Positions 1 to 64,000 of a DNA stretch of 64,000 nucleotides are shown piece after piece. The notes beneath the pieces were generated by a model, which had not been told where the DNA came from, did not search any database, and saw nothing but the letters and a program-made list of their open reading frames with translations. The stretch's first letter is position 1. Each line of letters opens with the position of its first letter. Source of the DNA: Kribbella sp. VKM Ac-2569 (lineage in GTDB: Bacteria; Actinomycetota; Actinomycetes; Propionibacteriales; Kribbellaceae); assembly GCF_004216905.1 (NCBI RefSeq), contig NZ_SGXJ01000003.1:1178001-1242000 (forward strand). Reading direction: 5' to 3'. The position numbers were made by a program, and so were the translations under genes.

Positions 1-86
1 GGCCGATCCCGGTCGACTTCGACCGGATCCGGGACGTCGCCGAGAAGACCGGCGCCATCCAGATCGTCGGACCGCCACCGTTCTGA
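1..86 (+). CDS. C-terminal end of an unidentified protein (partial)
   Basis: An open frame enters from the left edge and stops at TGA 84-86, giving the last 27 residues of a protein that ends in GPPPF. The tail resembles the ends of small single-domain cupin proteins, but that is only a weak impression and the gene cannot be named from this fragment. A strong hairpin follows 9 bases later, which supports this being a true gene end. It converges on the suf operon. Confidence 0.45.
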   Translation, partial: PIPVDFDRIRDVAEKTGAIQIVGPPPF

Positions 87-94
87 GCAGATGC

Positions 95-124
95 GAGAGC
101 CCGGGCCACCTGACCCGGGCTCTC
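95..124. terminator. Bidirectional hairpin terminator between the left-edge gene and the suf operon
   Basis: Perfect 11-base arms GAGAGCCCGGG (95-105) and CCCGGGCTCTC (114-124) enclose an 8-base loop. It lies between two converging stop codons (86 and 142), so it can serve both transcripts. There is no U-run, as is common for actinobacterial terminators. Confidence 0.75.
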
Positions 125-139
125 CCACTGCGGAAACAC

Positions 140-520
140 TCAGACGTTGAAGCCCAGCGCGCGCAGCTGGTCGCGGCCGTCGTCGGTGATCTTTTCCGGG
201 CCCCACGGCGGCATCCAGACCCAGTTGATCCGGAAGTCGTTCACGAGGCCGTCGAGTGCCATCCGGGTCTGGTCCTCGATCACGTCGGTCAGCGGGCAGG
301 CCGCGGACGTCAGCGTCATGTCGATGATCGCCGTACTGGTGTCGTCGACGGTGATGCCGTAGATGAGGCCCAGGTCGACCACATTGATGCCGAGCTCGGG
401 GTCGACGACGTCCTTCAAGGCCTCGTTGACGTCCTCGACCTTGGGCGGCGTCGTGCCCGCCTGAGCAGCCTCGAGGTCGACCTCGGGCAGCTCGATCTTC
501 TCGTCGGTCTGGTCAGGCAT
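140..520 (-). CDS. sufT: SufT-like Fe-S assembly factor (MIP18/DUF59 family)
   Basis: A 126-residue protein of the MIP18/DUF59 family, whose members help mature or deliver Fe-S clusters. The family core DPELGINVVDLGLIY is at residues 40-54 and the conserved TSAACPL with the key cysteine is at 71-77 (Cys75). It has the usual length for the family, with a short acidic N-terminal extension. It is the last gene of the suf operon; its ATG (518-520) overlaps the sufU stop by 8 bases, so translation is probably coupled. Identity is secure at family level. The exact role, late carrier versus assembly helper, is inferred from the operon. Confidence 0.9.
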   Translation of the reverse strand: MPDQTDEKIELPEVDLEAAQAGTTPPKVEDVNEALKDVVDPELGINVVDLGLIYGITVDDTSTAIIDMTLTSAACPLTDVIEDQTRMALDGLVNDFRINWVWMPPWGPEKITDDGRDQLRALGFNV

Positions 521-971
521 TCTTCACTCCTTCGTTGGCTGCGAGGGCCTGCGCCGTGGCATCCCGCCACGCCGACCAGCCCAGCAGTGCGCACTTCACC
601 CGGGCCGGGAACTGCGCGACGCCCGCGAACGCGACGCCGTCCTCCAGAACCTCTTCGTCCGGCTCGACATTCCCCCGGCCCTGCATCAGCTCGAGGAACT
701 TCTCGTACGTCGCCATCCCCTCGGACACCGGCTTGCCGATCACCAGGTCCGACATCACCGACGTGGCCGCCTGGCTGATCGAGCAGCCGACGCTGTCATG
801 CGTGACGCCCTTCACCGTGTCGCCGTCGAGCTCCACCCGGAGCGTGACCTCGTCCCCGCAGGACGGGTTCACGTGGTGCACCTCCACGTCGTACGGGTCC
901 GCGAGACCCGCGTGATGCGGGGTGCGGTAGTGATCCAGGATGATCTCCTGGTACAGACTGTCGAGCTGCAT
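513..971 (-). CDS. sufU: SufU-type Fe-S scaffold / sulfurtransferase
   Basis: A 152-residue IscU-like protein of the SufU branch, the Zn-containing partner that takes sulfur from SufS. The ligands are visible: Cys38 and Asp40 in NPSCGD, Cys63 in VGCSIS and Cys127 in RVKCALL. The insert between the second and third cysteine is longer than in IscU, as expected for SufU. The frame stays open far upstream, but the ATG at 969-971 (MQLDSLYQE) matches the family start and lies 2 bases after the sufS stop. It is probably co-translated with sufS. Confidence 0.95.
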   Translation of the reverse strand: MQLDSLYQEIILDHYRTPHHAGLADPYDVEVHHVNPSCGDEVTLRVELDGDTVKGVTHDSVGCSISQAATSVMSDLVIGKPVSEGMATYEKFLELMQGRGNVEPDEEVLEDGVAFAGVAQFPARVKCALLGWSAWRDATAQALAANEGVKNA

Positions 972-973
972 TA

Positions 974-2230
974 TCAGTCCACCTTGAAGAACGATCGGAC
1001 GAATCCGAGCCCGTCGACGAGCGCGTCGACCTCCTCGGGAGTCGTGTACAGGTAGAAAGACGCTCTGGTCGACGATTGCATTCCGAACCGCTCGTGCACC
1101 GGCCGCGCGCAGTGGTGCCCGGCCCGGACCGCGATCCCCCGGGTGTCCAGCACGGTCGACACGTCGTGCGGATGTACGCCGTCCAGCGCGAAGCTGATCG
1201 CGCCGCCGTGGTCCGTCGCGTCGGTCGGCCCGAGCAGCGTCAGGCCGGGGACCGTCTTCAGGCCCTCGAGCGCGTACTCGACGATCGCGTGCTCGTGCGC
1301 GGCGATCTTGTCCATCCCGATCCCGGACAGGTAGTCGACGGCCGCACCGAGTCCGACCGCCTGCGCGATCGGCGGCGTACCGGCCTCGAACCGGGCCGGC
1401 GGCGGTGCGTACGTCGAACCGGTCATCCGGACGACCTCGATCATCTCGCCGCCACCGAGGAAGGGCGGCAGCTCGGCGAGCAGCTCGTACCGGCCCCAGA
1501 GCACGCCGATCCCCGTCGGGCCGACGACCTTGTGACCGGTGAAGACCAGGATGTCGGCGCCCAGCGTGGACACATCGACCGGGAACTGCGGGACCGCCTG
1601 CGACGCGTCCACGACCACGGTCGCGCCGATCGCGTGCGCCTTGGTCGCGATCTCGGTGATCGGGTTGATCGTGCCGAGCGCGTTCGACACCCAGGTGAGG
1701 GCGACGACCTTGGTGTTCTCGGTCAGCAGCTCCTCGATGTTGCTGAGGTCCAGCCGCCCGTCCTCGGTCACACCGAACCACTTGAGGGTGGCGCCGGTCC
1801 GCTCGCACGCGAGCTGCCACGGGACGATGTTGCTGTGGTGCTCCATCTCGGAGATCACCACGACGTCGCCCGGCTTCAGCGAGGCGCCGAGCGTGTGCGC
1901 GGCCAGGTTGAGCGCCTCGGAGGCGTTCTTGGTGAAGACGATCTCGTCCCGGTTCGGGGCGCCGATGAACGCGGCCACCTTGTCCCGGCCGCCTTCGTAC
2001 GCCGCGGTCGCCTCGGCACCGAGCTGGTGCATGGCGCGGGCGACGTTGGCGTTGTGCACCAGGTAGTGGTCCTCGATCGCCTGGACCACCTGGCGCGGCT
2101 TCTGCGAGGAGTTCGCCGAGTCCAGGTAGACCAGCGGGAATCCGCCCGCGAGCTCGCGGGACAGGATCGGGAAGTCCGCCCGGACCGACTGCAGGTCCAG
2201 CGGGCTGCTGAAGGTCCGGGTGGTGGTCAT
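974..2230 (-). CDS. sufS: SufS cysteine desulfurase (class V aminotransferase fold)
   Basis: A 418-residue PLP enzyme that releases sulfur from cysteine for Fe-S assembly. The PLP lysine lies in FTGHKVVGPTG (near residue 232) and the catalytic cysteine in VRAGHHCARP (near 366), the short-loop arrangement of SufS/group II desulfurases. Length is standard. The ATG overlaps the sufC stop as ATGA (2227-2230), and sufU follows after 2 bases, so SufC, SufS and SufU are translationally linked. Confidence 0.97.
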   Translation of the reverse strand: MTTTRTFSSPLDLQSVRADFPILSRELAGGFPLVYLDSANSSQKPRQVVQAIEDHYLVHNANVARAMHQLGAEATAAYEGGRDKVAAFIGAPNRDEIVFTKNASEALNLAAHTLGASLKPGDVVVISEMEHHSNIVPWQLACERTGATLKWFGVTEDGRLDLSNIEELLTENTKVVALTWVSNALGTINPITEIATKAHAIGATVVVDASQAVPQFPVDVSTLGADILVFTGHKVVGPTGIGVLWGRYELLAELPPFLGGGEMIEVVRMTGSTYAPPPARFEAGTPPIAQAVGLGAAVDYLSGIGMDKIAAHEHAIVEYALEGLKTVPGLTLLGPTDATDHGGAISFALDGVHPHDVSTVLDTRGIAVRAGHHCARPVHERFGMQSSTRASFYLYTTPEEVDALVDGLGFVRSFFKVD

Positions 2231-2991
2231 GCCTTCGTGCTCGCCTTCAGGAAGCGCTCGTAGCCGTTGGCCTCGAGTTCCTCGGCCAGCTCCGGTCCGC
2301 CCTCTTCGGCGACGCGGCCGTCGACGAAGACGTGGACGAAGTCCGGCTTGATGTAGCGCAGGATCCGCGTGTAGTGGGTGATCAGCAGGACGCCCTTGTC
2401 ACCCTGGGACGCGAACCGGTTGACGCCCTCGGAGACGATCTTCAGCGCGTCGATGTCGAGACCGGAGTCGGTCTCGTCGAGGATCGCGATCTTCGGGTTC
2501 AGCAGCTCCAGCTGGACGATCTCGTGGCGCTTCTTCTCACCGCCGGAGAAGCCCTCGTTGACGTTGCGCTGACCGAAGGTGGGGTCCATGTCCAGGTCCG
2601 ACAGCGCCTTGTTCACGTCCTTGACCCAGGTGCGCAGCTTCGGCGCCTCGCCGTCGATCGCGGTCTTCGCGGTGCGCAGGAAGTTCGCCACCGACACCCC
2701 CGGCACCTCGACCGGGTACTGCATCGCCAGGAACAGGCCGGCCCGGGCGCGCTCGTCGACCTTCATGTCGAGGACGTCCTCGCCGTCGAGGGTGACGGTG
2801 CCGCTGGTGATGTTGTACTTCGGGTGGCCGGCGATCGAGTAGGCCAGGGTGGACTTGCCGGAACCGTTCGGGCCCATGATCGCGTGCGTCTGGCCGGCCG
2901 CGATGGTCAGGTTGACGCCGCGCAGGATCTGCTTCGGGCCGTTCTCGGTGTCGACCGACACGTGCAGGTCGCGGATCTCGAGTGTCGCCAT
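2227..2991 (-). CDS. sufC: SufC Fe-S assembly ATPase
   Basis: A 254-residue ABC-type soluble ATPase that powers the SufBCD scaffold. Walker A GPNGSGKST is near residue 38, the signature FSGGEKKRHE is near 150, and Walker B is the SufC-typical AILDETDSGLD. The frame is open further upstream, but the ATG at 2989-2991 (MATLEIRDLHV) is the family start. A 23-base gap separates it from the Rieske gene. SufS overlaps its stop. Confidence 0.97.
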   Translation of the reverse strand: MATLEIRDLHVSVDTENGPKQILRGVNLTIAAGQTHAIMGPNGSGKSTLAYSIAGHPKYNITSGTVTLDGEDVLDMKVDERARAGLFLAMQYPVEVPGVSVANFLRTAKTAIDGEAPKLRTWVKDVNKALSDLDMDPTFGQRNVNEGFSGGEKKRHEIVQLELLNPKIAILDETDSGLDIDALKIVSEGVNRFASQGDKGVLLITHYTRILRYIKPDFVHVFVDGRVAEEGGPELAEELEANGYERFLKASTKA

Positions 2992-3014
2992 GAGGTTTCT
3001 TCTATCTCCGTCGT

Positions 3015-3353
3015 TTACAGGGATGCCTGGTTCAGGGGGTTCTTCACGTCGACGAGTACGTCGTCGCCGTCGAGGCGCACGGGGTAGATCGGCACCGGGT
3101 CGTAGGCCGGCAGGCTGGTCGGCTCGCCGGTGCGCAGGTCGAAGCGGGACCCGTGCAGCCAGCACTCGATCTCGCACTCGCCGACGTCACCCTCGGACAG
3201 CTGGATCTGCGCGTGCGAGCACTCGTCCCGCACCGCGAAGTACTGTCCGTCGCTCTTCACGACCGCGACCTCCACACCGCCGACCTCGACCGGGATCACA
3301 CCCTCGTCGGGGACGTCGGCGGCGGCGCAGGCGCGCTCGAACGTGTCGCTCAC
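3015..3353 (-). CDS. Rieske [2Fe-2S] ferredoxin of the suf operon
   Basis: A 112-residue non-heme-iron-oxygenase-type ferredoxin. Rieske ligands are the CSH of DECSHAQ and the CWLH of ECWLHGSRFD. It starts with GTG (3351-3353), which overlaps the sufD stop as GTGA. A Rieske protein between sufD and sufC is a standing feature of actinobacterial suf operons; its exact role (electron supply or a dedicated client) is not established, and I infer only that it works with the Suf machinery. Confidence 0.93.
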   Translation of the reverse strand: MSDTFERACAAADVPDEGVIPVEVGGVEVAVVKSDGQYFAVRDECSHAQIQLSEGDVGECEIECWLHGSRFDLRTGEPTSLPAYDPVPIYPVRLDGDDVLVDVKNPLNQASL

Positions 3354-4552
3354 TGCCCGACGACCGCCTTGGCCGATGCGCTCAACTCCGCGGCCCGGGC
3401 GAGCTTCTCTTCGATCACGTCGTGCAGGTGCTCGGCGACCTCGGGGACACCGATCTTGCCGATGATGTCGTTGAAGAAGCCGGACACCACCAGCCGCCGG
3501 GCCGCGTCCTCGGGGATGCCGCGGGCCTGCAGGTAGAACAGCTGCTCGTCGTCGAACCGGCCGGTCGCGGACGCGTGACCGGCACCCTCGATCTCGCCGG
3601 TCTCGATCTCCAGGTTCGGCACCGAGTCGGCGCGGGCGCCGTCGGTCAGGACCAGGTTCCGGTTCAGCTCGAAGGTGTTGGTGCCCTCGGCCGCGGCGCG
3701 GATCAGGACGTCGCCGATCCACACCGAGCGGGCGTGGTCACCCGCCAGCGCACCCTTGTAGATCACATTGCTCTTGCAGTGGACGGCCTCGTGGTCTACG
3801 AACAGCCTGTTCTCGTGGTGCTGACCACCTTCGGCGAAGTACACCCCGAGGAGTTCCGCGTCGCCGCCAGGTCCGGCGTACCGGACGTTGGTGCCGATCC
3901 GGACGATCTTGCCGCCCAGGGTGACGACCACGTGGTGGAGCTTCGCGTCCCGCCCGACCAGCGCGTCGTGCTGGGCCAGGTGGATCGACTCGTGGTCGCC
4001 CTGCTGGATGCTGACCACGCGCAGTTCGGCGCCGTCGCCGACGACGACCTCGACGTTGCTGCCCAGCTCGCCCGCACCGGTGTGATCGATGATCACGATC
4101 GCGCGGCTGTGCCGGCCGGCCTCGACGATCAGGTGGCTGAAGCCACGGCCGCCGAGGCTCGCGACGTTCACGTGCACCGGCTCGGTCAGCTCGGCCTCGA
4201 CCGGGATCCGCACCGCGAGCGCCTCGCCGGCGTGCGTCCAGGCGATGGCGGCGGACCGGTCCTGGGGCTTGCCGACCTTGACCGAGTCCGCGGCGACGGT
4301 CTCGAAGACGACACCCTCCGGACCGGAGGCGTCGATCTTCGGGGTCTCGGTGCCGGCCGCGTCGTCGAACAGGGCCTTGAGCTGTTTGACCGGCGTGAAG
4401 CGCCACTCCTCTTCGCGTCCGTTGGGCACCGCGAAGTCGGCCACGTCGTACGACGTGGGCCGCTCGCTGCGCGCCTGGAGCGGGACCGGGGACCCCGGCC
4501 CGTGGGAATGTGCCCGGTTGCCGGTGGCAACCAGCGTTTCAGCGGCGGACAT
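3350..4552 (-). CDS. sufD: SufD, Fe-S scaffold complex subunit
   Basis: A 400-residue SufB/SufD-family protein that forms the SufBC2D scaffold. The C-terminal half carries the right-handed beta-helix repeats and the conserved ATGRFDDEQLFYLQARGI segment that precedes the C-terminal helices. The start ATG (4550-4552) shares a base with the sufB stop (TGATG). It lacks SufB's cysteine-rich middle, as expected for SufD. Confidence 0.95.
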   Translation of the reverse strand: MSAAETLVATGNRAHSHGPGSPVPLQARSERPTSYDVADFAVPNGREEEWRFTPVKQLKALFDDAAGTETPKIDASGPEGVVFETVAADSVKVGKPQDRSAAIAWTHAGEALAVRIPVEAELTEPVHVNVASLGGRGFSHLIVEAGRHSRAIVIIDHTGAGELGSNVEVVVGDGAELRVVSIQQGDHESIHLAQHDALVGRDAKLHHVVVTLGGKIVRIGTNVRYAGPGGDAELLGVYFAEGGQHHENRLFVDHEAVHCKSNVIYKGALAGDHARSVWIGDVLIRAAAEGTNTFELNRNLVLTDGARADSVPNLEIETGEIEGAGHASATGRFDDEQLFYLQARGIPEDAARRLVVSGFFNDIIGKIGVPEVAEHLHDVIEEKLARAAELSASAKAVVGQ

Positions 4553-5964
4553 CAGCCGACGGCCCCTTCCATCTGCAGCTCGATCAAACGGTTCAGTTCC
4601 AGCGCGTACTCCATCGGGAGCTCGCGGGCGATCGGCTCGATGAAGCCGCGGACGATCATCGCCATCGCCTCGTCCTCGGCCATGCCCCGGCTCATCAGGT
4701 AGAAGAGCTGGTCGTCGCTGACCTTGGACACGGTCGCCTCGTGACCCATCGCCACGTCGTCCTCGCGGACGTCGACGTACGGGTAGGTGTCCGAACGGCT
4801 GATGGTGTCGACCAGCAGCGCGTCACAGCGCACCGTGGACTTGCTGTGGTGCGAGCCCGGCGCCACCTCGACCAGACCGCGGTACGACGTCCGGCCGCCG
4901 CCGCGGGCCACCGACTTCGACACGATCGAGCTGGAGGTGTACGGCGCGTTGTGCACCATCTTGGAGCCGGCGTCCTGGTGCTGGCCCTCGCCCGCGAACG
5001 CGACCGACAGGGTCTCGCCCTTGGCGTGCTCGCCCATCAGGTACACGGCCGGGTACTTCATCGTCACCTTGGAACCGATGTTGCCGTCGATCCACTCCAT
5101 GGTCGCGCCCTCTTCGCAGGTGGCGCGCTTGGTGACCAGGTTGTAGACGTTGTTCGACCAGTTCTGGATCGTCGTGTAGCGGCAGCGGGCGCCCTTCTTC
5201 ACGATGATCTCGACGACCGCCGAGTGCAGCGAGTCCGACTTGTAGATCGGCGCCGTGCAGCCCTCGACGTAGTGCACGTAGGCGTCCTCGTCGACGATGA
5301 TCAGGGTCCGCTCGAACTGGCCCATGTTCTCGGTGTTGATCCGGAAGTACGCCTGCAGCGGGATGTCCACCTTGACGCCCTTGGGGACGTAGATGAACGA
5401 GCCGCCGGACCAGACCGACGTGTTCAGCGAGGCGAACTTGTTGTCGCCGACCGGGATGACGGAACCGAAGTACTCCTTGAAGAGCTCCGGGTGCTCCTTC
5501 AGGCCGGTGTCGGTGTCCAGGAAGATGACGCCCTGCGCCTCCAGGTCCTCACGGATCTGGTGGTAGACGACCTCGGACTCGTACTGCGCGGCGACGCCGG
5601 CGACCAGGCGCTGCTTCTCCGCCTCCGGGATGCCGAGCTTGTCGTAGGTGTTCTTGATGTCCGGCGGCAGGTCCTCCCAGGAGGTGGCCTGCTTCTCGGT
5701 CGACCGGACGAAGTACTTGATGTTGTCGAAGTCGATCCCCGACAGGTCGGCGCCCCACGACGGCATCGGCTTGCGGTCGAAGAGCTTCAGGCCCTTCAGG
5801 CGCAGGTCGAGCATCCACTCCGGCTCGTTCTTCAGCGCGGAGATGCCCCGCACCACGTCGGTGCTGAGGCCGCGCTGGGCGACCGCACCGGCGGCGTCGG
5901 AGTCGGCCCAGCCGTACTGGTAGTTGCCGAGGCCTTCCAGTTCGGGGTGAGCGGTTTGCGTCAT
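4552..5964 (-). CDS. sufB: SufB, Fe-S cluster scaffold protein
   Basis: A 470-residue SufB. Recognisable segments are [45 protein letters not shown] and the C-terminal [19 protein letters not shown]. The frame is open upstream, but the ATG at 5962-5964 ([11 protein letters not shown]) overlaps the regulator's stop as ATGA, which fixes the start. It is the first structural gene of the operon and is co-transcribed with the SufR-like gene. Confidence 0.97.
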
Positions 5965-6686
5965 CGTGTAGTCCTCGCAGCTTCGCCGTCGGATACAGGG
6001 GGAACCGGGTTGGTACCCGGGATATGCGTCGTACAGACACCGTCGCCGTGAGCGATGGTGGCCAGTCGCTGCACGTGCTTGCCGAGGAGTCTCGAGAACA
6101 CCTCGGTCTCGGCCTCGCACAGCTGGGGGAACTGCGCGGCCACGTGCGCGACCGGGCAGTGGTGCTGGCAGAGCTGGGCGCCGTGGCCCGCCTCCGCCGT
6201 GGAGGCTGCGTAGCCGTCGGCCGTCAGGGCCTGGGCGAGCACCTCCGCCTTCCTGCTCTCGGGAGCCTGCGCGAGCAGTCCCCGGTAGCGCTCCTCCACC
6301 TCGGAGACCCGGCGCCGCGCGAACTCCGCGACTGCGTCGTCACCGCCGGCCTCGGCGATGAACCGCATCGCGGTCGCCGCGAGGTCGTCGTACGCCTGGT
6401 GGAAGGCATGCCGGCCGGAGTCGGTCAGCACGAACACCTTCGCCGGGCGGCCGCGGCCACGGGGGCCGTAGACACGCTCCTCGCGGGATTCCACCAGGCC
6501 CTCGTCGAGCAGGTGGTCCAGGTGCCGGCGAACCGCCGCCGGGGTGAGTTCGAGCCGCTCCGCCAGCGCCGCGGCGCTGGACGGGCCATTGGTCAGGATC
6601 GAGCGTGCGACCCGGTCCCGGGTGGACTCGTCCCGCGCGCCGGCAGCGCCGTGGGGCACGGCTCGGTCGGTCGCAGGAGTTTTCAC
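5961..6686 (-). CDS. sufR: SufR-like Fe-S-sensing repressor of the suf operon
   Basis: A 241-residue DeoR/ArsR-like winged-helix regulator. The DNA-binding part (about 30-85) includes [15 protein letters not shown] and a wing of [10 protein letters not shown]. The C-terminal half has Cys173, Cys177, Cys190 and Cys218, with the CX12C spacing (177-190) seen in [Fe-S]-binding SufR. It starts with GTG at 6684-6686 and overlaps sufB by 4 bases. By family analogy it represses its own operon when holding its cluster. A perfect palindrome just upstream is the probable operator. Confidence 0.92.
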
Positions 6687-6710
6687 AACATCAGTGTCGC
6701 GTAATTCCCC

Positions 6711-6731
6711 GGACCCTTCAAATAAGGGTCC
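6711..6731. promoter_or_regulatory. Perfect palindrome at the suf operon promoter, candidate SufR operator
   Basis: Arms GGACCCTT (6711-6718) and AAGGGTCC (6724-6731) flank CAAAT, a perfect 8+5+8 dyad centred 35 bases upstream of the sufR GTG. On the minus strand it covers a TTGAAG hexamer (6721-6716) lying 17 bases before GACACT (6698-6693), a plausible -35/-10 pair ending 6 bases before the start codon. The adjacent divergent gene starts at 6803, so this is unlikely to be a terminator. The assignment to SufR is inference from position. Confidence 0.65.
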
Positions 6732-6802
6732 CCTAACCGGTTCGCGCGCTCACGCGGGGCCCGGGACCCGACCGTGAGCGAGGTCACTCCGGGCCGTTCT
6801 CT

Positions 6803-7537
6803 ATGCTGCCGTTTGTGCCAGTCGCGGTGGAGATCGACAACCTCGTCGTGCGGTACGGCGAGAAGACCGCGGTCGACGGTCTCGCTCTCACCGTAGCCGC
6901 CGGAACGGTGACGGCCGTGCTCGGCCCGAACGGCGCCGGCAAGACCACGACCGTGGAGACCTGTGAGGGCTTCCGGCGCCCGGACTCGGGCAGCGTCCGG
7001 GTCCTGGGCCTCGACCCGCTCGCCGACCACGACGAGCTGATGCCGAGGATCGGCGTGATGCTCCAGGAGGGCGGTGCCTGGTCGGGCGTCCGCGCGGTCG
7101 AGATGCTTCGGTACGTCGCCACCCTGCACGCCCACCCGCTCGACGTGCCCGCCCTGGTGGAGCGGCTCGACCTGGGCAGCTGCGGGCGAACGCCGTACCG
7201 GCGACTCTCGGGTGGGCAGAAGCAGCGGTTGTCGTTCGCGCTGGCGATCGTGGGACGGCCGGAGCTCGCGTTCCTGGACGAGCCGACCACCGGGCTGGAC
7301 CCGCACGGCCGGCGAGAGATCTGGCAGCTGATCCGCGACCTGCGCGACGACGGCGTGACGGTCGTGCTGACGACGCACGCGATGGACGAGGCCGAGCAGC
7401 TGTCCGACCAGGTGCATGTGGTGTCGGCCGGCAAGGTGATCGCCTCCGGCACCCCCGACTCCCTCACCGAGCACCACACCAAGTCCCTCGAGGACGTTTT
7501 CCTCGAACTGACCGCGCCCAAGCGGGAGACACGATGA
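6803..7537 (+). CDS. ABC exporter ATP-binding protein
   Basis: A 244-residue ABC ATPase: Walker A GPNGAGKTT, signature LSGGQKQRL, Walker B LAFLDEPTTGLD and the switch histidine in TTHAMDEAE, the DrrA/CcmA-like layout. The ATG at 6803 or the GTG at 6815 could be the start; I see no strong ribosome site for either. Its stop overlaps the permease ATG (ATGA 7534-7537), so the two form one transporter. The substrate is unknown. It sits between suf and ctaA, a gene order common in actinobacteria, but no link to heme or metal export can be read from the sequence. Confidence 0.93.
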   Translation: MLPFVPVAVEIDNLVVRYGEKTAVDGLALTVAAGTVTAVLGPNGAGKTTTVETCEGFRRPDSGSVRVLGLDPLADHDELMPRIGVMLQEGGAWSGVRAVEMLRYVATLHAHPLDVPALVERLDLGSCGRTPYRRLSGGQKQRLSFALAIVGRPELAFLDEPTTGLDPHGRREIWQLIRDLRDDGVTVVLTTHAMDEAEQLSDQVHVVSAGKVIASGTPDSLTEHHTKSLEDVFLELTAPKRETR

Positions 7538-8319
7538 GCAGCGCCGCGACGTACGCCCCACGGCCGGGCAGCGCGCCCTGGCCGCGGAAGGTGCTCGCGC
7601 ACACCCGGATGGAGTTCAAGCTGCTCGTCCGCAACGGCGAGCAACTGCTGCTCGCCCTGGTGATTCCGCTCGGTCTGCTGCTCCTTCTCGGCGGGACCGG
7701 CCTCGGCGAGCGGCTGCCGCTCGGGAGCGGCCGGCCGATCGACGAAGCAGTCCCCCGGGTGCTCGCGCTCGCGATCCTGTCCTCGTCGTTCACCTCGCTG
7801 GCGATCGCGACCGGCTTCGAGCGCCGGTACGGCGTCATCAAGCGCCTCGGCGCCTCACCGCTGTCCCGCACCGGTCTGCTCGCGGGAAAGATCGGCGCGG
7901 TCTTGATCGTCGAGGTCATCCAGCTGGTCGTTCTGATCGGCACCGGATTCGCGCTCGGATGGAAGCCGATCGGCGGGTTCGGGGCCGTCTTCGGCGTCGT
8001 CCTCACGGTCCTGTGCGGTACGGCGGCCTTCGCGTCACTGGGTCTGCTGATGGCCGGCGTACTGCGGGCCGAGGCGACGCTGGCCGCGGCGAACCTGCTG
8101 TACCTGCTGCTGCTCGTGGGCGGCGCGATCATGACGCCCGTCGACGAGTACCCGGCCGGCATGCAAGGCGTCGTACGGCTGCTGCCGAGTGCCGCGCTCG
8201 CCAACGGGATCGCGAATTCGACTGTCGAAGGAGTGATTCCGTGGGCCGCGGCGCTGTCGCTGGCACTCTGGGCGGGGGTGCTGGGGTACCTGGTGTCCCG
8301 CACCTTCCGCTGGGACTGA
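7534..8319 (+). CDS. ABC-2 type exporter permease
   Basis: A 261-residue membrane protein with an N-terminal cytoplasmic stretch and about six hydrophobic segments, starting at LLLALVIPLGLLLLLGG (about 37-53). The mid-protein EAT-type segment ERRYGVIKRLGASPLSR is typical of ABC-2 permeases. It partners the upstream ATPase through a 4-base overlap. It ends 19 bases before the likely ctaA start, so ctaA may be read from the same transcript. Confidence 0.9.
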   Translation: MSSAATYAPRPGSAPWPRKVLAHTRMEFKLLVRNGEQLLLALVIPLGLLLLLGGTGLGERLPLGSGRPIDEAVPRVLALAILSSSFTSLAIATGFERRYGVIKRLGASPLSRTGLLAGKIGAVLIVEVIQLVVLIGTGFALGWKPIGGFGAVFGVVLTVLCGTAAFASLGLLMAGVLRAEATLAAANLLYLLLLVGGAIMTPVDEYPAGMQGVVRLLPSAALANGIANSTVEGVIPWAAALSLALWAGVLGYLVSRTFRWD

Positions 8320-8338
8320 CCTTTAGAGTGTGCCGGTG

Positions 8339-9265
8339 ATGACGACCGAGACCCCGCCCCAAGAGACTGAGCCAGTCAGCGGATTCTGGCGACTGGTTCC
8401 CGAGCCGAGCCTGGACGTCGTCCGGCGCTGGGGCTGGGCGTCGATCGTGGTGAACATCGGCATCGTGGTCACCGGCGGACTGGTCCGGCTGACCGGCTCG
8501 GGGCTCGGCTGCCCGACCTGGCCGTCCTGCACCGACGACTCGTACGTCCCGCACGCCGCCCTCGGCATCCACGGCGCGATCGAGTTCACCAACCGGATGC
8601 TCGGGTTCGTCGTCGCGATCGTCGCGATCCTCACCTGGCTGGTGGTCATGCGCTACCGCCCGATCCGGCGCGACCTGCGCCGGCTGGCGACCGCGGCCGC
8701 GCTCGGGGTCCCGCTGCAAGGGGTGATCGGCGGCATCAGCGTGCTCACCGGGCTCAATCCGTGGATCGTCTCGGCGCACTTCCTGGTCTCGCCGATCATC
8801 ATCACGCTGACGGTCTCGATGATGCGCCGGTCGCGCACCAGCCCGTACCCGCACACTCCCCCGGTGGTCCGCGCACTCGCCACCGCCTCGGTGGTGGCGG
8901 TCTGGCTGACCGTTGCCCTCGGCACCATTGTCACCGGCGCCGGGCCGCACTCGGGCGATCCGGAGACCGGCCGCAACGGTTTCGACCCCGAGCTGGTCAG
9001 CCAGCTGCACTCCGACGTCGTCTTCGGCCTGCTCGGAATCTCGATCGCCCTGGTGATCGCGACCCGCGTGACCGCGACCTCACGCACCCTGCGCAAGCTC
9101 GCCGCCTGGCTGCTCGCCGTCGAAATCCTGCAGGGAGCCGTCGGCTTCACGCAGTACTTCACCGGCCTGCCGTGGGGTGTCGTCCTCGTCCACATGTTCC
9201 TGGCCGGCCTACTGATCGCCCTCGTCACAGCCGTCTACGGCGAACGCGGCACACCCGCCACCTGA
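8339..9265 (+). CDS. ctaA: Heme A synthase (COX15/CtaA)
   Basis: A multi-span membrane enzyme that oxidises heme O to heme A for cytochrome c oxidase. Four helices carry the heme-ligand histidines: HGAIEFTNRMLGF, VSAHFLVS, QLHSDVVFG and LVHMFLAG. The glycine-rich GGLVRLTGSGLGCPTWPSC loop with two cysteines is typical of actinobacterial and Bacillus forms. GTG 8330 is an alternative start 3 codons earlier. The last codons (GERGTPAT) and stop are part of a 28-base sequence repeated at 12346-12373. The heme O supplier ctaB lies nearby, convergently oriented. Confidence 0.95.
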   Translation: MTTETPPQETEPVSGFWRLVPEPSLDVVRRWGWASIVVNIGIVVTGGLVRLTGSGLGCPTWPSCTDDSYVPHAALGIHGAIEFTNRMLGFVVAIVAILTWLVVMRYRPIRRDLRRLATAAALGVPLQGVIGGISVLTGLNPWIVSAHFLVSPIIITLTVSMMRRSRTSPYPHTPPVVRALATASVVAVWLTVALGTIVTGAGPHSGDPETGRNGFDPELVSQLHSDVVFGLLGISIALVIATRVTATSRTLRKLAAWLLAVEILQGAVGFTQYFTGLPWGVVLVHMFLAGLLIALVTAVYGERGTPAT

Positions 9266-9269
9266 CGGG
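9242..9269 (+). repeat. Direct repeat copy 1 (3' end of ctaA)
   Basis: A 28-base sequence consisting of GAACGCGG, one variable base (C here) and ACACCCGCCACCTGACGGG. It recurs at 12346-12373 in the same orientation with one mismatch (27/28). Copy 1 holds the final codons and TGA of ctaA. The two copies bracket 3.1 kb carrying the SCO6745-type and DUF222-HNH genes. Flanking bases do not match. Confidence 0.85.
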
Positions 9270-9354
9270 AAGTGTCGAATCCGGGCCATCTCGTTCGTCG
9301 CAAGGGTCAGAGGCAGGTCACAAGGGCGCTGTCACGACCAAGGAGATGCCGACG

Positions 9355-10173
9355 ATGCCGCACCCACTGGCCAAGGTCCACCGCATGTTCGAGCTCGTCG
9401 AGCCGATCGCCACCGTCACCTTCTCCGAGGCGCCGACCGAGGCGTTCCTGGCCCTCGGCATGCGCAACTACTGGGACGGATACTTCGCCGGCCGAGCCGC
9501 GCCACTGGGTCTCGCACCGGCCGAAGTCATGCATGCGGTCTTCTACAACTTCGCCGAAGGTGAGGTGGCGCGCCACATCCCGTGGGTCTGGGGCAAGACC
9601 ACCCCGGAGGAGGCAATCGCCGTGCGCGAGCGGGGCAGCACCTCCGCGTTGCGGCAGAGGATCGGGGAACTCGCCGACTCCCCTGGTCTGATGCGGGTCG
9701 CCGACCTCGCCACCCGCGCGGCGGTCAGCGCGCCGACCGAGGGCCGTCCGCTGTACGCCGGGCTCCGGGCGCTCGACGTACCCGAGCAACCGGTGGCCAA
9801 ACTCTGGCACGCGGCGACGCTGCTGCGCGAGCACCGCGGGGACGGCCACAACGCCGCCCTCGTCGCGAACGGCATCGGCGGCACCGAGGCCCACGTCCTC
9901 CTGGCTCTCTCGCTCGGAATGAGGCCGGAGGAGTTCGGCCGGATTCACCACCTGCCCAAGCCACAGCTGGCCGCTGTCGTCGACGGGCTGCGCGACCGCG
10001 GCCTCGTAGACGCGGCCGGCGGGTTCACCAACACCGGCCGGCAGACCAAGGAGCGGATCGAGGCCCTCACCGACGAACTGGCAGCACCGGCGTACGACGT
10101 ACTCAGCGCGGACGAGCTCGACGAGCTCATCGCGGGCCTCGAGCCGATCGCCGCCGCAGCACATGCCCATTGA
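9355..10173 (+). CDS. SCO6745-family protein with C-terminal winged helix
   Basis: A 272-residue protein of an actinobacterial family of unknown function. Its N-terminal two thirds are helical (MRNYWDGYFAGRAAPLG near residue 35) and the C-terminus is a MarR-like winged helix (PKPQLAAVVDGLRDRGLVD, then a wing GGFTNTGRQTKERI). The ATG at 9355 is preferred because AAGGAG (9340-9345) lies 9 bases upstream; an in-frame ATG at 9346 overlaps the site. It probably acts as a ligand-responsive regulator, but that is inference. It lies inside the segment bracketed by the 28-base repeat. Confidence 0.82.
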   Translation: MPHPLAKVHRMFELVEPIATVTFSEAPTEAFLALGMRNYWDGYFAGRAAPLGLAPAEVMHAVFYNFAEGEVARHIPWVWGKTTPEEAIAVRERGSTSALRQRIGELADSPGLMRVADLATRAAVSAPTEGRPLYAGLRALDVPEQPVAKLWHAATLLREHRGDGHNAALVANGIGGTEAHVLLALSLGMRPEEFGRIHHLPKPQLAAVVDGLRDRGLVDAAGGFTNTGRQTKERIEALTDELAAPAYDVLSADELDELIAGLEPIAAAAHAH

Positions 10174-10262
10174 CGACCGCGGGGCCGTGCGACAGGTTCT
10201 GGTGGGCCAGGACCTGATATTTCCTGTCCGCACCAACGCGACGCGATACCCGAGCGTATTCA

Positions 10263-10277
10263 GTTGCTGTAAGCAAC
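10263..10277 (+). terminator. Small hairpin downstream of the SCO6745-type gene
   Basis: Arms GTTGCT (10263-10268) and AGCAAC (10272-10277) with a 3-base loop, followed by CTTTGG. It lies 90 bases after the stop at 10173 and upstream of the HNH promoter. It is a weak terminator candidate. Confidence 0.35.
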
Positions 10278-10337
10278 CTTTGGTCAGATCTCCAACTCCG
10301 CAAGGCATTCCGGCATCCATCCGCGAGCGTTCGCGAG

Positions 10338-10366
10338 TTGAGTTCATCGAACACATGTTCTAATAT
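10338..10366 (+). promoter_or_regulatory. SOS promoter with LexA box for the DUF222-HNH gene
   Basis: A -35 TTGAGT (10338-10343), 17-base spacer and -10 TAATAT (10361-10366) end 6 bases before the ATG at 10373, implying a leaderless transcript. Between and over these lies TCGAAC-N4-GTTCTA (10347-10362), one base off the actinobacterial/Bacillus LexA consensus TCGAAC-N4-GTTCGA. LexA bound here would block the promoter, so the gene should be induced by DNA damage. No ribosome-binding site is visible, in keeping with a leaderless start. Confidence 0.75.
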
Positions 10367-10372
10367 AGAAGC

Positions 10373-12283
10373 ATGAGCGAGCCTTCGACCGTCACCATCA
10401 GCACCACCGCCGTACCTTCGGCGCCTGGTGCTGCGGCGACGACCGTCCCTACTCGTGACCGGACGGTCGTGGTGTCTGCATGGAGTGTTTGGGATGACGC
10501 GCCGCTCGACGATGACTACGTGCCAGACGACCTGGTCTACCCGACCGATACCGAACTCCCCGACGGCCCCGCGGTGATCAGTGAGCAGGACCAGTTCGAC
10601 GCCGATCTGGACGAGTTGCTGGGCCGGAATCGCTATTCCCGGGTGGACGAGTTCGAGTGGCAGGAATGGGACGGTGTCGAGCAGGACGCCGCGGAGCGGG
10701 AGATGCTGCGCCGGGAGGCGCCGGCCTGGGTGTTGCTGCCGCCCGGCGGCGCGCTGGCTGCCGCGTTGGAGGAGACCCGGCCGGAGGCTATGTCGCCGGT
10801 GGCGCTGATCGAGTTGATGAAGGCCGCGGACCGGCTGATCAGCTGGGGCGAGGCGATCAAGGCCGGTGCGACGGCGTCGTTCGTCCGGCAGCGCCGCGCC
10901 GAGCACCGCGAGTCGCCGCGCCCGACCCAGCTCGATTCCAGGGGTCGCCCGGTCGACCCGGAGCGGTCCTGGCACGGCGAGATCGCGCTGGCCCTCGGCC
11001 TGTCCCCCAACACGGTGGGGCGGCGGGTCGAGACCGCGCTGCGTCTGACCTCGTCCCTGTCCGCCACCTATTCGGGGTTGCGCTGCGGCGCGTTGACGTG
11101 GGGCAAGGCGCTGGCGATCTCCGAGGCGACCAGCCAACTCCCGGATGAGGCCGCACGAGCCGTGGAGGCGCACGTGCTGAAACGCGCCGCCAAGCAGACC
11201 CATCGGAACCTGCTGGAGTCGCTGCGCCGCCAGGTCGCCAAACACGTCACCACCCAAGCTGCCGGCGACCACCGCGCCGCGGTCGCCGAGCGGACCTGCA
11301 AGATCGTCCCGCTGGCCAACGGCATGGCCGGGCTGTGGATCGTTCACACCTCCGACAAGATCCAGCAGATCTGGGTCACCATCCAAGCCATGGCCACCCT
11401 CGCCAAACGCGGAACCCGCACCACCAACCCCACCAACCCCACCACCGATGCCGCTGCGCCGCTCGGCGCGCCCGCGGATCCCGAGCCGACCGCTCCCACG
11501 GACGCCGGCTCAGGAAGCCCGGACGCCAGACCCGATCCCGATCCGGATCCGGGCGCCACCCACGACGACATCGCCGCCACCGACACCGCCGCCAGCGCGG
11601 ATGCCGATGCCGGTCCGGATGCGGATGCCGGTGCCGGTGCCGAGAAGGACGTCCGGACCGCCGAGCAGCGACGTGCGGATGTGGCTGCGGATCTGTTCGA
11701 GCACATCCTGCGCAACGGGCTGGACTGGCTCGGCCGACGCCTGCCCGACCAGCACCGCCGCCGCCCACACATCGAGGTCGTCATCCCGGCCTCGACCCTG
11801 CTCGGCCTGGACGACGACCCCGCCGACCTCACCGGCTACGGACCCATCCCCGCCGAAATGGCCCGCCGCATCGCCGCCGACGGCACCTGGCGCCGGCTCC
11901 TCACCGACCCCGTCAACGGGTCCGTGCTCGAGGCCTCCACCACGCGCCACGACCCGGGTGTGTTGGTCACCGAAACCCTGCTTGCCCGACACCCGGTGTG
12001 CGCCTGGCCCGGCTGCAACCGCACCTCCCGCGACTGCGACCGCGACCACCTCACCCCGTTCACGCAGTCAGGCCGCACGAGTCTGACCGGGATGGCGCCG
12101 TACTGCGAATACCACCACGTCATCAAGGACACCAAAGCCTGGGGATGGAAAACCACCGCTCACCCCGACGGCTCCGTCACCCTCACGACCCCTACCGGCC
12201 ATCGATACACCACCGTCCCACCGGCCCGCGGACCGATCGCGCCATCAGCAACCCCACCGACGAACGATCCACCGCCGTTCTGA
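10373..12283 (+). CDS. DUF222 / 13E12-type HNH endonuclease-domain protein
   Basis: A 636-residue member of the DUF222-HNH (REP13E12-type) family. The DUF222 helical region spans roughly 130-330. Residues about 355-430 are a low-complexity Ala/Asp/Pro-rich linker made of repeated GAT/GCC codons. The C-terminus carries the HNH nuclease with a zinc knuckle: CAWPGC, then CDRDHLTPF and CEYHH (about 545-590). The catalytic DH and the HH pair are intact, so it should be active. In mycobacteria such genes are multicopy, DNA-damage induced and linked to mobile elements. Here a LexA box controls it and a direct repeat brackets it. Confidence 0.9.
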   Translation: MSEPSTVTISTTAVPSAPGAAATTVPTRDRTVVVSAWSVWDDAPLDDDYVPDDLVYPTDTELPDGPAVISEQDQFDADLDELLGRNRYSRVDEFEWQEWDGVEQDAAEREMLRREAPAWVLLPPGGALAAALEETRPEAMSPVALIELMKAADRLISWGEAIKAGATASFVRQRRAEHRESPRPTQLDSRGRPVDPERSWHGEIALALGLSPNTVGRRVETALRLTSSLSATYSGLRCGALTWGKALAISEATSQLPDEAARAVEAHVLKRAAKQTHRNLLESLRRQVAKHVTTQAAGDHRAAVAERTCKIVPLANGMAGLWIVHTSDKIQQIWVTIQAMATLAKRGTRTTNPTNPTTDAAAPLGAPADPEPTAPTDAGSGSPDARPDPDPDPGATHDDIAATDTAASADADAGPDADAGAGAEKDVRTAEQRRADVAADLFEHILRNGLDWLGRRLPDQHRRRPHIEVVIPASTLLGLDDDPADLTGYGPIPAEMARRIAADGTWRRLLTDPVNGSVLEASTTRHDPGVLVTETLLARHPVCAWPGCNRTSRDCDRDHLTPFTQSGRTSLTGMAPYCEYHHVIKDTKAWGWKTTAHPDGSVTLTTPTGHRYTTVPPARGPIAPSATPPTNDPPPF

Positions 12284-12345
12284 GCGGTCTCACGCTGCCT
12301 CGTCGACCGACGAACTGTTCTGGTCGGGAAGCCAGGTCTTCCAGA

Positions 12346-12373
12346 GAACGCGGGACACCCGCCACCTGACGGG
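12346..12373 (+). repeat. Direct repeat copy 2 (duplicate of the ctaA 3' end)
   Basis: 27 of 28 bases match 9242-9269; the ninth base is G instead of C. In the matching frame it would again encode RGTPAT and a stop, but no gene uses it here. It lies 62 bases after the HNH gene stop and 34 bases before the ScyD-type gene stop. It reads as a leftover of the ctaA end displaced by an insertion or duplication. Confidence 0.8.
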
Positions 12374-12380
12374 CGCCCGC

Positions 12381-12419
12381 GCGTCACTCAGTACTTCACC
12401 GCGTCACTCAGTACTTCAC
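12381..12419. repeat. Tandem 20-base duplication at the ScyD-type gene end
   Basis: GCGTCACTCAGTACTTCAC occurs at 12381-12399 and again at 12401-12419, a head-to-tail duplication with a 20-base period. The right copy contains the last codons and TGA of the leftward ScyD-type gene; the left copy is extra. It lies 8 bases from the 28-base direct repeat, so this junction appears to have been rearranged more than once. Confidence 0.8.
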
Positions 12420-13520
12420 TCTGTAGACCGCACCAGGCCCGAAGACCGGCGCGGAGACGAACAGCTGCCCTGCGCGGTTGAAGCCCGCACCGCCCGGCAG
12501 TGTCAGCTGATCCTTCACCAGCTCGCGCTTGTACCCGGCCCGGTGAGACCTGCCCGAGTACTGCAGGAACAGGCCGCCCTTCGTCGGGCCGTTCAACTCG
12601 AACTTCAGCCAGCTCGCCTTGTCGAGCTCGACCACCGCGAGCGTGCCCCGCGGACCTCCGGCCAGGTCAACGATCGACGTGTACCCGTCGGCGTACCGCT
12701 GGCAGTTGCCCTTGTACGGCTTGTCCGGGTTGCACACCGCGCCCACCGAGCCCGGCTTGATCCGCCAGATCTGCGACGTCCCCGGTGTGGCCGGGAAGCC
12801 ACGGAGCTCACCGACGTACCAGTAGCCGTCCGAGCCCACTGTCACCGACGTGGCGACGGCCTCGGCCGGGACCGGCGTACCGGCCGGCGGCAGCGGGTGG
12901 CCGTCCGGGTCCGTGGCGGGCAGACCGGTAGGAACCTTCACGACGCGTGGCTTGAGCTTCGCGACGGTCTTGATGTGGCCGTTCGGCCAGACCCGGAGCA
13001 GGTCGTTGCCGGCGGCGTCCGAGACCAGGACCGTTCCATCACTCAGCGCGGCGACGCCGAACGGGTTGGAGTCGGTCGGGTTCTCTTCCAGGTCGTACGG
13101 GTCCGGGTCCTTCTTCTGGTACGCGCCGATGTCGGCGATCTTGACCGGCGCCTTCCCGTATCGCATCCGGTAGAGCGTCGTGCTCCCCGGAAGCGGCGGC
13201 TGCCCCGGCTCTCCGCCCGCGCCGGTCAGCGCGTACGTCGTACCCCACTTGTTGGTGTCGATCGCCGGCGGGAACCCACCCGTGCCCGGCACCGTGCCGA
13301 GCTTCAAGGTCCGCTGCCCGTCTGTCACGTACACCGAGCCGTCGGTGACGCTGTAGATGACCTTGTTCCCGTACGTCGAGACGCCGCGCGGACCGTTGAG
13401 ACCTGTTGCCACCGGCTTCAGACTCGAGTGGCTGTGACCGGCGTCGGCCTGTCCCGCGACCAGAAGCGAACCGGTCAGTGCGAGTGCCGCGATCGCGGCG
13501 ATGCGTGTTCGTACCCCCAT
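12408..13520 (-). CDS. Secreted ScyD/ScyE-family protein
   Basis: A 370-residue protein of the ScyD/ScyE family, beta-propeller-like proteins with six-bladed NHL character; the function in actinobacteria is unknown. The start ATG at 13518-13520 gives MGVRTRIAAIAALALTG, a signal peptide with likely cleavage after AGQADA (about residue 27), so the protein is exported. AGGGGG lies 6 bases upstream of this start; earlier in-frame starts would bury the signal. Blade-like repeats such as LNGPRGVSTYG, NPFGVAALSDGTVLVSDAAGNDLL and VTVGSDGYWYVGEL are visible. The stop is inside a tandem duplication. Confidence 0.85.
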   Translation of the reverse strand: MGVRTRIAAIAALALTGSLLVAGQADAGHSHSSLKPVATGLNGPRGVSTYGNKVIYSVTDGSVYVTDGQRTLKLGTVPGTGGFPPAIDTNKWGTTYALTGAGGEPGQPPLPGSTTLYRMRYGKAPVKIADIGAYQKKDPDPYDLEENPTDSNPFGVAALSDGTVLVSDAAGNDLLRVWPNGHIKTVAKLKPRVVKVPTGLPATDPDGHPLPPAGTPVPAEAVATSVTVGSDGYWYVGELRGFPATPGTSQIWRIKPGSVGAVCNPDKPYKGNCQRYADGYTSIVDLAGGPRGTLAVVELDKASWLKFELNGPTKGGLFLQYSGRSHRAGYKRELVKDQLTLPGGAGFNRAGQLFVSAPVFGPGAVYRVKY

Positions 13521-13538
13521 GCGAATCCCCCTGCTGTT

Positions 13539-13554
13539 ACGCCTCCCCAGGCGT
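13539..13554. promoter_or_regulatory. Palindrome upstream of the ScyD-type gene
   Basis: ACGCCT (13539-13544), CCCC, AGGCGT (13549-13554): a perfect 6+4+6 dyad 19 bases upstream of the start and just before its ribosome site. It could be an operator or a 5'-leader hairpin; nothing else identifies it. Confidence 0.35.
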
Positions 13555-13654
13555 GGAACCCCCTCCACAGGCAGGTGCCCATCGCAACATCAGATCACGA
13601 TCAGGTCAACGGGGAAACGCACCGCGCCCGCAGCACGACTCTCAGTGCCAGATC

Positions 13655-14626
13655 TCAGTGCAGGAGCGGATCGATGGCCGCGGCGATGAACAGCAAGGCC
13701 AGGTAGATGTTCGAGAAGTGGAACAACCGCATCGGGCGCAGCGCGGCGCCGTCGGCGCCGGTGTGGGCCCGGAGCAACAACCGGCGCGCCTCGCGGAGGA
13801 ACACGAAACCGAGCACGATCGCGGCGATCGGGTAGACCATGCCGGTGTCGCCGACCGGCCAGAGCGCGAGCGACGTGATCACCATGACCACCGAGTACGC
13901 CATGATCTGCCGCGCGGTGGCGACCGGGGTGGCGACCACGGGGAGCATCGGTACGTCGACCGACGCATAGTCCTCGCGGTACCGCATCGCGAGCGACCAG
14001 GTGTGCGGCGGCGTCCAGAAGAAGACGACCAGGAACAGCACGACCGGCGTCCAGGCCAGCTTGCCGGTGACCGCGGTCCAGCCGATCAGGGTCGGGAAGC
14101 AGCCCGCGATCCCGCCCCAGACGATGTTCTGCACGGTCCGGCGCTTGAGCAGCATCGTGTAGCCGAAGACGTAGAACAGGTTCGCGGCCAGCGCGAGGCC
14201 GGACGACAGCCAGTTCACGTAGAAGCCGAGCTCGAGGGTGGCGAGCACACCGAGCACGACGCCGAAGATCGTCGCCGAGCGCGGGCTGACCGCGTGCCGC
14301 GGCAGCGGGCGGCGCCGGGTTCGGCGCATCTGCTCGTCGATGTCGCGATCGAGGACGCAGTTGATCGTGTTGGCGCTGCCGGAGGCGAGCACGCCGCCGA
14401 TCAGCGTGGCCACGACCACCTCGAGACCGGGCACGCCACCAGCTGCCAGGAACATCACCGGCACGGTGGTGATCAGAAGCAGCTCGATGATGCGCGGCTT
14501 GGTCAGACCGACGTACGCCTTCACCACGTCGCGCACCGACGGACTCACCACAGCGGTAGCGTCCGGCAGCGGCGTCGGGTACGACGTCGTCGCGGCAGGA
14601 CGCGGGTCGACGGCCGTCACGAACAC
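13655..14626 (-). CDS. ctaB: Protoheme IX farnesyltransferase (heme O synthase)
   Basis: A UbiA-family membrane prenyltransferase that makes heme O from heme B and farnesyl diphosphate. The first Asp-rich motif is in [20 protein letters not shown], and the second conserved loop is [15 protein letters not shown]. About nine hydrophobic segments follow a 40-residue cytoplasmic leader. GTG 14626 is the longest start; GTG 14620 (VTAVDPRP) is equally possible. It feeds ctaA, 4.4 kb away, and is divergent from tkt. Confidence 0.95.
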
Positions 14627-14868
14627 CTCGAACAGAGTGGGTTGACGCCGGATGAGCGGCGCTGACGATTCAGCAGTCTACGACGCCCCGTAGGAGGGTT
14701 CTCGCACCCCCCTCCGATGAGCCGGGTGTGATGTCGGAGACGTCCGGGAACAGCACCAGTTACCAGCTGGTTGACAAGCCTTGGAGCAATGTGCAGCCGA
14801 CAGGCGGCGTCACAGTAGGCTCTGCGTGAGATACCTAGAAGGTCACCATCGAGAGGAGCGCCGCCGGC
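14627..14868. other. Divergent ctaB/tkt control region
   Basis: 242 bases without a gene. It must hold the promoters of ctaB (leftward) and the tkt operon (rightward). A TTGACA hexamer is at 14771-14776, but no convincing -10 lies at standard spacing. A ribosome site GAGAGGAG (14851-14858) precedes tkt. I see no stable palindrome apart from short CAGCTG-centred symmetry near 14764. Confidence 0.5.
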
Positions 14869-17037
14869 GTGACGGAGAAGACCAGCCCAAAGCTTGAATG
14901 GACCGAACTGGACCAGCGCGCGGTCGACACCGTACGGGTGCTCGCGATGGATGCGGTCGAGAAGGTCGGCAACGGACATCCCGGTACGGCGATGAGCCTC
15001 GCACCGGCGGCGTACCTGCTGTTCCAGAAGGTGATGCGGCACAACCCGGCCGACACCCACTGGGCCGGCCGCGACCGGTTCGTGCTGTCCGCGGGGCACT
15101 CCAGCCTGACCTTGTACATCCAGCTCTACCTGGCTGGCTTCGGCCTCGAGCTGGACGACCTGAAGTCGCTGCGGACCTGGGGCAGCAAGACCCCGGGCCA
15201 CCCCGAGTACCGGCACACCGCCGGCGTCGAGACCACCACCGGCCCGCTCGGTCAGGGCATCGGCAACGCGGTCGGCATGGCGATGGCGGCCCGCCGCGAG
15301 CGCGGCCTCCTCGACCCGGACGCGCCGAAGGGCGAGAGCCTGTTCGACCACCAGGTCTACGTGATCGCCTCCGACGGTGACATCGAGGAAGGCGTCGCCT
15401 CCGAGGCGTCGTCGCTGGCCGGGCACCAGAAGCTCGGCAACCTGACGATCATCTACGACGCGAACAAGATCTCGATCGAGGACAACACCGACATCGCGCT
15501 GTCCGAGGACGTGGCGGCGCGCTACGCGGCGTACGGCTGGCACGTCCAGGACGTCGACTGGACCGAGGGCGGCACCGGCTACGAGGAAGACGTCCAGGCG
15601 CTGTACGACGCGCTGGAGGCGGCCCGGGCCGTGACCGACAAGCCGAGCTTCATCCGGCTGCACACGATCATCGGCTGGCCGGCCCCGAACAAGCAGAACA
15701 CCGGCAAGATCCACGGTTCGGCGCTCGGTGGCGACGAGGTCGCCGCGACCAAGAAGGTCCTCGGCTGGGACCCGGAGCAGACGTTCCAGGTGGCCGACGA
15801 CGTGATCGCGCACACCCGCGGGGCGCTGGACCGCGGCAAGGCCCTGGAGGCCGAGTGGACCGCGAAGTTCGACCAGTGGAAGGCCGCGAACCCGGAGCGG
15901 GCGGCGCTGCTGGACCGGCTCTCGAAGCGTGAGCTGCCGGCCGGCTGGAAGGACAAGCTGCCGAGCTGGGACGCCGACGCCAAGGGTGTCGCGACCCGCG
16001 CCGCGTCCGGCGACGTGCTGACCAATCTCGCGCCCGAGCTGCCCGAGCTCTGGGGCGGTTCGGCCGACCTGGCCGGCTCCAACAACACCACTCCGAAGGG
16101 CCAGCCGTCGTTCATCCCGGCGGAGTACTCGACGAAGGAGTTCTCCGGCGACGAGTACGGCCGGGTCCTGCACTTCGGGATCCGCGAGCACGCCATGGGC
16201 TCGGTGCTCAACGGCATCACGCTGCACGGCCTGACCCGCCCGTACGGCGGTACGTTCCTGGTCTTCTCCGACTACATGCGCCCGTCCGTCCGGCTGGCCG
16301 CGCTGATGCAGCTGCCGGTGACGTACGTGTGGACGCACGACTCGATCGGCCTCGGCGAGGACGGTCCGACGCACCAGCCGATCGAGCACCTCTCGGCGCT
16401 GCGGGCGATCCCGGGCCTGGACGTCGTACGGCCCGGTGACGCGAACGAGACGGCGGCCGCCTGGGCCACCATCCTGGAGCACACCGACCGCCCGGCCGGC
16501 CTGGCGCTGACCCGGCAGAACGTGCCGACGTTCCCGCGCGGCACCGACGGCTTCGCCACCACCGAGAACGTGCACAAGGGCGGTTACGTGCTGCTCGACA
16601 CCGATGGCACGCCGGACGTGGTGCTGATCGGCACCGGCTCGGAGCTGCAGATCGCGGTCGAGGCCCGCAAGGTCCTGGCCGACGAGGGCGTCAACGCCCG
16701 CGTAGTCTCGATGGTGTCCCGCGAGTGGTTCGACGAGCAGGACGACGCGTACCGCGAGTCGGTCATCCCGGCGGACGTGCGGGCCCGGGTCTCGGTCGAG
16801 GCCGGGATCGCGCTGAGCTGGCACGACATCGTCGGCGACGCCGGCCGCTCGGTGAGCCTGGAGCACTACGGCGCGTCCGCGGCGTACCAGACGCTGTACG
16901 ACGAGTTCGGCATCACCACCGACGCGGTCGTGCAGGCCGCGAAGGACAGCATCGCCGCCGCCGCGCAGATCAGCGGTCCGGGTGTCCCGCCCGGTCGCGC
17001 CGCCGCCGGGCCGGTCGGACCGGCCGACGCCAACTGA
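14869..17037 (+). CDS. tkt: Transketolase
   Basis: A 722-residue thiamine-diphosphate enzyme of the non-oxidative pentose phosphate pathway. Seen are [13 protein letters not shown] near residue 36, the ThDP/Mg motif region [13 protein letters not shown], and the C-terminal pyrimidine-domain segments [13 protein letters not shown] and [17 protein letters not shown]. The GTG start at 14869 follows GAGAGGAG at good spacing. It is the first gene of an operon with tal, pgi, zwf, opcA and pgl. The last 15 residues are a Pro/Gly/Ala-rich tail. Confidence 0.97.
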
Positions 17038-17075
17038 AGACCACAACAGAACATTCGGAAGAAGGCATCGGATCC

Positions 17076-18185
17076 ATGAACGATCGCTTGAAAGCACTCG
17101 CCGACGCGGGTGTCTCCATCTGGCTGGACGACCTGTCGCGTGAGCGGCTGACCAGCGGCAGCCTGCAGGCGCTGATCGAGGACAAGCACGTGGTCGGTGT
17201 GACCACGAACCCGACCATCTTCGCCAAGGCCATCTCGGACGCCGACGCGTACGCCGAGACGGTCTCTCGGCTAGCCGCAGAGGGCGTGTCCGTCGACGAG
17301 GCGATCCGGGTGATCACGACCAGCGACGTCCGTGACGCCGCCGACGTGTTCAAGCCGGCGTACGACGACTCCGAGGGCCAGGACGGCCGGGTGTCGATCG
17401 AGGTCGAGCCGACCCTGGCGCACGACACCGCGAAGACGGTCGAACAGGCCAAGCAGCTGTGGGACATCGTCGGCCGCGAGAACGTCTTCATCAAGATCCC
17501 GGCCACCAAGGCGGGCCTGCCGGCGATCACCCAGACCCTGGCCGCCGGTATCAGCGTGAACGTGACGCTGATCTTCTCGCTGGAGCGCTACAAGGCCGTC
17601 GCGGAAGCGTTCCTGACCGGCCTGGAGCAGGCCGTGGAGAACGGTCACGACGTCACCAAGATGGCCAGTGTCGCGTCGTTCTTCGTCAGCCGGGTGGACA
17701 GTGAGATCGACAAGCGGCTGGACGCGATCGGCACCGACGAGGCCAAGGCGCTGAAGGGCAAGGCCGCGATCGCCAATGCCCGGCTCGCGTTCGAGGCGTA
17801 CGAGGAGATCTTCGCCAGCGACCGCTGGCGCGAGCTCGAGACCGCCGGCGCCAAGCCGCAGCGCCCGCTGTGGGCCTCCACCGGCACCAAGGACCCGTCG
17901 TACTCCCCCACCCTGTACGTCGACAACCTGGTCACCCGCGGTGTCGTGAACACGATGCCCGAGGCAACCATCAAGGCGGTCGAGGAGCACAGCGAGATCA
18001 CCGGCGACACGGTCCGCGGCGACTACGCCGGCGACCGCAAGGTGATCGACGACCTGGAGAGGCTGGGCATCTCGTACGACGAGGTCGTGCAGCTGCTCGA
18101 GGACGAGGGCGTCTCGAAGTTCGACGCCTCCTGGTCGGAACTGCAGGACACCGTCGCGTCTGCCCTCAAGGCGGCTGCCAAGTGA
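17076..18185 (+). CDS. tal: Transaldolase
   Basis: A 369-residue class I aldolase-fold enzyme exchanging C3 units between sugar phosphates. The Schiff-base lysine is in [15 protein letters not shown], with [13 protein letters not shown] following, the signature of the long bacterial TalB2-like branch. The frame is open far upstream inside tkt, but the ATG at 17076 (MNDRLKAL) fits the family, and GGAAGAAGG lies in the 38-base gap. Its stop overlaps the pgi start (GTGA 18182-18185). Confidence 0.97.
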
Positions 18186-19762
18186 CGACTCCGAAGGTAA
18201 GCACGCAGAACGGCGACTGGGCCGAGGTCGTCGACAAACTGGTCGCGGAGAAGATCGCGTCCCGGATCGCCGGGAAGGACGCGACGATCTGGGGCCCGGA
18301 CGCCGAGTCCGAGGCGTCGATCCGGCTCGGCTGGGTCGACCTGCACGACACCTCGCGGCCGCTGCTGGCCGAGATCGAGGCGCTGCAGGCCGACCTGCGG
18401 TCCGAGGGCCTGGACCGGATCGTGCTGTCCGGCATGGGCGGCTCGTCGCTGGCTCCGGAGGTCATCACCCGGACGGCGGGCGTGGAGCTCGTCGTCCTCG
18501 ACTCGACCGACCCGAGCGTGGTCAAGCGCGCGCTGGACGGTGACCTGTCGAAGACCGTGATCGTGGTGTCCAGCAAGTCCGGCGGGACGGTCGAGACCGA
18601 CAGCCACCGCCGGACCTTCGCCAAGGCGTTCACCGACGCGGGCATCGACGCGGCGTCGCGGATCGTCGTCGTGACGGACCCGGGTTCGCCGTTCGAGAAG
18701 CTGTCGGCGGACGAGGGCTACCGCAAGACGTTCCTCGCGGACCCGAACGTCGGCGGGCGGTACAGCGCGCTGACGGCGTTCGGCCTGGTGCCGTCCGGTC
18801 TGGCGGGCGCCGACATCGCCGAGCTGCTCGACCAGGCGGCCGAGGCTGCACCGGCGTTGCAGGCCGACTCCACCGACAACCCGGCGCTGTGGCTGGGCGC
18901 GGTACTCGCGGCGAGCGCTGGTCGGGACAAGGCGATCATCACGGCCGACGGCTCCGACATCGTCGGGTTCCCGGACTGGGCCGAGCAGCTGATCGCGGAG
19001 AGCACCGGCAAGAACGGCACCGGCGTACTCCCGGTCGCGGTCGAGGTCGGTGCGCCGGAGCTGCACAGCGACGCTGCTGACCTGACCAACGCCTTGCTCG
19101 CCGAGAAGGCGACCAGCGGGGTCCCGACGGCGCTGACGTCGGGCTCGCTCGGCGGTCAGATGCTGCTCTGGGAGACGGCGACAGCGGTGGCGGGCTACCT
19201 GCTCGGCATCAACCCGTTCGACCAGCCGGACGTGGAGAGCGCGAAGAAGGCGGCGCGTGGTCTGCTCGACGCGCAGCCGAAGCCGGAAGCGGCCGCGTTC
19301 ACCGACGGTTCGGTGGAGGTCCGCGCTACCGAGGGTCTGCTCGACGGTGTGGACTCGCTGCAGGGCGCGGTCGACGCGCTGCTGGGCAAGCTCGAGCCGA
19401 AGGGCTACGTGGCCGTCATGGCGTACCTGGACTCCGAGCGGGACGCCGACCTGATCGCGATCCGGCCGGCGCTGGCGACCAAGACCGACCGTCCGGTGAC
19501 CTTCGGCTGGGGCCCGCGGTTCCTGCACTCGACCGGTCAGTACCACAAGGGCGGCCACCCGGAGGGCGTGTACCTGCAGATCACCGGTGCGCACCCGACC
19601 GACGTGGAGATCCCGGACCGGCCGTTCACGTTCGGCACGCTGATCTCGGCGCAGGCCGCCGGTGACGCGGGCGTCATCGCGGAGCGCGGCCGTCCGGTAC
19701 TGCGTCTACACCTGACGGACGTGGCGTCCGGCGTACAGCAGCTTTTGTCCCTGTTCAAGTAA
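18182..19762 (+). CDS. pgi: Glucose-6-phosphate isomerase
   Basis: A 526-residue SIS-domain isomerase linking glycolysis and the pentose phosphate pathway. Substrate-phosphate contacts are [14 protein letters not shown] and [13 protein letters not shown]; the second SIS domain contains [12 protein letters not shown]. The GTG start at 18182 overlaps the transaldolase stop, which fixes it even though the frame is open upstream. Its placement inside the pentose-phosphate operon is typical of actinobacteria. Confidence 0.93.
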
Positions 19763-19788
19763 CACGACAACTCGGAGGAAAGCGGCCC

Positions 19789-21339
19789 ATGACCGCTGAG
19801 CTCGGCGAAGAGCCGACAGGTCCGGTGAACCCGCTGCGCGATCCGCAGGATCGGCGGCTGCCGAGGATCGCCGGGCCGTGCAGCCTGGTGATCTTCGGGG
19901 TCACCGGCGACCTGGCCCGCAAGAAGCTGATGCCGGCGGTCTACGACCTGGCGAACCGGGGGCTGCTGCCCCCGGGTTTCGCCCTGGTCGGGTTCGCCCG
20001 TCGGGACTACACCAATCAGGACTTCGCCCAGATCGTGCACGACTCGGTGAAGGAGCACGCGCGGACGCCGTTCCGCGAGGAGGTCTGGCAGCAGCTCGCC
20101 GAGGGCTTCCGGTTCGTGCCGGGCGACCTGACCGACGACGAGGCGTTCAAGCGGCTCCGGGAGACGGTCGACGAGCTCGACGTCACCCGCGGGACCGGCG
20201 GCAACCACGCGTTCTACCTGTCGATCCCGCCGGGGCTGTTCCCGGAGGTCGTGCGGCAGCTGTCCGAGCACGGGCTGACCGACGAGCACCCCGGCTCGTG
20301 GCGGCGGGTGGTGATCGAGAAGCCGTTCGGTCACGACCTGAAGAGCGCCCGCGAGCTGAACCAGGTCGTCGAGTCGGTATTCCCGCCCGAGGCGGTCTTC
20401 CGGATCGACCACTACCTGGGCAAGGAGACGGTCCAGAACATCCTCGCGCTGCGGTTCGCGAACGCGATGTTCGAGCCGATCTGGAACAGCAACTACGTCG
20501 ACCACGTGCAGATCACGATGGCCGAGGACATCGGCATCGGCGGCCGCGCCGGGTACTACGACGGCATCGGCGCCGCGCGGGACGTGATCCAGAACCACCT
20601 CCTCCAGCTGCTCGCGCTGGTCGCGATGGAGGAGCCGGTCAGCTTCGACGCCTGGTCGCTGCGCCAGGAGAAGAAGAAGGTGCTGAACGCCGTACAGCTG
20701 CCGGAACGCCTCGACCTACACAGTGCCCGTGGGCAGTACGCGGCAGGCTGGGCCGGTGGCTCGAAGGTGAAGGGTTACTTGCAGGAGGACGGCATCCCGG
20801 CGTCCTCGGCGACAGAGACGTTCGCCGCGCTGCGGGTCGACGTCGACACCCGGCGATGGGCCGGCGTCCCGTTCTACCTGCGCACCGGCAAGCGGCTCGG
20901 CCGGCGCGTGACCGAGGTCGCGGTGATGTTCAAGCGCGCGCCGCACCTCCCGTTCAACAAGACCGAGACCGAAGAACTCGGCCAGAACGCCCTGGTGCTG
21001 CGGATCCAGCCGGACGAAGGCATCACGGTCCGCTTCGGCGCCAAGGTGCCTGGTACGTCGATGGAGATCCGCGACGTGAACATGGACTTCATGTACGGCG
21101 GCTCGTTCACGGAGTCCTCCCCCGAAGCGTACGAGCGGCTGATCCTCGACGTACTGCTCGGTGATCCGCCGCTGTTCCCGCAGCACACCGAGGTCGAACT
21201 GGGCTGGAAGATCCTCGACCCGGTGCTCGACTACTGGGCGCGGCACGGCAAGCCGGAGCAGTACTCGTCCGGCGGCTGGGGCCCGGACACGGCGCACGAG
21301 ATGCTCGCCCGCGACGGACGTGCCTGGAGGCGGCCATGA
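19789..21339 (+). CDS. zwf: Glucose-6-phosphate 1-dehydrogenase
   Basis: A 516-residue enzyme of the oxidative pentose phosphate branch. The NADP-binding start is VIFGVTGDLARKKLMP (about 35-50). The active-site signature RIDHYLGKETVQN (205-217) holds the catalytic His and the binding Lys. The ATG follows a GGAGGAAAG site, 26 bases after pgi. The stop overlaps opcA (ATGA 21336-21339), coupling it to its effector. Confidence 0.97.
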   Translation: MTAELGEEPTGPVNPLRDPQDRRLPRIAGPCSLVIFGVTGDLARKKLMPAVYDLANRGLLPPGFALVGFARRDYTNQDFAQIVHDSVKEHARTPFREEVWQQLAEGFRFVPGDLTDDEAFKRLRETVDELDVTRGTGGNHAFYLSIPPGLFPEVVRQLSEHGLTDEHPGSWRRVVIEKPFGHDLKSARELNQVVESVFPPEAVFRIDHYLGKETVQNILALRFANAMFEPIWNSNYVDHVQITMAEDIGIGGRAGYYDGIGAARDVIQNHLLQLLALVAMEEPVSFDAWSLRQEKKKVLNAVQLPERLDLHSARGQYAAGWAGGSKVKGYLQEDGIPASSATETFAALRVDVDTRRWAGVPFYLRTGKRLGRRVTEVAVMFKRAPHLPFNKTETEELGQNALVLRIQPDEGITVRFGAKVPGTSMEIRDVNMDFMYGGSFTESSPEAYERLILDVLLGDPPLFPQHTEVELGWKILDPVLDYWARHGKPEQYSSGGWGPDTAHEMLARDGRAWRRP

Positions 21340-22415
21340 TCATCGACCTGACCGACACCACGTCGAGCGAGATCGCGTCGGCGCTGCTGAAGGCCCGGCG
21401 GAACGCGGGGTCGCCGGCCATGGGCATGGTCGGCACGATCGTGGTGGTCGTCGACGAGGCGTCCCACCACGACGCGATGAAGGCCGCGAACGAGGCCGGT
21501 CGCGAACACCCGTCCCGGGTCCTGGTCGCGATCCTGCGGCCGGGCCGCGGCGCGTCCGGGCTGGACGCCGAGGTACGAGTCGGCGAGGGCATTCCGGGTG
21601 AGGCGGTGCTCCTGCGGCTGCACGGTGACCTGGCGAAGGTGCCGGAGTCCGTGGTCACGCCGCTGCTGCTGCCAGACTCCCCTGTCATCGTCTGGTGGCC
21701 GGGCGGCGGGCCTCGTGTTCCGGCCGAGGATCCGTTGGGCCGGCTGGGCCGGCGCCGGGTGACGGACGCGGCCGCTACGCGGCGGGCGTCGGTGGACTAC
21801 AACGCGCGGGCCGAGGGGTACGCGCCTGGTGACACCGACTTCGCGTGGACGCGGTTGACGCCGTGGCGTGCGCTGATGGCGGCCGCGCTGGATCAGTACC
21901 CGACGAAGGTGACCGGGGCCGAGGTCACGGCCGCTCGCGGGAACGCGAGTGCGGATCTGATGTCCGCGTGGTTGCAGTCGCGGCTCAAGGTGCCGGTGGA
22001 GCAGCGGAACTCGCGAGGTCCGGGGGTGACCGCCGTACGGCTGTTCACGCCGTCGGGTCCGATCGCGTTGACGCGGCCGGACGGTGCGGTCGCGACGTTC
22101 TCCGTGCCCGGCCAGCCGGATCGGCCGGTGGCGTTGAAGCGGCGTACGACGTCTGAGCTGTTGAGTGAAGAGCTGCGGCGGCTCGACCCGGACGACGTGT
22201 ACGCGAAGACGCTGGCGTGCATGGTCGAGCGGGATGCGATGCCGGCGGACGCGAAGAAGGTCGCGGAGACGGCGCGGAAGTCCACGGCGGCCAAGGTGAC
22301 CGCGGCCGGGAAGAAGGTCGTCGCCACCAAGAAGGCTGCCCCTGCGAAGAAGGCTGCGGCGAAGAAGGTTGCTGGGGGCAAGAAGGCGGCGGGGAAGAAG
22401 GCGGCGAAGCGATGA
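21336..22415 (+). CDS. opcA: OpcA, G6PDH assembly/activation protein with histone-like tail
   Basis: A 359-residue OpcA, the actinobacterial/cyanobacterial partner that assembles or activates glucose-6-phosphate dehydrogenase. The conserved core covers about 1-305, with PDSPVIVWWPGGGP (114-127) and FAWTRLTPWRALMAAALDQ (169-187). Residues 307-359 are a Lys/Ala tail with about 17 lysines in repeats such as TKKAAPAKKAAAKK, like histone H1 or the tail of mycobacterial HU. Such a tail is not part of the OpcA fold. It overlaps zwf upstream and pgl downstream by 4 bases each. Confidence 0.95.
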   Translation: MIIDLTDTTSSEIASALLKARRNAGSPAMGMVGTIVVVVDEASHHDAMKAANEAGREHPSRVLVAILRPGRGASGLDAEVRVGEGIPGEAVLLRLHGDLAKVPESVVTPLLLPDSPVIVWWPGGGPRVPAEDPLGRLGRRRVTDAAATRRASVDYNARAEGYAPGDTDFAWTRLTPWRALMAAALDQYPTKVTGAEVTAARGNASADLMSAWLQSRLKVPVEQRNSRGPGVTAVRLFTPSGPIALTRPDGAVATFSVPGQPDRPVALKRRTTSELLSEELRRLDPDDVYAKTLACMVERDAMPADAKKVAETARKSTAAKVTAAGKKVVATKKAAPAKKAAAKKVAGGKKAAGKKAAKR

Positions 22416-23128
22416 ACCAGGCCGAGCTGCTGATCCATGCCGATGCCGATGATCTGGCGTACGCCGTCGCGTCCCGGTTCATCACCCGGGTCGTCGACGC
22501 GCAGAGCACCGGTGGCGTCGCACAGGTCGTGCTCACCGGCGGCCGGGTCGCCGCCGTCGTCTACCGGGCTGTCGCGGAGTCGCCGGCCCGGAACCAGATC
22601 GATTGGCAGCGGGTCGAGTTCTGGTGGGGTGACGAGCGTTTCCTGCCCGACGGCGACCCGGACCGGAACGAGACGCAGGCCCGGGAAGCGCTGCTGTCCC
22701 ACCTGGACGTCGACCCGGCCCGGGTGCACCCGATGCCGGCCGACACCGGACAGGGCGCCGAGGCTGCGGCTGCGGCGTACGCAGAAGAGCTGGCTGCCGC
22801 GGGCTCGCCGAAGTTCGACGTACTGATGCTCGGCGTCGGCCCGGACGGGCACGTGGCATCGCTCTTCCCTGGCTATCCGCAGCTCGAGGTGACAGATACC
22901 GCGGCGGTAGCGGTCCACGACTCCCCCAAGCCGCCACCGACCCGGGTCTCCTTGACGTTCCCGCGGCTGGACCGGGCGCGGGAGGTCTGGTTTGTGGTGT
23001 CGGGCGAGGACAAGGCCGACGCGGTCGCTCGAGCGCTGAGCGGCGATGACGTTCCGGCCGCCCACCCGAAGGGCCAGGACCGCACCCTCTGGCTCCTCGA
23101 CCAGGCCGCAGCCTCGAAGCTGACCTGA
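22412..23128 (+). CDS. pgl: 6-phosphogluconolactonase
   Basis: A 238-residue DevB/NagB-fold lactonase, second step of the oxidative pentose phosphate pathway. Family segments are FWWGDERFLPDGDPDRNETQ (near 70-89), VHPMP, and VLMLGVGPDGHVASLFPG. The ATG at 22412 overlaps the opcA stop. It closes the core operon; the next gene starts within 11 bases. Confidence 0.96.
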   Translation: MNQAELLIHADADDLAYAVASRFITRVVDAQSTGGVAQVVLTGGRVAAVVYRAVAESPARNQIDWQRVEFWWGDERFLPDGDPDRNETQAREALLSHLDVDPARVHPMPADTGQGAEAAAAAYAEELAAAGSPKFDVLMLGVGPDGHVASLFPGYPQLEVTDTAAVAVHDSPKPPPTRVSLTFPRLDRAREVWFVVSGEDKADAVARALSGDDVPAAHPKGQDRTLWLLDQAAASKLT

Positions 23129-23138
23129 AGTGGCTAGC

Positions 23139-24032
23139 ATGCTGAAGAAGACCATTGCGGTGGCGGCGAGCATCATGCTCGCCGCCACCGTTTTTGTTGC
23201 CACGTCAGACAATCCCGTCGAGGCGGCCGCGCCGGTGCTGATGGGCGTGCACGACGACGTCGCGCCGAAGGACCTGGCGAAGCGGTACCCCGGGGTGCGA
23301 GCGACCCGCGAGTTCGTCAACGGGGTCCAGTCGACGAAGACCGACCTGCGGAAGAAGTACGCCGGGGTGGCGCAGGCGTCCTGGGATGCCGGGCTGATCC
23401 CGTTCGTCAGCATCAAGACCGCGCCGGAGGCGACCGGTTCCGGGATGTACGACGTACGGTTCCGGGAGCTCGCGGTGTGGCTGAAGGAGCAGCCGGACAC
23501 GTACTTCATCTGGTATCACGAGCCCGAGAACGACATGGACGGGCAGACGTTCGCGAAGGCGTTCAAGCGCGTCCGGGACGTGATGAAGGCGGCCAATCCG
23601 CAGGTGAAGGTCGGGTACTCGGCGATGGCGTTCCAGTGGGACGGCCGGCCGCGGACCAAGGACCCGAAGCCGTGGCGGGTCGAGGCGGACTTCTACGGCG
23701 CCGACACGTACAGCGGCGGCACGCAGCCCGCGACCGCGATCGTCAGCGAGCACGCTGGGCACGTGCGGTGGTACCGCGAGGTCGTGCAGCAGACGCCGGG
23801 TGCGGCGGCGAAGTGGGGACTGACCGAGCGCGGGTTCAAGGGGACGAAGAGCGATCAGGCGCGGGCGAGCGAGATCGACCGCGAGACGGCGTACCTCGAT
23901 GGGCTGCCGGCGGGCTCGCGGCCGGCGTTCTACCTGTACTGGAACACGAAAGGCACCGAGGGCGATCCCGATCTGGTGAACGGCCCGAAGGCGCAGGCGG
24001 CGGTGGCCCGGATGGTCGGGAAGCTCGGCTGA
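23139..24032 (+). CDS. Secreted glycoside-hydrolase-like protein (GH26-like)
   Basis: A 297-residue exported protein; a GTG 9 bases earlier is an alternative start. The signal peptide is MLKKTIAVAASIMLAATVFV with cleavage near VEAAA. The rest looks like a TIM-barrel: IPFVSIKTAP, then WYHEPENDMDG with a likely acid/base Glu, and KWGLTERGFKG with a likely nucleophile Glu, the two-Glu pattern of clan GH-A and close to GH26. The substrate is unknown. It starts 10 bases after pgl, so it may be co-transcribed with the pentose-phosphate genes, although functionally it looks unrelated. Confidence 0.75.
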   Translation: MLKKTIAVAASIMLAATVFVATSDNPVEAAAPVLMGVHDDVAPKDLAKRYPGVRATREFVNGVQSTKTDLRKKYAGVAQASWDAGLIPFVSIKTAPEATGSGMYDVRFRELAVWLKEQPDTYFIWYHEPENDMDGQTFAKAFKRVRDVMKAANPQVKVGYSAMAFQWDGRPRTKDPKPWRVEADFYGADTYSGGTQPATAIVSEHAGHVRWYREVVQQTPGAAAKWGLTERGFKGTKSDQARASEIDRETAYLDGLPAGSRPAFYLYWNTKGTEGDPDLVNGPKAQAAVARMVGKLG

Positions 24033-24074
24033 GTTCGGCCGGCGCCGAAGAGTCGGGATGAAAGACTCGGGCGT

Positions 24075-24893
24075 ATGACGACGTTCCGCGAGTTGCATGC
24101 CGATCGGTTCGTGATGCCGAATGCCTGGGATGCCGGGAGTGCGGTGATCCTGGCGGCGGCCGGGTTCCCGGCGATCGCGACGACCAGCGCCGGGATCGCG
24201 TTCTCGCTGGCGAAGGGCGATCACACGCTGCCGGACGGGGCGCCGGCGGTGTCGCGGGAGCAGATGTTCGATCGGGTGCGGGAGATCGCGGCGGCGAGCG
24301 ACGTACCGGTGAACGGGGATCTCGAGGACGGGTACGGCGCTGAGCCGGAGCGGGTCGCGGACACGATCAGGCTGGCCCGCGAGGCCGGGTTGGCCGGCGG
24401 GAACATCGAGGACTACGACGGGCGGGAGCTGTACGACGTAGAGCTCGCGGTCGAGCGGATCGTGGCGGCGCGGGAGGCGTCCGGGGACGAGTTCGTGCTG
24501 ACCGCGCGGACCGACGGGCAGTTGCTGCGTACGCCGACCTCGTTGAGCGACTCGATCGACCGGGCAAACCGCTTCCGCGCGGCGGGCGCGGACTGTCTCT
24601 ACGTCCCCGGCGTCAACGATCTCGACACGATCCGCACGCTGGTCGCCGAGATCGACGGCCCGCTGAACGTGGTTATCGGTCTCGGCACCTCCACGCTGAC
24701 GGTCGCCGACCTGCAGGCGGCCGGCGTTGTGCGGATCAGTCTCGGCGGCAGCATCGCCCGGGCGGCCCTCGGCTTCATCCGCCGCAGCGCGGAGGAGCTG
24801 GCGACGAAGGGCACGATCACCTTCGCTGCCGACCAGATCCCACAGGCTGACTTGAACCAGCTGTTTGCGCGATCATCCAAGGGTGAACGCTGA
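24075..24893 (+). CDS. Isocitrate lyase / PEP mutase family protein
   Basis: A 272-residue (beta/alpha)8 enzyme of the ICL/PEPM superfamily. Seen are MPNAWDAGSA (substrate loop), VNGDLEDGYG carrying the metal-binding acidic residues, GGNIEDYDG, and LTARTDGQ. The lyase hallmark KKCGH is absent, so this is not isocitrate lyase. A C-C lyase such as an oxaloacetate or 2-methylisocitrate-type enzyme is possible, but the substrate cannot be assigned. Confidence 0.85.
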   Translation: MTTFRELHADRFVMPNAWDAGSAVILAAAGFPAIATTSAGIAFSLAKGDHTLPDGAPAVSREQMFDRVREIAAASDVPVNGDLEDGYGAEPERVADTIRLAREAGLAGGNIEDYDGRELYDVELAVERIVAAREASGDEFVLTARTDGQLLRTPTSLSDSIDRANRFRAAGADCLYVPGVNDLDTIRTLVAEIDGPLNVVIGLGTSTLTVADLQAAGVVRISLGGSIARAALGFIRRSAEELATKGTITFAADQIPQADLNQLFARSSKGER

Positions 24894-25443
24894 AGCCGGC
24901 CTCCCGGTGGTGGCGATAACCCACGGCGTCGTGGGTCTCACCACCTGTGCCTGCCTGATCGCATTCTTCGCCGTCGGCGGCCCCTTCGGAACCATCAACG
25001 ACCTGGGAAACGCTGTCTTCGGCGTCCAGAGCCTCGCTCTCGCCAGGTTCCTCGCGGCGCCCTCACATCGGTTCCTGCTGCTTGGCGTTGCCGTGGTCGG
25101 CGCGATCCTGACGGTCGTGGGCACAGTGCTTGTGGTGACCGAGGTCACCGGCTTCTACCTCGCTGGACTGTGGTCCAGCTTCGGCTTCGCGCTCATCGGA
25201 CTCTGGCTGGTGGCTGTCAGCCGGCACGGTCCGACCCGCCTGCGCCGATCAGGCGTCGTGGCCGGAGGTGTGATGCTGCTCGGGCTGGTCGGCGTACCAG
25301 GGATCCCGATGGGTCTCGACGACATGGACAACGCCCCGGCGTGGACCTTCGTGGCCGGCGTCAGCTGGGCCGGGACGTATCTGCTGTTCCCCGTCTGGAG
25401 CCTGCGGTTGGCCGGGCGGGACCGTGCCGAACGCGGCAGCTAG
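24883..25443 (+). CDS. Small multi-pass membrane protein of unknown function
   Basis: A 186-residue protein with about six hydrophobic segments, for example GLTTCACLIAFFAVGG, FLLLGVAVVGAILTVVG, LWSSFGFALIGLWLVAV and SGVVAGGVMLLGLVG. The GTG at 24883 (VNAEAGLPVV) is chosen; it overlaps the previous stop by 11 bases. A TTG at 24865 would also be in frame. No motif identifies its function. Confidence 0.7.
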   Translation: MNAEAGLPVVAITHGVVGLTTCACLIAFFAVGGPFGTINDLGNAVFGVQSLALARFLAAPSHRFLLLGVAVVGAILTVVGTVLVVTEVTGFYLAGLWSSFGFALIGLWLVAVSRHGPTRLRRSGVVAGGVMLLGLVGVPGIPMGLDDMDNAPAWTFVAGVSWAGTYLLFPVWSLRLAGRDRAERGS

Positions 25444-25653
25444 CGGCGGGAACATCTCGCGGACGTCTCCCCCGCCGACCCAGATCCCGATCGCCAGCGC
25501 AGCCGTTGCCTCCAGCAACCTCGCCTGGTCCCGATCCGCGCCCTCGGCGACTGGGCCGCCGTTTACGCCGACCGGGTCCCGACCGAAAACAAACCGTAAA
25601 CGCCTCGCGGGACAGTGTTGGAGTCAGCCCGATCCCGATGGAGGTCCCCCGCC
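25444..25653. other. 210-base gap, no gene assigned
   Basis: No convincing forward gene. A ribosome site GGAGGT (25640-25645) for the next gene closes the region. On the minus strand an open frame through 25518-25249 has some protein-like residues (LLEATAALAIGIWVGGGDV) but no good start and runs antisense into the membrane gene. It could be a gene remnant. Confidence 0.4.
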
Positions 25654-26061
25654 ATGTTCACCCTGCAACAGATCGTCGACGCCCCACCCACCGAGGTCGT
25701 CCGGGCGTTCACCGAGCCCGAACCGTTCGCCGCCTGGTTCGTCGCCGAAGGCTTCAGCACCCCGTCCGACCGCGTCACGCTCGACGTCCGCCCCGGCGGC
25801 CAGATCTCGGCCGTGTTCGTCGCCGCGGACGGCACAGAGGTCCCGTTCACGCTCCGCTTCGGCGACCTGGACCTGCCGCACCACCTGGTCCTGCACTTCG
25901 ACCAGCCCGCCGAGGAGATCACCGTCGACCTGACCGCGCTCGCCGACGGCCGTACGCGGCTCGATTACCGCAGCGTCGGGCTGTCCGACGAGCAGCAGGT
26001 CCCGATCGAACCCGGCGTCGCCACGATGCTCGGCCACTTGGCGGCGTACTTCACCCAGTGA
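25654..26061 (+). CDS. SRPBCC / AHSA1-type domain protein
   Basis: A 135-residue START-like protein. It opens with the family's strand FTLQQIVDAPPTEVVRAFTE, followed by the AAWF turn typical of activator-of-Hsp90 homologues, and ends in the long helix VATMLGHLAAYFTQ. The ATG at 25654 follows GGAGGT by 8 bases. Such proteins bind hydrophobic ligands; no specific role can be read. The gene stands alone. Confidence 0.85.
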   Translation: MFTLQQIVDAPPTEVVRAFTEPEPFAAWFVAEGFSTPSDRVTLDVRPGGQISAVFVAADGTEVPFTLRFGDLDLPHHLVLHFDQPAEEITVDLTALADGRTRLDYRSVGLSDEQQVPIEPGVATMLGHLAAYFTQ

Positions 26062-26097
26062 CCTATCCGGAGGGTCCTCCGCAAAACGGGATAGGAT
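26062..26097 (+). promoter_or_regulatory. Nested inverted repeats over the -10 of the LLM oxidoreductase gene
   Basis: Outer arms CCTATCC (26062-26068) and GGATAGG (26089-26095) enclose the inner 14-base palindrome CGGAGG-GT-CCTCCG (26068-26081). The right outer arm overlaps TAGGAT (26092-26097), which ends 7 bases before the ATG at 26105. This looks like a leaderless promoter with an operator, or a terminator for the preceding gene. Confidence 0.45.
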
Positions 26098-26104
26098 TCC
26101 CGCT

Positions 26105-26920
26105 ATGACAGCTTCCGATTCCACCGACCGTCCGTACGGCGCGTTCCCCGCACGGATCGGTCTGCAGGTCCAGCCCCAGCACGCCCAGTACGCCGACATC
26201 CGGCGGACCGTCGCGGCGGCCGAAGAGATCGGCGTTGACGTTGTTTTCAACTGGGACCACTTCTATCCGCTCAGCGGTGAGCCCGCGGGTCTGCACTTCG
26301 AGTGCTGGACCATGCTGGCCGCCTGGGCCGAGGCGACCGAGCGGGTCGAGTTCGGCGCCCTGGTCACCTGTAACTCCTACCGCAACCCCGACCTGCTCGC
26401 CGACATGGCGCGGACGGTCGACCACATCAGCGACGGCCGGCTGATCTTCGGCATCGGCTCCGGCTGGTTCGAGAAGGACTACGACGAGTACGGCTACGAG
26501 TTCGGTACGGCGGGCGGCCGGCTGGACGCCCTCGGCGAGGCGCTGCCGCGGATCGAGCAGCGCTGGGAGAAGCTCAACCCGAAGCCGACCCGGGACATCC
26601 CGGTGCTGATCGGCGGCGGCGGTGAGAAGAAGACGCTGAAGCTCGTGGCCAAGCACGCGAACATCTGGCACGGGTTCGGCGACGCCGAGACCATCGCGCA
26701 CAAGCACGCCGTACTGGACGAGCACTGCGCGACCATCGGCCGCGACCCCGGCGAGATCGAGCGCTCGGTCGCCGTCGGCGACAAGACGCCCGAGCAGGTC
26801 GGCAAGTCGCTCCTCGACGTCGGCACCCGCCTCTTCACGGTCCACTCCTCCGGCCCCGACTACGACCTGGGCCTCCTCCGCGCCTGGGTCGCCTGGCGCG
26901 ACGAGGTCAACGCCAAGTAG
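26105..26920 (+). CDS. LLM-class F420-dependent oxidoreductase
   Basis: A 271-residue bacterial-luciferase-like TIM-barrel enzyme. Typical segments are VVFNWDHFYPL, ERVEFGALVTCNSYRNP with the non-prolyl cis turn region, HISDGRLIFGIGSGWFEKDY, and IPVLIGGGGEKKTLKLVA. The subfamily is TIGR03560-like, where F420 is the expected cofactor. The substrate is unknown. No ribosome site is seen; a TAGGAT -10 at proper distance suggests leaderless translation. Confidence 0.9.
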   Translation: MTASDSTDRPYGAFPARIGLQVQPQHAQYADIRRTVAAAEEIGVDVVFNWDHFYPLSGEPAGLHFECWTMLAAWAEATERVEFGALVTCNSYRNPDLLADMARTVDHISDGRLIFGIGSGWFEKDYDEYGYEFGTAGGRLDALGEALPRIEQRWEKLNPKPTRDIPVLIGGGGEKKTLKLVAKHANIWHGFGDAETIAHKHAVLDEHCATIGRDPGEIERSVAVGDKTPEQVGKSLLDVGTRLFTVHSSGPDYDLGLLRAWVAWRDEVNAK

Positions 26921-26930
26921 ACCCCAGGCT

Positions 26931-26987
26931 CTTTGGGCCCCCATCAACCATTCAGGCGAGCCGAAAGCGGTTGGTGGGTGCTCAAAG
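26931..26987. terminator. Long 19-base-pair hairpin after the LLM gene
   Basis: Arms 26931-26949 and 26969-26987 pair over 19 positions: 16 Watson-Crick, two G-U wobbles and one mismatch, with a 19-base loop. It starts 11 bases after the LLM stop and ends 33 bases before the def ATG. There is no U-run. It is unusually long for an intergenic terminator here; a regulatory leader for def or a small RNA is also possible. Confidence 0.55.
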
Positions 26988-27020
26988 ACGCCGTGGGGGG
27001 CGGCGGTTAGGATTTCGGGC

Positions 27021-27626
27021 ATGTCTACGTTGCCTGGGAATGGTTCGGTGCGGCCTATCACGCGGTGGGGCGAGGACGTCATGCATCGGGTCAATCAGCC
27101 TGTCACCGACTTCGGGGACGAACTGCAGACGCTCGTCGCGGACATGGTCGCGACGATGAACGCGGCCGAGGGCGTCGGCCTGGCGGCGAACCAGGTCGGC
27201 GTGGACCTGCAGCTGTTCGTGTTCGACTGCCCCGACAAGGAAGGCAAGCGCGTCCAGGGCGTCGTGTGCAATCCGACGCTGGAGCTCCCGGAGGGCAAGG
27301 ACCGCAACCTCGACGAGGGCGACGAGGGCTGCCTGTCGCTGCCCGGCGCGTTCACCAAGTGCGCCCGCCCCGACTTCGCCAAGGTCACCGGCGTCGACCA
27401 GCACGGCAAGCCGGTCAGCTTCGAGGGCGACGGCCTGCTGGCCCGCTGCCTGCAGCACGAGACCGACCACACGCAGGGCATGGTCTTCGGCGACCGCCTC
27501 TCCCGCAAGTACAAGAAGCGCCTGTTCGCGGAGGCCGACGAGTTCGCCCCCGACTACCCGACCGACTGGCCCGTCACCCCGATGGTCGAGCACGAGGACG
27601 AGCACGAGGACACCCCCGCCACCTGA
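27021..27626 (+). CDS. def: Peptide deformylase
   Basis: A 201-residue metallo-hydrolase that removes the formyl group from new proteins. All three motifs are present: GVGLAANQVG (51-60), EGCLSLPG with the metal-ligand Cys (102-109) and QHETDHTQG with the HEXXH (146-150). The C-terminal acidic tail (EHEDEHEDTPAT) is longer than usual. A second deformylase is encoded at 38415. It converges on the next gene with a 1-base gap. Confidence 0.96.
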   Translation: MSTLPGNGSVRPITRWGEDVMHRVNQPVTDFGDELQTLVADMVATMNAAEGVGLAANQVGVDLQLFVFDCPDKEGKRVQGVVCNPTLELPEGKDRNLDEGDEGCLSLPGAFTKCARPDFAKVTGVDQHGKPVSFEGDGLLARCLQHETDHTQGMVFGDRLSRKYKKRLFAEADEFAPDYPTDWPVTPMVEHEDEHEDTPAT

Positions 27627-27627
27627 T

Positions 27628-28167
27628 CTACCAGCGGGCTTTCTCCAGGTCGATCCCGTCGACGGTTTCGGCTGCGGTCTGACCGGTGGTGTCGAGCCAG
27701 AGGCCTCGGCGCGGGATCTCGTCGAGGCCGGCCTGCAGTGCGCGTACGCCGTCCTCGAGCGAGGGGCCCCAGTCACGGTACGAGTTGGCGCCGCCGCGGC
27801 CGATCTCCCGCTCGACGATGGACTCGACCGACGGGACGAGTACGACGAGGTACGGGTCGACGTCGTGCAGCCGCGAGAACCAGCGCTCGACATGCTCGCC
27901 CAGGACGATATCGCTGCAGACGAAGTCGAAACCGGCATCGGCGTAGTGCTGCGCGACCAAGGCGCTGGCGTCGTACCGGAGTTCCAGTTGCCGCACCGCC
28001 TCCGCCGACGGGTCCGGCGTCATGACTTCAGCGCCTGCGACCACGCCGCGGTAGAACACGTCCCCGTCGAGCGTCGCGGCCGGCGGCCCCATCCGGGCGG
28101 CGAGGAGCGGCGCGATCGTCGACTTCCCCGCCGCCTGCATCCCGGTGACCAGAACTACCTTCTGCAT
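27628..28167 (-). CDS. P-loop kinase/ATPase, chloramphenicol phosphotransferase-like
   Basis: A 179-residue P-loop protein: Walker A TGMQAAGKST (8-17), LDGDVFYRGVV and a C-terminal LID-like GRGGANSYRDWGP. The shape is that of small-molecule kinases such as chloramphenicol phosphotransferase or zeta-toxin-like proteins. The substrate is unknown and no antitoxin-like partner is adjacent. It follows the MBL gene by 21 bases in the same direction. Confidence 0.8.
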   Translation of the reverse strand: MQKVVLVTGMQAAGKSTIAPLLAARMGPPAATLDGDVFYRGVVAGAEVMTPDPSAEAVRQLELRYDASALVAQHYADAGFDFVCSDIVLGEHVERWFSRLHDVDPYLVVLVPSVESIVEREIGRGGANSYRDWGPSLEDGVRALQAGLDEIPRRGLWLDTTGQTAAETVDGIDLEKARW

Positions 28168-28188
28168 GCTGCTATGTCATCACTGTCG

Positions 28189-29034
28189 TCAACTACTTTT
28201 GATCGCGCGGATGGAGTTCCAGAGGACACCGCGGTTCAGGCGGTCCGGGTATTCCGCGAGCATTGCGTTGTAGAGGTCGAGCGCGGTGCTGGTCCGGGTC
28301 TCCGCGGCGGCGAACGCCTTGAGGTACCTGCGGGTCTCGTCGATGTACCGCGGGTCGTCAGAAGCGCCCGCCTGGCGGTGACCGGAGACGACCGCGACCG
28401 GATGCAGGGTCTCGAGTACGTCGAGTGCGGCCAGCCAACGATCGAGGCCACCGGCAACCGACTCGGCCAGGTAGAGGTGCACGTCGTCGTACACGGAGTC
28501 CCCCGCGACGACGAGACCGATCGACGGGACGTACAACGCCGAACTGCCGTCGGTGTCGGTGTGACCGAGGTCGATCGCCACCAGTTCGGAACCCTCCAGC
28601 GTGAAGGTGTCGCCGTCGAGAGGTTCGGCGACGACCAGCCGGCCGGGCAGTTGCCCGGGAAACCTGACCCGCCAGAAGCCGTCCAGCCACGCCGGACTGA
28701 GCTGCTTCCGCATGCCCTCGACCACCGACGGCAGCGCGACCATCCGGGCTGCCGGGAACCGGTCGAGCACCGGCGCTGCGCCGAAGAAATGGTCGCCGTG
28801 GCCGTGCGTGACGAAGATCGTGGTCAGGTTCTTCCCGGTGGCCGCGATCCAGCCTGCCAGGTCCTCGCCTTCCGCCTGCGTCATCAGCGGGTCGACCAGG
28901 ACCGCGTCGTGCTCGCCGTGGATCAGCGTGGCCGCGGTCGGCGACCACATCCGGCGTACCTCACCCGGCGGGAGATCGTTGGACACGGCCGGCTTGGACG
29001 GTGCGACGTACGTCGAATAACTCAACATATTCAC
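28189..29034 (-). CDS. MBL-fold metallo-hydrolase
   Basis: A 281-residue metallo-beta-lactamase-fold hydrolase. The metal motif THGHGDHFFG is clear, with DHAVLVDPL-type Asp upstream (DAVLVDPLM), a GHTDTDGSS His/Asp site and VVSGHRQAG near the end. GTG 29034 or ATG 29028 may be the start. The substrate is unknown. It follows an XRE regulator gene in the same direction, separated by a hairpin. Confidence 0.88.
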   Translation of the reverse strand: MNMLSYSTYVAPSKPAVSNDLPPGEVRRMWSPTAATLIHGEHDAVLVDPLMTQAEGEDLAGWIAATGKNLTTIFVTHGHGDHFFGAAPVLDRFPAARMVALPSVVEGMRKQLSPAWLDGFWRVRFPGQLPGRLVVAEPLDGDTFTLEGSELVAIDLGHTDTDGSSALYVPSIGLVVAGDSVYDDVHLYLAESVAGGLDRWLAALDVLETLHPVAVVSGHRQAGASDDPRYIDETRRYLKAFAAAETRTSTALDLYNAMLAEYPDRLNRGVLWNSIRAIKSS

Positions 29035-29075
29035 AGCGTCTCGCCGGGGCAGCCGGCGCAGAAGGCCGTGTCTTC

Positions 29076-29094
29076 CTGGGTGCGCCGCACCCAG
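29076..29094. terminator. Hairpin between the XRE regulator and the MBL gene
   Basis: Arms CTGGGTGC (29076-29083) and GCACCCAG (29087-29094) with a 3-base loop lie directly after the XRE gene's stop (29095-29097) and 42 bases upstream of the MBL start. This is either a terminator/attenuator without U-run or an operator for the MBL gene. Confidence 0.5.
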
Positions 29095-29898
29095 TCAGTC
29101 CGTCAACCGCTCCAACGCCTCCGCACTCGCGCTGCCCGGTTCCGCCGTACCGACGAGCAGTTGCTGACCGGGCGCGGCCCGGACGTCGAAGGTCTGGTAG
29201 GTCAGCTCGATCCGGCCGGCCTGTGGGTGGTTGAAGATCTTGTACGCCCGGCTCAACCCGCGCGCCGTCCGGTCCTCCCAGAGTGCCCGGAACTCGGGCG
29301 ATCGCGGCAGCAGGTCCGCCACCAGCGCCGCGATCTCGGCGTCGTCCGGGTACGCCGCCGCGTTGAACCGGACCGCGTGGACCGCCCGCCGTACGACCGC
29401 CTCCCAGTCACCGAAGATGTCCCGCGCCCGGGGATGCTCGAACATCATCCGCAGCATGTTCGTCATCCCGAACGGCGCCAGCAGCGCCTGCGCCACGCGG
29501 TTCGTCGCGAGGATCTCGTACGCCGGACTCAGCACGTACCCGGCCGCGGCCGGGAAGCTGTCGAGCAACTGCAGGAGCGCTGGATGCACCTGATCCCGCG
29601 CGGCTCCGAGGCCGGGCGCCGGGGCGAGCCCGGCCAGCCGGAACAGGTACGCGCGGGCGTCCGGGTCGAGCCGCAACGCGTGAGCGATCCCGTTCAGGAC
29701 CTGAGCCGACGGATGCCGCTCGCGCCCTTGCTCGAGCCGGGCGTAGTAATCCGCGCTGACGACGGCGAGTACGGCGACCTCCTCACGCCGCAGGCCCGCG
29801 ACGCGCCGATCGCGACCGGCCGGGAGGCCCACCGCAGCCGGGTCCACGCGAGCACGTTCGGCACGCAGGAACGCGCCGAGGTCGTCCACCGCTCGCAT
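29095..29898 (-). CDS. XRE-family regulator with MmyB-like ligand domain
   Basis: A 267-residue regulator: N-terminal helix-turn-helix (about 8-80, with LRREEVAVLAVVSADYYARL and LEQGRERHPS) and a C-terminal MmyB/PAS-like domain (about 105-260, with LLDSFPAAAGYVLSP and EILATNRVAQALL). The chosen ATG (29896-29898) gives the family-typical start MRAVDDLGAFLRAER; longer frames run into the GNAT gene. Members usually control an adjacent oxidoreductase or hydrolase, here plausibly the MBL gene. Confidence 0.9.
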   Translation of the reverse strand: MRAVDDLGAFLRAERARVDPAAVGLPAGRDRRVAGLRREEVAVLAVVSADYYARLEQGRERHPSAQVLNGIAHALRLDPDARAYLFRLAGLAPAPGLGAARDQVHPALLQLLDSFPAAAGYVLSPAYEILATNRVAQALLAPFGMTNMLRMMFEHPRARDIFGDWEAVVRRAVHAVRFNAAAYPDDAEIAALVADLLPRSPEFRALWEDRTARGLSRAYKIFNHPQAGRIELTYQTFDVRAAPGQQLLVGTAEPGSASAEALERLTD

Positions 29899-29903
29899 GC
29901 CGG

Positions 29904-30431
29904 TCAGCCTACGCGCCGCCGCCAGGCATCGGCTGTGAGCGCGTAGACGGTGGCGTCGAACGGTACGCCGTCGTCCTCGAGGACGGCCTCGTGGTCGAAG
30001 GTCATGCCGAGCCGGCGCATGACGGCAATGCTGCGCTCGTTGGGCGAGTCGGTGACGGCGATGATGCGCGGCAGCCCCATGGTCGCGAACCCGTGCTCGA
30101 GCCACGACGTCGCCGCCTCGGTCGCGTACCCGTGGCCCCAGTACTCCCGGGCCAGCCGCCACCCGATCTCGAGGTCGTCCGGGTACCACTGCTCCTTGCT
30201 CAGTCCGCAGGCGCCGAGGAACACGCCGTCCGAGCGTCGCTCGACCGCCAGGAAGCCGAACCCCTGTGCTTCGTAGGACGCGTTGATGGCCCAGGCGGTC
30301 CGGTCCGAGTCCTCGCGGCCCAGTGGCGGCCCGAGGTACTGCGTGACGTCGGGATCCGCGTTCAGCGCGGCCCACGGTTCCAGGTCGGACTCGCGGAACG
30401 GGCGCAGTACCAGGCGTTCCGTCGTACGCAT
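29904..30431 (-). CDS. GNAT acetyltransferase, RimJ/RimL type
   Basis: A 175-residue N-acetyltransferase. The start RTTERLVLRPFRESDLEPW is the RimJ/RimL hallmark; the acetyl-CoA loop is GHGYATEAA and NERSIAVMRRLGM is the conserved C-terminal motif. The substrate could be a protein N-terminus or a small amine. It lies 5 bases from the XRE gene and 9 bases from the upstream methyltransferase gene. Confidence 0.9.
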   Translation of the reverse strand: MRTTERLVLRPFRESDLEPWAALNADPDVTQYLGPPLGREDSDRTAWAINASYEAQGFGFLAVERRSDGVFLGACGLSKEQWYPDDLEIGWRLAREYWGHGYATEAATSWLEHGFATMGLPRIIAVTDSPNERSIAVMRRLGMTFDHEAVLEDDGVPFDATVYALTADAWRRRVG

Positions 30432-30440
30432 GTATCCCCC

Positions 30441-31244
30441 TCAGCGAGTGGCGTAGAACGCTACTGCTGCTGAGGATGCCACGTTGAGGGAGTCGACGCC
30501 GCCGGCCATCGGGATGCGTACGGTCAGGTCTGCCTGTTCGAGCACGTGCGGTTTGAGGCCGTGGCCTTCGGTGCCGAAGATCAGCGCGAGCTTGTCGTCC
30601 TTGCGGTCCGCGAGCTCGTCGAGCGTGATCGAGTCGTCGGCGAGCGCCATCGCGGCGGCGACGTACCCGTTGTCCTGCAGGTGCCGCAGGTCGCCGGGCC
30701 AGTTCTGCAGGCGGGTCCACGGGACCTGGAAGACGGTCCCCATCGACACCTTGATCGAGCGCCGGTACAGCGGGTCGGCGCAGGTCGGCGTCACCAGGAC
30801 CAGTCCGACACCGAGCGCGGCCGCGGCGCGGAACCCGGCTCCGACGTTGGTGTGGTCAACGATCTCGTCGAAGATCGCAATCCGCCGTACGTCGTCTGTG
30901 AGCAGGTCAGGCAGCGGTACGGCGGGCTGCCGCTTGTACGACGCCAGCGCGCCGCGGTGCACGTGGAACCCGGTGACCTGCTCGGCCAACTCCTCCGAGA
31001 CGACGTACACGGGCTTGTCCGGCCATTTCTCCAGCACGTCCTGCAACGAGTCGAGCCACCGCGGCGCCAGGAGAAACGACCGCGGCTCATACCCGGCATC
31101 CGCCGCGCGCCGGATCACCTTGTCGCCCTCGGCAATGAACAGCCCATGCTCTTCTTCAAGAAGCCGCCGAAGACTGACCTCCCGCAACCGAACGTAATCC
31201 GCCAGCCGCGAGTCCCCCGCATCCTCAACCGGAACCAGACTCAC
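30441..31244 (-). CDS. TrmH-family (SPOUT) RNA 2'-O-methyltransferase
   Basis: A 267-residue SpoU/TrmH-type enzyme. The N-terminal 90 residues form an RNA-substrate-binding domain; the knot domain has DEIVDHTNVGAGFRAAAALG (motif 1), LIFGTEGHGL (motif 2) and VDSLNVASSAAVAFY (motif 3). The GTG start (31242-31244) overlaps the cobA stop as GTGA, which decides it over a much longer open frame. Ribosomal or transfer RNA is the expected target; the exact nucleotide is unknown. Confidence 0.92.
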   Translation of the reverse strand: MSLVPVEDAGDSRLADYVRLREVSLRRLLEEEHGLFIAEGDKVIRRAADAGYEPRSFLLAPRWLDSLQDVLEKWPDKPVYVVSEELAEQVTGFHVHRGALASYKRQPAVPLPDLLTDDVRRIAIFDEIVDHTNVGAGFRAAAALGVGLVLVTPTCADPLYRRSIKVSMGTVFQVPWTRLQNWPGDLRHLQDNGYVAAAMALADDSITLDELADRKDDKLALIFGTEGHGLKPHVLEQADLTVRIPMAGGVDSLNVASSAAVAFYATR

Positions 31245-32446
31245 GCTTGCCCTGCCACGTCCACCACGTTGCCGATGACAACGATCGCCGGGGCGCCGAC
31301 GCCCTCGTCCGCCATCGCCTGTGCGATTCCGGCGAGATCCGACTTGACCATCCGCTGCCCCGGAAGGGTGCCGTCGGCAACCGCCGCCGCGGGCGTCTCC
31401 GCCGCACGCCCACCCTCGATCAAGCGGGACGCGATCGCCGGCAGGTTCTCCACCGCCATCAGCAAGACCAGCGTCCCGTGCAACTGAGCCAACGCATCCC
31501 AGTTCACCAGCGAATCCGGATGCGACGGCGGAATGTGCCCCGACACCACCGTGAACTCGTGCGTCACGCCACGATGCGTCACCGGGATCCCCGACACCGC
31601 CGGCACCGAGATCGAGCTCGTGATCCCCGGCACCACGGTCCACGGCACCCCTGCCGCCGCGCACGCCAGCGCCTCTTCGAACCCGCGCCCGAACACGTAC
31701 GGATCCCCACCCTTGAGCCGTACGACGACCTTCCCCTGCTGCCCACGCTCCACCAGGATCCGGTTGATCTCCTCCTGCTGCGCGGCCCGCCCGCGCGGCA
31801 ACTTCGCCGCATCGAACAGCTCGACATCAGGATGCAGCTCGTCCAGCAACTGCTGCGGCGCCAACCGATCCGCGACCACCACATCCGCCTCGGCCAGCAA
31901 CCGCCGCCCGCGCACGGTGATCAGATCCGGATCGCCCGGACCCCCACCGACCAGGTAAACCCCAGGCCGCCGATCCACGTCCCGCGCCGCCAGCTCACCC
32001 GTCCGCAGACCCTCGAGGATCGCGTCCCGTACGGCGGCCGACCGGCGATGATCGCCGCCCCCGAGGACGCCGATCGTCACGTTGTCGTGCTGCCCGGAAG
32101 CCGGCGTCCACGCGGTCGCACGGGACCGGTCATCGGATCGCACGCAAAAGATCCGCCGTTCCTCCGCCTCCGCCGACACCTGATCGTTGACCGCGGCATC
32201 ATCCGTCGCCACTACGACGTACCAGGCTCCGTCGAGGTCACCGGCGACGTACCCGCGCTCGATCCAGGTCAGCGACGGGTTGCCGAGCAGCCCCTCGATC
32301 GTCGGCGTGATCGACGGCGAGACGAGGTCGATCCGCGCCCCGGACTCGAGCAGCCGCGGCAACCGTCGCTGGGCGACACCGCCACCGCCGACGACGACCA
32401 CGCGCCGCCCTTCGAGGACTAGACCGGACAGGTACTGGTTCGTCAC
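31241..32446 (-). CDS. cobA: Bifunctional precorrin-2 dehydrogenase / uroporphyrinogen-III C-methyltransferase
   Basis: A 401-residue fusion like the N- plus C-terminal parts of CysG. Residues 1-150 hold a Rossmann fold (VVVVGGGGVAQRRL) for precorrin-2 oxidation; 160-401 are the SAM-dependent methyltransferase with VYLVGGGPGDPDLITVRG and VVRLKGGDPYVFGRG. Whether ferrochelatase activity is present is not clear. The GTG start overlaps the cobT stop (32443-32446). It supplies precorrin-2 or sirohydrochlorin for cobalamin and siroheme. Confidence 0.93.
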   Translation of the reverse strand: MTNQYLSGLVLEGRRVVVVGGGGVAQRRLPRLLESGARIDLVSPSITPTIEGLLGNPSLTWIERGYVAGDLDGAWYVVVATDDAAVNDQVSAEAEERRIFCVRSDDRSRATAWTPASGQHDNVTIGVLGGGDHRRSAAVRDAILEGLRTGELAARDVDRRPGVYLVGGGPGDPDLITVRGRRLLAEADVVVADRLAPQQLLDELHPDVELFDAAKLPRGRAAQQEEINRILVERGQQGKVVVRLKGGDPYVFGRGFEEALACAAAGVPWTVVPGITSSISVPAVSGIPVTHRGVTHEFTVVSGHIPPSHPDSLVNWDALAQLHGTLVLLMAVENLPAIASRLIEGGRAAETPAAAVADGTLPGQRMVKSDLAGIAQAMADEGVGAPAIVVIGNVVDVAGQA

Positions 32447-33489
32447 GAAGTGATCCCCGCGTCCTCGAACGTGGCCATCTCGGCGAGCGCGCGGACCGCG
32501 CAGGTCAGGATCGGGTACGCGAGCACGGCGCCGGTCCCCTCACCGAGCCGCAGATCCAGGTCGACCAGCGGCTGCAGGCCGAGCTGCTTGAGCGCGACCG
32601 CGTGCCCCGGCTCCGCGGACCGGTGCCCGGCGACGCAGTAGTCGATGACGGCCGAGTGGAACGCCTGCGCCACCAGCGCGGCCGCCCCGGCGATCACACC
32701 GTCCAGGATCACCGGGACCCTGTTGGCCGCGGCGCCGAGGATGTACCCGGCGAGGGCAGCATGCTCCAGACCGCCGTACGCCTGCAAAGCCTTGAGCGGC
32801 TCGGTCGGCGGTACGGCGTGGAGCGCGAGAGCACCCCGTACGACGCCTGTCTTGTGGGCGAGCGCCGCGTCGTCGATACCCGTCCCGCGGCCCGTGACGG
32901 CGTCGGCGGTCGCGCCCGTGAAGGTCGCGATCAGCGCTGCCGAGGCGGTCGTGTTGGCGATGCCCATGTCGCCTGTCAGCAGGCAGCGGTACCCGTCCTG
33001 GACGAGCCGGTCGGCGAGGTCGAACCCGACGGCGATCGCTGCCCGCGCCTCGTCCTCGGTCAGGGCGCCGGTCTGCGAGAGGTCGCGCGTGCCCGCGCGG
33101 ACCTTCGCGTGCACGATGTCGAGTTGGTCGACCGGCGTGGCGACGCCGACATCGACGACGCGGATGTCGACACCGTTGTTTTTGGCGAACGCGTTGACCG
33201 CGGCGCCGCCGGCGGCGAAGTTCGCCAGCATCGCGGCGGTCACTTCCTGCGGCCACGGGGAGACGTTCTGTGCATGGACGCCGTGATCGGCCGCGAACAC
33301 CGACACCACGGCCGGAGCCGGCACTGCCTGCGTTCCGGTCATGCCGGCCACCCGAATCGACAGCTCCTCGAGCACACCGAGCGATCCGGCCGGCTTCGTC
33401 AGCTGCGCGTGCCGCTCCTCAGCCGCCCGCATCGCTCCGGAATCCGCCGGAGCAATCCGCTCCAGGTACTCCTCCAGCGCGCCGTCCAT
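32443..33489 (-). CDS. cobT: Nicotinate-nucleotide--dimethylbenzimidazole phosphoribosyltransferase
   Basis: A 348-residue enzyme that activates the lower ligand of cobalamin. The catalytic Glu is in [10 protein letters not shown] near the C-terminus; [13 protein letters not shown], the [18 protein letters not shown] loop and [15 protein letters not shown] are family segments. The ATG at 33489 is chosen because GGAGG lies 5 bases upstream; ATG 33501 is the alternative. It leads the cobT-cobA-trmH run. No cobalamin riboswitch is seen in the short upstream region. Confidence 0.94.
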
Positions 33490-33647
33490 CGCGTCCTCCA
33501 TCCGTCCCCGTTCACCAGTCCGGCCGACGGTCCCGTCGTACCGCTCCGATCTTCGCATCCCCGAGCATGTGCCCCGGGACGGACCGGCGGGATGTGGACA
33601 GTAGTGTCGGAATCACCACATCCCGCGAGATCCCGGAGGGCTCACAG

Positions 33648-34178
33648 ATGTCGCTCGATCGTCCCGTCGCACCGGACCCGTACAAACTCCTCCCGGAGGT
33701 CGGTGCGTTCACCGTCACCAGCACCGACGTCGCCGACGGCGAGCCGTTGGCGGACGACCATGCGTTCGCGGGCGGCAACACGTCGCCGCAGCTCAGCTGG
33801 TCCGGGTTCCCGGCGGAGACCAAGGCCTTCGTCGTCACCTGCTACGACCCGGACGCCCCGATCGTCTCCGGCTTTTGGCACTGGGTCCTGGTCAACCTCC
33901 CGGCCACCGTCACCGAACTCCCCACCGGTGCCGGCACCGCCGAACGCCTCGACAACGGCGCCTTCCACGTCCGCAACGACTTCGGCACCAAGTCCTTCGG
34001 CGGCGCCGCCCCACCCGCAGGCGACCAGATCCACCGCTACTACTTCGTCGTCCACGCCATCGACGTAGAAGCCCTGGACGTCGACTCCGACGCCTCCCCC
34101 GCAGTAGTCGGCTTCAACCTCGCCTTCCACACCCTCGCCCGAGCCATCCTCACCCCGACCTACCAAATCGCGGAGTAG
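33648..34178 (+). CDS. YbhB/YbcL-type PEBP (Raf kinase inhibitor-like) protein
   Basis: A 176-residue phosphatidylethanolamine-binding-fold protein. The anion-pocket motifs are [15 protein letters not shown] and [16 protein letters not shown]. The ATG at 33648 follows GGAGGG (33635-33640). Bacterial members have no settled function; they bind small anionic ligands. It is divergent from cobT and convergent with the YchJ-like gene, with 3 bases between the stops. Confidence 0.93.
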
Positions 34179-34181
34179 TTC

Positions 34182-34559
34182 TCAGAGGGCGGCGACGTAT
34201 ACCCATTCGCCGGCTTCGCGGGTGAAGGTGCTGGTTTCGGATTGGGTGCCTGGGTTGCCGTTTCGGGTGTAGTGGGCGTGGAACTCGACGGTTCCTTCGC
34301 TGTGGAAGGGGCTGCCGCCGGTGGTGGCGACGATCTCCAGGCCGGTCCATTTCTGGCCGGGGGTGAAGTCGATCGTCGCCGGGCGGGTGGTGAGGGACCA
34401 GGTCTGGCGCAGGTACGCCGCATCGTGCATCACGAAGGCGGCGTACCTGGACCGCATCAGCTGCTCCGCCGTGGTGGCCGTCGCTTCGCCGCGGTGCAGG
34501 CGGCCGCAGCAGTCGGCGTACGGCAGGTCTTGTCCACAGGGGCAGGTGGGAACTGGCAT
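34182..34559 (-). CDS. YchJ-family protein with zinc-binding N-terminus
   Basis: A 125-residue UPF0225/YchJ protein. The N-terminal SEC-C-like knuckle CPCGQDLPYADCCGRLH carries four cysteines and a histidine (about 6-22); the rest is an NTF2-like fold with AEQLMRSRYAAFV and a terminal REAGEWVYVAAL. The function is unknown in this family. The ATG (34557-34559) starts right at the zinc motif; earlier frames add only unrelated sequence. Confidence 0.9.
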   Translation of the reverse strand: MPVPTCPCGQDLPYADCCGRLHRGEATATTAEQLMRSRYAAFVMHDAAYLRQTWSLTTRPATIDFTPGQKWTGLEIVATTGGSPFHSEGTVEFHAHYTRNGNPGTQSETSTFTREAGEWVYVAAL

Positions 34560-34605
34560 GTGCCAATTGTCCCCGATCCGTCGGCCGCGCTCGTGATCTA
34601 CTGCG

Positions 34606-35472
34606 GTGATGGTGACCGAGGCGGCACGCTGGCGACGGCAGATGGTGCGGCCCGTTCTCGACTGGTACGCCGCCATTGAAGGCGTCGACGCGGTGATGCT
34701 GGGTGGGTCGACCGCCCGCGGGGACGCGGATCGCTGGTCGGATGTCGAGGTCGGTGTGTTCTGGCGACGGCCGCCGACATCTGCTGAGCGTCTCGCGGTC
34801 GATGGGGCTGCTGAGGTTCGGTTGGTGAACGTCGACGGCCCGCCGTGGGACGACCACCTGTACCTGGGCGAGCCGCGGCCGGACGGGCTGATGGTCGAGG
34901 TCGCGCACACGCTGACGCAGACGGTCGAGAGCGCCTTGGATGAGCTGCTCAAGGGCAAACCCGATGGCCAGGTCATGCAACTGGCGCAGGGCATCATCGA
35001 CGGCCGCGAGGTGATCGGGCCGCGGGCGAAGCTCGTCGCACGCTGGAAGGAGCGCGTCGCGGCGTACCCGCGTGACTTGGCGCTCGCCGTCGTACGGCAC
35101 AGCGGGAACATCGAGAAGTTCTGGCGCTGGCAGATGTTCTTCGAGCGCGACAACCCACTGCTCGTCGCGCGCGAGTTCGTGCGCATGACCAACCAGCTGC
35201 TCAACGTCCTCTACGCCCTCAACGGCCGGTACAGCGGTCACGTGCTGGCCTTCAAACGCCTCGACGCGCTCGACCTCCCGCTGGCGCCATCGTCCCTCGC
35301 CGCCCGCCTCCGCGCAGTCTTCGACCGGCCCGCTCCCGAAGGCGCGCAGACCCTGCACGATCTCATCGAGGAGACCTTCGACCTCGTCGAACGCCACCTG
35401 CCGGAGGTCGACGTCGACGCCCTGCGCGCCACGTTCCGCAGCGATCGCAAGCCTGTCGAGTCAGCGGACTGA
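34606..35472 (+). CDS. Nucleotidyltransferase-fold protein (DUF4037-like)
   Basis: A 288-residue protein. Its N-terminal domain has the pol-beta superfamily signature LGGSTARGDADRWSDVEVGV (the GS...SDVE acidic pair, near residues 32-51). The C-terminal half is helical (EFVRMTNQLLNVLYALNG) like aminoglycoside-type nucleotidyltransferases. The start is GTG 34606 or ATG 34609. The substrate is unknown. Its 3' end overlaps the convergent winged-helix gene by 12 bases. Confidence 0.78.
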   Translation: MMVTEAARWRRQMVRPVLDWYAAIEGVDAVMLGGSTARGDADRWSDVEVGVFWRRPPTSAERLAVDGAAEVRLVNVDGPPWDDHLYLGEPRPDGLMVEVAHTLTQTVESALDELLKGKPDGQVMQLAQGIIDGREVIGPRAKLVARWKERVAAYPRDLALAVVRHSGNIEKFWRWQMFFERDNPLLVAREFVRMTNQLLNVLYALNGRYSGHVLAFKRLDALDLPLAPSSLAARLRAVFDRPAPEGAQTLHDLIEETFDLVERHLPEVDVDALRATFRSDRKPVESAD

Positions 35473-36411
35473 CAGCCGCGGATCCCGCACCGGCAGGCTC
35501 GCCACCTCCGCGCACAGATCGTCGTACTGCTCCCGACTGAGCCTCTCCGACAGAACCACGTCGACGTGGCCTCCCTTGCGGCCCCACGCACCGACGATCC
35601 GCCCGTCGATCAGCAAGCCGTTGGGATGGAATGAATCGGCAGCCGCCGTCAGAGCCCGCAGACCGGGCGCAATGAACCGGCCGTCGCGGTCGCGACCGAA
35701 CAACCGCAGATCCGGTGCCGCCAGCAACCGCACCCCACGCGGAGCCTCCGCCGACCACAGACGGTCCGCGTCGTCTCGAAGTACCCAGGCCGGTACGCCG
35801 TCGAAGTCGACCTCGATCAGCTCGTGAGCCAACTCGTCCCACATCACTCGCGCATCGGCCGGCGACAGCCCGGACCACCACGCGAACACCTTCGGCGTGG
35901 TCGGACCGAAGCAGTGAACGTGCCGCCGGCACAGCTCCCGCCGTGCGTCGTCCACGTCGATCGCCGGTCGCTGAACCTCCCGGACCCAGAGCGACGTCGT
36001 GTCCCACCGCACCGCGATCCGCCCGCTCGCACACGCCTCACGCAACCCGTGGATCCCGGCCCCACGCCGCCGCTCCTGCCCACCCAACGTCTCGCATACC
36101 TGTTCCGCGAGTACGTCGATCCGCCGCGAATCCAGCGGCATCCGGCCCAGCGTGAACACGCCGAAGTCCCGCGCCGGCAACACGTACACGGCCGCCCGCG
36201 GACTGTACGTCTGGATCAGCGAGGGGTGCTCCCAATCCGCCGGCGAACACCCCGCCATCCGCGCATGCAGTCCGAGCAACGCGTCCCGCGGCGCGGTGTC
36301 CTGCAACCCGACGTATGCCGCCTTCTCGTGCGAGCCCACCGGCAGCCGTCCGACAAGGTTGTTGACCTGCAGCCGGTAGGCAATGGCCTGCTCCCGCGTA
36401 ACAATCCGCAT
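35461..36411 (-). CDS. Winged-helix DNA-binding protein of the AlkZ/YcaQ family (HTH_42)
   Basis: A 316-residue protein of the HTH_42/AlkZ-like family. The early motif GLQDTAPRDALLGLHARM sits where the family's catalytic QxQ or QxD residues lie, and the C-terminus has NGLLIDGRIVGAWGRKGGH. Family members with the motif are DNA glycosylases that unhook crosslinks; here the LQDT sequence is atypical, so catalysis is uncertain. The ATG (36409-36411) is the usual family start (MRIVTREQAIAYR). Confidence 0.85.
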   Translation of the reverse strand: MRIVTREQAIAYRLQVNNLVGRLPVGSHEKAAYVGLQDTAPRDALLGLHARMAGCSPADWEHPSLIQTYSPRAAVYVLPARDFGVFTLGRMPLDSRRIDVLAEQVCETLGGQERRRGAGIHGLREACASGRIAVRWDTTSLWVREVQRPAIDVDDARRELCRRHVHCFGPTTPKVFAWWSGLSPADARVMWDELAHELIEVDFDGVPAWVLRDDADRLWSAEAPRGVRLLAAPDLRLFGRDRDGRFIAPGLRALTAAADSFHPNGLLIDGRIVGAWGRKGGHVDVVLSERLSREQYDDLCAEVASLPVRDPRLSVR

Positions 36412-36469
36412 AGCCCCGACCGTAGACAAAAAACACGCCACCGCCTGACTTGATTTCGAGGAGCACCCC

Positions 36470-37342
36470 TTGAAGACAGCCCGACTCGACCTCCTGGCGC
36501 TCGATATCGACCGGGATCTCGGCGCGCTACACGCGATGTTCTCGGATCCGGAGTGGGCGCGGGGCGGATACATGACCCCGACCGCCTCCGTGGACGAGTC
36601 GCGGGAGCGGTTGGTGCAGGAGTTCGGGGACAACGGCGGGTGGACCTGGGTACTGCGGGTGCGGCCGGACGAGGACGCGGCGGGAGTGATCGGCGTGTTC
36701 TCGGATCAGGGCAGCTCGATCCGGGGCATGAGTTGGTACCTGAGGCGGGAGCGCTGGGGCGCAGGGCTGATGAGCGAGGCTGCACGTGCCGTGATCGACC
36801 ACCTTCTGCAGCAGCCGTCGATCACCGGCGTCGAGGCGTGGATCGACTCGCGCAACGTACGGTCGATCGCGGTCGCGCGGCACGCGGGCCTGGACCTCGT
36901 CGGCCGGTTGCCGCGCACACATTACGGCGAGATCGCGCAGTCGGTCGTGATGGGCCGCGCCGCTGAGCCGAGCGACCCCGTGACGTTCGGGATCTCGCCG
37001 GTTCTCGAGGTGCACGACGTCGCCGGCACGGTGCGGCTGTTGTGCGAACTGCTCAGCCTCCACGTCCACTTCCAGTTCGGCGACGACTTCGCACGGCTCG
37101 GGTTCACCGAGTGGAACGGTCAGAGCGGGCTGGAGGTACGACGGACAACCGGTGAGGTCTCGCCCGCCGCCGTCACCGTCGAGGTCGGCGTACTCGTCGA
37201 TCCCCTGTACGACACCGCGCTCGCCGCCGGTCTGATCGAGTCGACGCCACCCGAGGACGCTCCATGGTCCCGCCGCACGTTCACCCTGGTCCTGCCCGAA
37301 GGGCACCGGCTGACGATCTCGGGGCCGCTCAGCGGAGCCTGA
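36470..37342 (+). CDS. GNAT acetyltransferase fused to a VOC/glyoxalase-like domain
   Basis: A 290-residue two-domain protein starting at TTG (36470) with GAGGAG 6 bases upstream. Residues 1-165 are a RimJ/RimL-type GNAT (RERWGAGLMSEAARAV acetyl-CoA loop, VRSIAVARHAGLDLVG). Residues about 172-288 are a bleomycin-resistance/glyoxalase-like fold: ISPVLEVHDVAGTVRLLCEL, GLEVRRTTGEV and FTLVLPEGHRLTISGP. The combination suggests a resistance or detoxification role, but no substrate can be named. Confidence 0.82.
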   Translation: MKTARLDLLALDIDRDLGALHAMFSDPEWARGGYMTPTASVDESRERLVQEFGDNGGWTWVLRVRPDEDAAGVIGVFSDQGSSIRGMSWYLRRERWGAGLMSEAARAVIDHLLQQPSITGVEAWIDSRNVRSIAVARHAGLDLVGRLPRTHYGEIAQSVVMGRAAEPSDPVTFGISPVLEVHDVAGTVRLLCELLSLHVHFQFGDDFARLGFTEWNGQSGLEVRRTTGEVSPAAVTVEVGVLVDPLYDTALAAGLIESTPPEDAPWSRRTFTLVLPEGHRLTISGPLSGA

Positions 37343-37352
37343 GCAGCTGCAC

Positions 37353-37781
37353 TCAGCTTCGGAAGTCGTAGTTGTAGACCATGATCGCGCCGACGCCCAG
37401 GGCGAGGAAGGCGAGGAGCATGCCGATCGCTGCCGCAGGCTTCCCGCGGCGGTTGGCGGCGAGCCCTGCGATCGCCAGGGCGAGGGCCGGTAGGGCGAAC
37501 GGGAAGGCCAGGTACTGGCGGACCGGGAAGCGGTCGATGAGGTTCGAGAACGGCAGGAACGGCGCGACCAGCGAGGCCATGCCGAGCAACAGCGCGAGGA
37601 CACTCGGCACGGCCGAGCCCGTCGGCCGATGGACTCCGGACGGCATGGCGGCAACAGGCTGCTGAGCGTGCTCTGGCCAAAGGTGCTGCGGGTACCCGGA
37701 GGTCGGCTGTTGCCCATAACCGGGGGCGGGTGATTGGGGTGCGGCGGGGCGGGGATCCGGCTCGGCCGGGCGGTCGGTCAT
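37353..37781 (-). CDS. Small membrane protein with Pro/Gln-rich N-terminus
   Basis: A 142-residue protein. The first 55 residues are Pro/Gln/Gly-rich and probably cytoplasmic; three hydrophobic segments follow (VPSVLALLLGMASLVAPFLP, LAFPFALPALALAIAGLAA, AAAIGMLLAFLALGVGAIMV), a DUF4190-like layout. The ATG (37779-37781) is preferred over a longer frame lacking protein-like character. The function is unknown. Confidence 0.8.
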   Translation of the reverse strand: MTDRPAEPDPRPAAPQSPAPGYGQQPTSGYPQHLWPEHAQQPVAAMPSGVHRPTGSAVPSVLALLLGMASLVAPFLPFSNLIDRFPVRQYLAFPFALPALALAIAGLAANRRGKPAAAIGMLLAFLALGVGAIMVYNYDFRS

Positions 37782-37885
37782 GGAAGCTCCACACTCGGGG
37801 GGCCAGGCGCGAACTGTGCCTGGTGCGGACGGCATCTTCTCCGCTGACGCGGCGACCCCCGGGACGGTTCCCCCGATCGGCGCGA

Positions 37886-38356
37886 TTAGTCCTCGTCCAG
37901 CGGAAAGGCGCGGATGATGACGGCGGTGGGGGTGCCGGAGGTTGGTTCGGTGGTGGTGAAGTCGCGGAGGACGCGGTGCAGGCGGGCGCGGAGTTCGGCG
38001 AGTTCGCCGTCCGCGAGGGTGACGACCTCGCTGAACGCGAAGTCCTCGTCGTCGGAGGTCTTCGCGGCCAGCCAGCTCGCGTACGCGGTGTCCTCGAGTT
38101 CGCGGTTGAGCGTCGACTGCTCGGTCCGCACCCGGCGCCACGGCTTCACCCGGCCCGCCGCGCCCGGCTCCGGCTCGATCACCCCGAGCGCCTCCAACCG
38201 GCGCAGGTGGAACGAGCACGAGCCGGTGCTCTCCCCCAGCTCGCGGGCGGCGATCGTCGAGGTCGTCGTACCGTCCCGGTCGATCAGCCTCAGGAGCGCC
38301 TCCCGCAGCGGGTGCGTGCGGACGACGTCACGACGGTTCGGCGCACTACTCTCCAT
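37886..38356 (-). CDS. ArsR-like winged-helix regulator, divergent from the second deformylase
   Basis: A 156-residue regulator with an N-terminal winged helix (HPLREALLRLIDRDG, then TIAARELGESTGSCSFHLRR as recognition helix) and a helical C-terminus. I prefer ATG 38356 to ATG 38365 because a TAGGAT -10 (38369-38364) would overlap the earlier ATG and sits the right distance for leaderless translation from 38356. A perfect palindrome lies between it and the deformylase gene and is probably its operator. Confidence 0.85.
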   Translation of the reverse strand: MESSAPNRRDVVRTHPLREALLRLIDRDGTTTSTIAARELGESTGSCSFHLRRLEALGVIEPEPGAAGRVKPWRRVRTEQSTLNRELEDTAYASWLAAKTSDDEDFAFSEVVTLADGELAELRARLHRVLRDFTTTEPTSGTPTAVIIRAFPLDED

Positions 38357-38379
38357 GGCGGGCATCCTATCCTGAGCTT

Positions 38380-38399
38380 TGCAAAGTCCCGACTTTGCA
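38380..38399. promoter_or_regulatory. Perfect palindrome in the regulator/deformylase divergent promoter
   Basis: Arms TGCAAAGTC (38380-38388) and GACTTTGCA (38391-38399) with a 2-base centre: a 20-base perfect dyad within the 58-base gap. For the deformylase gene it overlaps a TTGCAA -35 (38379-38384), 18 bases before TACGAT (38403-38408), which ends 6 bases before the ATG at 38415. The ArsR-like protein encoded on the left is the natural candidate to bind it and to control both genes. Confidence 0.7.
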
Positions 38400-38414
38400 G
38401 ACTACGATCTTTGT

Positions 38415-39053
38415 ATGCCGACGTACATCCTGGGCCGTCCGAGCCGTCACCTGCCCGAACTGACGGACGAGGTACGACGTGGCAAGCCGCTGCGCATCAC
38501 GGAGTACGGCGAGGAGATCCTGCACCGCCCGTGCCGGCCGGTGACCGAGTACGGCACCGCGCGCTGGGGCGGGCTGATCGACGACATGTTCACGACGATG
38601 TGGATCGCCGAGGGGTGTGGGCTGGCCGCGAACCAAGTGGATGTCGACGCGCAGCTCTTCGTCTACGACCTCACCGACGAGTACGGCGACCGCCACGTCG
38701 GGCATGCGTTCAATCCGTGGATCGAGACCGCGCCCGCCCTGGTCGGTATCCAGCGCGGCACCGAAGGCTGCCTGTCCGTACCCGGCGCCAACGCCCCGCT
38801 CGACCGCCCCGCCCGCGCGACTCTGCACGCGTACGACGTCGACGGCCGCCCGTTCACGCTCGAGTCCACCGGCTACTTCGCCCGCTGCCTGATCCACGAA
38901 ACCCAACATCTCGGCGGCACCGTCTACGTCGACCACCTCTCCCCCAGCGTCCGTGCTCAGACCCTCGCCCAGTCAGCCGACCGACGCCCGTCGGTACTGG
39001 AACATCGCGCCAGCCGCGAGAATCAACTCGCCGCGGTTCGCTGTACGCGTTAG
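38415..39053 (+). CDS. Second peptide deformylase-like protein
   Basis: A 212-residue deformylase homologue with all catalytic motifs: GCGLAANQV (67-75), EGCLSVPG (117-124) and HETQH (161-165). It is more divergent from the norm than the copy at 27021: about 25 extra N-terminal residues and a basic C-terminus. The ATG at 38415 follows a TACGAT -10 at leaderless distance. Separate control by the divergent regulator suggests an inducible or resistance role, such as tolerance of a deformylase inhibitor; this is inference. Confidence 0.9.
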   Translation: MPTYILGRPSRHLPELTDEVRRGKPLRITEYGEEILHRPCRPVTEYGTARWGGLIDDMFTTMWIAEGCGLAANQVDVDAQLFVYDLTDEYGDRHVGHAFNPWIETAPALVGIQRGTEGCLSVPGANAPLDRPARATLHAYDVDGRPFTLESTGYFARCLIHETQHLGGTVYVDHLSPSVRAQTLAQSADRRPSVLEHRASRENQLAAVRCTR

Positions 39054-39063
39054 CGTCCGTGGC

Positions 39064-39687
39064 GTGGAGGATCCGAAGCAGGTCGTACGGCGCGGGTACG
39101 ACGTACTGTCCCGTCGGTACGACGACGCCACCGGCGCCGACTCGAAGTACCAGTCCTGGATCGACGAGCTGATCGCGCGACTCGGGCCCACCAGCCGGGT
39201 GCTCGACGTGGGATGCGGAAGCGGCATACCCGTGGCGCACGCCCTCACCGCCGCGGGGCATCACGTGGTCGGCGTGGACATCAGCGAGATCCAGATCAAC
39301 CGCGCACGCCAACTCGTACCGCAGGCCGAATTCATCAACGCCGACGCAATGTCGCTCGAGTTCCCACCCGAGTCCTTCGACGCCGTCGTCTCGCTCTACG
39401 CGCTGATCCACCTGCCGCTGGACGAGCAGCAGGAACTCCTCGCCCGGATCGCTACGTGGCTCCGGCGTGGTGGTTGCTTCCTCTGTACGACGGGCCACAC
39501 CGCGTGGACCGGTATCGACAACAACTGGCTCGACGGCGGCGCCCCCATGTGGTGGAGCCACACCGACACGGCGACGTACCGCACCTGGCTCGCCGACGCC
39601 GGCCTCACCGTGGACGCCGAATCCTTCGTTCCCGAAGGCTCGGGTGGGCACACGCTCTTCTGGACGCACCGGCTTTCCGGAACATAA
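39064..39687 (+). CDS. Class I SAM-dependent methyltransferase
   Basis: A 207-residue methyltransferase: motif I VLDVGCGSGIPVAHAL, the acidic residue of VVGVDISEIQINRA, and motif post-II DAVVSLYALIHLP. The GTG at 39064 starts the family-typical DPKQVVRRGYDVLSRRYD. The substrate is unknown. The last codons (RLSGT, TAA) form the left arm of a perfect hairpin shared with the convergent merR gene. Confidence 0.88.
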   Translation: MEDPKQVVRRGYDVLSRRYDDATGADSKYQSWIDELIARLGPTSRVLDVGCGSGIPVAHALTAAGHHVVGVDISEIQINRARQLVPQAEFINADAMSLEFPPESFDAVVSLYALIHLPLDEQQELLARIATWLRRGGCFLCTTGHTAWTGIDNNWLDGGAPMWWSHTDTATYRTWLADAGLTVDAESFVPEGSGGHTLFWTHRLSGT

Positions 39688-39720
39688 CTGCCACCAGCTG
39701 ACGGTTATGTTCCGGAAAGC
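39672..39720. terminator. Bidirectional terminator built from the ends of two convergent genes
   Basis: Perfect 17-base arms at 39672-39688 and 39704-39720 enclose a 15-base loop. The left arm encodes the last residues LSGT and TAA of the methyltransferase; the right arm, read leftward, encodes LSGT and TAA of the MerR protein. So both genes end inside the same stem, and the stem dictates that they share the same C-terminal residues. Confidence 0.85.
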
Positions 39721-40070
39721 GGGGTGGGTGAGCTGACGTCGCGGCGGAGGCCTTGGAGTACGTCGAGTTCGCGGTCAATCTCGCGGCGCTTGGACTCGAG
39801 TCGCTGAACCTCCTGGGCGAGCAGCACCTCCAGTACGCCGGTGCGCTCCTCGGGCGGCGCGTCGAGGCACGGCAGCAACTCACCGATGACGGCACTGCCC
39901 AGCCCCGCCGCGAACAGGTGCTGGATCATCACAACCCGCTCGACCATCGACTCCTCGAAGTCCCGCCACCCGCCCGGGGTGCGACTCGAGCGGATCAGGT
40001 CCTGCTCCTCGTAGTACCGCAAAGAGCGTGTGCTCACGCCGGTTGCCTCGGCGAGTTCTCCGATCCGCAT
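39705..40070 (-). CDS. MerR-family regulator next to the SMR efflux pair
   Basis: A 121-residue MerR protein: N-terminal winged helix MRIGELAEATGVSTRSLRYY and GGWRDF wing, then the dimerisation helix (about 75-110). No cysteine cluster of metal sensors is seen beyond a lone Cys, so the signal is probably an organic cation. It is divergent from two SMR genes with a palindrome at its start. Its stop codon lies in the shared hairpin at 39672-39720. Confidence 0.9.
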   Translation of the reverse strand: MRIGELAEATGVSTRSLRYYEEQDLIRSSRTPGGWRDFEESMVERVVMIQHLFAAGLGSAVIGELLPCLDAPPEERTGVLEVLLAQEVQRLESKRREIDRELDVLQGLRRDVSSPTPLSGT

Positions 40071-40072
40071 GA

Positions 40073-40104
40073 GTCAAGTGTTGCACTTGACACCAGTGTG
40101 AAGT
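40073..40104. promoter_or_regulatory. Overlapping dyads in the merR / SMR divergent region
   Basis: A perfect dyad GTCAAGTG-TTG-CACTTGAC occupies 40073-40091, immediately upstream of the merR ATG. A second, imperfect dyad ACTTGACACC/AGTGTGAAGT (40085-40104, 16 of 20 positions symmetric) overlaps it and contains TTGACA (40087-40092). These are likely operators of the MerR protein. A matching -10 with 19-base spacing is not evident, so the promoter assignment stays open. Confidence 0.6.
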
Positions 40105-40150
40105 TCCACCCTGAGGAGGCCGCACCAGCATTATCCCTGGAAGGAACCTC

Positions 40151-40471
40151 ATGCACTGGCTCTACCTCGCGATCGCCGTCGTTTTCGAGATCGCCGTGGC
40201 GATCTCCGCCGGCAAGGCGCAAGGCTTCAAGCACCGCGGCTGGACGGCCGCGACCCTCGTCACCGGCGGACTCGGCACGTACTTCCTGAGCCGCGCCCTC
40301 CTCGCCTTCGACGTCGGCGTCGGGTACGCGCTGTGGACCTCACTCGCCGGAGTCGGCATCACCCTGCTCGGCGCACTCCTCTTCGGCCAGAAACTCACGT
40401 GGCACAAGGCCATCGGCATCGCCCTGGTCATCGGTGGCGTCGTCGGGCTCCAGCTCTCGAGCGGATCGTGA
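40151..40471 (+). CDS. SMR-family multidrug efflux subunit A
   Basis: A 106-residue four-helix small multidrug resistance protein. Helix 1 has the essential glutamate in AIAVVFEIAVAISAGKA, and helix 3 the GVGYALWTSLAGVG dimer motif. GGAAGG lies 6 bases upstream of the ATG. It forms a pair with the next gene; paired SMRs usually work as heterodimers that export quaternary cations or guanidinium-like compounds. Confidence 0.92.
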   Translation: MHWLYLAIAVVFEIAVAISAGKAQGFKHRGWTAATLVTGGLGTYFLSRALLAFDVGVGYALWTSLAGVGITLLGALLFGQKLTWHKAIGIALVIGGVVGLQLSSGS

Positions 40472-40475
40472 TCGC

Positions 40476-40835
40476 ATGAACACCAAGCCCCAGTCGTCCC
40501 GCACTGCCTGGCTCACGCTGTTGCTCGCCGGCGCGTTCGAAGTCGGCTACGCGCTCTCGGTGGGCGGCAGCCACGCCTTCACCGTCTGGCAATGGTCCGT
40601 CGCCGCCGCCGTGTTCTTCCTGCTCACCCTCTGGGCCCTCAGCCAAGCCCTACGCACCATCGAGGTCAGCATCGGCTACGCCACCTGGGCAGGCCTAGGC
40701 TCCGCCGGCGCCGCCCTCCTAGGCCCGGTCTTCTTCAACGAATCCCTCGCCCCCACCAAAACCCTCTGGCTAGCCGTCACCATCACCGGAGTCATCTACC
40801 TAAAACTCGCCGACCGTCAACCGAACCCCACCTGA
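40476..40835 (+). CDS. SMR-family multidrug efflux subunit B
   Basis: A 119-residue SMR protein with the conserved Glu in LLLAGAFEVGYALSVG and SIGYATWAGLGSAGAAL in helix 3. A 12-residue polar N-terminal extension (MNTKPQSSRTAW) distinguishes it from subunit A. It follows A by 4 bases. The opposite ends of helices 1 and 3 differ between A and B, fitting a heterodimer of inverted subunits. Confidence 0.92.
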   Translation: MNTKPQSSRTAWLTLLLAGAFEVGYALSVGGSHAFTVWQWSVAAAVFFLLTLWALSQALRTIEVSIGYATWAGLGSAGAALLGPVFFNESLAPTKTLWLAVTITGVIYLKLADRQPNPT

Positions 40836-40845
40836 CACACCCGGT

Positions 40846-40872
40846 GGCGGGGAGCCTGGTGGACTCCCCGCC
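40846..40872. terminator. Bidirectional hairpin between SMR genes and sugar ABC operon
   Basis: Perfect arms GGCGGGGAG (40846-40854) and CTCCCCGCC (40864-40872) with a 9-base loop, lying between the convergent stops at 40835 and 40881. On the plus strand it is followed by GGTTTGGG. Confidence 0.75.
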
Positions 40873-40880
40873 GGTTTGGG

Positions 40881-41765
40881 TCAGTCCTTGATGCCGGACT
40901 GGGTTACGCCCTGGATCAGGTAGCGCTGGAGGAAGGCGAAGATCAGGACCAGCGGGAGGATCGAGACGGCCACCGCCATGAACAACTCGTGGATGTTGAT
41001 GGTTTGGGCGGTGATGAACGTCGACATCGCCACCTGGATGGTCCACGACGACGAGTCCTGCCCGATGACCAGCGGCCACAGGAACGAGTTCCAGTTGCCG
41101 ATGAACGTGATCGCCGCCAGTGCCGCGAAGAACGGCAGGGAGTTCGGTACGACGATCCGCCAGAACACCCCGAAGTACCCGGCGCCGTCGACCCGCGCCG
41201 CCTCCTCCAGCTCCCGGGGAAATCCGAGGAAATACTGCCGGAAAAGGAAGGCCGCGAACCCGCTGAACAAGGTCGGAATGATCAGGCCACGCAGCGAGGA
41301 CACCCATCCGAACGACGACACGACGATGAACGAAGGGATGAAGGTGACTGCACCCGGGATCATCAGCGTCGCGACGATCGCGTAGAAGATCTTGTCCGCG
41401 TGCCGATAGGGAATGCGGGCCAGCCCGTACCCGGCCATCGATGCCAGCAGCAACTGACCGCCGGTGCCGAGGATCGCGACGACGGCGGAGTTGTACATCG
41501 CCCGTGCCATCGGCACCGTGGTGTCGTTGAACAGCTCACTGATGTTGCTCCACTGCAGATGCGAGGGGAACAGCGTCCAGTCAGGAGCGGTGATGTCCTG
41601 TTCGGTGGCCAGCGCGTTGCGCAGGATCAGGTAGAACGGGATCAGGAACAGCACGACCGCGATGAGCAGGGCGATCCAGCGCAGCACCAGGGCGACCCGG
41701 CCCCAGGTGCTCCGGCTGAACCCGATCGGCTGCGGAGTTCCCGTCGTACGTTCGGAGACAGCCAT
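40881..41765 (-). CDS. Carbohydrate ABC importer permease (MalG-like)
   Basis: A 294-residue inner-membrane permease with six predicted helices. The EAA loop that docks the ATPase is ELEEAARVDGAGYFGVFWRIVVP. The start ATG (41763-41765) shares a base with the stop of the other permease (TGATG). It works with the MalF-like permease and the lipoprotein upstream; no ATPase gene is present here. Confidence 0.94.
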   Translation of the reverse strand: MAVSERTTGTPQPIGFSRSTWGRVALVLRWIALLIAVVLFLIPFYLILRNALATEQDITAPDWTLFPSHLQWSNISELFNDTTVPMARAMYNSAVVAILGTGGQLLLASMAGYGLARIPYRHADKIFYAIVATLMIPGAVTFIPSFIVVSSFGWVSSLRGLIIPTLFSGFAAFLFRQYFLGFPRELEEAARVDGAGYFGVFWRIVVPNSLPFFAALAAITFIGNWNSFLWPLVIGQDSSSWTIQVAMSTFITAQTINIHELFMAVAVSILPLVLIFAFLQRYLIQGVTQSGIKD

Positions 41766-42730
41766 CAGTCACCCGCCTTTCCGAAGCCGAAGATCCGGTT
41801 CTGCAGCAACGTCACGAGCATGATGATGACCGCGAGGATCAGCGCGCCGGCCGAACCGTGCCCGAGGTCCTGGATCGATCCGAGCGAGATGCCGTACAGG
41901 TAGACCAGCGGTGGCCGCGCGTAGTTGACGTTGCCGACCAGGTTGTAGAACTCGTCGAACGCCTGGTAGGCCGCGATCAGGTTCAGGATCAGTACGGCGA
42001 CCGACGTCGCCCGCAGCTGCGGCAGCGTGATGTACCGGAAGACCTGCCACCCGGGCTTCGCCCCGTCGACGTACGCCGCCTCGTACAACGTCGGCGAGAT
42101 CCGCTGCAGCCCCGCGATGAACAGGATCATGTAGAACCCGAGCTGCAGCCACAGCCGTACCGTCACCAGCGGGATCCAGTACCACGGCGGATCCACCGTC
42201 GACAGCCAGGCGATGTTGTCGATTCCGAACCAGCCGAGCACGGTGTTCGCGAGACCGAACCGGACGCCGTTGAAGATCGACAGCTTCCAGATCAGCGACG
42301 CGACGACGTACGAGCACGCGGTCGGCAGGAAGAACACCGACCGGAAGAACGCCCGCGCGATCTTCACCTGGTTGACCAGCAACGCCAGCGCGAGCGCGAG
42401 CACGAACGTCAGCGGCACGATGAACACCGCGAAGATCGTGAACGTGCCCAGGCTGGACAGGAAGTTGTGGTCGGTGAGCATGTCGACGTAGTTGCGCAGC
42501 CCGACGAACTTCGACGGTGTCGCGGTGTTGTACGCCTCGAAGAAGCTGAGGACCAGGCTCCAGATGATCGGCAGGTACGAGAAGACCAGCAGCCCGACGA
42601 CGAACGGGCCGACGAACACCCAGAACCACAAGGTGGTCCCCGCGATCGTCTTGCGCCGCCGCCGCCGTGATCCCCGCCGCTCACCAGAGACAGCGGGGTC
42701 CGCGGACGTCTTGGTGGCCGGAGCGCTCAT
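41765..42730 (-). CDS. Carbohydrate ABC importer permease (MalF-like)
   Basis: A 321-residue permease with a basic, Ser/Arg-rich N-terminal cytoplasmic stretch (RRGSRRRRRK) and six or so helices. The EAA motif is YEAAYVDGAKPGWQVFRYITLP. It overlaps the binding-protein gene stop as ATGA (42727-42730). Confidence 0.94.
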   Translation of the reverse strand: MSAPATKTSADPAVSGERRGSRRRRRKTIAGTTLWFWVFVGPFVVGLLVFSYLPIIWSLVLSFFEAYNTATPSKFVGLRNYVDMLTDHNFLSSLGTFTIFAVFIVPLTFVLALALALLVNQVKIARAFFRSVFFLPTACSYVVASLIWKLSIFNGVRFGLANTVLGWFGIDNIAWLSTVDPPWYWIPLVTVRLWLQLGFYMILFIAGLQRISPTLYEAAYVDGAKPGWQVFRYITLPQLRATSVAVLILNLIAAYQAFDEFYNLVGNVNYARPPLVYLYGISLGSIQDLGHGSAGALILAVIIMLVTLLQNRIFGFGKAGD

Positions 42731-44010
42731 CCGAACAACCGCGTCAGCTCGCCGTTGACGGTCTTCTCGGCCTTGGTGATCTCGGCAGCTGGGTCAGCTC
42801 CCTTCTTGATGACGTTGGTGAGCAGGTCGGTGAACGCCGTACCCATCTTCGGCGTCCAGGCCGGGTTGTCGGTGTAGCCGTAGTCCTGGGTCAGCTTGAC
42901 CGTGTCGGCCGCGACACCGCTCTGCAGCTTGGCCGCCTTGGCCGCGAGGCTCTTCCGCGGCGGGATGTGGAAGCCGTAGCTCAGCGACCAGTCCTCCTGG
43001 TACTCCGACTTGTCGATCCACAGCCACTTGACGAACTTCTTCGCCGCGTCGACGTTCGCGCTCTTCGCGGAGACGAACTGGGTCCAGCCGCCGGAGTACA
43101 CGGCCGGCTTGGCCTGCGCGTCGAGCTTCGGGAACGGGATGACGCCGATGTCGTCGCCGAGAGCCTTCTGCATTCCCGGCACCGCCCACATGCCGATGAA
43201 CTGCATCGCCACCAGGCCCTGGTTGATCGCGGTCGGGTCCCACCAGTCCGTGGGCGCACCGAGCAGGACGCTCTTGCTGGCGTACAGCTCGTGCAGTTTG
43301 CCGAAGGCCTGGGCGGCGCGATCGCCGGTGAAGCCGGGCTTGTTGTCCTTGGTCAGGTACTCCCCGCCGGACGAGTACAGCGCCGGACCGCCCATGACGT
43401 TGCCACCGTCGTTGCCGACGAAGATGCCCTTCACCTTGTTCGTGGTGAGTTCCTTCGCAGCGGAGATCAGGTCGTCGATCGTCTCCGGCGGCTTGATCCC
43501 GGCCTTGTCCAGCAGGCTCTTCTTGTAGTAGATGACCTGCGGGTCGATGATCATCCGGATCCCGTAGATCTTGCCGTCCAGGGTGTTCGTGGCCAGGTCG
43601 CCAGGCTGGAAGTCGTCCTTGACGTCGGCCATGATGTCGTCCAGCGCCACGACCTGGTTGCTCTTCACCATACTGATGTTGAAGTGGCCCTCGAAGACGT
43701 CCGGGCCCTTGCTGGAGAGCAGGCCGGACGCGAGCTTGGCGTCGTAGTCACCCGGCGTCCACTGCACTGCGACGTTCGCGTCGGGGTAGGCCTTGGCGTA
43801 CTTCAGCGCCGCCTGCTGGGTCCCGGTCTCGCCGTACTGGTGGTACCACTGCGCGAGGTTCGGTTTCGAGCCGCCGCTTCCCCCGCCGGACGACGGTCGG
43901 CCGGTGTTACCGCCACAGGCCGCGGTGAATGCGGCGAGGGCGGCAAGGCTCCCGGTCCGCTTGAGCAGGTCGCGCCGGGACAGTCCGGCGTTCGGAACAT
44001 GAGCAGGCAT
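42727..44010 (-). CDS. Extracellular sugar-binding lipoprotein of an ABC importer
   Basis: A 427-residue family 1 solute-binding protein. The N-terminus has a twin-arginine motif (LSRRDLLKR, about 11-19) followed by a lipobox around AFTAACGG, so it is probably Tat-exported and lipid-anchored at Cys32. A Gly/Ser linker follows. ATG 44010 is chosen over GTG 44019 because GGAAGG lies 8 bases upstream of it. The sugar bound cannot be told. A CTTAAC/GTTAAG dyad lies 54 bases upstream. Confidence 0.93.
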   Translation of the reverse strand: MPAHVPNAGLSRRDLLKRTGSLAALAAFTAACGGNTGRPSSGGGSGGSKPNLAQWYHQYGETGTQQAALKYAKAYPDANVAVQWTPGDYDAKLASGLLSSKGPDVFEGHFNISMVKSNQVVALDDIMADVKDDFQPGDLATNTLDGKIYGIRMIIDPQVIYYKKSLLDKAGIKPPETIDDLISAAKELTTNKVKGIFVGNDGGNVMGGPALYSSGGEYLTKDNKPGFTGDRAAQAFGKLHELYASKSVLLGAPTDWWDPTAINQGLVAMQFIGMWAVPGMQKALGDDIGVIPFPKLDAQAKPAVYSGGWTQFVSAKSANVDAAKKFVKWLWIDKSEYQEDWSLSYGFHIPPRKSLAAKAAKLQSGVAADTVKLTQDYGYTDNPAWTPKMGTAFTDLLTNVIKKGADPAAEITKAEKTVNGELTRLFG

Positions 44011-44063
44011 GAATTCCACCTTCCCGAGAGGGAACGTCGCAGGGGACGCACGGTTCCGAGGTA

Positions 44064-44078
44064 CTTAACGGTGTTAAG
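44064..44078. promoter_or_regulatory. Candidate operator of the sugar ABC operon
   Basis: CTTAAC (44064-44069), GGT, GTTAAG (44073-44078): a perfect AT-rich 15-base dyad in a GC-rich background, 54 bases upstream of the lipoprotein gene. Size and placement suit a LacI, GntR or ROK repressor; no such regulator is encoded nearby. Confidence 0.55.
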
Positions 44079-44146
44079 CATCTCCGAGTTCTGGCACACG
44101 GTACTGCAGGTCAATCGTTGTAGAAGTGGCAGCACAATGGCTCAAA

Positions 44147-44175
44147 AGCGCGCCCGGCGCAAGACCGGGCGCGCT
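44147..44175 (-). terminator. Terminator of the fadA-fadB operon
   Basis: Perfect 11-base arms AGCGCGCCCGG (44147-44157) and CCGGGCGCGCT (44165-44175) with a 7-base loop, 50 bases downstream of the fadB stop. On the minus strand the stem is followed by TTTT, a classical intrinsic terminator. It also shields the fad genes from the sugar operon promoter. Confidence 0.85.
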
Positions 44176-44225
44176 GTTATTTGTTCGAATGTGTGGATTT
44201 TGCTTGAGTTGGTATCGGGCCGTGA

Positions 44226-46361
44226 TCAGCCGAAGATCTCCCCCGCGGCAGCCTTCCGGTCCAGCAGGGCCGGCGGCTCGAAGCGGGCGCCGTACGTCGC
44301 TGCCAGCTGGCGTGCACGTTCTGCGAACTTCTGCACACCATAGGCGTTTACGTACTGCAACGCGCCGCCGTGCAGTGGCGGGAACCCGATGCCGAAGATC
44401 GACCCGATGTTGGCATCCGGCACCGAGCGCAACACACCCTCGTCCAGGCACTTCACCGTCTCGAGCGCCATCGCGAACAGCATCCGCTCCTGCAGATCGA
44501 CGCGCGAGACGTCGGCGCCGGCAGCGAAATGCTCGCGCAACCCGGGCCACAACTGCTTCGGCCCGTCGGCCGGGTAGTCGTAGAACCCCGCACCGGCAGC
44601 CTTGCCGCGCCGGTCGAACTCGTTGACGAGCCGGTCGGTCACCGCCATCCCAGGGTGATCGTCGAACGCGCCCGCACTGTCACCCGCCACCCGCGCGGCG
44701 TCCCGGATCTTCTGCGGCAGCGTCAGCGTCACCTCGTCCAGCATCGCCAGCGGCGGCGCCGGGAACCCGGCCTGGGTCGCGGCGCGCTCGATCATCACCG
44801 GGTCGACACCCTCGGCGACCATCGCGGCACCCTCCATCACGAGCGTGCCGAACACCCGCGACGTGAAGAACCCACGGCTGTCGTTGACCACGATCGGCGT
44901 CTTCTTGATCTGCCGTACGACGTCGTACGCCTGCGCGATCGCGCGATCCGAGGTCTTCTCCCCCACGATCAGCTCGACCAGCGGCATCCGGTCGACCGGC
45001 GAGAAGAAGTGCATGCCGATGAAGTCGTCGGGCCGGTCGATGCCGTCGGCGAGCGCCGTGATCGGCAGCGTGGAGGTGTTCGAGCAGAGCAGCGCGTCGG
45101 GCTCGACCACGTCGGCGATCTCCGCGAACACCTTTTGCTTGAGCCCGCCGTCTTCGAAGACGGCCTCGATCACCAGGTCGCACCCGGCCAGGTCGTTCGG
45201 GTCCCCGGTCGGCGTGATCCGGCTCAGGAACGCCTCCACCTCGGCAGCCGTCGACCGACCCTTCGCGACCTGCTTCGCCAGGAGCTTCTCGGAGTACTCC
45301 TTGCCGCGAGCGGCCGCCTCCAGCGAGACGTCCTTGAGCACCACAGACATCCCGGCCTTCGCGCACACGTACGCGATCCCGGCGCCCATCATCCCCGCCC
45401 CGAGCACCCCGACCTTGCGCGCGGAGTACTTCGGCACGCCGGCAGGCCGCGACCCGCCCGCGTTGATCGACTGCAGGTCGAAGAAGAACACCTGGATCAT
45501 GTTCTTCGCGATCTGCCCGGTCGCCAGCGACACGAAGTACCGCGACTCGATCCGCGAGGCGGTCTCGAAGTCGACCTGGCTGCCCTCGACCGCGGCGCTC
45601 ATGATCGCCCGCGGCGCCGGGTACGGCGCACCCTTGAGCTGCTTGCGCAGGTTCGCCGGGAACGCGGGCAGGAAAGCGGCCAGCTTCGGCGAGGACGGCG
45701 TACCGCCCGGGATCTTGTACCCGTCGCGGTCCCACGGCTGCTTGGCGTCGCCGTCGTACGTCGAGATCCACCGGCGGGCCGCATCCAGCAGGTCCCCGGC
45801 CGGCACGACCTCGTCGACGATGCCCACGCTCGCGGCGTGCGCGGGCTTCATCCGCTGGCCCTGCAGCAACACCTTCATCAGCGCGTCCTGGAGTCCGAGC
45901 ATCCGGACCGTGCGGGTCACTCCCCCGCCGCCGGGCAGCAGGCCGAGTGTCACCTCGGGTACGCCGAGTTCGATCCGGTTGTCGTCGGCAACAATCCGGT
46001 GGTGGCAGGCGAGCGCGATCTCGAGCCCGCCGCCGAGCGCCGATCCGTTGATCGCGGCAACCACCGGGACGCCCAGCGTTTCCAGGGTCCTGAGCTGCCG
46101 CTTGACCTCTTCGATGGTGTCGAACACCTCGGCCGCGTCCGACGGCTGGATCTTCGACAGCTGCTGCAAGTTGCCGCCGGCAAAGAACGTCGACTTCGCC
46201 GAAGTCACGATCACGCCCTTGATCAGGGCCTTCTCGGCGACCAGGCGTTCGACAGTCCGGCCCATTGCTTCGACGTACGCGTCGTTCATCGTGTTCGCGG
46301 AGGCGTCTGGGTCGTTCATCGTCAGCGTGACGACCCCGGCGTCGTTCTTCCACTCAATCAT
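44226..46361 (-). CDS. fadB: FadB-type enoyl-CoA hydratase / 3-hydroxyacyl-CoA dehydrogenase
   Basis: A 711-residue bifunctional beta-oxidation enzyme. Residues 1-190 are the crotonase domain (oxyanion loop [17 protein letters not shown] and [17 protein letters not shown]). After a linker, the NAD-binding domain begins [20 protein letters not shown] (about 333), followed by [13 protein letters not shown] and C-terminal helical repeats. The ATG at 46361 overlaps the fadA stop as ATGA; the open frame runs a little further upstream but lacks support. Confidence 0.96.
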
Positions 46362-47578
46362 GCCGTGAGCCTTTCGATGATCGTCGCGACGCCCATACCG
46401 CCGCCGACGCACAGGGTGGCCAGTCCGTAGCGGAGCTCGCGTCGCTCCAGCTCGTCCAGCAGGGTTCCGATCAGCATCGCGCCGGTGGCGCCGAGCGGGT
46501 GGCCGAGCGCGATCGCGCCGCCGTTCACGTTCACCTTCTCGTGCGGTACGCCGAGATCCTTCATGAAATGCATGACCGCAGCCGCGAACGCCTCGTTCAT
46601 CTCGAACAGGTCGATGTCGTCCACCTCGAGCCCGGCCCTGGCCAGCGCCTTGCGGGCTGCCGGCGCCGGGCCGGTCAGCATGATCGTCGGATCCGCGCCG
46701 CTGACGCCGGTGGCGACCACCCGGCCGCGGGGCGCCTGACCGAGCGCCTCACCGGCCTTCTCGTTGCCGACAGCAACCAGCGCCGCCCCGTCGACGATGC
46801 CCGACGAGTTGCCCGCATGGTGCACATGCGTGATCCGCTCGACGGTCAGGTACTTCTCCAGCGCGACCGAGTCGAACCCGCCGTGCTCCCCGATCGCCTC
46901 GAACGACAACGGCAGCCCGGCCAGCGTCTCGACGGACGTCCCGGGCCGGACGAGCTGGTCGTGGTCCAGGATCCGCAGCCCGTTCCGATCCACGACCGGT
47001 ACGACGGAACGCGCGAAGTACCCGTTGGCCCACGCCTTCGCGGCCCGCGCGTGCGACTCGGCGGCGTACGTGTCGACGTCGGTGCGGGAGAAGCCGTCGA
47101 GCGTCGCGATCAGGTCCGCGCTGATGCCCTGCGGGATGAAGCCGGTCTCGAGAGCGGTCTCCGGGTCCATCGCCCAGGCGCCGCCGTCGGAACCCATCTT
47201 CACGCGAGACATCGACTCGACGCCGCCCGCCAGGATGAAGTCCTCCCATCCGGACCGGACCCGCTGCGCTGCGTGGTTGACGGCCTCGAGACCCGACGCG
47301 CAGAAGCGGTTCAGCTGCACGCCACCGGTCGTCTCGGGATAGCCGGCCACCAGTACGGCGGTCCGCGCGATGTCCATGCCCTGGTCGCCGATCGGCGTCA
47401 CCACGCCGAGCACCACGTCGTCGATGGCCGTCGGATCCAGGTCGGGATGCCGGGTCCGCAGCTCCTGCAGCAGTCCGGTGATCAGCTGGATCGGCTTGAC
47501 CTCGTGCAGCGCACCGGTGGGCTTGCCCTTGCCGCGCGGTGTCCGAATCGCGTCGTACAGAAAGGCTTCGCTGGTCAT
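46358..47578 (-). CDS. fadA: FadA-type acetyl-CoA C-acyltransferase (thiolase)
   Basis: A 406-residue thiolase closing the beta-oxidation cycle. The acyl-carrying Cys is in [13 protein letters not shown] (near 92), the His in [15 protein letters not shown] and the second Cys in [11 protein letters not shown]. It lies upstream of fadB with a 4-base overlap. The ATG begins 8 bases after the end of a CACAAT -10, so translation is probably leaderless; a MerR-type promoter precedes it. Confidence 0.97.
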
Positions 47579-47585
47579 AGAGGTG

Positions 47586-47616
47586 ATTGTGACAGTAGAG
47601 CTGTCACGATGGTCAA
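47586..47616 (-). promoter_or_regulatory. MerR-type promoter/operator of fadA-fadB
   Basis: On the minus strand: -35 TTGACC (47616-47611), a 19-base spacer, -10 CACAAT (47591-47586), then 7 bases to the fadA ATG. The spacer carries the perfect dyad GTGACAG-N5-CTGTCAC (47589-47607). A stretched 19-base spacer with a central dyad is the hallmark of MerR-activated promoters. The same arrangement is found at 54370-54400. Confidence 0.75.
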
Positions 47617-47628
47617 GGGGGACTCGTT

Positions 47629-48390
47629 ATGATCTCCGCCATGTCGGAGCTGGCGGGGACTGCGTCTACTGGGACCGACGCGACGCTGACGGTGGACGAA
47701 CTGTCGGCGCGGGTCGGGATGACCGTGCGTACGTTGCGTTTCTATGCGGGGCGGGGGCTGATTCCACCGCCGATCCGGCGCGGGCGGGTCGGGTACTACG
47801 GCCCGGAGCACATCGCGCGGCTCGATCTGGTGCGTGAGCTGCAGGCGCACGGGTTCACGCTGCAGGCGATCGAGGGGTACCTGGACCGGATCCCGACCGA
47901 CGCGACACCGCAGGACATCGCGCTGCACCGGACCCTGCTGACGCCGTGGATGCGCGATCTCCCTGAAACACTCGATCGCTCGGCACTGGTACGGCGTACC
48001 GGCCGGGAGCTGAACGACGACGACATCGAGATGCTGGTGGCGCTCGGGGTGGTCGAGCCGACGCCCGACGAGGACGTGTTCCAGGTCGCGACCGCGCATC
48101 TGAGTCTCGGCGTCGAACTGCTCGACCTGGATCTCCCGGTCGAGGCGGTGCTCGACGCCGGCCGGATCTTCACCGAACACGGCCGCGCGATCGCCGAGGA
48201 ACTCACCGAGGTCTTCCGCACCAAGGTCTGGCCCCACTACCGCGACTCCGGCGGCCCCCCGGAACACATCCAGCAACTGGTAGAACGCTTCAAACCAGTC
48301 ACCATCCAAGGCCTGGTCCTGGCCTACGAACGAGCCGTAGGCGAAACCCAACGAGACACAATCCGCCGAACCCAACACAAACCCCGCTGA
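47629..48390 (+). CDS. MerR-family regulator of fatty-acid genes
   Basis: A 253-residue MerR protein, longer than metal or drug sensors. The winged helix is at about 20-85 (LTVDELSARVGMTVRTLRFY, GRVGYYGPEHIARL). The C-terminal 160 residues form an effector domain without Cys clusters, rich in acidic and helical stretches. ATG 47629 or 47641 may be the start. It is divergent from fadA and shares its control region, so it is the obvious candidate for the dyad there; an acyl-CoA-type effector is inference. Confidence 0.88.
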   Translation: MISAMSELAGTASTGTDATLTVDELSARVGMTVRTLRFYAGRGLIPPPIRRGRVGYYGPEHIARLDLVRELQAHGFTLQAIEGYLDRIPTDATPQDIALHRTLLTPWMRDLPETLDRSALVRRTGRELNDDDIEMLVALGVVEPTPDEDVFQVATAHLSLGVELLDLDLPVEAVLDAGRIFTEHGRAIAEELTEVFRTKVWPHYRDSGGPPEHIQQLVERFKPVTIQGLVLAYERAVGETQRDTIRRTQHKPR

Positions 48391-48392
48391 CC

Positions 48393-48406
48393 CCACCGCC
48401 GGGTGG
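48393..48406. terminator. Small hairpin between merR and the DUF6510 gene
   Basis: CCACC (48393-48397), GCCG loop, GGTGG (48402-48406), followed by TGTTT, 2 bases after the merR stop and between convergent genes. It is a plausible but short terminator. Confidence 0.45.
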
Positions 48407-48425
48407 TGTTTGCGGGCCCGGGGGG

Positions 48426-48686
48426 TTATGAGTTGGGGACTCGGAGGTAGGTGAGGCCTCGGAGGTCTAGGTAGGTGTTGGTGGGGGTGGTTACTACGCG
48501 GAGGAGGACGGTGTCGCAGCCGGCGCAGCGGGCGATCATGCCGGGGGCGTCGACGTACAGGCGGGACTCGGCGAAGACGGTGGTCTGGCCGCAACCGTTG
48601 CATTGGGCAATGGCTGCGGTGAGGTCGACCGCGAACAGTTCGCTCAGCGCCCCCGCGGCCGCGTTGCCGTCCAAGTAGTCGCTCAT
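48426..48686 (-). CDS. DUF6510 zinc-ribbon protein
   Basis: An 86-residue protein with two CxxC knuckles, CNGC (about 29-32) and CAGC (about 54-57), making a zinc ribbon. It matches the small DUF6510 family found beside molybdopterin sulfite-oxidase-like and ferredoxin-reductase-like genes in actinobacteria. The ATG overlaps the reductase stop (ATGA 48683-48686), so it is expressed with that pair. The function is unknown. Confidence 0.85.
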   Translation of the reverse strand: MSDYLDGNAAAGALSELFAVDLTAAIAQCNGCGQTTVFAESRLYVDAPGMIARCAGCDTVLLRVVTTPTNTYLDLRGLTYLRVPNS

Positions 48687-49414
48687 CGAGGTCCTCCTGT
48701 CGGGCCGAAACGTTCAGTTCTGACGCGGGCCGGGTCGTGCCCGGCCGCGACCAGCAGGTCCGCCACCGTCTCCACGAACGGCGTCGGTCCGCATACGTAC
48801 GTCGTCGCGCCGTCCTCGGGCTTGAACGCGTACTGCTCGATCAGCTCCGCGTCGATCCGCCCGACCCGAGGCTCCCCGGCCGGCGCCTCCCGCGTGTAAA
48901 CGAGCCGTACGTCGACATCGTCCGACGAGGCCAGCTCCTTCAGATCGCTCACGTAGATCACCGACTCCGGCCGCCGCACGGAGTACAGCAACCGCACCGG
49001 CGTCGTACCAGCGACGGCATGAGCCCGCAGCATCGCCCGCAACGGCACGACTCCCGATCCCCCGCCGATCAGCTGCACCGGCCCTTCCTGCTCGGGCTTC
49101 CACACGAACCACCCGCCGACCGGTCCCCGGATCTCCAGCGGATCCCCGACCTTCAGCACGTCGACCAGGTACGGCGACACTTCGCCGTCAGGCACCTGCT
49201 CCACGGTCAGCTCGATCGTCGAGCCGTCCGAACCGTCCCAGGCCGACGCGATCGAGTACGACCGCGACGCCCGGTACCCGTCGTCCGCGGTCAGCCGTAC
49301 GTCGAGATGCTGCCCCGCGAGATGCCCCGGCCAGTCCGGTACGTCGAGCACGATCGTGCGAGCGGTCTCCGTCTCCCGCCGTACATCGGCCACCGTGGCG
49401 ACCTGCCAAGACAT
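48683..49414 (-). CDS. FAD/NAD-dependent ferredoxin-reductase-like oxidoreductase
   Basis: A 243-residue flavoprotein of the ferredoxin-NADP reductase fold. FAD contact ASRSYSIAS, nucleotide-binding GGGSGVVPLRAML and terminal-type YVCGPTPFVETVADLL are seen. No [2Fe-2S] domain is attached. The ATG (49412-49414) lies 8 bases after the upstream gene's stop; ATG 49453 is an alternative that would overlap it. It probably supplies or takes electrons for the sulfite-oxidase-like protein. Confidence 0.9.
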   Translation of the reverse strand: MSWQVATVADVRRETETARTIVLDVPDWPGHLAGQHLDVRLTADDGYRASRSYSIASAWDGSDGSTIELTVEQVPDGEVSPYLVDVLKVGDPLEIRGPVGGWFVWKPEQEGPVQLIGGGSGVVPLRAMLRAHAVAGTTPVRLLYSVRRPESVIYVSDLKELASSDDVDVRLVYTREAPAGEPRVGRIDAELIEQYAFKPEDGATTYVCGPTPFVETVADLLVAAGHDPARVRTERFGPTGGPR

Positions 49415-49422
49415 GCGCGCGC

Positions 49423-50019
49423 TCAATCGCCGGCGTATCGCTGTTCTTTCCATGGGTCTCCGTACTCGTGATAGCCGGCGGTCTCCCAGAAGCCGAGGTC
49501 CTCGCTGTCGGACAGCACCAGACCTCGGACCCATTTGGCGCTCTTCCAGAAGTACAGGTGCGGAACGAGCAGTCGCGCGGGTCCGCCGTGTTCGGCGTGC
49601 AACGGCTCACCGTCGTACTCGTAGGCGATCCAGGACTGCCCGTCGAGCAGGTCCTCGAGCGGCAGGTTCGTGGTGTAGCCGCCGTAGCTGTGCGCCATCG
49701 CGAAGTCCGCGCCGGTCTCGACGTCCGCGAGCAGCGTGTCGAGCGAGACGCCCTTCCAGGTCGTCTGCAGTTTGGACCACCGGGTCACACAGTGGATGTC
49801 CTTGGTGATCTCCTCGGCCGGCAACGCCGTCAGGGCCGCCCAGTCCCACTTGTACTTCTCGCCGGTCTCCGTGGTGACCGTGAATTCCCAGTGATCGGTC
49901 AGGATGTGCGGTGTCGGTCCCGCCGACAGCACCGGAAACTCGTGCGTCAGGTACTGCCCCGGCGGTAGATCCGTCCCACCGCCGCGCCGACCTGTGAACC
50001 CCGGCGACACGATGCCCAT
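49423..50019 (-). CDS. Sulfite-oxidase-like molybdopterin oxidoreductase (MsrP/YedY type)
   Basis: A 198-residue soluble oxidoreductase_molyb-domain protein. The molybdenum-ligand cysteine lies in IHCVTRWSKL, followed by the conserved SYGGYTTNLPLEDLL and HGGPARLLVPHLYFWKSAKW. No signal peptide is seen, so it is cytoplasmic, unlike periplasmic MsrP. GGAGG lies 6 bases before the ATG (50017-50019). It is first in a three-gene run with a reductase and a zinc-ribbon protein. Confidence 0.92.
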   Translation of the reverse strand: MGIVSPGFTGRRGGGTDLPPGQYLTHEFPVLSAGPTPHILTDHWEFTVTTETGEKYKWDWAALTALPAEEITKDIHCVTRWSKLQTTWKGVSLDTLLADVETGADFAMAHSYGGYTTNLPLEDLLDGQSWIAYEYDGEPLHAEHGGPARLLVPHLYFWKSAKWVRGLVLSDSEDLGFWETAGYHEYGDPWKEQRYAGD

Positions 50020-50268
50020 AACGACCTCCCTCGACTCCTGGAAGCAGTCAATCACGGTCGACCTGCGCGCAGGGAGCGCCGCGGACCCGACACGGGACTA
50101 AACTGGGCGGTACGGCGTGCCCCGGACCACGGCTCGCGCATCGCACCCGGCGGGCGACGGATGAGGATCGCGGCATCGGGTACCGGTCGTTATCAGGCGG
50201 CTGGACCGGCGGATCTGGGGACCGGACATGGCGCGGCCGCACAAGAGTCTGATGGTGACGCGCGCGCT

Positions 50269-51129
50269 ATGACCAACATCTCGATGATCCGGCCGCTAGG
50301 GTGGACGCTCCGCCCGATGGCGGTTCGAGTCTGGACGGATTGGGTGGATCACGACCGCAGCGCGAGGGTGTGGGGGGCGATCAGAGCCGTTGCCGACGGC
50401 GCGTCCCCGACGCTGGCGCACGCCGTGTCGGCCTGTGCCCAGGCGCTCTCCGCGGCCGGCGCCGGGCTCGCGATGACGCGCGACGGCGGGATGCTCGAGC
50501 CGGTGCTGGCCACCAGCCCGGAGATCGCTGACCTGGACGAACTGCAGTTCGAGCTTGGTGACGGCCCGAGCGGTGAGGCGGCCGCCATGAGCGCGCCGGT
50601 GCTCGAGCCAGACCTTGCCGGCGTCGCGGCCGGTCGACGGTGGCCGGCGTTCGCCGCAGCTGGTGGTGCACGGAATGTGCGCGGCGTCTTCGCGTTCCCG
50701 GTCGCCGCCGGAGCCGCGAGGGTCGGCGTACTGACCGTTTACCGGCGGGAGCCGGGACCACTGCAGCGCGAGCAACTGGAGCAGGCGTTGGTGTTCGCAG
50801 ACGCCCTGTTCGTGCTCGCCCTGGACAACCGTCAGGGTGTCAGCGCGGACCTGGACGAGGTGATCGAGGCTGCGTTCACCGCTCGCCGGGCCGAGGTCCA
50901 CCAGGCCGCCGGCAGGCTCGCCTCCCAGCAGCGCATCAGTGTCACCGACGCGCTGGCCCGGCTGCGCGCGTACGCCTACAGCAGTGGATTGTCGTTGTAC
51001 AAGGTCGCCATCGACGTGATGTCCGATCGCCTGCACCTCGACGGTGACCAGCCCCGTGGCGGCGGTCCACCGGCGAAGCCGCAGCTGACAGACCCCGAAA
51101 CGGCCGAGAAAGAAGAGGAGGAGGACTGA
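50269..51129 (+). CDS. GAF-ANTAR domain protein 1
   Basis: A 286-residue signalling protein. The GAF-like domain occupies about 30-185 (LQFELGDGPSGEAA, GVFAFPVAAGAARVGVLTVYR). The ANTAR RNA-binding helices lie at about 205-255 (EVHQAAGRLASQQRISVTDALARLRAYA), and an acidic tail ends EKEEEED. ANTAR proteins act as antiterminators by binding paired RNA hairpins. The start is uncertain: ATG 50269 is used, ATG 50317 is possible. It overlaps the second GAF-ANTAR gene (TGATG). Confidence 0.85.
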   Translation: MTNISMIRPLGWTLRPMAVRVWTDWVDHDRSARVWGAIRAVADGASPTLAHAVSACAQALSAAGAGLAMTRDGGMLEPVLATSPEIADLDELQFELGDGPSGEAAAMSAPVLEPDLAGVAAGRRWPAFAAAGGARNVRGVFAFPVAAGAARVGVLTVYRREPGPLQREQLEQALVFADALFVLALDNRQGVSADLDEVIEAAFTARRAEVHQAAGRLASQQRISVTDALARLRAYAYSSGLSLYKVAIDVMSDRLHLDGDQPRGGGPPAKPQLTDPETAEKEEEED

Positions 51130-51857
51130 TGAGTGCATCCGATCGCAGAGTGCGCGAGGTGTTCATCGAATTGTCGGACACGCTCGTCGACGACTTCGAT
51201 GTCATCGAGTTCCTGGACCGGCTCGCCGCTCGTTGCAGCGAGCTGCTGGGGGTGTCGGCCTGTGGCATTCTTCTCGCCGATCATCACGGTGCGCTGAACC
51301 TGGTCGCGGCCTCCACCGAACAGGCACGGCTGGTCGAGCTGAACCAGCTGCAGAACCTCGAGGGCCCCTGCTTCGACGCGTTCAGTACCGGCCGCCCGGT
51401 GCAGCATCCGGACCTGCGGAGCGCCCGCGGCCACTGGCCCCGCTTCACCGCAGCCGCTGTCAGCTCCGGCTACCTCTCGGTGCAGGCGCTGCCGATGCGC
51501 TTGCGCGACACAGTCCTCGGGGCGGTGAATCTGTTCAGCAAGACCACCGGGGAGCTGGATGCCGACACCATCACCCTGGGGCAGGCGCTGGCCGACGCGG
51601 CCACGATCGGCATCGTGCACCAACGCGCGCTGGCCCGCCAGGAGATCGTCACCGAGCAGCTCCAGACCGCTCTGAACAGCCGGATCCTGATCGAGCAGGC
51701 GAAGGGTTTCCTCAGCCACAGCCTCGACATCGGCGTCGACGAAGCGTTCGCCTTGATGCGTTCGTACGCCCGCGCCAACAACCGCCGTCTGACCGACGTC
51801 GCCGACGAGGTCGTCCAGGCCAGGCTGACGCTCACCCCGTCCCCGTCTCTGGAGTAG
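51129..51857 (+). CDS. GAF-ANTAR domain protein 2
   Basis: A 242-residue GAF (about 15-165; ISF-like GPCFDAFSTGRPVQHPDL, YLSVQALPMRLRDTVLGAVNLF) plus ANTAR (about 170-230; ILIEQAKGFLSHSLDIGVDEAFALMR). The canonical ANTAR residues are better kept here than in protein 1. Its start overlaps protein 1 by one base, so the two are made together and may pair. The RNA targets are unknown. Confidence 0.9.
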   Translation: MSASDRRVREVFIELSDTLVDDFDVIEFLDRLAARCSELLGVSACGILLADHHGALNLVAASTEQARLVELNQLQNLEGPCFDAFSTGRPVQHPDLRSARGHWPRFTAAAVSSGYLSVQALPMRLRDTVLGAVNLFSKTTGELDADTITLGQALADAATIGIVHQRALARQEIVTEQLQTALNSRILIEQAKGFLSHSLDIGVDEAFALMRSYARANNRRLTDVADEVVQARLTLTPSPSLE

Positions 51858-52082
51858 TTGTGACAAGCCGTGGTGCCTTGCTGCCTTAAGGGTTAGGCTG
51901 ATCGAGCCTGTTCGGGCATGCCCAAGACCTCGGCGCCAGGTGTGTCGCGCCGCCGGAGGGGTTGCGCACGACACACGGCGATACCCAGCACAGGATGCTC
52001 GCACCACCTGTCTGGTGATCAGGCGCAGGACCCGTCGCGACGGCGCCGCCCGCGTGCGCACCGAGCGACGGTTCCCCTGCGT
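51858..52082. other. 225-base gap between convergent genes with hairpins
   Basis: No gene seen. It contains AGGCT/AGCCT (51895-51909), a GGGCATGCCC palindrome (51914-51923), and a larger hairpin with arms GTGTGTCG (51940-51947) and CGACACAC (51969-51976). As both neighbours read into it, the larger hairpin is a likely terminator; none has a U-run. Confidence 0.5.
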
Positions 52083-53225
52083 CTAGACGCCCATCGTCCG
52101 GCCGATGATTTCCTTCATGATCTCGGTGGTGCCGCCGTAGATGGTCTGGATACGGGTGTCCAGGTAGGCCTTGGCGATCGGGTATTCGGTCATGAAGCCG
52201 TAGCCGCCGTGCAGCTGGAGGCACCGGTCGACGACCTTCTTCTGCAGCTCGGTGGTCCACCACTTGGCCATCGCGGCCTCCGCGACGGTCAGCGTGCCGG
52301 CGTTCAGCTCCTGAATGCAGCGGTCGACGAACACCCGGGCGATCTGCGTCTCGGTCGCGAGCTCCGCGAGGACGAAACGACTGTTCTGGAACGACCCGAT
52401 CGGACGGCCGAACGCCTTGCGGTCCTTCACGTACCGGAGGGTGTCCTCGAGCATGTTCTCGCAGGCGGCAGCCGCGACCACCGCGATCGTCAACCGTTCC
52501 TGAGGAAGCTTCTCCATCAGGTAGATGAAGCCCTTGCCCTCTTCGCCGAGCAGGTTGTCCACAGGGACCCGAACGTCGTCGAAGAACAGTTCCGCAGTGT
52601 CCTGCGCCTTGAGCCCGATCTTGTCCAGATTCCGCCCACGCTCGAACCCGGGCATCCCGCGCTCGACCACGATCAGCGAGATCCCCTGCGCGCCGGCCTC
52701 CGGATCAGTCTTCGCCACGACGATCACCAGGTCGGCGAGAATCCCGTTGGAAATGAACGTTTTCTGCCCGTTCAGCACATAGTGGTCGCCGTCGCGCCGC
52801 GCGGTGGTCTGGATGCCCTGCAGATCGCTGCCGGCCCCGGGCTCGGTCATCGCGATCGCGGTGATCGTCTCCCCCGAACAGAACCTCGGCAGCCAGCGCG
52901 CCTTCTGCTCGTCGGTCGCGTAGTCCAGCAGGTACGCCGAATTGATGTCAGTGTGGATGGTGAAGCCGACCCCGCTCGCACGAACCCGGGTCAGCTCCTC
53001 GATCAGCACGGTGTTGAACCGGAAGTCACGCACGCCACCACCGCCGTACTGCTCCGGCATCATGAATCCGAGCAGGCCGGCCGCGCCGGCCGCGCTCCAG
53101 AGCTCGCGCGGGACGATCCCGGCGTCCTCCCAGCTGTCGTGGTGGGGGACGATCTCCTTGTCGCAGAACGACCGGACGGTCTCCCGGAAGGCGTCGTGAT
53201 CGGCGTCGAACAGCTGACGTTCCAC
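52083..53225 (-). CDS. Acyl-CoA dehydrogenase
   Basis: A 380-residue flavoprotein doing the first step of beta-oxidation or branched-chain acyl-CoA breakdown. Signatures are AMTEPGAGSDLQGI (FAD/substrate loop), GQKTFISNG, and QLHGGYGFMTEYPI near the C-terminus, followed by IYGGTTEIMKEIIGR holding the likely catalytic Glu. It lies 15 bases after the CoA-transferase gene and shares its promoter. Confidence 0.95.
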   Translation of the reverse strand: MERQLFDADHDAFRETVRSFCDKEIVPHHDSWEDAGIVPRELWSAAGAAGLLGFMMPEQYGGGGVRDFRFNTVLIEELTRVRASGVGFTIHTDINSAYLLDYATDEQKARWLPRFCSGETITAIAMTEPGAGSDLQGIQTTARRDGDHYVLNGQKTFISNGILADLVIVVAKTDPEAGAQGISLIVVERGMPGFERGRNLDKIGLKAQDTAELFFDDVRVPVDNLLGEEGKGFIYLMEKLPQERLTIAVVAAAACENMLEDTLRYVKDRKAFGRPIGSFQNSRFVLAELATETQIARVFVDRCIQELNAGTLTVAEAAMAKWWTTELQKKVVDRCLQLHGGYGFMTEYPIAKAYLDTRIQTIYGGTTEIMKEIIGRTMGV

Positions 53226-53240
53226 GGGCGGGTTCCTCTC

Positions 53241-54362
53241 TCAGTTCTGCACGGCTGCGCCGGACTCGAGCAGCCCGTCGATGTCGGTGATTCCCCAGTC
53301 GGCCAAGGCTTCCCGGGTGTGTTCCCCCGGCCGCGCGGGCGGTCGGTCCAGGCTGGTCGGCGTACGGTCGAAGCGCGGCGCGGGGGCCGCCTGCCGGACG
53401 CCGTGGTGGTCCACAAAGGTGCCTCGGGCAACGAGGTGCGGGTGGTCGCCGGCCAGCGGCAGCACCGGTGCGACGCAGGCGTCCGAGCCGTCGAACAGCT
53501 CCGTCCACTCCGCCTGCGTCCGCTGCCGGAACGTTTCGGCCAGAACCTTCCGTAACTCCGGCCATTGCGAAGGATCGTTGCGGTCCGGCGCGTCCAGACC
53601 GAGTTTGTCGATCAGCTCGGCGTAGAACTGCGGCTCCAGCGCCCCGACCGCGACGTGCTTCCCGTCGGCGGTCTCGTACACGTCGTAGAACGGCGCACCC
53701 GTGTCCAGCAGGTTCGTCCCGCGCTCCTGCCGCCACGACCCGGCGGCGAGCGCCCCGAGCAGCATCGTGGTCAGGTGCGCCGATCCGTCCACGATCGCCG
53801 CGTCCACGACCTGTCCCTGACCGCTGCGCTGCGCCTCGTTCAGGGCGGCGAGTACGCCGATCACGAGGTACAGCGAGCCGCCCGCGAAGTCACCGAGCAG
53901 GTTCGCCGGCACCTGTGGCGGCCCATCGGCGCGCCCGATCAGATGTAGCGCGCCGGACAGCGCGAGGTAGTCGATGTCGTGCCCAGCCGCTTGCGCGAGC
54001 GGACCGTCCTGGCCCCACCCGGTCATCCGCCCGTACACGAGCCGCGGATTGAGCGCGTGACAGTCCGCCGGCCCGAGCCCGAGCCGCTCGGCCACCCCGG
54101 GCCGGAATCCTTCGACCAGTACGTCGGCCTGCGCGACCAGGCGCCGTACGACGTCGACCGCGGCCGGTTGCTTGAGGTCCAGGGCCGCACTCCGACGGCC
54201 GCGATTGACCAGATCCAGCTCCGGCGGACCCATCGACGCCCCGCCACCGGGGCGATCGATCCGCAGCACGTCGGCGCCGAGCTCGGCCAGCATCATGCAC
54301 GCGAACGGCGCCGGACCGAGGCCGGCCAGCTCGACCACCTTCACGCCCTCGAGTGGACCCAT
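53241..54362 (-). CDS. CaiB/BaiF-family CoA-transferase (racemase-like)
   Basis: A 373-residue family III CoA-transferase or alpha-methylacyl-CoA racemase relative. The N-terminal CoA site [20 protein letters not shown] and [10 protein letters not shown], then [20 protein letters not shown] with the family Asp, are clear. With the downstream acyl-CoA dehydrogenase it suggests uptake of methyl-branched or sterol side-chain acyl groups. The ATG begins 8 bases after a CACAAT -10, so the message is probably leaderless. Confidence 0.92.
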
Positions 54363-54369
54363 GGGCGCT

Positions 54370-54400
54370 ATTGTGACAGTCCTACTGTCACAGTCGTCAA
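54370..54400 (-). promoter_or_regulatory. MerR-type promoter/operator of the CoA-transferase operon
   Basis: On the minus strand: -35 TTGACG (54400-54395), 19-base spacer, -10 CACAAT (54375-54370), then 7 bases to the ATG. The spacer holds a perfect dyad with 9-base arms TGTGACAGT (54372-54380) and ACTGTCACA (54384-54392). Layout, spacing and distance to the start codon equal those at fadA (47586-47616). The -35 overlaps the stop codon of the preceding gene. Confidence 0.75.
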
Positions 54401-54786
54401 GTCAACTTGCGCGTCCCCACCAAAGCGGTGGCCGGCAGCACCACCATCAAGATCACGCCGACTGCGAGTACGACCGACCAACCCGGCTCGCCGTGCTCGA
54501 GATGGGCGAGGTGGAAGATCATGTGTGGCAGGGAGAACGCGAGATACGCCAGCAGCGCCACTGCCGCCAGGTAACGGTCCAGGCGAATCGCGGCCGCGGT
54601 CAGGACGATCCCCAGACCGAGCGACGCGCCGCCGAAGTCGTGGAAGAGATGGTCGCTGTACGGCGGTGTCCAGTTGACCGTCGGCACGTGGTCGTAGAAC
54701 GTCTTCGGGGCGAACGTCAGCCACACGCCGAGAACGAGCTCGAACGCGGCGAACACGATCAGCACCGCGCGGACATAGCCCTTCAT
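54397..54786 (-). CDS. Small four-helix membrane protein, DoxX-like
   Basis: A 129-residue protein with four hydrophobic segments ([76 protein letters not shown]). The layout resembles DoxX-like/DUF4345 proteins. The ATG (54784-54786) overlaps the stop of the NmrA-type gene. It ends a run that includes an ECF41 sigma factor. The function is unknown. Confidence 0.8.
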
Positions 54787-55508
54787 CTGAGGTAGTCCGC
54801 GAACGTGATCCGCCCGTACGCCGGACCGTCCACCATCGCCGCGCCGTCGGCGTACGCCCGGAAAATCTTGCCGCCCAGCCGCAACGGCAGCACCGGCCGA
54901 CGCGAGGACCTCGCCTGCTTCCACATCTGCGCCAGTTCGACGACAGGCCGCCGCTCTGGACCCCCGATGTCCGCGGCGTGACCGTTCACCGGGGGCTCGT
55001 CGACGAGCTCCGCGAGGCGGACCGCGACGTCCTCCACCGCGATCGGCTGCAGCGTGATCGCGGGGGCGAGCACCGCCGGCAGGAAACGCTGCGCGGCGAG
55101 GACCCGCTCGACCAGGTTGTGGAACTGGGTCGCCCGCAGGATCGTGTACGGCACGCCCGACTCGGCGACCAGGCGCTCGGCCTCGAGCTTGTGCCGGTAG
55201 TACGCGAGCGGGATGCGTTCGATGCCGGCGATCGACATCACCACGAGGTGCTGTACGCCCGTGGCGGCCTTGAGCAGGTTGCGAGTCTGCTCGACGTCCC
55301 GGCGGCCCTGGCTCGTGGCCAGGTGCACGACCACGTCCGACCCGTCGATCGCCGCGGCCAGTCCCTCGCCGGTCGTCAGGTCGCCGACTACACGGTCGGG
55401 TCCGGGCTTCCGGCTCAGCACCCGGACCTGATGATCAGCGGCACGCAGTCTGGCTACGGTCGGCTTGCCAAGGGTGCCGGTTCCGCCGGTGACAAGGATG
55501 GAAGTCAT
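54783..55508 (-). CDS. NmrA/SDR-type NAD(P)-binding protein
   Basis: A 241-residue atypical short-chain dehydrogenase/epimerase. The dinucleotide motif is ILVTGGTGTLGKPTVARL (4-21); there is an LAYYRHKLEAERLV helix with YxxxK-like residues and a C-terminal domain. The ATG (55506-55508) follows AGGAAT in a 20-base gap after the sigma factor gene. Oxidoreductases/epimerases are the usual partner genes of ECF41 sigma factors, which fits. Confidence 0.9.
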   Translation of the reverse strand: MTSILVTGGTGTLGKPTVARLRAADHQVRVLSRKPGPDRVVGDLTTGEGLAAAIDGSDVVVHLATSQGRRDVEQTRNLLKAATGVQHLVVMSIAGIERIPLAYYRHKLEAERLVAESGVPYTILRATQFHNLVERVLAAQRFLPAVLAPAITLQPIAVEDVAVRLAELVDEPPVNGHAADIGGPERRPVVELAQMWKQARSSRRPVLPLRLGGKIFRAYADGAAMVDGPAYGRITFADYLR

Positions 55509-55528
55509 TTTTGCTGGATTCCTTTCGG

Positions 55529-56437
55529 TCACCAGCTGAGATCCGGTAGCCCTTCGATTCGTGACAGCTGGGCGACGGCGAACGCGAGCTTGTCCGGGTT
55601 CATCACGAACTGCAGCTCGGTGACACCGTCCGGTCCGATGCCGATGAAGCAGATCGCCATGACGCCATCGGGGCCGACGGCAACCAGCGCCGGGCCGCCG
55701 TTCGCCTCCACCAGGCGGGCCTCGATGTCGCCACCGAACCGCTGCAGCGCTCCGGCCGTGTAGCGAGCGACCCGATCGCGGCCGACCACCACGTTGCGGG
55801 CGGCGGACACCTTGCCGCCGCTGTCGGCGCGCGACACCACGTCCTCGGCCAGCAGCTTCTCGAGCTCCTCGATCTCCCCCAGCCGCGCGGCCGCGATGAA
55901 CCGCTCGACCAGCTTCCGCCAACCCGCCTGGTCGACCGGCTGCTGACGCGGCCCCTCGGCGCTGAGCTTCCTCCCCGCCCGCGACGCCAGTTGCCGCGCG
56001 TTCGCCTCCGACGTCCCGATCAGCTCGGCAACCTCGCGGTACCCGTACGCGAACGCCTCGTGCAGCACGTACGCCGCTCGCTCGGCCGGCGTCAGCCGTT
56101 CGAGCAGGAGCAACAGCGCGAACGACACCGACTCCCGCTCCGCCACGACCTCCAACGGCCCGAGCGCGTCGAACTCAGCCCGCCCGGTCAGCACAGGCTC
56201 CGGCAGCCACTGCCCGACGTACAGCTCCCGCCGCGCCCGCGCCGACGTCATCTGCTTGATCGACAGGTTCGTGACAGCCTTCGCCAGGTACGCCTCCGGA
56301 TCACGCACCGTCGTACGGTCGACATCCTGCCAACGCAGCCACGCGTCCTGCAGAATCTCCTCGGCATCGGTCGCCGTACCGGTCATCCGGTACGCAATCC
56401 CGAACAACCGCCCCCGCAGCCGTTCGAAATCATCCAT
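55529..56437 (-). CDS. ECF41-group sigma factor with SnoaL-like C-terminal domain
   Basis: A 302-residue SigJ/ECF41-type sigma factor. Sigma2 is at about 5-70 (RGRLFGIAYRMTGTATDAEE), sigma4 at about 105-165 (LTPAERAAYVLHEAFAYGYREVA). The linker carries the group's WLPEP motif and the SnoaL-like C-terminal domain has NPDKL near the end, the two hallmarks of self-regulating ECF41 factors. The third group motif, DGGGR, is altered to DSGGK. The ATG overlaps the DinB gene stop by 8 bases. Confidence 0.93.
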   Translation of the reverse strand: MDDFERLRGRLFGIAYRMTGTATDAEEILQDAWLRWQDVDRTTVRDPEAYLAKAVTNLSIKQMTSARARRELYVGQWLPEPVLTGRAEFDALGPLEVVAERESVSFALLLLLERLTPAERAAYVLHEAFAYGYREVAELIGTSEANARQLASRAGRKLSAEGPRQQPVDQAGWRKLVERFIAAARLGEIEELEKLLAEDVVSRADSGGKVSAARNVVVGRDRVARYTAGALQRFGGDIEARLVEANGGPALVAVGPDGVMAICFIGIGPDGVTELQFVMNPDKLAFAVAQLSRIEGLPDLSW

Positions 56438-56993
56438 CCCGGAAGGTCTCCGCGGCTCGCTGGATCTTGGCGTAGTAGTCCGTCCAGGCGGCCTCGTCGA
56501 GCATGTCGGCGTCCTTGCCGCCCTGGCCGTCGATCAGTTCGCGGACGATGTCCGCGTGGCCGGCGTGATGTGCGGTCTCGTCGACGACGCGGACCAGCAG
56601 CGCGCCGAACGTCGTACTGCGTTGACCTTCGGCCCAGTGCGGCACCTCGGCCGGGTGGTCGAGGTCGAGCGCGGCGATGGAGCGGTCGCTGTGGGCGCAG
56701 GCCTCGCCGTAGAGGCCGGTGATGTACTCCGTCGACTCGTCCGGCTTCGCCCACATGTCGGCGCCCTCCCACACCGATCCGTCCGCCTCCCACGGCAGTA
56801 CGTCGGCCGGCGGGCGACCCACGCTCGTCCCGAGGTACACGTACTCGATGCCAACCAGGTGCTTCACCAGCCCGAGCAGATTGGTCCCGGACGGTACGAG
56901 CGGGCGGCGCCGGTCGTACTCACTGATCCCGTCGAGCTTGGCGAGCATCAGCGCGCGAGTGTCCTGGAGGTACTGCTGGAGGTGGGACTTCAC
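56430..56993 (-). CDS. DinB-family metal-binding protein
   Basis: A 187-residue four-helix DinB/DfrA-like protein. The metal-binding histidines are in LVKHLVGIEY (His near 44) and DETAHHAGHADIVREL (near 140). The family includes thiol transferases that use bacillithiol or mycothiol. The GTG (56991-56993) overlaps the cobQ stop as GTGA; longer frames only run antisense-like. It is co-translated with cobQ and the sigma factor. Confidence 0.9.
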   Translation of the reverse strand: MKSHLQQYLQDTRALMLAKLDGISEYDRRRPLVPSGTNLLGLVKHLVGIEYVYLGTSVGRPPADVLPWEADGSVWEGADMWAKPDESTEYITGLYGEACAHSDRSIAALDLDHPAEVPHWAEGQRSTTFGALLVRVVDETAHHAGHADIVRELIDGQGGKDADMLDEAAWTDYYAKIQRAAETFRDG

Positions 56994-58441
56994 GGCGCTC
57001 CTGGTGGGATGAACGGGACGGGAGGTGCGCCGTGCTCGATCAGGTGCAGCAGGGCGGCGGTGTCGGCGTACTCGTCGATCATGTCGGCCAGGCGGTCCAG
57101 CCGTTCCTCGCGCAGCCCCGCGAACGAGACCGAGCCGTCGGGCGCGGGTTTGCCGGTGAGCGCGGCGACCTCGGTGAGGAACGCGTGCCGCGCGGCGTCG
57201 TCGTCGAGCAGACCGTGCCAGATCGTGCCCCACGTGTTGCCGCTGCGGCAGCCACCCGGGAACTCCGACGCGTCACCGATCACGTCGACGACACCATGAT
57301 GGATCTCGTACGCCGTTCGCGCCGGCCGCGCCAGCGTCTTCTCGCGCGCAAAGGTGGTTGCTACCGGCAATAGCCCGAGACCGGCCGACGAGCCACCCGA
57401 TTCGACCCCGTGAGGGTCGGAGATCGTTGCGCCGAGCATCTGGTAGCCGCCGCAGATGCCAAGCACCGGACGGCCCGCTGCGTCCCGTGCCGCCACGGCG
57501 TCGGCGAGACCGAGCGACCGCAACCACTCCAGGTCGGCACTGGTCGCGCGCGAGCCCGGCAACACGACCAGGTCGGCGTCGCGGACCTCCCCCGGGCTCG
57601 TGGTGAAGAACACGCTGTTGGTCGGCTCTACCGCCAGCGCGTCGAGATCCGTGAAGTTGCTGATCCGCGGGAACCGCACCACCGCGATCGTCAACAGGTC
57701 GCCCGGCGAGGTACGCCGTACCGGGATGTCCAGCGCGTCCTCGGAGTCCAGCCACAGCTCGGGCAGCCACGGCAGTACGCCGTACGTCGGGCGGCCGGTG
57801 ACCGAGGCGAGCATGTCGATCCCAGGCTGCAGCAGCGAGACGTCGCCGCGGAACTTGTTCACCAGGAACCCGCTGATCAGGGCCTGGTCGGCGGCGTCGA
57901 GCAACGCGACGGTCCCGAACATCGACGCGAACACTCCCCCGCGGTCGATGTCGCCGACCACCACGACCGGAGCCTTGGTGTGCTGTGCGAGTCCCAGGTT
58001 CACGTAGTCCGACTGCCGCAGGTTGATCTCGGTCGGACTGCCCGCGCCCTCGCTGATCACCACGTCGTACCTCGACGCGAGATCGTCGTACGCCGCGAAT
58101 GCCGCCTTCGCCAGCTCCGCGCGCTCGGTGAGGAAGCCGCGGGCGGACAGCTCGCCCCACGGCTCGCCCATCAGGACGACGTGGCTGCGCCGGTCGCTGC
58201 CCGGTTTGAGCAGGACGGGATTCATCGCGGCCTCGGGCTCGGCGCCGGCGGCAACGGCCTGGATCCACTGCGCACGGCCGATCTCGGTGCCGTCCGCGCA
58301 GACCATCGAGTTGTTCGACATGTTCTGCGCCTTGTACGGCGCGACCCGCACACCCTGCCGCGCCAGCCAACGGCACAGCCCCGTGACGACGGTCGTCTTC
58401 CCGGCGTCGGACGTCGTACCGGCGATCAGCAGCGAACCCAC
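56990..58441 (-). CDS. cobQ: Cobyric acid synthase
   Basis: A 483-residue glutamine-dependent amidotransferase of cobalamin synthesis. The N-terminal dethiobiotin-synthase-like ATPase has AGTTSDAGKTTVVTGL and the substrate loop YKAQNMSNNSMV. The C-terminal glutaminase has the nucleophile in LGICGGYQMLG (near 327) and a late YEIHHGVVD His. It starts with GTG. It is distant from cobT-cobA (31.2-33.5 kb), so cobalamin genes are split here. Confidence 0.96.
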   Translation of the reverse strand: MGSLLIAGTTSDAGKTTVVTGLCRWLARQGVRVAPYKAQNMSNNSMVCADGTEIGRAQWIQAVAAGAEPEAAMNPVLLKPGSDRRSHVVLMGEPWGELSARGFLTERAELAKAAFAAYDDLASRYDVVISEGAGSPTEINLRQSDYVNLGLAQHTKAPVVVVGDIDRGGVFASMFGTVALLDAADQALISGFLVNKFRGDVSLLQPGIDMLASVTGRPTYGVLPWLPELWLDSEDALDIPVRRTSPGDLLTIAVVRFPRISNFTDLDALAVEPTNSVFFTTSPGEVRDADLVVLPGSRATSADLEWLRSLGLADAVAARDAAGRPVLGICGGYQMLGATISDPHGVESGGSSAGLGLLPVATTFAREKTLARPARTAYEIHHGVVDVIGDASEFPGGCRSGNTWGTIWHGLLDDDAARHAFLTEVAALTGKPAPDGSVSFAGLREERLDRLADMIDEYADTAALLHLIEHGAPPVPFIPPGAP

Positions 58442-58450
58442 GCCGCAATC

Positions 58451-59983
58451 TTAGGGTTCGTCCTCCCGGCGCCGTTCGGTAGCCGGGAGCCGCGGCGTCG
58501 CGCCCTGGAACCGGGTCGCCCCGGTCGTCGACGACAGCGGCTTCGCGATGTCCTCCAGGGACTTGCCCTCGGCGTCCACGCCGAACACCCACGCGATGAT
58601 CCCGCCGGCCAGCATCACGACCGCGCCGATGATGTAACCGACCGTCAGCGGCCCGCGCGCCGGGTTGTCGCCCTCACCGATCAGCGAGGCGAACAGGTAC
58701 GGCGCGATCACGCCGCCGGCCAGCTGCGAGATCGCGAAGAAGAACGAGATCGCCTGTCCGCGCAGCTCGATCGGGAAGATCTCGCTCACCGTCAGGTACG
58801 CCGACGACGCGCCGGCCGACGCGAAGAAGAACACCACGCACCACAGCCCGGTCAGCGACGCGGCGTTCAGTACGCCGGCGTTGAACAGCAACGCGGTGAT
58901 GAACAGCACCACGGCCGACAGCGTGTACGTGCCGAGGATCATCTTCCGGCGGCCGACGGTGTCGAACAGGTGCCCGAGCAGCAGCGGACCGGCCAGGTTG
59001 CCGATTGCGAACGGGAAGAAGTACAGCGCGACGCTGGAGTCGTTCAGACCGAAGTACGACTTCAGCACCAGCGCGTAGGTGAAGAAGATCGCGTTGTAGA
59101 GGAATGCCTGGGTGACCATCATCGAGAAGCCGAGGAACGATCGGCTGCGGTAGTCGCGGAGCATCACCCGGGCGATCTCGCGGTACGTCACCGGTGGGTA
59201 GTCGACCACCGCGATCGCCTCGTCGTCGCGGACCTCGCGCAGTTCGCCGCCCTGCCGCCGTACCGTCGCCTCGATGTCGTCGACGGTCCGCTCGGCCTCC
59301 TCGACCCGGCCGTGCGTCATCAGCCAGCGCGGGCTCTCCGGGATGTGCCGGCGCAGGTAGATGATGATCAGGCCCATCACCGGGCCGATCAGGAAGCACA
59401 GCCGCCAGCCCCACTCGACCGGGATGATGTCCGTGTTCAGGAACAGCAGACCGACCGCGGAACCGATCAGCGCGCCGCCCCAGTAGGTGCCATTGACGCC
59501 GATGTCGACGCGGCCGCGGTACCTCGACGGGATCAGCTCGTCGATCGCGGAGTTGATCGCGGCGTACTCACCGCCGATGCCCATCCCGGCGATGAACCGG
59601 AAGACCAGCAGCGAGGTGAGGTCCCAGGACAGGCCGGCCGCGCCGGAGGCGATCAGGTAGACCAGCAGCGTGACGATGAACAGGCTGCGTCGGCCGAGCC
59701 GGTCGGTCAGCCGGCCGAACAACAGCGCGCCGACCACCTCACCGGCCAGATAGATCGACGCCATCAGCCCCACCTCGGAGGTGGTCAGATGCAGGGTCTC
59801 GGGTTCCTTCAGCACGTTCCCGACCAGGGAGACGAGCTGGATCTCCAGACCGTCCAGGATCCAGGAGACGCCCAGACCGACGACGATCATCCAATGGAAC
59901 TTGGTCCACGGCAGCCGGTCCATCCGGGCCGGCACGAGACTCGGTATCGCCTTGCCGTGCTCCAACGCGTGCTCGCTGCTCAT
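58451..59983 (-). CDS. MFS transporter, sugar-porter-like
   Basis: A 510-residue major facilitator protein with about 12 helices. The loop 2-3 motif is GRLTDRLGRRS, and the sugar-porter-like GMGIGGEYAAINSAIDELIP with PSRYRGR follows. A polar central loop (about 215-285) and a long cytoplasmic tail flank the two halves. The substrate is unknown; aromatic acids or sugars are typical for this type. It ends 9 bases before the cobQ start codon region, in the same direction. Confidence 0.9.
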   Translation of the reverse strand: MSSEHALEHGKAIPSLVPARMDRLPWTKFHWMIVVGLGVSWILDGLEIQLVSLVGNVLKEPETLHLTTSEVGLMASIYLAGEVVGALLFGRLTDRLGRRSLFIVTLLVYLIASGAAGLSWDLTSLLVFRFIAGMGIGGEYAAINSAIDELIPSRYRGRVDIGVNGTYWGGALIGSAVGLLFLNTDIIPVEWGWRLCFLIGPVMGLIIIYLRRHIPESPRWLMTHGRVEEAERTVDDIEATVRRQGGELREVRDDEAIAVVDYPPVTYREIARVMLRDYRSRSFLGFSMMVTQAFLYNAIFFTYALVLKSYFGLNDSSVALYFFPFAIGNLAGPLLLGHLFDTVGRRKMILGTYTLSAVVLFITALLFNAGVLNAASLTGLWCVVFFFASAGASSAYLTVSEIFPIELRGQAISFFFAISQLAGGVIAPYLFASLIGEGDNPARGPLTVGYIIGAVVMLAGGIIAWVFGVDAEGKSLEDIAKPLSSTTGATRFQGATPRLPATERRREDEP

Positions 59984-59994
59984 CCTTGCTCCTC

Positions 59995-60027
59995 CCGGCC
60001 CGTGGTTGTCGAAAGCCTTTGGGCCGG
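59995..60027. promoter_or_regulatory. Inverted repeat upstream of the MFS transporter gene
   Basis: CCGGCCC (59995-60001) and GGGCCGG (60021-60027) with a 19-base loop in the 72-base gap. It may be an operator for the transporter or a terminator for the YbaK gene; GC-only arms make chance similarity possible. Confidence 0.35.
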
Positions 60028-60055
60028 TACCCCGGGAGTGACGGACTCAAAACGG

Positions 60056-60586
60056 TCAGTTAGCGGGAGAGGCGAACTGCAGTACTTCGGCGGTGGGGAG
60101 CTTGGCGAGGTCGGCGCCGTCGACGAGGAGTTTGGAAGCGCGCATCCCGCTGCCGATCACGACCCGGCCGGCGTTCGCGACGGCCTCGTCGACCAGGACC
60201 GGCCAGTCCGCGGGCAGTCCGATCGGCGTGATACCGCCGTACTCCATCCTCGTCGTGCCGACCGCGTCGTCCTGCGCGGCGAACGAGATCTTCCGGACGC
60301 CGAGGTGCTTGCGGATCACGCCGTTCACATCCGCCCGGTGGGTGGCGAGCACCATCACCGCGGCGTACGTCGACTCACCGGCGCGCTTGCCGTGGACGAT
60401 CACGCAGTTCGCCGACGCGGCCATCGGTACGTCGTACTCCGCGCAGAATGCGGCCGTGTCCGCGAGGCCGGGATCGATCGCGGCCGCGTACGCCGGGATC
60501 GACCCGAGGGCGCCGCGGACCGGCTCGGCCAGAAGCTCCGGCACCTCGGCGGCCGGCTTCCACTCGAGCTTGCCCAGTACCGTCAC
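60056..60586 (-). CDS. YbaK/EbsC-family aminoacyl-tRNA deacylase-like protein
   Basis: A 176-residue YbaK/ProX-fold protein that would hydrolyse misacylated tRNA, such as Cys-tRNA(Pro). Family segments are ANCVIVHGKR, RKHLGVRKISFAAQDDAV, YGGITPIGLP and VVIGSGMRASKLLVDG. Starts with GTG (60584-60586) overlapping the GNAT stop. The specific mischarged tRNA is unknown. Confidence 0.9.
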   Translation of the reverse strand: MTVLGKLEWKPAAEVPELLAEPVRGALGSIPAYAAAIDPGLADTAAFCAEYDVPMAASANCVIVHGKRAGESTYAAVMVLATHRADVNGVIRKHLGVRKISFAAQDDAVGTTRMEYGGITPIGLPADWPVLVDEAVANAGRVVIGSGMRASKLLVDGADLAKLPTAEVLQFASPAN

Positions 60587-60891
60587 TCGCCCTCCCGCTT
60601 CACGAGGTCGGCGTACTCGGTGTGATCGGTGAGGAAGTCGATGTAGAACGGGCAGAGCGGCTTGACCCGGAGCCCGAGAGCCCGTGCGTCGTCGAGCGAC
60701 TGGGTCGCGATCCGGCCGGCCACGCCCTGCCCGCGGAACTCCGGCAGCGTCTCGGCATGCACGAAGCTGATCACACCGGGGTGCAGCCTGTAGTCGACGA
60801 ATCCCATCAGAGTGCCCTCGGAGTCGACCGCTTCGTACCGGCTCCGGTCCTTGGCATCCACCACGCTGATCTCGTTCTCCATGCCCGCCAC
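60583..60891 (-). CDS. Small GNAT acetyltransferase (COG2388 type)
   Basis: A 102-residue minimal GNAT. The acetyl-CoA loop is EFRGQGVAGRIATQSLDDA; the C-terminal PLCPFYIDFLTDHTEYADL is characteristic of the YidJ/Gcn5-like short family. The function is unknown; some members acetylate small amines. It leads a two-gene unit with the YbaK-like gene. Confidence 0.9.
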   Translation of the reverse strand: MAGMENEISVVDAKDRSRYEAVDSEGTLMGFVDYRLHPGVISFVHAETLPEFRGQGVAGRIATQSLDDARALGLRVKPLCPFYIDFLTDHTEYADLVKREGE

Positions 60892-60911
60892 TCTAACGAG
60901 CCCGCGCCGAC

Positions 60912-63722
60912 GTGGACCGGACGTGCCCTAACGTGCCGCCGGTGCACAACTCACTGCCCGGGTTCGTGGAGCTCCCTCCAGCTGCAAGCGGTCCTGACCA
61001 CTTCCTGACGGTATTGCGGAACGCGGACTGGTCGGCGTTCGAGCCCTCTCGTGACCTGCCTCCACTGCGCACCGCGCTTGCTGAGCTCCAGCAGGAGTAC
61101 GGCGTGACGGACGCGCACCGGTTCGCGACCGAGCAGATCAGGTCGGCCGGTGCGGTGCTCCGCCACCCCGACGGGCATCTGGTCGAGATCGACGCCTTGG
61201 CGCTGAGTCCCTGCGGGCGTTATCTCGCGGTCGGCTCGTGGTGCGGCGACGACTACGACCGCGGAGGTGTGCTGCAGGTCTGGGAGCTCGACACCGGGCG
61301 CTGCGTCAACATGCTGGACGGAGTCCCCGGTGGCGTGGGCTGGCCCGGGTACGCACGCAGCATCCAGTGGTCGCCCGACGGGCAGCGGGTCGCGTTGGCG
61401 TTCAACACCAACATGGTGGGGCTGTGGGACCCGTTCGGTGCGGATGGCGAGGAGCCGATCGGCGATGCCTCGGTGACCGACGGCGGTTCGCGGCCGCCGG
61501 ACTTCGCGTTCGCGCCCGACGGAACGCATGCCTACATCGGGATGCGGGCGCCGCACGAGGTGCACGGCTGCATCGCGCCGCTCGCGGCGGGACATTTCTT
61601 CTACAACGCGTACGACGAGCACGGTCCGCAGCCCGCGTGGCTGGCCCAGACCCTGCCGGCACCGGTCAAGGCACGGCTCGGCGACGACGAGCTCTTCTTC
61701 GAGCAGGTCTTCTGGTCACGGGACGGCTCGCGGATCTATGGCTACAGCCGGCGTAACTGGGCGGCGTCGATCGACGTTCGCAGCGGCCAGGTGGTGTGGC
61801 TCGACGGTGCCGACACGCACGGCCAGGCCCCGGCCTGGAGCCTCGACGAACGCCTGGTGGCGGTTCACCTGGACGGGCGCCTGCTGATCGCCGACGCCCA
61901 AACGGGTGCGCTGGTAGGCGAGCTCCCCGGACTGCCCGGGGCTTCACTGTCCTGGGGAGCAGGCGGTCGGCTGGCCGTGGTCCTGAACGACCACCACTTC
62001 CCTCGCGTGGTTGTGCACGACCCGGACGGTCGCAGCCACCACCTGCACGTGGCGCCGAAGGAGGCGGACTGGGAGCTTCCCGACGCAGGAGTCTGGGCAT
62101 GGTCGCCGGACGGCGAGTTCGCCGCCTGCCTCACCTCGGCCGATCAGATCGAGATCTGGTCGCCCGGGGCCTATCCCGAGGCCGTGGACATCTTCGACGT
62201 ACCCGAGGACATCTCCGGTGTGCTCTGGGGCGGAGACGGCGTGGTCGTCGCGGCCGGCCGGACCAGGCTGCGATTCATCGAGGCCGCTACCGGCGACGTA
62301 CTCGGCGAGTACCGCTTCCTGCGCGAGCCGTACGCCTCGCGTCCGCTCGAGCTCGACGGTGACGACATCGGCGCCGACCTCCGGTACGAGGAGCATGGAG
62401 ACCCCTCGTTCGTCCTCGACGACGACACTTGGGCAGCGGCGTTCGCGCCGGGACTGGTGATCGCCCCCGATGACCGGCGCGACGACCTGGACGAGCTGCT
62501 CGCCTGGGTTCTCGACCGGCGGTACTCCTGGCCCACGTGGTGGGGCGAGCTGGACATCGTCCCGGACGCGGAGACCGCGGCCGGACGCCTCGGAGCGCCG
62601 TACGACGACTATCTCGAGCCATTCGTCGGCGCACCCGAACCCGCGCCCGCCGAAACCTGGCCGCCGCCGAACACAGCGACCGTGGACGACCTGTTCCAGC
62701 TCGCACTGGACTCGGTCCGGCCGTTGCGCTCGGGCTGGGATCACCATGTCAGCGAGAGCCTCCGGCACGCGGCCCGGTTGCGCGCGCGGCGCGGTGAAGT
62801 GCAGGGCGCGATGGACCTCCTGGCAGCCGTCCCCACTCCCGCCGAGCGGCTCCGCGGCACGGCCGACGTCGCGTTGATCCTGGCCGCCGCCGGCCGACTC
62901 GACGAGGCCCGGGCCGTCTTCACCCTGACCGACACCGATATCGACGCCGTACTCGACGAGTACAACGTGGCGTTCATCGCGTCGTCGATCGGCGGCGCGT
63001 ACACCGCGCTCGGCGACGCAGCCCGGGGCGATGCCTGGTTCGCCCGCGCCCGGGCCGCGATCGAGCCCGAGACCAATCCGGGTCAGCATCGCCTGGCCGT
63101 TGCCTGGGCGCTGGTCGAATGCGGGCGCGTCGACGAGGCCCGCGCCGTCTGGCAGGGCGCAACCACCACGCCGTCGACGTTCTACACCACGCCCTTCCTG
63201 GCGTACCTGGTGCGAACGGGACGAGACGACCTCGCCCGGGAGCTGTTCACACTCAAGAGCACGTCGGGGATGGACTACGTCTCCTACTCCGAGGACGGTA
63301 CGCAGGAATACCTCGGGCACCTCGAGGAGGGCTGGTTCGACGGCTGGGAAGGCGTGCAGGTGCTCGCGGGCCTGGGGCGTCCGGACCTGGTTCGTGACTG
63401 GGCGCGGGTCTTCGGCGACGGATACGCGTACGACGACGTACTCGAAAGGGCCGAAGTCACCGCGCGCGACCGAGGTCCCCGGCCGGCACCGGCCGAGATC
63501 TCCGGGCTGGTGGACGAGTACGGCACACTGCTGAAGACTCCGCGCGCCCGGCGTGAGCACCCGACTCAGCTGCTCGTCCTGCAGGCCGCCGCATGCCGTC
63601 ACCTCGGCGCGGTTCTGAACTTGATCCCGACGCTGCCGGACGACGACTTCAACGGTCAGCCCGGATCCGCCTTCCGTGCCCTCTGGATCGCAGCGACGGG
63701 CGTCGACGTCGAACCCTGGTGA
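60912..63722 (+). CDS. Large beta-propeller (WD40-like) plus TPR protein
   Basis: A 936-residue protein; GTG 60912 or, 10 codons later, GTG 60942 (VHNSLPGFVEL) is the start. Residues about 70-500 form WD40-like blades (LALSPCGRYLAVGSWCGDD, IQWSPDGQRVALAFNTNMVGLWD, AWSPDGEFAACLTSADQIEIW). From about 590 helical repeats of TPR type follow (AAVPTPAERLRGTADVALILA, AAGRLDEARAVF, VECGRVDEARAVW). No signal or membrane segment. Probably a cytoplasmic protein-binding platform; no enzymatic motif is seen. Confidence 0.8.
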   Translation: MDRTCPNVPPVHNSLPGFVELPPAASGPDHFLTVLRNADWSAFEPSRDLPPLRTALAELQQEYGVTDAHRFATEQIRSAGAVLRHPDGHLVEIDALALSPCGRYLAVGSWCGDDYDRGGVLQVWELDTGRCVNMLDGVPGGVGWPGYARSIQWSPDGQRVALAFNTNMVGLWDPFGADGEEPIGDASVTDGGSRPPDFAFAPDGTHAYIGMRAPHEVHGCIAPLAAGHFFYNAYDEHGPQPAWLAQTLPAPVKARLGDDELFFEQVFWSRDGSRIYGYSRRNWAASIDVRSGQVVWLDGADTHGQAPAWSLDERLVAVHLDGRLLIADAQTGALVGELPGLPGASLSWGAGGRLAVVLNDHHFPRVVVHDPDGRSHHLHVAPKEADWELPDAGVWAWSPDGEFAACLTSADQIEIWSPGAYPEAVDIFDVPEDISGVLWGGDGVVVAAGRTRLRFIEAATGDVLGEYRFLREPYASRPLELDGDDIGADLRYEEHGDPSFVLDDDTWAAAFAPGLVIAPDDRRDDLDELLAWVLDRRYSWPTWWGELDIVPDAETAAGRLGAPYDDYLEPFVGAPEPAPAETWPPPNTATVDDLFQLALDSVRPLRSGWDHHVSESLRHAARLRARRGEVQGAMDLLAAVPTPAERLRGTADVALILAAAGRLDEARAVFTLTDTDIDAVLDEYNVAFIASSIGGAYTALGDAARGDAWFARARAAIEPETNPGQHRLAVAWALVECGRVDEARAVWQGATTTPSTFYTTPFLAYLVRTGRDDLARELFTLKSTSGMDYVSYSEDGTQEYLGHLEEGWFDGWEGVQVLAGLGRPDLVRDWARVFGDGYAYDDVLERAEVTARDRGPRPAPAEISGLVDEYGTLLKTPRARREHPTQLLVLQAAACRHLGAVLNLIPTLPDDDFNGQPGSAFRALWIAATGVDVEPW

Positions 63723-63779
63723 CTGGACACGCGGTGGCATCACCCGCTGGAATGGGTGCGTGGCTGGGCGTGGGTCAGG

Positions 63780-64000
63780 TTGAGTGAGCAGACGACGGTG
63801 AGCGGCGGCGAAGGCGGTCCGACCGCTCTTCGGATCATGCTCGGTGGGCAGTTGCGGCGGATGCGTGAATCCGCCGGGATCAGTCGCGCCGACGCGGGCT
63901 GGCAGATCCGGGCGTCGGAGTCGAAGGTCAGCCGGATGGAGCTCGGCCGGGTCGGGTTCAAGGAACGCGACGTCAGCGATCTGCTCGAGCTGTACGGGAT
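63780..64000 (+). CDS. XRE-family regulator, N-terminal part (cut by window end)
   Basis: An open frame from TTG 63780 (or GTG 63798) to the window edge gives a 73-residue N-terminus: a short Gly-rich lead, then a helix-turn-helix with MLGGQLRRMRESAGISRADA, SESKVSRMELGRVGF and DVSDLLELYG. This is the start typical of actinobacterial XRE-DUF5753 regulators. The rest is outside the window. Confidence 0.8.
   Translation, partial: MSEQTTVSGGEGGPTALRIMLGGQLRRMRESAGISRADAGWQIRASESKVSRMELGRVGFKERDVSDLLELYG

Follow-up and report, generated by a model that had tools for sequence, protein, structure and literature searches.

How did two genes lying between ctaA and the convergent gene of a ScyD/ScyE-family protein come to be bracketed by two nearly identical copies of the ctaA 3' end? 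The locus lies in a 64,000-nucleotide stretch of the soil bacterium Kribbella sp. VKM Ac-2569 (contig NZ_SGXJ01000003.1, positions 1,178,001 to 1,242,000), referred to here as the window, whose source genome (8.4 Mb, 13 contigs) is designated G000. A repeat search of the window recovers a direct repeat of 28 nt at exactly 9242-9269 and 12346-12373, with differing flanks, a spacing of 3104 and 27 of 28 positions identical (96%), the sole difference being C/G at base 9. A preliminary description of this DNA had reported the repeat in these terms, taking copy 1 for the last ctaA codons together with the stop, as the coordinates bear out (stop at 9263-9265), and copy 2 for a non-coding duplicate after the HNH gene, which is likewise true, with the added point that RNAfold predicts copy 2 to be part of a hairpin. 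The features concerned, in window positions, are as follows.

8330-9265, plus strand: ctaA (COX15/CtaA), heme A synthase; Pfam COX15-CtaA, 3e-27; its 3' end is copy 1
9242-9269, plus strand: repeat copy 1, comprising the ctaA coding end, the stop and 4 intergenic nt
9272-9302, plus strand: conserved sequence ahead of the SCO6745-family gene (GTGTCGAATC ... CGTTCGTCGC), recurring before SCO6745 homologues at unrelated loci
9346-10173, plus strand: SCO6745-family (HTH_67) gene; Pfam HTH_67, 2.3e-79; NCBIfam SCO6745_fam_HTH, 6.6e-86; start at 9346 or 9355
10347-10362, plus strand: LexA/SOS-box-like palindrome, TCGAACACATGTTCTA, 10 nt before the DUF222 start codon
10373-12283, plus strand: DUF222 (13E12-type) gene with HNH-like C-terminal motif; Pfam DUF222 (PF02720), 3.1e-11, above cut-off
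12284-12345, plus strand: flank from the DUF222 stop to copy 2; its copy-2 side is common with G032, its stop side with G022
12344-12389, no strand assigned: predicted hairpin (RNAfold) adjoining the ScyD-like gene, a putative terminator with copy 2 as one arm
12346-12373, plus strand: repeat copy 2, a second ctaA 3' end, after the DUF222 stop and before the convergent ScyD-like gene
12380-12419, plus strand: tandem duplication of 20 bp where the ScyD-like gene ends (repeat search of the window)
12408-13568, minus strand: ScyD/ScyE-family protein gene, convergent with ctaA; NCBIfam NF033206, 1e-64

The 18-base core of the repeat, CACCCGCCACCTGACGGG, has two exact matches in the 8.4-Mb genome, namely the two copies, and one further place with two mismatches; the same pattern read backwards, as a control, is found at two places with at most two mismatches. 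The HNH-like motif of the DUF222 protein was read by eye, and no HNH model matched it at 0.001. Neither of the two insert proteins matches a recombinase, integrase or transposase family, and a phage or defence origin of the insert was rejected, there being no PHROGs or PADLOC match for either protein. The conserved sequence before the SCO6745-family gene, which resembles an ECF-sigma promoter, starts two bases past copy 1, and a pattern of about TGTCGRATC ... CGTTCGT is conserved before genes of this family at unrelated loci (L088-L093, L095-L098). The palindrome at 10347-10362 departs by one mismatch from TCGAAC(N4)GTTCGA, given in PMC4181829 as the LexA/SOS-box consensus of M. tuberculosis, the host here being Kribbella.

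The explanation that we favour, with a probability of about 0.6, is that DNA was inserted at the junction of ctaA and the ScyD-like gene with duplication of a terminator shared by the two genes, that its cargo is composite, that it entered by recombination, and that it was lost exactly in the line of G024 and G029.

The junction was surveyed in 38 Kribbella genomes including G000. The distance from ctaA to the ScyD-like gene is at most 101 bp in 23 of them and more than 250 bp in 11 (G000, G003, G004, G011, G016, G017, G018, G022, G026, G032 and G034), the junction of G022 (K. sindirgiensis) spanning two contigs; of the remaining four, G002, G023 and G028 have no ScyD-like gene beside ctaA and G009 gives a short match only. 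The 11 filled junctions are not 11 independent events, because G011, G026 and G034 have in common an insert protein about 1,320 residues long, with alike sequence starts. An empty site holding a single 28-mer, which the preliminary description had proposed to look for in close relatives, is present in G024 and G029, whose upstream sequences are 95.8% and 95.0% identical to the window, and also in G021 and others. The interval between ctaA and the ScyD-like gene in the window is therefore an insertion. No paper on a Kribbella insertion hotspot was found among the literature matches listed.

When the fetched DNA was scanned for a second ctaA end, the scores were 25 for G000, 25 for G032, 18 for G017 and 17 for G034, and at most 13 for all other genomes, a reversed-tail control reaching up to 12. 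A second end is visible at four of the 11 filled junctions and was not found by this sequence scan at the other seven, the continuing contig of G022 scoring 11, within the range of the control. The cargo varies. Genes for a TetR regulator and for a carboxylesterase lie in the G017 insert; the proteins of the G034 insert include one with kelch repeats and one of helix-turn-helix type; neither insert has a DUF222 or SCO6745 match. Both outcomes that the preliminary description had named as refuting its model occur: the ctaA end is present twice, with neither gene, in G017 and G034, and in G022, which carries both genes, the second copy was not found. Of the ten filled sites besides that of the window, six were scanned through ten of their proteins, none of which matched a recombinase family. 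In the G017 insert (L058, 1169-1199), the TetR open frame runs into the ctaA end, and ctaA sequence may supply the coding end of this gene; the carboxylesterase frame stops about 25 bases short of copy 2.

What would keep both copies in place is indicated by the pairing potential of the junction. An ungapped helix search was applied to 14 junction sequences picked by hand and by motif, in which the ctaA end and the bases after its stop form 10-12 pairs at the single sites of G024, G021, G033, G019, G012 and G013, and 12-14 in copies 2 of G032, G034 and G017, none of these helices having more than one mismatch. Two-sided changes preserve a pair in G013 and in copy 2 of G017; one change leaves a helix mismatch in G021 and in G033. 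Copy 1 of G000, G017 and G032 yields only 4-7 pairs, in other registers. The ungapped search gives only 5 pairs, in another register, for G029 and for copy 2 of G000; RNAfold predicts for the latter 20 pairs, including G-U pairs, with two single-base bulges (z -2.2, 100 mononucleotide shuffles), and also pairs the ctaA-end region in G029. Beside the ScyD-like gene, RNAfold reaches z <= -1.5 in 29 of 34 genomes and finds no structure beyond shuffles in the other five (G004, G007, G020, G027 and G030), G004 being a filled site. At filled sites without a copy 2, a different strong hairpin is predicted in G003, G011, G016, G022 and G026, a weak one in G018 (-1.7) and none in G004. On these folding predictions, the hairpin at the junction is probably a shared bidirectional terminator with the ctaA coding end as its left arm. 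Both copies of the repeat would then persist because copy 1 is the ctaA coding end and copy 2, as we propose, a terminator arm.

The distribution of the insert bears on its age and make-up. Trees of the upstream flank and of the joined flanks place G022 outside ((G024,G029),(G017,G000)), every fork being starred; the downstream flank alone gives a less resolved tree (four of seven forks starred), and in the ctaA tree G000 joins G024/G029 with weak support (97/64). G000 and G022 have the same left junction and both genes, their SCO6745 genes being 90.8% identical and the nearby flanks 93-96%. Since the identity of SCO6745 is somewhat below that of the nearby flanks, the insert is probably old: the ancestor of G000 and G022 would already have carried it, and a deletion running exactly from repeat to repeat would have removed it in the line of G024 and G029. 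Two independent gains would be an equally short history. The pattern suggests that such inserts can be lost scarlessly. A recent import from a G022-like line was rejected, the ctaA of G000 having no matching tract: its last 104 bases show 8 differences to G022 and 3 to G024. The last 104 bases of G034 ctaA show 3 differences to G026, 7 to G012 and 7 to G019, a weak hint of a donor tract, the preceding window showing 11 to G026 and 9 and 10 to G012 and G019.

The flank from DUF222 to copy 2 matches between G000 and G032 with a score of 38, reached by none of 1000 shuffles, the best of 31 other copies scoring 21; at the ctaA site of G032 there is no SCO6745 match. Because G032 has the same DUF222 right flank and no SCO6745 there, the 3.1-kb unit is probably composite, its DUF222 right junction being common with G032 and SCO6745 having joined separately. 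In G022 the ScyD-like side of the junction has probably been exchanged, because the ScyD-like gene is 77% identical to that of the window, as against 91-99% for other 500-base flank windows (one, which includes the start of the ScyD-like gene, is at 87%). The ScyD-like gene stands off its species' place in the tree in G022 and G017, and exchange between species at the junction is suggested for both.

Under the favoured explanation, ctaA and the ScyD-like gene would share one bidirectional terminator hairpin at the uninterrupted junction seen in near relatives, and the inserted DNA would part the two convergent genes and leave two ctaA ends, copy 1 being retained as ctaA coding sequence and copy 2 because it supplies an arm of the terminator for the ScyD-like gene. 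Entry would be by recombination between Kribbella chromosomes, homologous on one side and illegitimate on the other, without a nuclease or integrase encoded by the insert, and exact loss between the repeats in the G024/G029 line would be a later step. Combined homologous and illegitimate recombination is, we infer, the most likely origin of the duplicate.

An unlikely alternative to such recombination is capture of a fragment at a staggered double-strand break, where fill-in of long overhangs and end joining would duplicate the gene end in one step. It would yield a target duplication without a recombinase, in keeping with cargo that differs between carriers at one site, and an extra 20-bp tandem duplication adjoins the site; however, it has left no direct trace, and the two ends in G034 differ in allele type (GCAACGTAG vs GCGACCTGAAACGGGCG), which displacement by an imported end fits better. 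Gene 3' ends are classic integration sites, and the 28-mer could be an att core at the ctaA 3' end, used by an integrase that acted in trans or has since been lost. The copies 2 of three insert types (G000/G032, G017 and G034) do start matching ctaA within four bases of a common point. Site-specific integration is nevertheless quite unlikely, given that no integrase family appears in the two proteins of the window or the ten from six other filled sites, that the second copy is not seen at seven of the 11 filled sites, and that the boundary common to copies 2 coincides with the base of the hairpin, beyond which no constraint would be expected in any case; the near-identical start base across different inserts may mark just this limit.

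There remains the mobility of the DUF222 gene itself, which in G000 occurs in the window and at two other loci. The flank survey took in 39 loci and the window, chosen among the matches listed for the genus and hence a subset of the genus copies; 33 of the 39 and the window gave a copy with both gene ends (L205, L208, L212, L214, L217 and L226 fell out, and L100 was not entered), and of these 34 copies 33 have both flanks, L228 being without a right flank. This survey could not register the repeat of G032, where ctaA is farther away than the 3 kb covered. The left and right flanks of the window match with a score of 25, the next best of the 33 copies scoring 14 (observed median 12) and 600 mismatched left/right pairs reaching at most 20 (median 12), so that none of the 32 other both-flank copies surveyed has a flanking repeat above background. 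The second DUF222 locus of G000 (contig C3) is filled in G000, G024 and G029 and, split over two contigs, in G022; in G017 a different gene occupies it, and ten retrieved relatives have an empty site. Its junctions revealed no direct repeat.

An SOS-box-like site was found at 35 of 42 DUF222 loci scanned, 33 with one mismatch and two with two, and is absent from L074, L207, L208, L210, L212, L217 and L218, among which contig ends truncate L208, L212 and L217. The palindrome stands just before the DUF222-HNH start, and in most cases TTCTAATAT or something close to it comes next. Repeats of the GTCACCGATGTCCTGA type, which resemble IS481-type ends, occur upstream of DUF222 at L083 (G000), L084 (G029), L085 (G024), L099 (G005) and L074 (G032), those of G032 lying within its insert at ctaA, and in G024 the DNA inserted upstream of DUF222 (L085) is flanked by a target repeat of about 15 bases. 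Trees from two parts of the DUF222 gene disagree and copies of the same genome often cluster, a pattern that suggests gene conversion between copies of one genome; conversion between REP13E12 copies, which recombine often, is reported for M. tuberculosis in PMC13061034.

The SCO6745-family gene has homologues of at least 79% identity at other loci in G019 (K. rubisoli), G037, G014 (K. monticola), G011, G002 and G023, of which only those in G037 and G014 have common surroundings; in G017, G021, G024, G029 and G033 no homologue exceeding 39% was found. Homology at other loci begins next to the position of the repeat, where the conserved upstream sequence also begins. That SCO6745 moves on its own, as one gene between repeats belonging to it, was rejected, the best flanking repeat at another locus scoring 14 vs 25 in the window. 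A transposable 3.1-kb unit was likewise rejected: the pair of SCO6745 and DUF222 was seen solely at the ctaA site, in G000 and G022, with no second copy in G000 and no DUF222 protein match in the 8 kb taken around each of ten SCO6745 loci from other genomes (L093 has short weak DNA matches only). A search for the term SCO6745 found no paper naming it in the library covered.

That DUF222-HNH is a homing-type mobile gene which cut the ctaA end and inserted with target duplication is highly improbable, and as a source of the repeat already largely refuted: DUF222 genes are multicopy and lie at varied places, most loci scanned carry the SOS-box-like site and, in M. tuberculosis, REP13E12 copies recombine often (PMC13061034), but HNH-driven insertion fails on the 32 repeat-free copies of the flank survey, on the second locus with its empty relatives and on the two ctaA ends of G017 and G034, whose inserts have no DUF222 match. 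Nothing found suggests that the nuclease gene moved itself. The model of the preliminary description stands as regards an insertion with single-copy empty relatives, and finds no support as regards mobilisation of a 3.1-kb unit by the HNH nuclease.

More tentatively, and as an idea that we think rather doubtful, convergent junctions with a terminator in a coding end may act as a trap, in which the survival of an insert mostly depends on its having duplicated that end. If this were true, the repeat would be a footprint of selection for a terminator and not of a mobility enzyme, and would also offer a route for exact loss; some apparent target duplications in GC-rich genomes would then have been misread as signs of mobile elements.

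Several known systems invite comparison. As in the 13E12/REP13E12 family (DUF222-HNH, Actinobacteria), the gene of the window has a DUF222 domain, several copies in its genome, a LexA-box-like promoter and trees hinting at conversion between same-genome copies; unlike in REP13E12, phage integration or self-mobility is not shown here, and the flanking repeat is not a shared trait of the copies surveyed. In this instance, a nearly perfect target-site duplication that brackets a gene from a family linked to mobile DNA has a plainer reading as the duplication of a gene end that doubles as a terminator arm, and a single flanking repeat is insufficient for inferring mobility of 13E12/DUF222 genes. 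Phages and integrative elements integrate at gene 3' ends, and like them the locus has the target gene end on both sides of the insert; it differs from them in the lack of any integrase found, in its small, carrier-variable cargo and in the seven of 11 filled sites where no second copy is seen. Homology-facilitated illegitimate recombination, described in PMC3240628 for competent bacteria and for E. coli conjugation, is homologous on one side and illegitimate on the other and needs no recombinase; the displaced gene end of the recipient would be copy 2, although no donor tract was found in the ctaA of G000. Finally, the single hairpin predicted between ctaA and the ScyD-like gene is like the bidirectional terminator of convergent genes, and unlike it in that one arm is coding sequence, duplicated at insertion.
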